Shown here: positions 1 to 17,902 of the stretch, piece by piece
Layout: each line of letters starts with the position of its first letter
Numbering within the stretch: position 1 is the first letter of the stretch
Assembly (NCBI GenBank): GCA_023423605.1
Contig: JAFAFF010000125.1
Coordinates: forward strand, 1-17,902
From: Pseudomonadota bacterium
GTDB lineage: Bacteria; Pseudomonadota; Gammaproteobacteria; Xanthomonadales; Xanthomonadaceae
Length of the DNA: 17,902 nucleotides
Reading direction: 5' to 3'
Translations under genes and position numbers: made by a program
The notes under the pieces: model-generated
The model's input: only the letters and a program-made list of their open reading frames with translations
What the model was told of the DNA's origin: nothing
The model's database searches: none

Positions 1-23
1 ACAGTGCACTGGCATGGAAAACC

Positions 24-69
24 CCTGCGGAATTCGCCCGAGAACACGGGTCCCAAGCGAATTTGCAGG
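24..69. repeat. Imperfect inverted repeat with inner hairpin
   Basis: CCTGC (24-28) pairs with GCAGG (65-69) and AATTCGC (31-37) pairs with GCGAATT (57-63), leaving a 2-versus-1 base bulge. Inside, CCCG (37-40) can pair with CGGG (47-50). The result is a 12-bp imperfect stem with a secondary hairpin. It lies in the gene-poor DNA left of a truncated gene, so it may belong to a mobile-element remnant or a REP. I cannot assign it to a family. Confidence 0.35.
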
Positions 70-101
70 TGCCGAAAAAGGTCGAAATCTCTACTTTCTA
101 A

Positions 102-177
102 TGGCCCTGCTATCGGGGGTGGGTCAAACCACGGACTCTACGAAGTAGGAAGTGGCCCTGTTAGAGGGGGCAGGTCA
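102..177. repeat. Pair of imperfect 25-bp direct repeats, IS-end-like
   Basis: Copies at 102-126 and 153-177 match at 20 of 25 positions. Both begin TGGCCCTG and end GGTCA with a GGGGG core. Read on the - strand both start TGACC followed by a C-rich run, which resembles the TG-beginning terminal repeats of IS3-type elements. No transposase reading frame is visible in the 270 bases present. The repeats lie on the side of the break in the NTF2-like gene, so a decayed insertion end is a reasonable reading but is inference. Confidence 0.35.
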
Positions 178-270
178 GTGTGCCGTTTTGAGCAAACTTA
201 GATATGCTCCTTGTAGGTTGGCTGTGTTGGATCGCTGTCTGCCCGCGGTTGTCAATTGGCCAAACAATTT

Positions 271-393
271 TCAACAACCAGCCGCGCCGGTGTCGGCGCT
301 GGGCGGATGGGCGGCGATGAGCTCATGGATGGCCAGCTTGTCTTCGACGGCGCGCAGCCTGTTGTTCAAATCAAACGGATCGACGGAGCTCAT
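271..393 (-). pseudogene. Truncated NTF2/SnoaL-like protein, 5' fragment
   Basis: The - strand frame starts at ATG 393-391, preceded by a good GAGGAAG ribosome site (401-408), and encodes 40 residues beginning MSSVDPFDLNNRLRAVEDK. It continues with LAIHELIAAHPPSADTGAA and then ends at GC-stop. The segment LRAVEDKLAIHELIA is the usual first helix of SnoaL/NTF2-like proteins, which normally run about 130 to 160 residues, so roughly three quarters of the gene is missing. The break falls near 275-280, where the sequence becomes richer in A and T and holds IS-end-like repeats. A TetR-type operator sits 40 bases upstream of the start, so the intact gene was probably a target of the neighbouring regulator. 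It is very unlikely to be functional here. Confidence 0.6.
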
Positions 394-432
394 GAGTCGG
401 CTTCCTCGGTTAATGGGACGGTTGTAATGAAC

Positions 433-446
433 CTACTGATTGGTAG
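433..446. promoter_or_regulatory. Candidate TetR operator, second copy
   Basis: CTACTGATTGGTAG matches the site in the tetR promoter (CTACCAGTTGGTAG) at 12 of 14 positions and keeps the CTAC...GTAG ends. It lies between the tetR stop codon and the start of the truncated NTF2-like gene, in the position of that gene's promoter. Binding by the neighbouring TetR protein is inferred from the shared sequence. Confidence 0.5.
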
Positions 447-493
447 CCTCGCGGGCCGTGAGGAAGGATGGGACCACGACCGGCGCCTGCCGG

Positions 494-1081
494 TCAGGCG
501 TCCAGCGTCAAACGTTGGATCGACATCCGCACCAGCGACTCGAACGTGCGGGGATCGCCGAAACCGCGTGCCGCCAGCATCGCGCCATGCACCGATGCCA
601 TGAAGGCCTTGGCTTCCACCAGCGGACTGCCCCGCAATTCGAACTGCCGCCTGGCCACGCCGCGCTCCAGGGTGGAAGTGAGCCAGGCCGTGAGATCTTC
701 GAAATGCCCCTGCACCTCGACGGCGACCTCGGGGGGGATGGTGGGCAGCTCGGCGGCCAGCATCGCGCCGATGCAGAACGAGGACGTGCCGCCCAGGATG
801 CAGGTGGACCAGTAGTCCGCATACGCACTCACTTCCGCCAGCGGGTCGTCCAGCTGGCGTTCCAGCAGTGCCAGGCCCTCGCGGGCTTCGGCGCGATAGC
901 GCGCCACCACTTCGCGGACCAGGTCGACCTTGGTGGGGAAGTGATGGTGGATGCTGGCCTTGCTGATATGCACCTGCGCGGAAATATCCGCATAGCTGAA
1001 ACTGTTGTAACCGCCTGCTTCCAGCAGCGAGCGGGTGTGGGCCACGATTTCAGCGGCCTTCGGGGAAAGCTCTGCGTACAT
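494..1081 (-). CDS. TetR/AcrR family transcriptional regulator
   Basis: This 195-residue protein is typical in length for TetR repressors. The N-terminal helix-turn-helix spans about residues 25-51 and contains FSYADISAQVHISKASIHHHF. The remainder is a helical ligand-binding and dimer domain that includes FCIGAMLAAELP. Two cysteines (about 94 and 103) in the ligand domain could sense oxidants or electrophiles, but this is speculative. The frame remains open upstream to 1315, but ATG 1081 is preferred: it directly precedes the conserved first helix, and a promoter with an embedded operator ends about 27 bases upstream. It is transcribed away from the BCCT gene and toward the broken NTF2-like gene, whose promoter carries a second operator-like site. 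It does not resemble the choline repressor BetI in the recognition helix. Likely an autorepressor; the ligand is unknown. Confidence 0.88.
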   Translation of the reverse strand: MYAELSPKAAEIVAHTRSLLEAGGYNSFSYADISAQVHISKASIHHHFPTKVDLVREVVARYRAEAREGLALLERQLDDPLAEVSAYADYWSTCILGGTSSFCIGAMLAAELPTIPPEVAVEVQGHFEDLTAWLTSTLERGVARRQFELRGSPLVEAKAFMASVHGAMLAARGFGDPRTFESLVRMSIQRLTLDA

Positions 1082-1115
1082 GGGAAAAGACACCGAACGC
1101 CTGATGGTGATTTTT

Positions 1116-1144
1116 AATCTACCAGTTGGTAGGTTTCGGTGCAA
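1116..1144 (-). promoter_or_regulatory. tetR promoter with overlapping palindromic operator
   Basis: On the - strand TTGCAC (1144-1139) and TAGATT (1121-1116) form -35 and -10 candidates separated by exactly 17 bases. The 14-bp site CTACCAGTTGGTAG (1119-1132 on +) has perfect 6-bp arms around a 2-base centre and covers the spacer and part of the -10 box. That is the standard arrangement for autorepression by a TetR protein. Transcription would begin near 1108, about 27 bases before the tetR ATG. Confidence 0.6.
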
Positions 1145-1262
1145 GTGGCAAGGTACTCCGTCTCGCGCAGCAGCGCCGTTTCGTCCATTATGAGATCCTG
1201 AAGGGCGACCACCCTTGGACAGGCTTCGCCTCTCCTGACCTGTCATCACCGACACGTCCTGC

Positions 1263-1281
1263 GCCGGCGGTATCCGCCGGC
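1263..1281. repeat. Perfect 8-bp stem-loop, REP-like
   Basis: GCCGGCGG (1263-1270), loop TAT, CCGCCGGC (1274-1281). No T-run follows on either strand, so it is not an intrinsic terminator. It is compatible with the short palindromes scattered through xanthomonad intergenic regions, but one copy is not enough to decide. Confidence 0.35.
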
Positions 1282-1381
1282 ACCCTGGTCCGGCCGCCGC
1301 GTACCCATGCATCACGCAGATCGCCCCCTGGTCGTTGACGTTGGCCCTGGATTTTCCCCCGGCCAGCGATCAGCACGAATG

Positions 1382-1397
1382 GATCGATTTTTCGATC
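1382..1397. promoter_or_regulatory. Palindrome upstream of the BCCT region
   Basis: GATCGA (1382-1387), TTTT, TCGATC (1392-1397). It is a symmetrical site at operator-like distance from the first start codon of the transporter region. The regulator is unknown and the call rests on symmetry alone. Confidence 0.25.
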
Positions 1398-1446
1398 ATC
1401 ACCGGTCCGCGCTTTGGCGCGGGCGCCTGAGAAGAAGAGTAATCCC

Positions 1447-1530
1447 ATGCCCATCAAGTCCTCCGATGAAGAACGCATCGGAACCCACGGTCCAGAAGCG
1501 CAGGCAGCTGAAACGCAGGCGGCGAAATAG
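1447..1530 (+). CDS. 27-codon upstream ORF, in frame with betT and ended by amber
   Basis: ATG 1447 follows an AGAAGAAGAG run (weak ribosome site) and opens a 27-residue frame, MPIKSSDEERIGTHGPEAQ then AAETQAAK, ending at TAG 1528-1530. After that codon the same frame runs without another stop through 23 codons straight into the transporter frame at GTG 1600. It may be a separate leader peptide, or the true N-terminus of the transporter cut by a nonsense mutation. Its hydrophilic, charged composition would suit a cytoplasmic N-terminal tail. I cannot decide between these from sequence alone. Confidence 0.35.
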   Translation: MPIKSSDEERIGTHGPEAQAAETQAAK

Positions 1531-1599
1531 CCTCCTCCACTTGAACGGAGTCGGTTCGGCGGCACGCAGCATCGTCATCCGCGCGCTGAAGACGATGAA

Positions 1600-3735
1600 G
1601 TGCCGGTGTCGCGCAGTGATCTCAGCAAGGGACCACAGGAGCTGCTGGAGGATCGCACCGCCCGCATCAACTGGCGTGTGCTGGTAGCGTCCTCGCTCGT
1701 GATCCTCGCGTTCTCGCTATGGGCCATCTTCATGCCCGGTGACGCGCGTACGATGATGAAGACGGCCGTCGACTGGATCGCCACGAACCTGGGCTGGTAT
1801 TACGTGCTCACCATGTCGCTGGTGATCGGCTTCGTGCTGTGGGTGGCCTTTTCGAAGGAAGGCAACGTGCGGCTCGGCCCGGACCATTCGCGGCCGCAGT
1901 ACAAACTGTCCACCTGGGTGGCGATGTTGTTCGCTGCCAGCGTGGGTATCGACATGCTGTTCTACTCCGTCACCGGTCCGGTGGTGCAGTACCTGATGCC
2001 TCCGGCAGGCGAGGGGCGCACGGCGGAGGCGATGCAGGATGCCGTGGTCTGGACGATGTTCCATTACGGCGTGGCCGGGTGGGCCATGTACGCACTGCTG
2101 GGCATGGCGATGGGATATTTCGCCTATCGCTGGGGCATGCCATTGTCCATCCGCGCCGCGCTCTATCCGTTGCTGGGCAAGCGGGTCCGTGGTTCGCTGG
2201 GCGATGGCATCAGCATCATCGCGCTGGTGGGCACGGTGTTCGGCGTCGCCACGTCGATGGGTATCGGCGTGGTCCTGCTGAGCGTTGGCTTTTCACTGAT
2301 CTTCGGTCTTGAGCAGGGCACCGGGCTGCAGATCGCGCTGGTGATCGGCGCGGTGCTGCTGACCATCGCGGCCACCACGTCCGGCGTCGACCGGGGCATC
2401 CGCTGGATCTCCGAACTGAATCTGTGGAGCGCGGTGGCGATGATGGTCTACATCCTGGCCAGCGGGCAGACTGCGTTCCTGCTGAACGCACTGGTGGAGA
2501 ACATCGGCCGGTTCGTCGTCACGCTCCCGGCGCGTACCCTGCAGACGTTTGCCTATGAACCCGGGGGCGCCGAATGGATGGGCGGCTGGACGCTGTTCTT
2601 CTGGGCGTTCTGGCTGGCCTGGGGGCCGTTCGTCGGCGTCTTCCTGGCGCGCATCTCGCGCGGACGCACGCTGCGGGAATTCGTCATCGCCGCCATCACC
2701 GCGCCGGTGCTGTGCGATTTCATCATCGTCTCGCTGTTCGGCAACTCCGCGCTGTTCCAGGTATTGCAGGGAAATACCGCGTTCGCCGAACTGGCCGTGC
2801 AGAGTCCCGAACGTGGCTGGTATGCGCTGCTGGAAATGTTTCCCGGCGCCATGTTCCTGATCGGGCTGGCCACGCTGTCGGGACTGCTTTTCTACCTCAC
2901 CAGCGCCAATTCGGGGGCGATGGTGATGTCGAACTTCTCGGCTTCGATCCCGGACCCCTCCCAGGATGGACCCAAGTGGCTGCGCATCTTCTGGGCGGTT
3001 CTGACCGCAGTGCTGGCGGTGGCGATGCTGCTGGCTGGCGGCGTGACGACGATGGAATACGCCACGCTCATCTTCGCACTGCCGGTGACCATCATCGCGT
3101 ATCTGGTGATGGCGTCGTTCTACAAGGTGCTGCGCATGGAGCGGGCCGAGCGCGAAGACCAGATCCTGCATCGTCGCTCGATCGCGCCGATCGGAGGCCA
3201 TGTGCCGGAACGCTCGTGGAAACAACGGCTCGAACAGCTGCGTGCGTTTCCCTCATTGCGGCAGGGCAGCCAGTTCCTTGAACGCACCGTGTCGCCCGCA
3301 CTGGATGACGTGGCCGCCGAATTCCGCAACCAGGGATATGAGGTGGAGCGGGGCAGCATGACCAATGCGATTGGCATCGAAGAACCGATGCTGCGGGTTT
3401 CGATGGACGCCTTCCGGGCCTTTCATTACCAGGTGGCCATCGTCGAGGCGCCGGTGCCGATGTTCGGTGGCCGCATGTCACGCGAGACCGATGTGTATTA
3501 CCGGCTGGAGGTCTTCACGCAGACCGGTTCGGGTGGCTATGACCTGATGGGACTTACCCGGCAACAGGTGATCGACGATGTGCTGGACCGTTATGAAGCG
3601 CACCTCGCGTTCCTTACCGTATCCACCGAAAGCGATGCGGCTTCCGTGCTGACACCGCCGCTGTCGACCAGGGAACCATGGTCGGCCGTGCCCAAGGACG
3701 CGGGCGATGTCCAGCAGCTGGACAAGGACCGGTGA
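1600..3735 (+). CDS. betT: BCCT family transporter, BetT-like (choline/betaine)
   Basis: This 711-residue inner-membrane carrier probably takes up choline or another quaternary amine for osmoprotection. About twelve membrane helices fill residues 28 to 508. Family marks include GFVLWVAFSKEGNVRLG (77-93), GIDMLFYSVTGPVVQYL (116-132), the WTMFHYGVAGWAMY segment (151-164), and the tryptophan-rich helix WTLFFWAFWLAWGPFVGVF with the loop LARISRGRT (330-357). A cytoplasmic C-terminal domain of about 200 residues contains YYRLEVFTQTGSGGYDLMG, as in long BetT proteins; E. coli BetT is about 677 residues. No bet dehydrogenase genes are adjacent. The start is uncertain: GTG 1600 has only a weak ribosome site, GTG 1606 is also possible, and the frame continues upstream to an amber codon at 1528. 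The exact substrate is inferred from family resemblance. Confidence 0.85.
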   Translation: MPVSRSDLSKGPQELLEDRTARINWRVLVASSLVILAFSLWAIFMPGDARTMMKTAVDWIATNLGWYYVLTMSLVIGFVLWVAFSKEGNVRLGPDHSRPQYKLSTWVAMLFAASVGIDMLFYSVTGPVVQYLMPPAGEGRTAEAMQDAVVWTMFHYGVAGWAMYALLGMAMGYFAYRWGMPLSIRAALYPLLGKRVRGSLGDGISIIALVGTVFGVATSMGIGVVLLSVGFSLIFGLEQGTGLQIALVIGAVLLTIAATTSGVDRGIRWISELNLWSAVAMMVYILASGQTAFLLNALVENIGRFVVTLPARTLQTFAYEPGGAEWMGGWTLFFWAFWLAWGPFVGVFLARISRGRTLREFVIAAITAPVLCDFIIVSLFGNSALFQVLQGNTAFAELAVQSPERGWYALLEMFPGAMFLIGLATLSGLLFYLTSANSGAMVMSNFSASIPDPSQDGPKWLRIFWAVLTAVLAVAMLLAGGVTTMEYATLIFALPVTIIAYLVMASFYKVLRMERAEREDQILHRRSIAPIGGHVPERSWKQRLEQLRAFPSLRQGSQFLERTVSPALDDVAAEFRNQGYEVERGSMTNAIGIEEPMLRVSMDAFRAFHYQVAIVEAPVPMFGGRMSRETDVYYRLEVFTQTGSGGYDLMGLTRQQVIDDVLDRYEAHLAFLTVSTESDAASVLTPPLSTREPWSAVPKDAGDVQQLDKDR

Positions 3736-3853
3736 GCCCCTGCGAGGGCCGCCTGTCGGGGCGGAACGGGCACCGGAAACGTCACATTCTCCATCACATG
3801 AAACTGGCATCATCAGAGGAGCATCTGGATTTTCCATCCACCAGGAGACCTCC

Positions 3854-4270
3854 ATGGATTCGTTTTCCATCCGGGCCCGACCAAGGGCCGCCATCCACCC
3901 TTTTCATGCCGCCGTACTGGGAGGCATTTTCCCGCTGTTCCTTGGCGCCCTGCTGACGGATTACGCCTACTGGACCACCTACGAAATCCAGTGGAGCAAC
4001 TTTGCCTCCTGGTTGCTGATCGGTGCCATGGTGGTGACCAGCATCGCGCTCGTCTGCGCCATCGTGACTGCACTGCGCGGCTATAACCTGGTCTACCTGG
4101 TGGTGCTGGCGGTGACGTGGGTCATCGGATTCTTCAACGCCCTTCATCATGCGCGTGACGCCTGGGCCATCATGCCCGGCGCGCTGGTGATGTCGGTGAT
4201 CGTCACGTTGCTGGCGCTGTTGGCCACCGTGATGGGGTTCTGCAGCCTGCGCGTGGGAGGTGCACGATGA
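3854..4270 (+). CDS. DUF2231 family membrane protein
   Basis: A 138-residue integral membrane protein with four predicted helices at about residues 19-41, 50-74, 78-98 and 105-131. The opening AAIHPFHAAVLGGIFPLFLGA is the characteristic DUF2231 start, and LTDYAYWTTYEIQWSNFASWL follows. ATG 3854 is chosen because AGGAG (3843-3847) sits at good spacing and because the conserved region begins about ten residues later. Its stop codon overlaps the start of the next gene by four bases (ATGA), so the two proteins are made together. DUF2231 proteins are often found beside sorbosone-dehydrogenase-like genes. A role as membrane partner or electron-transfer subunit for that enzyme is plausible but unproven. 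Confidence 0.82.
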   Translation: MDSFSIRARPRAAIHPFHAAVLGGIFPLFLGALLTDYAYWTTYEIQWSNFASWLLIGAMVVTSIALVCAIVTALRGYNLVYLVVLAVTWVIGFFNALHHARDAWAIMPGALVMSVIVTLLALLATVMGFCSLRVGGAR

Positions 4271-5622
4271 ATCGCCTGACCATCACCATGACGGTGTCTG
4301 CCCTGGCGCTGGCACTGGCGGCCTGCAACAAGGCACCGGACTTGAAGCAGTACGGCGCCGAGCCGGAGCTGCCCAAGCCCCATCGCACCCTGATGCCGGA
4401 CATGACCATCGCCAAGCCCGGCAACTGGGGCGACCAGGTGCCGACGGTACCGCAGGGCTTCCGCATCTCCGCCATCGCCACCGATCTGGGCATTCCCAGG
4501 CAGACGCTGGTGCTGCCCAACGGCGACATCCTGGTGGCTGAAGGGCGGGGCGGCAGTGCCCCGAACCTGAAGCCGAAGGACGTGATCGCCGGCAAGATCA
4601 AGGCCAAGGGCAATACGTCGGTGAAGAGCGGCAACCGCCTGACCCTGCTGCGCGATGCCGACGGCGATGGTGTGTACGAACTGAAGACGGTGTTCGCCGA
4701 CAACCTCAATGCACCCTACGGGTTGGCGATGATCGGCAGCACGCTTTATGTAGCCAACCAGGATGCCCTGGTGCGCTTCGATTACCAGGAAGGCCAGACA
4801 CGCGCCAGTGCGGCACCGATAAAGGTCACGGACCTGCCTTCGGCCATCAATCACCATTGGACGAAATCGCTGGCTGCCAGTGCGGACGGCATGTATCTGT
4901 ACGTGGGCATCGGTTCCAACAGCAACATCACCGAACGCGGCATGAGCGTGGAAATCGACCGTGCCCAGGTATGGCAGGTGGATGCCCGTACCGGCGCGCA
5001 CAAGGTCTACGCCACCGGCCTGCGTAACCCCACCGCGTTGGCCATCCAGCCGGGTACAGGTGCGTTGTGGGCCGTGGTCAACGAGCGCGATGAGATCGGC
5101 CCGAACCTGGTGCCTGACTACCTGACCTCGGTGCGCGAAGGTGGCTTCTACGGTTGGCCCTACAGTTACTGGGGGCAGAACGTCGACCGTCGGGTGATGC
5201 CGCAGAACCCGGAGAAGGTGGCATCGGCCATCGCACCGGATTACGCGCTGGGGTCGCATGTGGCCGCGCTGGGTGTTTCCTTCTCCGCGCCGACGCTGGG
5301 CGCGCAGTTCGGCGAAGGTGTGTTCGTCGGCGAGCATGGCAGCTGGAACCGCAATCCGCCGGTGGGTTACAAGGTGGTATTCGTGCCATTCCGCAATGGT
5401 CGTCCATCCGGTGAACCGATCGACTTTGTTTCCGGTTTCCGCGGCGAAGATGGCATGACACGTGGCCGCCCGGTGGGTGTCACCGTCGATCCACGTGGTG
5501 CGCTGATCGTGGCCGACGACCTGGCCAACACCATCTGGCGGGTGACGCCGGCCAACACGCCGGCGCCGGCAGCGCCTGCTGTGCCGCAGGCACCTGCGGA
5601 GCAACCCGGCGGAAACCCGTAA
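4267..5622 (+). CDS. Sorbosone dehydrogenase family lipoprotein (PQQ-type beta-propeller)
   Basis: A 451-residue exported lipoprotein. The signal peptide ends in LALAAC with the lipidated cysteine at residue 20 followed by Asn, which favours outer-membrane sorting. Residues about 55-430 match the glucose/sorbosone dehydrogenase beta-propeller: NAPYGLAMIGSTLYVANQD, INHHWTKSLA (His196/197, where the soluble glucose dehydrogenase family carries its catalytic His), GLRNPTALAIQPGTGALW, EGGFYGWPYSYWG and VGEHGSWNRNPPVGYKVVF. The enzyme probably oxidises a sugar or aldose-type substrate in the periplasm with PQQ, but many members have no known substrate. A Pro/Ala-rich tail (about 430-451) is low complexity. 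It is coupled to the DUF2231 gene by an ATGA overlap and followed closely by a strong terminator. Confidence 0.87.
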   Translation: MNRLTITMTVSALALALAACNKAPDLKQYGAEPELPKPHRTLMPDMTIAKPGNWGDQVPTVPQGFRISAIATDLGIPRQTLVLPNGDILVAEGRGGSAPNLKPKDVIAGKIKAKGNTSVKSGNRLTLLRDADGDGVYELKTVFADNLNAPYGLAMIGSTLYVANQDALVRFDYQEGQTRASAAPIKVTDLPSAINHHWTKSLAASADGMYLYVGIGSNSNITERGMSVEIDRAQVWQVDARTGAHKVYATGLRNPTALAIQPGTGALWAVVNERDEIGPNLVPDYLTSVREGGFYGWPYSYWGQNVDRRVMPQNPEKVASAIAPDYALGSHVAALGVSFSAPTLGAQFGEGVFVGEHGSWNRNPPVGYKVVFVPFRNGRPSGEPIDFVSGFRGEDGMTRGRPVGVTVDPRGALIVADDLANTIWRVTPANTPAPAAPAVPQAPAEQPGGNP

Positions 5623-5630
5623 GCATCAAC

Positions 5631-5661
5631 AAGAGGAAGCCTGCAAGCGCTTCCTCTTTTT
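5631..5661 (+). terminator. Rho-independent terminator
   Basis: AAGAGGAAGC (5631-5640), loop CTGCAAGC, GCTTCCTCTT (5649-5658), continuing into a run of Ts to 5661. The 10-bp perfect stem ends the DUF2231-dehydrogenase operon 8 bases after its stop codon. In the opposite direction the T-run is poor, so it probably works mainly on + strand transcripts. Confidence 0.88.
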
Positions 5662-5714
5662 CTGCCAGCATTACTGATCTTGTGCGCGGCTCAATGTGCC
5701 CAGCAGCAACGGGA

Positions 5715-6161
5715 TCAGCGCACCGGTCGCAGGGAGGCCGAGGAAATATGCCAGCGCTCGGCTTCGGCCGGTGCACCCACGCCTTCCACCACGCGGTGCA
5801 GCGTGTAGGTGCCGCGGAAGTGCTGGCGCTTGCCATTGTGCAGGGTGGCATGCACGTCGACCGGCACGGTGATCCAGCGCTGGCTCATGCCGGCATCGCC
5901 ATCGGTCGGCGTGCCCGTCGTCACCCGCGAATGCGCGGTGGCGGCAAACCCTTTCCTGAAGGCCGCATAGCTTTTACCGCTGGCCTGTCCCTGGTGGTCC
6001 CAGTGCAGGTAGGCGGCCTGATAATCCTTGCGGTCGATCGCGGCGTAGTAGGACTGCACCACACTGCGTGGGTCCTGCTCTGCAACCGCGGCATGCGCCG
6101 GCAATGCCAGGGCGGCGGTCGCGATGAACGACCATGCCACTACGTTCTTGATTTCCTTCAT
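5715..6161 (-). CDS. Secreted NTF2-like hypothetical protein
   Basis: A 148-residue protein with a clear Sec signal peptide (MKEIKNVVAWSFIATAALAL, cleavage probably after AHA at residue 24). The mature part starts RSVVQSYYAAIDRKDYQAAY, the helix and loop pattern of NTF2/DUF4440-like domains, which bind small molecules or carry out varied reactions in a conical pocket. The start at 6161 is favoured because ATG overlaps the trehalase stop codon (ATGA), giving translational coupling. The frame stays open upstream inside the trehalase gene, but nothing there looks like a better start. Its place directly behind a periplasmic trehalase and its export suggest a periplasmic role, perhaps in sugar metabolism. 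I do not recognise a named family. Confidence 0.72.
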   Translation of the reverse strand: MKEIKNVVAWSFIATAALALPAHAAVAEQDPRSVVQSYYAAIDRKDYQAAYLHWDHQGQASGKSYAAFRKGFAATAHSRVTTGTPTDGDAGMSQRWITVPVDVHATLHNGKRQHFRGTYTLHRVVEGVGAPAEAERWHISSASLRPVR

Positions 6162-7774
6162 TCGCTCATCTCCACATCGCCTGCGTTCTCGCATCTGCGC
6201 TGCAACGGGCACAGCCGGTCCAGCAGCGCCAGCGTCACGCCATTGCTCCATCCGAATCCATCCTGCAGGGGATATTCACCGCCACCACCACCACCGGCCG
6301 AACCATCCACCACGTACTTTTCCACCAGTTTCTGCTGGTCGTCGTACACCGCCTGCACGGTGCGCAGGAAGCGCGTTCCCAGCGTGCGTGCCAGCCGGTA
6401 CTGGCCATACTGCTGCAGGCCATCCACCGCCACCCACTGCAGTGGCGCCCAGCCGTTCGGTGCATCCCATTGCTGCCCCGTCACCACGGTGGTGGTCAAC
6501 AGGCCGCCCTGGCGCAGCAGGTGTGCTTCGGTCGCCTTGGCGGTACGTCTTGCCTGGCGGCGGGTCGCCACGTCCAGCCATAGCGGAAACAGTGCAGCCG
6601 CGGTCAGGGCGGGGCGGGTGTGGCCGGTGCGCAGATCGCGGTCCACATACCAGCCCTGCTGTTCGTCCCACAGCAGGCGGTTGATGGCCTGCCGGCGCGC
6701 ATCCGCCTGGCGTGCGAAATCCCGTCGTGCAGCGGCATCGCCCAGCGCATCGCTGGCCCGTGCCAGGGTTCTTTCCAGGTGGAACAGCAGGCTGTTCAGA
6801 TCCACCGGGATGATGTCCGTGGTGTGGATGCTGGCCAGCGTTCCTGCGTCGGCCAGCCAGCGCGAGCTGAAATCCCATCCTGATTCCGCGCCGGCGCGCA
6901 GGTCGCGATATACCTGCGATGGCGCGCGGTCGCGTGCCTGCGCCGCCGTCGCCAGGTCATCGGTCCACGACTCGGTACGCGGTACCGCGCGGGCATCCCA
7001 ATAGCGGTTGAGCACACTGCCATCGGCCAACCGCACCACGCGGGCCTCGGCGGCACCGGGTGCCAGGGTGTCGGCGCCACGCATCCAGAACGCATGCTCG
7101 GCGCGCAGCTGTGGCAGGTAACGCCGGTAGGCTTCATCGCCTTCATGGGTGGCCAGCAGGTCCACCATCAGGCTGAAGAATGGCGGCTGCGAACGGCTGA
7201 GGTAATACGTGCGGTTGCCGTTGGGAACATGGCCATGGGTATCGATCTGCCAGGCGAAGTTGTCCACCATGTCGCGCACCTGTTGCCAGCGTCCGCTGGA
7301 GGCCAATCCCAGCAGGGTGAAATAGCTGTCCCAGTAATACACTTCGCGGAAGCGACCGCCGGGCACCACATACGGTTTCGGCAGCGGAAGCAGCGATCCG
7401 TTCGGCGGCACGTGCGTTGTCTGGCGCGTCAGCACCGGCCACAGTTCTTCGATATGCGCGCGCAGGCTCTGGCCGGCGGCAGGCACGTAGGCCGGCACGT
7501 CGCCGGGTACATCGAAATTGGCGGCGACGAAGGTTTCCAGGCTGAAACCGGCCAGGGCTTGCTGCTGCCGCCAGGTGTCCAGCAACGGTTGCGGCTCGCG
7601 GCGTGGCACCGCATCGGCGAAGGTCTTCTGGTCCGCGAACAGGTGCGCGCCCTGCACCTGCTGGAACAAGGGCTGCATCTGCTGGTCGGGCGGCAAGGGC
7701 TCGGCAGCGGTTGCGATGCCGCCGCACAGCGACAACACCAGCAGCAGACCGGCGGAACGGATGCATGCGCGCAT
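6158..7774 (-). CDS. treA: Periplasmic trehalase (GH37)
   Basis: A 538-residue enzyme hydrolysing trehalose to two glucose molecules in the periplasm. Both trehalase signatures are present: PGGRFREVYYWDSYF (138-152) and QWDAPNGWAPLQ (about 435-446). The acid/base pair known from E. coli Tre37A is conserved in ESGWDFSSRW (Asp301) and GGGGEYPLQDGFGWSNG (Glu500). The N-terminus MRACIRSAGLLLVLSLCGG is a signal peptide, cut near residue 23 or 24, so this is the TreA rather than cytoplasmic TreF type. ATG 7774 is preferred over ATG 7780 because GAAGAC lies at better spacing; the open frame continues to 7855 without sense. Length compares with 565 residues in E. coli. A run of glycines comes from CCA/CCG repeats near 6290. 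The downstream NTF2-like gene overlaps by four bases. Confidence 0.93.
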   Translation of the reverse strand: MRACIRSAGLLLVLSLCGGIATAAEPLPPDQQMQPLFQQVQGAHLFADQKTFADAVPRREPQPLLDTWRQQQALAGFSLETFVAANFDVPGDVPAYVPAAGQSLRAHIEELWPVLTRQTTHVPPNGSLLPLPKPYVVPGGRFREVYYWDSYFTLLGLASSGRWQQVRDMVDNFAWQIDTHGHVPNGNRTYYLSRSQPPFFSLMVDLLATHEGDEAYRRYLPQLRAEHAFWMRGADTLAPGAAEARVVRLADGSVLNRYWDARAVPRTESWTDDLATAAQARDRAPSQVYRDLRAGAESGWDFSSRWLADAGTLASIHTTDIIPVDLNSLLFHLERTLARASDALGDAAARRDFARQADARRQAINRLLWDEQQGWYVDRDLRTGHTRPALTAAALFPLWLDVATRRQARRTAKATEAHLLRQGGLLTTTVVTGQQWDAPNGWAPLQWVAVDGLQQYGQYRLARTLGTRFLRTVQAVYDDQQKLVEKYVVDGSAGGGGGGEYPLQDGFGWSNGVTLALLDRLCPLQRRCENAGDVEMSE

Positions 7775-7876
7775 GGGCATGTCTTCGATGATGGACGTGC
7801 GCCCTACTGTAGTGAGCCGCATGTCAACGCGCGGTCCCGGTGGAGCCGGAGCCATGGCGCGTTGAAACGCCTGTAT

Positions 7877-8005
7877 TCAGCGCTGCCGGGGGCCGGAACG
7901 CTTCTGCACGATCCGCACCAGCCACCAGACCAGCAGTCCAAGGAAAAGCGGACTGGCAAGGAAGACCAGCAGGATCAACCAATGCCAGATGCTGAAACTG
8001 CCCAT
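7877..8005 (-). CDS. Small membrane protein with TatA-like N-terminus
   Basis: A 42-residue peptide, MGSFSIWHWLILLVFLASPL then FLGLLVWWLVRIVQKRSGPRQR. The first dozen residues closely resemble the start of xanthomonad TatA proteins (GSFSIWHWLIVL). The Phe-Gly hinge and amphipathic helix of TatA are absent; instead the hydrophobic stretch continues to a basic, cytoplasmic-type tail. ATG 8005 is chosen because AAGGA sits 8 bases upstream; the open frame reaches 8077 but that extension is not protein-like. It lies behind the divergent region facing the SDR gene and 102 bases upstream of trehalase on the same strand, so cotranscription with treA is possible. Function unknown. Confidence 0.7.
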   Translation of the reverse strand: MGSFSIWHWLILLVFLASPLFLGLLVWWLVRIVQKRSGPRQR

Positions 8006-8058
8006 GTTCCGGTCCTTGAAGAAGTTTCCCTGATCGTAGCAGCGGTGCGGCGGACAGG

Positions 8059-8083
8059 TGCCCGGCGTGAATGCCACCGGGCA
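8059..8083. repeat. 7-bp stem-loop in divergent intergenic region
   Basis: TGCCCGG (8059-8065) and CCGGGCA (8077-8083) around an 11-base loop. It lies between the divergently transcribed small membrane protein and the SDR gene, with no T-run. It could be a regulatory palindrome or a chance structure. Confidence 0.25.
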
Positions 8084-8185
8084 TGGAAATCAGCGCACCA
8101 GTCGCATCCGGGTGAACGTACTGTCACAGCTGCCTCACCCTGTTCCTGCGACCGTGGCAAGCCTCTTTCCCACAAGGAGGCAGGC

Positions 8186-8953
8186 ATGAACTTTGAATCG
8201 AAGACCGTCATCGTCACCGGCGCAGGCTCCGGGATCGGCGCGGCCACTGCACGCGCGTTCTCGAAGGCGGGCGCCAACGTTGTGCTGGCCGACCAGGATC
8301 CGGCGGAAGTCGCCGAACTTGCCGCTGCGCTGCCCAAGGAGCGCACGCTGGTACAGGAGGTCGATGTCAGCGATGGTGAACAGGTGCAGGCGCTGGTGGA
8401 TGCGACGGTGAAACGTTTTGGCGGCCTGGATGTGATCTACAACAACGCCGGCATCCTGGTGAAAGGCGCGCTGGAAAAGACCTCGCTGGATGACTGGAAC
8501 AGGATCATCGCGGTCAACCTGACCGGCGTGTTCCATGGCTGTCGTGCGGCATTGCCGGAACTGCGCAAGCGCAAGGGTTGCATCGTCAATACCGCATCGG
8601 TGTCGGGCTTGGCGGCCGATCGCGAAATGCCGGCCTACAACGCGGTGAAAGGGGCGGTCGCCAATCTTACCCGTGCACTGGCGATCGACAACGGCCGGCA
8701 TGGCGTACGCGTCAACGCGGTATGCCCGACCTTCACCCGTACCGGCATGACGGCGGAGATGGAGGAAGACAAGGCGACCGTGAAGACTTTCCTCGACCGC
8801 ATTCCGATGGGGCGGCTGGGCGAGCCGGAAGACATCGCCCGGGCGGTGCTGTTCCTGGCCAGCGATCAGGCCGGTTTCATCACCGGGGTAAACCTGCCGG
8901 TGGATGGTGGCGTCACCGCATCGAACGGACAACCCTTGTTCGAAGGCGCGTAA
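8186..8953 (+). CDS. SDR family NAD(P)-dependent oxidoreductase
   Basis: A 255-residue classical short-chain dehydrogenase, cytoplasmic, on a Rossmann fold. Visible motifs are TGAGSGIG (11-18) for cofactor binding, Asp36 at the end of the second strand (favours NAD over NADP), NNAG (86-89), the catalytic Ser138 in TASVSG, and Tyr151 and Lys155 in YNAVK. VNAVCPTFTRTGM and the C-terminal FITGVNLPVDGG are typical of the family. The start at 8186 has a very strong AAGGAGG site, although the frame is open far upstream through unrelated sequence. The gene appears monocistronic, with 65 bases before the lexA start. The substrate cannot be read from sequence; many such proteins are annotated as glucose or 3-oxoacyl dehydrogenases. 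Confidence 0.9.
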   Translation: MNFESKTVIVTGAGSGIGAATARAFSKAGANVVLADQDPAEVAELAAALPKERTLVQEVDVSDGEQVQALVDATVKRFGGLDVIYNNAGILVKGALEKTSLDDWNRIIAVNLTGVFHGCRAALPELRKRKGCIVNTASVSGLAADREMPAYNAVKGAVANLTRALAIDNGRHGVRVNAVCPTFTRTGMTAEMEEDKATVKTFLDRIPMGRLGEPEDIARAVLFLASDQAGFITGVNLPVDGGVTASNGQPLFEGA

Positions 8954-9000
8954 GCAGAGAGTTACCTGAACCACCAGGCTGTCGCTTTTCTGCAAGCGTG

Positions 9001-9018
9001 GGTGTACAAATGTACACC
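9001..9018. promoter_or_regulatory. LexA2 operator (SOS box) overlapping the -10 region
   Basis: GGTGTACAAATGTACACC is a perfect palindrome with 8-bp arms and a 2-base centre. It contains TGTACAAATGTACA, the form I associate with LexA2-type proteins in Xanthomonas. TACAAA inside it (9005-9010) resembles a -10 box, so LexA2 bound here would block RNA polymerase. The palindrome ends one base before the ATG at 9019. A -35 element at about 8982-8987 (TCGCTT) is weak. Confidence 0.85.
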
Positions 9019-9624
9019 ATGGATTCCATCGACCTCCCTCCTCAACGTGCCGCGGTGCTGGCCTGGGTGCGACAGGCGCTTGCTTCAGGCCAGTCGCCCA
9101 GCTTGGCCGACATCGCCAATGCCTTCGGTTTTGCTTCGCGCAATGCCGCGCAGAAACATGTGCAGGCCTTGCTGGATGCCGGTTTGCTGGAGCAGGCGGC
9201 GGGCCGCAAGCGCGGCCTGCGGCTGCCGGGCGGCACGGCCGAACTGCTGCCGCTGGCGGTGCTGGGACGGGTAGCGGCCGGCCAGCCCATCGGCGCGGAT
9301 ATCGGCCTGGACCAGCAGCTGTGGCTGGACCGCCGGATGTTTTCGCCGCGGCCGGACTACCTGCTGAAAGTGCAGGGCGATTCGATGATCGACGATGGCA
9401 TCCTCGATGGTGACCTGGTCGGCGTGCACCGCACATCCAGCGCACGCGACGGGCAGACGGTGGTGGCGCGCATCGATGGTGAACTGACCATCAAGCGCTT
9501 GCAGCAGACTGCCGGCAGCCTGCGCCTGCTGCCACGCAATCCGGCGCATGCGCCGATCGAGATCGCTCCCGGACAGGATTTCGCCGTGGAAGGCGTGTAC
9601 TGCGGCCTGGTGCGGCAGGGTTGA
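9019..9624 (+). CDS. lexA: LexA repressor (LexA2 type)
   Basis: A 201-residue SOS repressor. The winged-helix DNA-binding domain covers about residues 8-70 (SPSLADIANAFGFASRNAAQ). The self-cleavage bond is Ala87-Gly88 in GRVAAGQP. The S24-type protease dyad is Ser122 in GDSM and Lys159 in ELTIKRL. RecA filaments on single-stranded DNA trigger the cleavage. It heads the imuA-imuB-dnaE2 operon, with imuA starting one base after its stop. The recognition part differs from the usual LexA1, in keeping with the GTAC-type operator. ATG 9019 lies directly next to the operator. An in-frame ATG at 9010 inside the operator would add MYT but seems less likely. No ribosome site precedes either, which suggests a leaderless message. 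Confidence 0.94.
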   Translation: MDSIDLPPQRAAVLAWVRQALASGQSPSLADIANAFGFASRNAAQKHVQALLDAGLLEQAAGRKRGLRLPGGTAELLPLAVLGRVAAGQPIGADIGLDQQLWLDRRMFSPRPDYLLKVQGDSMIDDGILDGDLVGVHRTSSARDGQTVVARIDGELTIKRLQQTAGSLRLLPRNPAHAPIEIAPGQDFAVEGVYCGLVRQG

Positions 9625-9625
9625 G

Positions 9626-10249
9626 ATGAACGTCGCGCCGGACCTGCAGCAGCTGTTGGCCAGCCAGACCCTGTGGCATGCCGGACGTGGCAGCGCATCG
9701 GGCGTGGCCGGCGAGCCCACCGGGCATGCCGCGCTGGATGCGCTGCTGCCCCAGGGCGGGTGGCCGCGTCGGGCGCTGACCGAACTGCTTCTGCCGGTGG
9801 ATGGAACAGGTGAACTGCAGTTGCTGCTGCCCACGCTGGCGCGCCTCAGCCGCTCCGGTGCCGCCGTGGCGGTGATCGCGCCACCCTATATTCCGTATGC
9901 GCCGGCCTGGCAGGCGGCAGGCGTGGCATTGGAGCAGCTGCAGTTCATCGATGCCTCGCCTCGTGATGCATTGTGGGCGTTTGAACAGTGCCTGCGCAGT
10001 GGTGCCTGCGCGGCCGTGCTGGGCTGGCCCCGGCAGGCCGATGCACAGGCATTGCGCCGCCTGCAGGTGGCTGCCGACAGCGGGCACTGCCTGGGCTTTG
10101 CCGTGCGCGAGCGGCGGCACGCGGGCAACCCTTCGCCTGCCGCGCTGCGCCTGGAAGCGATACGGCAGGGGGATTGCACCCAGTGGCAGGTACGCAAGTG
10201 CCGCGGTGGTCCCGCACCGGCGCAGCTCTTTGCGATGAGGGCCGGGTGA
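9626..10249 (+). CDS. imuA: ImuA, translesion synthesis accessory protein
   Basis: A 207-residue member of the ImuA/RecA-like group in the SOS mutagenesis cassette. The N-terminal part PTGHAALDALLPQGGWPRRALTELL aligns in pattern with the start of the RecA core (LDxxLPxGGxPRG...E). A standard Walker A motif GxxxxGK[ST] is not evident, as in other ImuA proteins. ImuA is thought to interact with ImuB and RecA and to help DnaE2 reach damaged templates. The ATG lies one base after the lexA stop codon (TGAgATG), so coupled translation is likely. The order lexA-imuA-imuB-dnaE2 leaves little doubt about identity, although the protein sequence itself is weakly conserved. Confidence 0.9.
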   Translation: MNVAPDLQQLLASQTLWHAGRGSASGVAGEPTGHAALDALLPQGGWPRRALTELLLPVDGTGELQLLLPTLARLSRSGAAVAVIAPPYIPYAPAWQAAGVALEQLQFIDASPRDALWAFEQCLRSGACAAVLGWPRQADAQALRRLQVAADSGHCLGFAVRERRHAGNPSPAALRLEAIRQGDCTQWQVRKCRGGPAPAQLFAMRAG

Positions 10250-10258
10250 GGCGCGCCG

Positions 10259-11677
10259 ATGCTCTGGGCCTGTGTCGCACTGCCGCAGCTGGCGCTGGAT
10301 GCCGTCCTTCGCCGTCATCCTGATCCGGACACGCCGCTGGCGCTGGTCGGTGGCCCGGCGCAGCTGCGCACCCTGCATGCGGTGAATGCGGCCGCCGCCG
10401 CTGCCGGGTTGCAGGCGGGCATGCGCCTGACCGCGGCACTGGCCCTGCTGCCGGATTTCCAGAAGGTGGAACACGATGCGCAGGCCGAGCCGCGCTGGCA
10501 GCGTTTCCTGGCGGGCTGGGCCTACCGCCACAGCTCGCTGGTCAGCGCGCAGTGGCCGCGTTGCATCCTGCTGGAAGTGCGCGCCAGCTTCCGCCTGCTG
10601 GGGCCGTGGACAGTGCTGCAGGCGCGCCTGCGCGAAGAACTGCAGTCGCTGGGTTTCCAGCATCGCATCGCACTGGCACCGACACCGCGTGCAGCCATGG
10701 TGCTGGCAGGGCTGCGCGATGGCATGGCGGTGGATGAACTGCCGGCCCTGCATGACCTGCTGGACCGCGTGCCGGTGCGCCGTGCCCGGCTGCCGGACGA
10801 CACCGGGCAGCGGCTGTGGCAGATGGGCATCGCCGACCTGCGCGCGCTGCGTGCACTGCCGCGCGACGGCCTGCGCCGACGCTTCGGCCTGCCCCTACTG
10901 GAGCACCTGGACCGTCTGTATGGTGATGTGGATGAGCCGTTGGCCTGGTATGCGCCGCCGGACCACTTCGATTCCCGCGTGGAACTGGGGTACGAAGTGG
11001 AAAACCACATGGCGCTGCTGTTCCCGCTGCGCCGGCTCATCGGCGACCTGTGCACCTGCCTGAGCATCCGCGACGGCGGCGTGCAGCGCTTCGTGCTGCG
11101 GCTGGAACATGAGCAGGGCCATACCAACGTGGACGTAGGGCTGCTGGCCGCCGAACGCGATGCGGCATTGCTGTTCGAACTCACCCGCAACCGCCTGGAG
11201 CGCACGAGCATCGACCAGCCCGTGGTGGCCGTGCGCCTGCTGGCCCGTGAACTACCGGCCTTCGTGCCTGCCAGTCGCGATCTGTTCGATATCCGCAACC
11301 AGCAGCAGTTGCCATGGCCGCAACTGCGCGAACGGTTGCGCGCGCGGCTGGGCGATGCATCGGTCTACCGCGTGGCACCGGCGGGCGATCCACGTCCGGA
11401 ACGTGCCTGGCTGCGCGTGGAAGCTGATGGCGTGGCGATTCCCAAGGCCCCCCGGCGCCCGCCGCGCCCCGCCTGGCTGCTGCCGGCGCCCGTTCCCCTG
11501 CGTGATCCACGCGCACGCATCGTGTCCGGGCCGGAGCGCCTGGAAAGCGGCTGGTGGGATGGCCAGGACGCGCGTCGCGATTACTACGTGCTGGAAACCC
11601 GCCATGGGCAGCATGCCTGGGCGTTCGCGGCCCCGGGCCGGCAGGGCGACTGGATGCTGCATGGATGGTTCGCATGA
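10259..11677 (+). CDS. imuB: ImuB, inactive Y-family polymerase-like protein
   Basis: A 472-residue homologue of Y-family DNA polymerases that acts as a scaffold and not as an enzyme. The start [19 protein letters not shown] replaces the first catalytic Asp region of Pol IV (hhhDxDxF). The second acidic site (SxDE) is also lost: [19 protein letters not shown]. The HhH-like part [19 protein letters not shown] lies near residues 185-205. After residue 340 a C-terminal ImuB tail contains QQQLPWPQL, a candidate beta-clamp binding motif. ImuB is known to bind the clamp and to recruit DnaE2. It starts 9 bases after imuA and overlaps dnaE2 by four bases (ATGA). Length fits the family. Confidence 0.93.
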
Positions 11678-14600
11678 GCTGCGAAGAATCACGCATCGAG
11701 TCGCCCGGTGGGCGCATGCCACGTGCCTGGGAAACCGCGCAGCGGTTGGCGGCCGCCAACGATGACGTGGTGGACGAACAGGATCTGCCCGCCTATGCCG
11801 AGCTGCATTGCCTGTCCGATTTTTCATTCCTGCGCGGTGCCGCCAGCGCCGAGGCGCTGTTCGCGCGTGCACAGCAATGCGGTTATGAAGCACTGGCGAT
11901 CACCGATGAGTGTTCGCTGGCCGGCATCGTGCGTGCACTGGAAGCCTCGCGCGCGACCGGCCTGGCGTTGATCGTCGGCAGCGAGTTCACGCTGGAATGC
12001 GGCCTGAAACTGGTGTTGCTGGTGGAAACCCATGCCGGTTACGTACACCTGTGCGAACTGATCACCAGCGGTCGCCGTGCTGCGCAGAAGGGCCGGTACC
12101 GGCTGTCGCGACAGGATGTGGAGCGCGTGCTGGACACTGCCGATGGTGAAGCGTCGGGTCTGTTCGCCCTGTGGGTGCCCGGCCCGCAGCCGGATGCTGC
12201 GCAGGCGCACTGGATGCAGCAGGTGTTTCCGCGACGTACATGGCTGGCGGTGCACCTGCACCGGGAACAGGACGATGCGGCCTGGCTGGCGCAGTTGCTG
12301 GAACTGTCCAGGCAATTGGGAATTGATGCACTGGCCTGTGGCGACGTTCACATGGACGTGCGTCGCCGCCGCATCCTGCAGGACACCATGACCGCCATCC
12401 GCCATGGCCTGCCCCTGGCCGAATGCGGGGCGCACCTGTTCCGCAATGGCGAGCGCCACCTGCGCAGCCGACGCGCGCTGGGCAATATCCATCCGCCGGT
12501 GCTGCTACGGAACGCGGTGCAGCTGGCGCGGCGCTGCCATTTCCGCATGGAACAGGTGCAGTACCACTACCCGGCCGAACTGGTGCCTGGCGGCCATACG
12601 CCCAGCAGCTGGCTGCGTGAGCTCACCCTGCGTGGCATGCGCGAGCACTGGCCGGAGGGCACGCCCGAAGACGTGGCCAGACGGATCGATGAGGAACTGG
12701 CGCTGATCGCGAAGCTGGAATACGAGGCCTTCTTCCTTACCGTGGAAGACATCGTGCGTTTCGCGAAATCGCGCGGCATCCTCTGCCAGGGGCGTGGTTC
12801 ATCGGCCAATTCGGCGGTGTGCTTCGCGCTGGGAATCACGGTGGTCAACCCGGCCGAGAGTCGCCTGCTGATGGCGCGCTTCCTGTCCGAACAACGCAAC
12901 GAGCCACCCGACATCGACGTGGATTTCGAGCACGAGCGGCGTGAGGAAGTGCTGCAGTACGTGTACGGGAAATATGGACGCGAACGCGCGGCGCTGGCGG
13001 CCACGGTGATCCGTTATCGAGGCAAGAGCGCGGTGCGCGATGTCGGCAAGGCCTTCGGGCTGCCGCCGGACCAGGTCGCGTTGCTGGCCGAATGCCATGG
13101 CTGGGGGAACGGTGAAACACCGATGGAGCAGCGCCTGGCCGAGGCCGGATTCGACGCCGGCAATCCGTTGCTGCGGCAGGTGCTGGAGGTAAGCGGACAG
13201 CTGCGTGGCCATCCACGGCACCTGTCGCAGCACGTAGGCGGTTTCGTCATCAACGGCGCGCCGTTGAGCACGGTGGTGCCGGTGGAAAACGCCGCCATGG
13301 ACGACCGCACCATCATCCAGTGGGACAAGGACGATCTGGAAACCATGCGGATGCTCAAGGTCGATTGCCTGGCCCTGGGCATGCTGACCTGCATCCGCAA
13401 GGCGATCGAGCTGGTGGAGCGGCATCGCGGTCATCGCATCGATATCGCGCGCTTGCCGACCGACGACAGGGATACGTTCGCGATGATCCAGCTCGCCGAT
13501 ACGGTGGGTGTGTTCCAGATTGAATCGCGCGCGCAGATGACGATGCTGCCGCGGCTGAAACCGAAGCGTTTCTACGATCTGGTGATCCAGGTGGCGATCG
13601 TGCGGCCCGGGCCGATCCAGGGCGGTATGGTGCATCCGTTCCTGCGCCGCCGGCAGGGCCAGGAGCCGGTCACCTATCCCTCCGAAGGCATCGAAGGAAT
13701 TCTTGGAAATACGCTGGGCATTCCGCTGTTCCAGGAACAGGTGATGGAGCTGGTGATGCATGCGGGGTACACGCCGGACGAGGCCGATCAGTTGCGGCGT
13801 TCGATGGCGGCCTGGCGCAGCGGGGGGGATATGGACAGCCATCGCGAACGTATCCGCGAAAAGATGAAGGGCAAGGGTTATGCGGATGAGTTCATCGAAC
13901 AGATCTTCGAACAGATCAAGGGTTTCGGTGCCTACGGCTTCCCGCAGAGTCATGCGGCATCCTTCGCCAAACTGGTCTATATCAGCTGCTACCTGAAGCG
14001 GCATGAGCCTGCCGCATTCGCCTGCGCCCTGCTCAACGCCCAACCGATGGGCTTCTATTCGGCCAGCCAGATCGTGCAGGACGCACGACGCGGTAGCCGC
14101 GAGCGCGCAGGCGTGGACGTGTTGCCGGTGGATGTCTGCATCAGCGACTGGGACAACACGCTGGAAGGTGGCAATGCCGATACGCAGCCAGCCATCCGCC
14201 TGGGACTGCGGCAACTGGCGGGCTGCAGCGAAACGGCGGCGCGCGCGATCGTGGCCGCGCGGGCGCAGCGCCCCTTCAGCGATGTCGCCGACCTGTGCCG
14301 ACGCGCGCGACTGGAGGGCAAGGTCCGGCAGGCACTTGCCGATGGCGGCGCGCTGTCGGCGCTGGCCGGCAACCGCAATGCCGCGCGCTGGGCGGTGGCC
14401 GGCATCGAGCAGGCGGTTCCGTTGTTGCCCGGCAGCCCGGCCGAGGACGCCGTGGTGCTGCCAGCGCCCGTTGCGGCCGAAGAAATGCTGTCCGATTATC
14501 GCATGAGTGGCCTCACCCTGGGGCCTCATCCCCTGGCGCTGCTGCGGCCACAGCTGCAGCGCGAGCGCGCGCTGGATTCGCGCCAGCTGCGTGGGTTGCC

Positions 14601-14889
14601 GCATGGGCGGGGCGTGCACACCATCGGCCTGGTCACCCAGCGGCAGCGACCGGGGACCGCCCACGGCACCATCTTCGTCACGCTGGAAGACGAATACGGC
14701 ATGGTCAACGTCGTGGTCTGGTCGCATCTTGCGCTGCGTCGGCGCAAGGCCCTGCTCGGATCGCGGTTGCTGGGGGTACGCGGGCGCTGGGAATGCGTGG
14801 ATGGCGTACAGCACCTGATTGCCGGCGACCTGCGTGATTACAGCCATCTGCTGCAGGGCCTGAGCGCGCCCTCGCGCGATTTCCGCTAG
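11674..14889 (+). CDS. dnaE2: Error-prone DNA polymerase DnaE2
   Basis: A 1071-residue C-family polymerase that extends DNA past lesions during the SOS response. The N-terminal PHP domain begins with [14 protein letters not shown] (His45). The polymerase core holds the acidic cluster PPDIDVDF (Asp413, 415 and 417), [17 protein letters not shown] just before it, and [14 protein letters not shown] further on. [20 protein letters not shown] is also characteristic. A helix-hairpin-helix ([20 protein letters not shown]) lies near 845-870, and a C-terminal OB fold ([19 protein letters not shown]) covers about 975-1060. DnaE2 lacks an exonuclease partner site, so it is mutagenic. ATG 11674 overlaps the imuB stop; longer open frame to 11554 lies inside imuB. 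Last gene of the lexA operon. Confidence 0.96.
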
Positions 14890-14918
14890 CTGCCGTCATC
14901 GCGGTGGGCCAGGCAATC

Positions 14919-15012
14919 CCGGTGAGTGACGCCCCCGGTGAGTGACGCCCCCGGTGGGTGACGACCCGGTAGACACCGCCCCCGATGGGTACCGACCCCG
15001 GTGGGTGACGAC
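14919..15012. repeat. Degenerate 16-bp tandem repeat array
   Basis: Six units start at 14919, 14935, 14951, 14966, 14982 and 14998. The first two are identical (CCGGTGAGTGACGCCC). The others vary, for example CCGGTGGGTGACGACC in the sixth. The spacing is 16 bases except for one 15-base step. The array lies 30 bases after the dnaE2 stop codon in non-coding DNA, and its last unit forms the left arm of the stem-loop at 15005-15025. Confidence 0.75.
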
Positions 15013-15025
15013 CGTTGGTCGTCAC
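15005..15025. repeat. Perfect 9-bp stem-loop, REP-like
   Basis: GTGACGACC, loop GTT, GGTCGTCAC. It is preceded by GGTGG and resembles the GTAG-headed REP hairpins (SMAG elements) described in Stenotrophomonas maltophilia, with GTGG in place of GTAG. There is no T-run, so it could protect or terminate the dnaE2 transcript only by other means. Family membership is inferred from memory of the motif. Confidence 0.55.
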
Positions 15026-15166
15026 GACATGCCCCTGCCAGCCATGACAAACCCCTGCCTGCCGCATCCCGCCACGCGCGGGACACGATTTTACGGTAGG
15101 GTGCGCAGTCCTCCCGCCAAGGGGAGCCGCTGGTTCGGGGCTGGGAGGATCGTCAACGGAGGCTGC

Positions 15167-15340
15167 ATGAGCAAGTCCGCTTCATTGGAAAACACACCCG
15201 GTCCGGTGGTGCTGCCCACCCCGGAAGTGCAACAGGCGCAGCAACTGCTTGCCCGCCAGCAACTGCTGGTGGCGATGGACCGCGCCCGCCATGCCGCCAG
15301 CGCCAGCCTGGCCGGCCATGAGCCGGTTCCGCAGGAATAA
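15167..15340 (+). CDS. Small hypothetical protein, 57 residues
   Basis: The start at ATG 15167 has a good GGAGG site (15158-15162). The product, beginning MSKSASLENTPGPVVLPTPE, continues with a Gln/Leu/Ala-rich segment VQQAQQLLARQQLLVAMDRA that should form an amphipathic helix at about residues 20-48. There is no signal peptide or membrane segment. Codon use matches the neighbours. The frame is open upstream to 14942 through the tandem repeats, but those codons are not credible. It stands alone between the SOS operon and the mdoH region, so the context gives no functional hint. I do not recognise a family. Confidence 0.65.
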   Translation: MSKSASLENTPGPVVLPTPEVQQAQQLLARQQLLVAMDRARHAASASLAGHEPVPQE

Positions 15341-15586
15341 ACCTTCCGGTTCGCGGTCTCCCGCAGCCTGCACGGTGTCGTCGCCGGGCCCATTTCCTGT
15401 ACGCCGCACCTCGGTCAACGTATGCTGAATGGGGGGCGGCGACGCGTGCTGCTTTCGCACTCGACTTACATGTTGCGGCCTAGACTGGGGCGCATTTTTG
15501 AATCTACCGGGTGAGCGTACGTGCGTTCCTGCAAAGAAAGACACCGGAAAGCGGCCGCCCTGCATGGGGGGCAAGGGGCGATACGC
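15341..15586. other. Non-coding interval upstream of the mdoH leader
   Basis: Together with the leader ORF this makes about 320 bases before mdoH. I see no other gene, no intrinsic terminator for the 57-residue gene, and no strong promoter. An A/T-rich patch near 15493-15502 (ATTTTTGAAT) is the likeliest place for a promoter of mdoH, but its -35/-10 pair is not clear. Confidence 0.35.
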
Positions 15587-15655
15587 ATGATGATGATGGC
15601 TGCCGGCATGTGCATGATGCGTGCGTGGACAGCTTCTGCCGTGGATTCGAGGTAA
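15587..15655 (+). CDS. Met-rich 22-residue leader ORF before mdoH
   Basis: ATG 15587 follows AAGGGG (15573-15578) at acceptable spacing. The peptide [19 protein letters not shown] plus DSR has seven methionines in 22 residues. It ends with TAA four bases before the mdoH ATG, and the mdoH ribosome site GAGG (15649-15652) lies inside its last codons. Translation of the leader would therefore run into the mdoH start and could modulate it. It may be chance: ATG-rich stretches make short frames easily. Confidence 0.35.
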
Positions 15656-15659
15656 TCGC

Positions 15660-17564
15660 ATGAGCCAGACCACTGCCGACGCCAGGCTCGACGCAGGCCT
15701 GGCGACGTTGCCGGGTGGCTCCCCGCTGGAGATGCCGGAACAGCAGCTGCACCGGGGTGCCCTGGAGGTGCCGCGGCACCGTACATCGCCACGCATGATC
15801 GGACTGCGTCGCGCCTATCTGTTCGGCGGCACCGCATTGATGACCTGCGTGGCCACGGTGATGATGTGGCGGGTGCTTTCGCCCAATGGCGTCAGCGTGC
15901 TGGAAGCGTGCCTGCTGGTGCTGTTCGTGGGCCTGTTCGGCTGGATCGCACTGGCCTTCGCCAGTGCGGTGGCCGGTTTCCTTACCGCTGTGTTCGACCG
16001 TGGCTACCGCCTGGGCATCGATCCCGACCAGCCGCTTCCGCAGTTGCATACCCGCACCGCGCTGCTGATGCCGACCTACAACGAAGATCCACGCCGGCTG
16101 CTGGCCGGCCTGCAGGCCATCCACGAATCGGTCGCGGCAACCGGGCAGATCGACAACTTCGATTTCTTCGTGCTCAGCGACACCCAGCGCGAGGATATCG
16201 GCCACGCCGAGGAACAGGCCTTCGCCGAACTGCGTGCCGCATTGGGTCCGGAGGCACGGCTGTTCTATCGTCGCCGGGCCGACAACAGTGGACGCAAGGC
16301 CGGCAACATCGCCGACTGGGTACGGCTTTTCGGCGGGGGGTATCCGCAGATGCTGATCCTGGACGCGGACAGCCTGATGACCGGCGACACCATCGTGCGG
16401 CTGGCCGCGGGCATGGAAAACAACCCGGATGTGGGCCTGATCCAGACCCTGCCGGTGGTGGTCGGCGGGCGTACCCTGTTCTCGCGCATGCAGCAGTTCG
16501 GTGGCCGGGTCTATGGTCCGGTGATCGCCCGTGGCGTGTCCTGGTGGCACGGCGCGGAAAGCAATTACTGGGGCCACAACGCGATCATCCGCACCGTTGC
16601 CTTTGCCGATCATGCAGGGCTGCCGGCGCTGCCGGGCCGCGAGCCGTTCGGCGGCCATGTGCTGAGCCACGATTTCGTCGAAGCGGCACTGATGCGGCGT
16701 GGCGGCTGGGCCGCGCACATGGTGCCGTACCTGAAGGGCAGCTACGAGGAAGGTCCGCCAACGTTGACCGACATGATGGTGCGTGACCGCCGCTGGTGCC
16801 AGGGCAACCTGCAGCACGGCAAGATCGTCGGCAGCAAGGGCCTGCACTGGATAAGCCGCGTGCACATGCTGATCGGCATCGGACACTACTTCACCGCGCC
16901 GATGTGGGCGATGCTGATGCTGATAGGCATTGCCATTCCACTGTTCCAGGAAGGCATCGATCTGAACGGTGTGCTGCACCTGTCGCCCAGCGTGTACTGG
17001 CGCACGCAGGACGAAATCCAGGTGGTGCGCCTGTTCGCCATCACCATGGCGGTGCTGTTGACGCCGAAGTTCCTGGGTTATCTGGCCACGCTGCTGGAAC
17101 CGGTGGATCGCCGTGGTTGCGGCGGCGCGTTGCGCATGTTCGTGGCGATGCTGCTGGAAACCCTGCTGGCGGCGCTGATGGCGCCGGTGGTGATGTACGT
17201 GCAGTCGCGCGGCGTGGCCGAAGTGCTGGCCGGCAAGGATTCCGGCTGGGACGCGCAGCAGCGCGACGATGGCGGCGTGGACTGGCTGGCGCTGGTGCGT
17301 GCCTACGGTGGGCTGAGCGTGTTCGGTGCCTTCATGGGGGTGCTGGCGTGGATGGTATCGCCGGCCCTGGCGGCCTGGATGTCTCCGGTGGTGGTCGGCA
17401 TGGTGCTGTCCATCCCGGTGGTGGCGCTGACGTCCTCGCGTGGGCCGGGCCGCTGGCTGCACCGGCTGCGGCTGCTCGACATCCCCGAGGAGCGCGACCC
17501 GCCGCAGGTGCTGGTGCGCGCCGCGGAACTGCGCCAGGCAGCGCTGTCCCGGCCACGCCCCTGA
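15660..17564 (+). CDS. mdoH: Glucans biosynthesis glucosyltransferase H (OpgH/MdoH)
   Basis: A 634-residue inner-membrane family 2 glucosyltransferase that builds the beta-1,2 glucan backbone of osmoregulated periplasmic glucans from UDP-glucose. Two helices (about 52-71 and 81-112) precede the catalytic domain: [15 protein letters not shown] (132-146), FFVLSDT, the metal-binding [10 protein letters not shown] (Asp235 and Asp237), [24 protein letters not shown] and RDRRWCQGN (375-383, the acceptor-site motif). Several membrane segments follow. The C-terminus [13 protein letters not shown] is conserved, but the protein stops soon afterwards. E. coli OpgH has about 847 residues, with longer tails at both ends. 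No mdoG lies upstream, as in xanthomonads, where the gene was also called hrpM. ATG 15660 has a GAGG site; GTG 15621 is possible. Confidence 0.95.
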
Positions 17565-17618
17565 AAAAAGGGGGACGGAGGCGGTTAATTCCAATTAACT
17601 GCCTCCGTCCCCTTTTTT
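17564..17618. terminator. Long bidirectional terminator / REP-like palindrome
   Basis: The arms 17564-17590 and 17593-17618 pair over about 26 bp around a CC loop. The order is A6, G5, ACGGAGGC, GTTAATT, then the complement ending in C4 and T6. The defects are one unpaired G and one G-T position. An A-run before and a T-run after make it an intrinsic terminator in both directions. It overlaps the last base of the mdoH stop codon. The GGGGACGGAGG...CCTCCGTCCCC core resembles dispersed palindromes that accompany REP-associated transposases; this part is inference. Confidence 0.85.
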
Positions 17619-17657
17619 CTGCGGGCATCCGGGGGCCGGTGCGGCTGCCGGTCACGG

Positions 17658-17690
17658 CATAATGCGGGCTGTCCTTGAAGGAACCGCATC
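17658..17690 (+). promoter_or_regulatory. Esterase leader: -10-like box and ribosome site
   Basis: CATAAT (17658-17663) resembles a -10 element about 28 bases before the ATG at 17691, and an AAGGA site (17678-17682) lies at normal spacing. No good -35 is visible. Confidence 0.4.
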
Positions 17691-17807
17691 ATGCTGCAGA
17701 CGGTGGAACAGGAAACCGGCGCATCGCCGCAGTGGTCGATCATCTGGCTGCACGGCCTGGGTGCCAATGGCCATGATTTCGCGCCCATCGTGCCGGACCT
17801 GGTGCGC
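17691..17807 (+). pseudogene. Carboxylesterase, N-terminal part (interrupted)
   Basis: ATG 17691 opens a frame of 39 family-like residues that includes WSIIWLHGLGANGHDFAPIV and PDLVR. This is the oxyanion-region start of the phospholipase/carboxylesterase group of alpha/beta hydrolases (AB hydrolase 2), usually about 220 residues. After codon 39 the frame stays open to the window edge, but the residues (HRVAVPFQVEAQ and so on) are not esterase-like. They are the reverse complement of the enzyme's own C-terminus. The nucleophile motif GFSQG is not seen. The gene is therefore inverted or chimeric at this point. Confidence 0.7.
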
Positions 17808-17902
17808 CATCGGGTAGCGGTGCCATTCCAGGTGGAAGCCCAGCTCCTTCAGCACCTGCATGCTGTGTTCGGCCACCTGCACCGGAATAACCGGGTCGGC
17901 GC
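17796..17902 (-). pseudogene. Carboxylesterase, C-terminal part on opposite strand
   Basis: Read on the - strand from the window edge, the frame gives ADPVIPVQVAEHSMQVL then KELGFHLEWHRYPMAHQV. This matches the end of the same AB hydrolase 2 family: the catalytic Asp in ADPVIP and the catalytic His in YPMAHQV. Family similarity stops after GTC (17798-17796), and the frame then runs nonsensically into the antisense of the N-terminal part. The last 12 bases, GCGCACCAGGTC, are the complement of the GACCTGGTGCGC coding DLVR on the + strand. Confidence 0.7.

Follow-up and report, generated by a model that had tools for sequence, protein, structure and literature searches.

A probably artefactual inverted join within a carboxylesterase gene at the end of a Stenotrophomonas-like sequence

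Intragenic invertons are, reportedly, invertible elements that are situated within genes. Inverted joins between neighboring pieces of DNA are also produced during amplification. In the available part of a study of MDA chimeras (PMC1855051), inverted joins are the commonest kind (406 of 475), the complementarity at the junctions extends up to 21 bp and is commoner when the joined segments lie less than 10 kb apart, and most of the chimeras are intramolecular. Library preparation can give rise to chimeric reads at inverted repeats; the PDSM model, in the portion of its description available (PMC10908179), explains these by partial single strands that come from a similar molecule and pair. The sequence described here, called the window, is a stretch of DNA of 17,902 nucleotides. 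Its last part holds two pieces of a carboxylesterase gene that are joined in opposite orientation.

The window and the two esterase pieces

The window is a piece of Stenotrophomonas-like chromosome. Pfam families identify a TetR-type regulator, a BCCT transporter, a glucose/sorbosone dehydrogenase-like protein, a trehalase and a short-chain dehydrogenase among its genes. The features with coordinates are the following.

about 8578-14889, LexA-like repressor, a frame without assignment, IMS-family polymerase and DNA polymerase III alpha, in a row (Pfam)
15660..17564, + strand, mdoH/opgH-like glucan glucosyltransferase gene, intact (glycosyltransferase group 2 families in Pfam)
17570..17619, no strand, strong inverted repeat, then a T run, immediately downstream of mdoH (from the sequence)
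17691..17797, + strand, 5' part of a carboxylesterase gene, found after mdoH as usual (alignment to relatives)
17796..17808, no strand, junction zone, in which the N-site and the reverse-complemented C-site share a microhomology (comparison with 78 relatives)
17798..17902, - strand, piece of a carboxylesterase gene, residues 168-202, including the catalytic Asp and His; truncated at both ends

The row of genes at about 8578-14889 resembles a known mutasome block, which we take to be lexA-imuA-imuB-dnaE2, and the family-2 glycosyltransferase at 15660..17564 is presumably mdoH. The inverted repeat and T run at 17570..17619 have the appearance of a terminator and bear no relation to the fold; the core motif of this repeat has no further copy in the window. 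Other repeats were sought around the fold as candidates, and these came down to likenesses among GC-rich coding stretches and to the repeat behind mdoH. A tRNA scan found none, and a distant blastn search of a plasmid collection with 17600-17902 gave no match.

Starting with the ATG at 17691, the + strand translates up to 17807 as MLQTVEQETGASPQWSIIWLHGLGANGHDFAPIVPDLVR. This N-part aligns without gaps to residues 1-39 of intact Stenotrophomonas esterases, and its frame agrees with the relatives as far as 17797-17808. Past this zone, the + strand up to 17902 corresponds, in reverse complement, to a part of that esterase gene close to its 3' end. Read on the - strand, from 17900 down to 17796, it translates as ADPVIPVQVAEHSMQVLKELGFHLEWHRYPMAHQV, and this tail piece aligns gap-free to residues 168-202 of the intact esterases. 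The preliminary description had read the + strand as the N-terminus of an Abhydrolase_2 carboxylesterase and the - strand as the C-terminus of the same family with its catalytic Asp and His; the alignments largely bear out both assignments. Two intact esterases of relatives, when checked, belong to Pfam Abhydrolase_2 (PF02230) with E-values of 9.3e-44 and 1.2e-47. The family assignment of the pieces rests on the alignment to relatives, because the N fragment alone matches Abhydrolase_2 weakly (E 0.029, under the family cut-off) and the C fragment alone has no match in Pfam. A separate, intact esterase gene on the opposite strand was considered and rejected: the final 18-19 residues are missing from the - strand frame, which enters the complement of the N-part and is therefore not intact within the window.

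Protein comparisons refer to 186 full-length esterases (at least 200 aa) drawn from two overlapping sets, one made up of the best 120 of 7911 proteins, the other of the best 120 of 6226; 37 short proteins from a search with the fold-back frame were left out of this table. Codon 26 (17766-17768), about 30 bases before the join, encodes Asn in the window. Within the 186 proteins (best 120 of 7911 plus best 120 of 6226) this residue is Asp in 184 and Asn in one, P0100. The Asn may be a sequencing error near a contig end.

The intact locus in relatives and the junction zone

Eighty loci of relatives were fetched and 78 were used. The two that were dropped (L036 and L076) have no esterase in the stretch: their best matches to both pieces are 43-47%, and the stretches end 725 and 234 bases past the mdoH match. 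The intact gene expected in related genomes from the preliminary description was found in every locus used. In all 78, both esterase parts are on one strand and in one open frame of 215-225 aa, with the two pieces 493 or 499 bp apart, start to start. Compared with this intact locus, the second segment of the window is inverted and the middle of the gene is missing.

The junction is absent from the independent sequences that were searched, which comprise loci, proteins and viral contigs. In a wider set of 124 partly overlapping loci, 105 contain both parts, all 105 in the intact order, and none of the 105 has an inverted arrangement or a second orientation. A 212-base query was matched by 87 of 91 genomes of the genus, and none of the matches listed covers it in full. 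In one genome (G054), the match overran the 12-mer at the junction by 8 bases, and the locus there is the intact gene. A search with the fold-back frame found the 37 short proteins mentioned above, none of which covers more than 73% of it; the continuation seen in the window is absent from the seven that were inspected. The exact 34-base junction pattern occurs 0 times in viral contigs.

One of the loci (L021) lies on a contig titled Bacillus subtilis strain SK7B5. It carries an mdoH that is 81% identical to that of the window, together with the neighboring esterase. The contig therefore looks like mislabelled or contaminating Stenotrophomonas DNA.

The preliminary description placed the join at a 12-bp inverted repeat. 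A perfect repeat of this length is not supported. The 12-mer GACCTGGTGCGC is present in the window in a single copy, and its reverse complement is absent from the window. When the N-site is compared with the reverse-complemented C-site in the 78 relatives, 6-11 of the 12 positions agree; 11 agree in 4 relatives and all 12 in none. That the 12-mer belonged to a pair of repeats is something we infer, the window having one copy only. At the N-site, every one of the 78 relatives has A or G as the third base of the 12-mer; at the C-site, every one has C. The window has C at this position (17798), resulting in Asp36, where 184 of the 186 esterases (best 120 of 7911 plus best 120 of 6226) have Glu and none has Asp. 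Since the N-site of the relatives never has C as base three, Asp36 of the window probably comes from the C arm, and the Asp of PDLVR would then probably be a product of the join itself. C17798 fits the C arm alone, so that the simplest reading of the sequence is a strand switch, probably at 17797/17798, with 9-10 bp of microhomology after it.

The stretch common to both sites thus amounts to about 9-10 bp (17799-17808) plus GA. Within the intact gene of the 78 relatives, the longest exact inverted match spans 9-14 bp, and 26 of them have one of at least 12 bp. A match the size of that at the junction is thus ordinary in this gene, and no special site need be assumed for a microhomology this long. 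There are 14 places in the window within two mismatches of the 12-mer, compared to a mean of 5.07 in shuffled sequences.

Ancestry of mdoH, the tail and the N-part

The lineage of the window sequence is anchored by mdoH. Among the 78 loci, the mdoH genes nearest to that of the window are those of S. tumulicola, S. chelatiphaga and S. pennii, with nucleotide identities of 86.0-86.7%. Long stretches of these three species also have much of the window upstream of mdoH, whereas long stretches of strain SY1, S. nitritireducens and S. daejeonensis have only mdoH and the esterase in common with it. The tail has a different ancestry. Its 95 bases outside the 12-mer are 65.3% identical to S. tumulicola, 64.2% to S. 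chelatiphaga and 66.3% to S. pennii, but 91.6% identical to S. daejeonensis and 87.4% to both S. nitritireducens and SY1 (loci L053, L046 and L035). The mdoH genes of the latter three are 76.7-77.7% identical to that of the window. In pairs of relatives with mdoH identity of 84.5-88%, the tail region is 67% identical or less in 20 of 119, so that the low identity of the tail to the lineages near in mdoH is not decisive by itself. In pairs with mdoH identity of 79% or less, the tail region reaches 87% in 0 of 1447, the maximum being 85.3%. The high match of the tail to lineages distant in mdoH is, judged on these identities, without parallel among the pairs of relatives.

In terms of protein sequence, the tail is identical in 35 of 35 residues to six of the 186 esterases (best 120 of 7911 plus best 120 of 6226), all of the 221-223 aa type (P0078, P0081, P0082, P0087, P0094 and P0096). 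The best match to the N-part, 37 of 39 residues, is shared by 20 of the same 186; all 20 have the 219-aa spacing, match the tail in 18-22 of 35 residues, and are of another type than the six. The tail thus goes with the lineage of S. nitritireducens, S. daejeonensis and SY1, and mdoH with that of S. tumulicola. The tail and mdoH being of different lineages, DNA of two Stenotrophomonas lineages is therefore probably involved.

A clean change of lineage at the junction is only partly borne out, the N-part being ambiguous. It is 94.3% identical to SY1 and 93.3% to S. humi, the mdoH genes of which are 76.7 and 75.3% identical to that of the window, and identities of at least 93% occur in this region in only 2 of 1447 comparable pairs of relatives. 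The second half of the N-part (17741-17795) is nearest to SY1 (94.5%). The first half and the leader spacing are on the tumulicola/maltophilia side, as are the diagnostic sites 17684 and 17697, the only two that passed the cut-off in a comparison of 10 and 6 chosen loci. Gln3 occurs together with the 221-aa spacing in 5 of the 186 proteins (best 120 of 7911 plus best 120 of 6226), and a native mosaic gene that was truly folded back would therefore look alike. The lineage may change at the fold, or slightly before it within the N-part, and both forms are weighed below. A change inside the N-part may be due to real recombination or to assembly through a conserved stretch, and the fold would then be within one gene.

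Origin of the join and comparison with known systems

The join is very probably an artefact at the end of a contig, which is itself probably metagenomic; this estimate covers both forms of the change in lineage. As far as mdoH and the beginning of the esterase gene, the sequence would be correct. There, over some 10 bp of microhomology, it would switch to the opposite strand of an esterase gene near the 3' end, and it stops about 95 bases past the junction zone, where the end of the window would be the end of the contig. The likely route is a chimeric molecule from amplification or library preparation, in which a 3' end anneals at a short complementary stretch and is extended. One or a few chimeric reads could have become the tip of the contig at a gap in coverage. 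A fold-back chimera was one of two possibilities offered by the preliminary description, and it has gained from the present data: the frame is intact in all 78 relatives, the junction resembles those of the chimeras in the available part of PMC1855051, the sequence ends soon after the join, and the ancestry of the tail disagrees with that of mdoH. Some points weigh against this reading. The N-part does not fall entirely within the lineage of mdoH, and the form that combines two lineages requires two molecules, although MDA chimeras are mostly intramolecular in the account consulted (PMC1855051).

The artefact could instead have formed by fold-back within a single molecule, a form that lies inside the estimate just given and that we regard as possible, if on balance doubtful. 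The organism's esterase would be of the nitritireducens/SY1 type through past recombination near the start of the gene, the template would have folded between the two sites, and the disagreement with mdoH would reflect real evolution and not mixing of DNA. The unusual closeness of the N-part to SY1 and S. humi points in this direction, as do the five proteins with Gln3 and the 221-aa spacing, and inverted chimeras are favored intramolecularly according to the available part of PMC1855051. However, the leader spacing fits the tumulicola/maltophilia side, as do both diagnostic sites, and among the 186 proteins (best 120 of 7911 plus best 120 of 6226) an N-part match of 37 is never accompanied by a tail match above 22. 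Furthermore, the 1447 distant pairs are without such discordance in the tail region.

Inversion within the gene, which the preliminary description had put forward as a possible phase switch, is very unlikely. The cell would then have inverted the 483-489 bp between the two sites, either reversibly or for good, leaving the esterase switched off. The order of the N-part, the junction and the reverse complement of the segment preceding the C-site is exactly that of the left border of an inversion, and invertible elements inside genes have reportedly been described (Chanin et al. 2024, as cited in PMC11868660). Nevertheless, the arms are imperfect in the relatives, the second border would be outside the window, none of the 105 loci has an inverted copy, and no recombinase family was found in the 12 gene frames of the window that were scanned with Pfam, 3 of which have no family at all; a recombinase gene usually, though not necessarily, lies near such an element. 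The ancestry of the tail is also unexpected for an inversion. With regard to a single gene copy as the origin of both sides, the tail is discordant with mdoH (a match as high in 0 of 1447 comparable pairs) and the N-part is itself ambiguous. The narrower claim, that a real and reversible inversion with arms of about 10 bp has switched off the enzyme in an uncultured Stenotrophomonas, is slightly less probable still. If the inversion were real, its arms would be unusually short for one inside a gene. The least probable of the readings is a real, fixed rearrangement, in which a second, horizontally acquired esterase gene lies in the opposite orientation to the first, each of the two copies ending prematurely at their meeting point. 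This would account for the different ancestry of the tail, but the two breaks would have to coincide with about 10 bp of inverted homology common to both genes. No such arrangement is present in the 105 loci, and no mobile element was apparent around the junction when the sequence was read by eye.

If the join is an artefact, which is the likely case, it serves as a small warning: a contig can end in a reversed fragment of a homologous gene, possibly from another lineage, that mimics a phase switch. Such a join can be tested without reads by asking whether each of its sides shares the ancestry of the neighboring gene.

The locus resembles the MDA inverted chimeras of PMC1855051, in the part of that report available, in having an inverted join, a missing middle, short complementarity and sites that are close to each other (about 0.5 kb); the likeness lies in the form of the junction. 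It differs from them in that the two sides of the join seem to be of different ancestry, whereas the chimeras described there are mostly intramolecular. With the chimeras of the PDSM model it shares the joining at inverted repeats, but these, in the portion of PMC10908179 available, are chimeric reads from human capture libraries, and the join in the window is seen in an assembled contig. The geometry of an inversion within a coding sequence is common to the window and the intragenic invertons that Chanin et al. 2024 reportedly describe. Unlike those elements, the window has no conserved pair of arms, second border, recombinase family or observed second orientation, and its tail is discordant in ancestry. 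A further counterpart is the Abhydrolase_2 carboxylesterase (PF02230; 219-222 aa) encoded downstream of mdoH in Stenotrophomonas and Xanthomonas, to which both pieces align gap-free. This esterase is intact in 78 of 78 relatives, whereas the window carries two pieces of it in opposite orientation.
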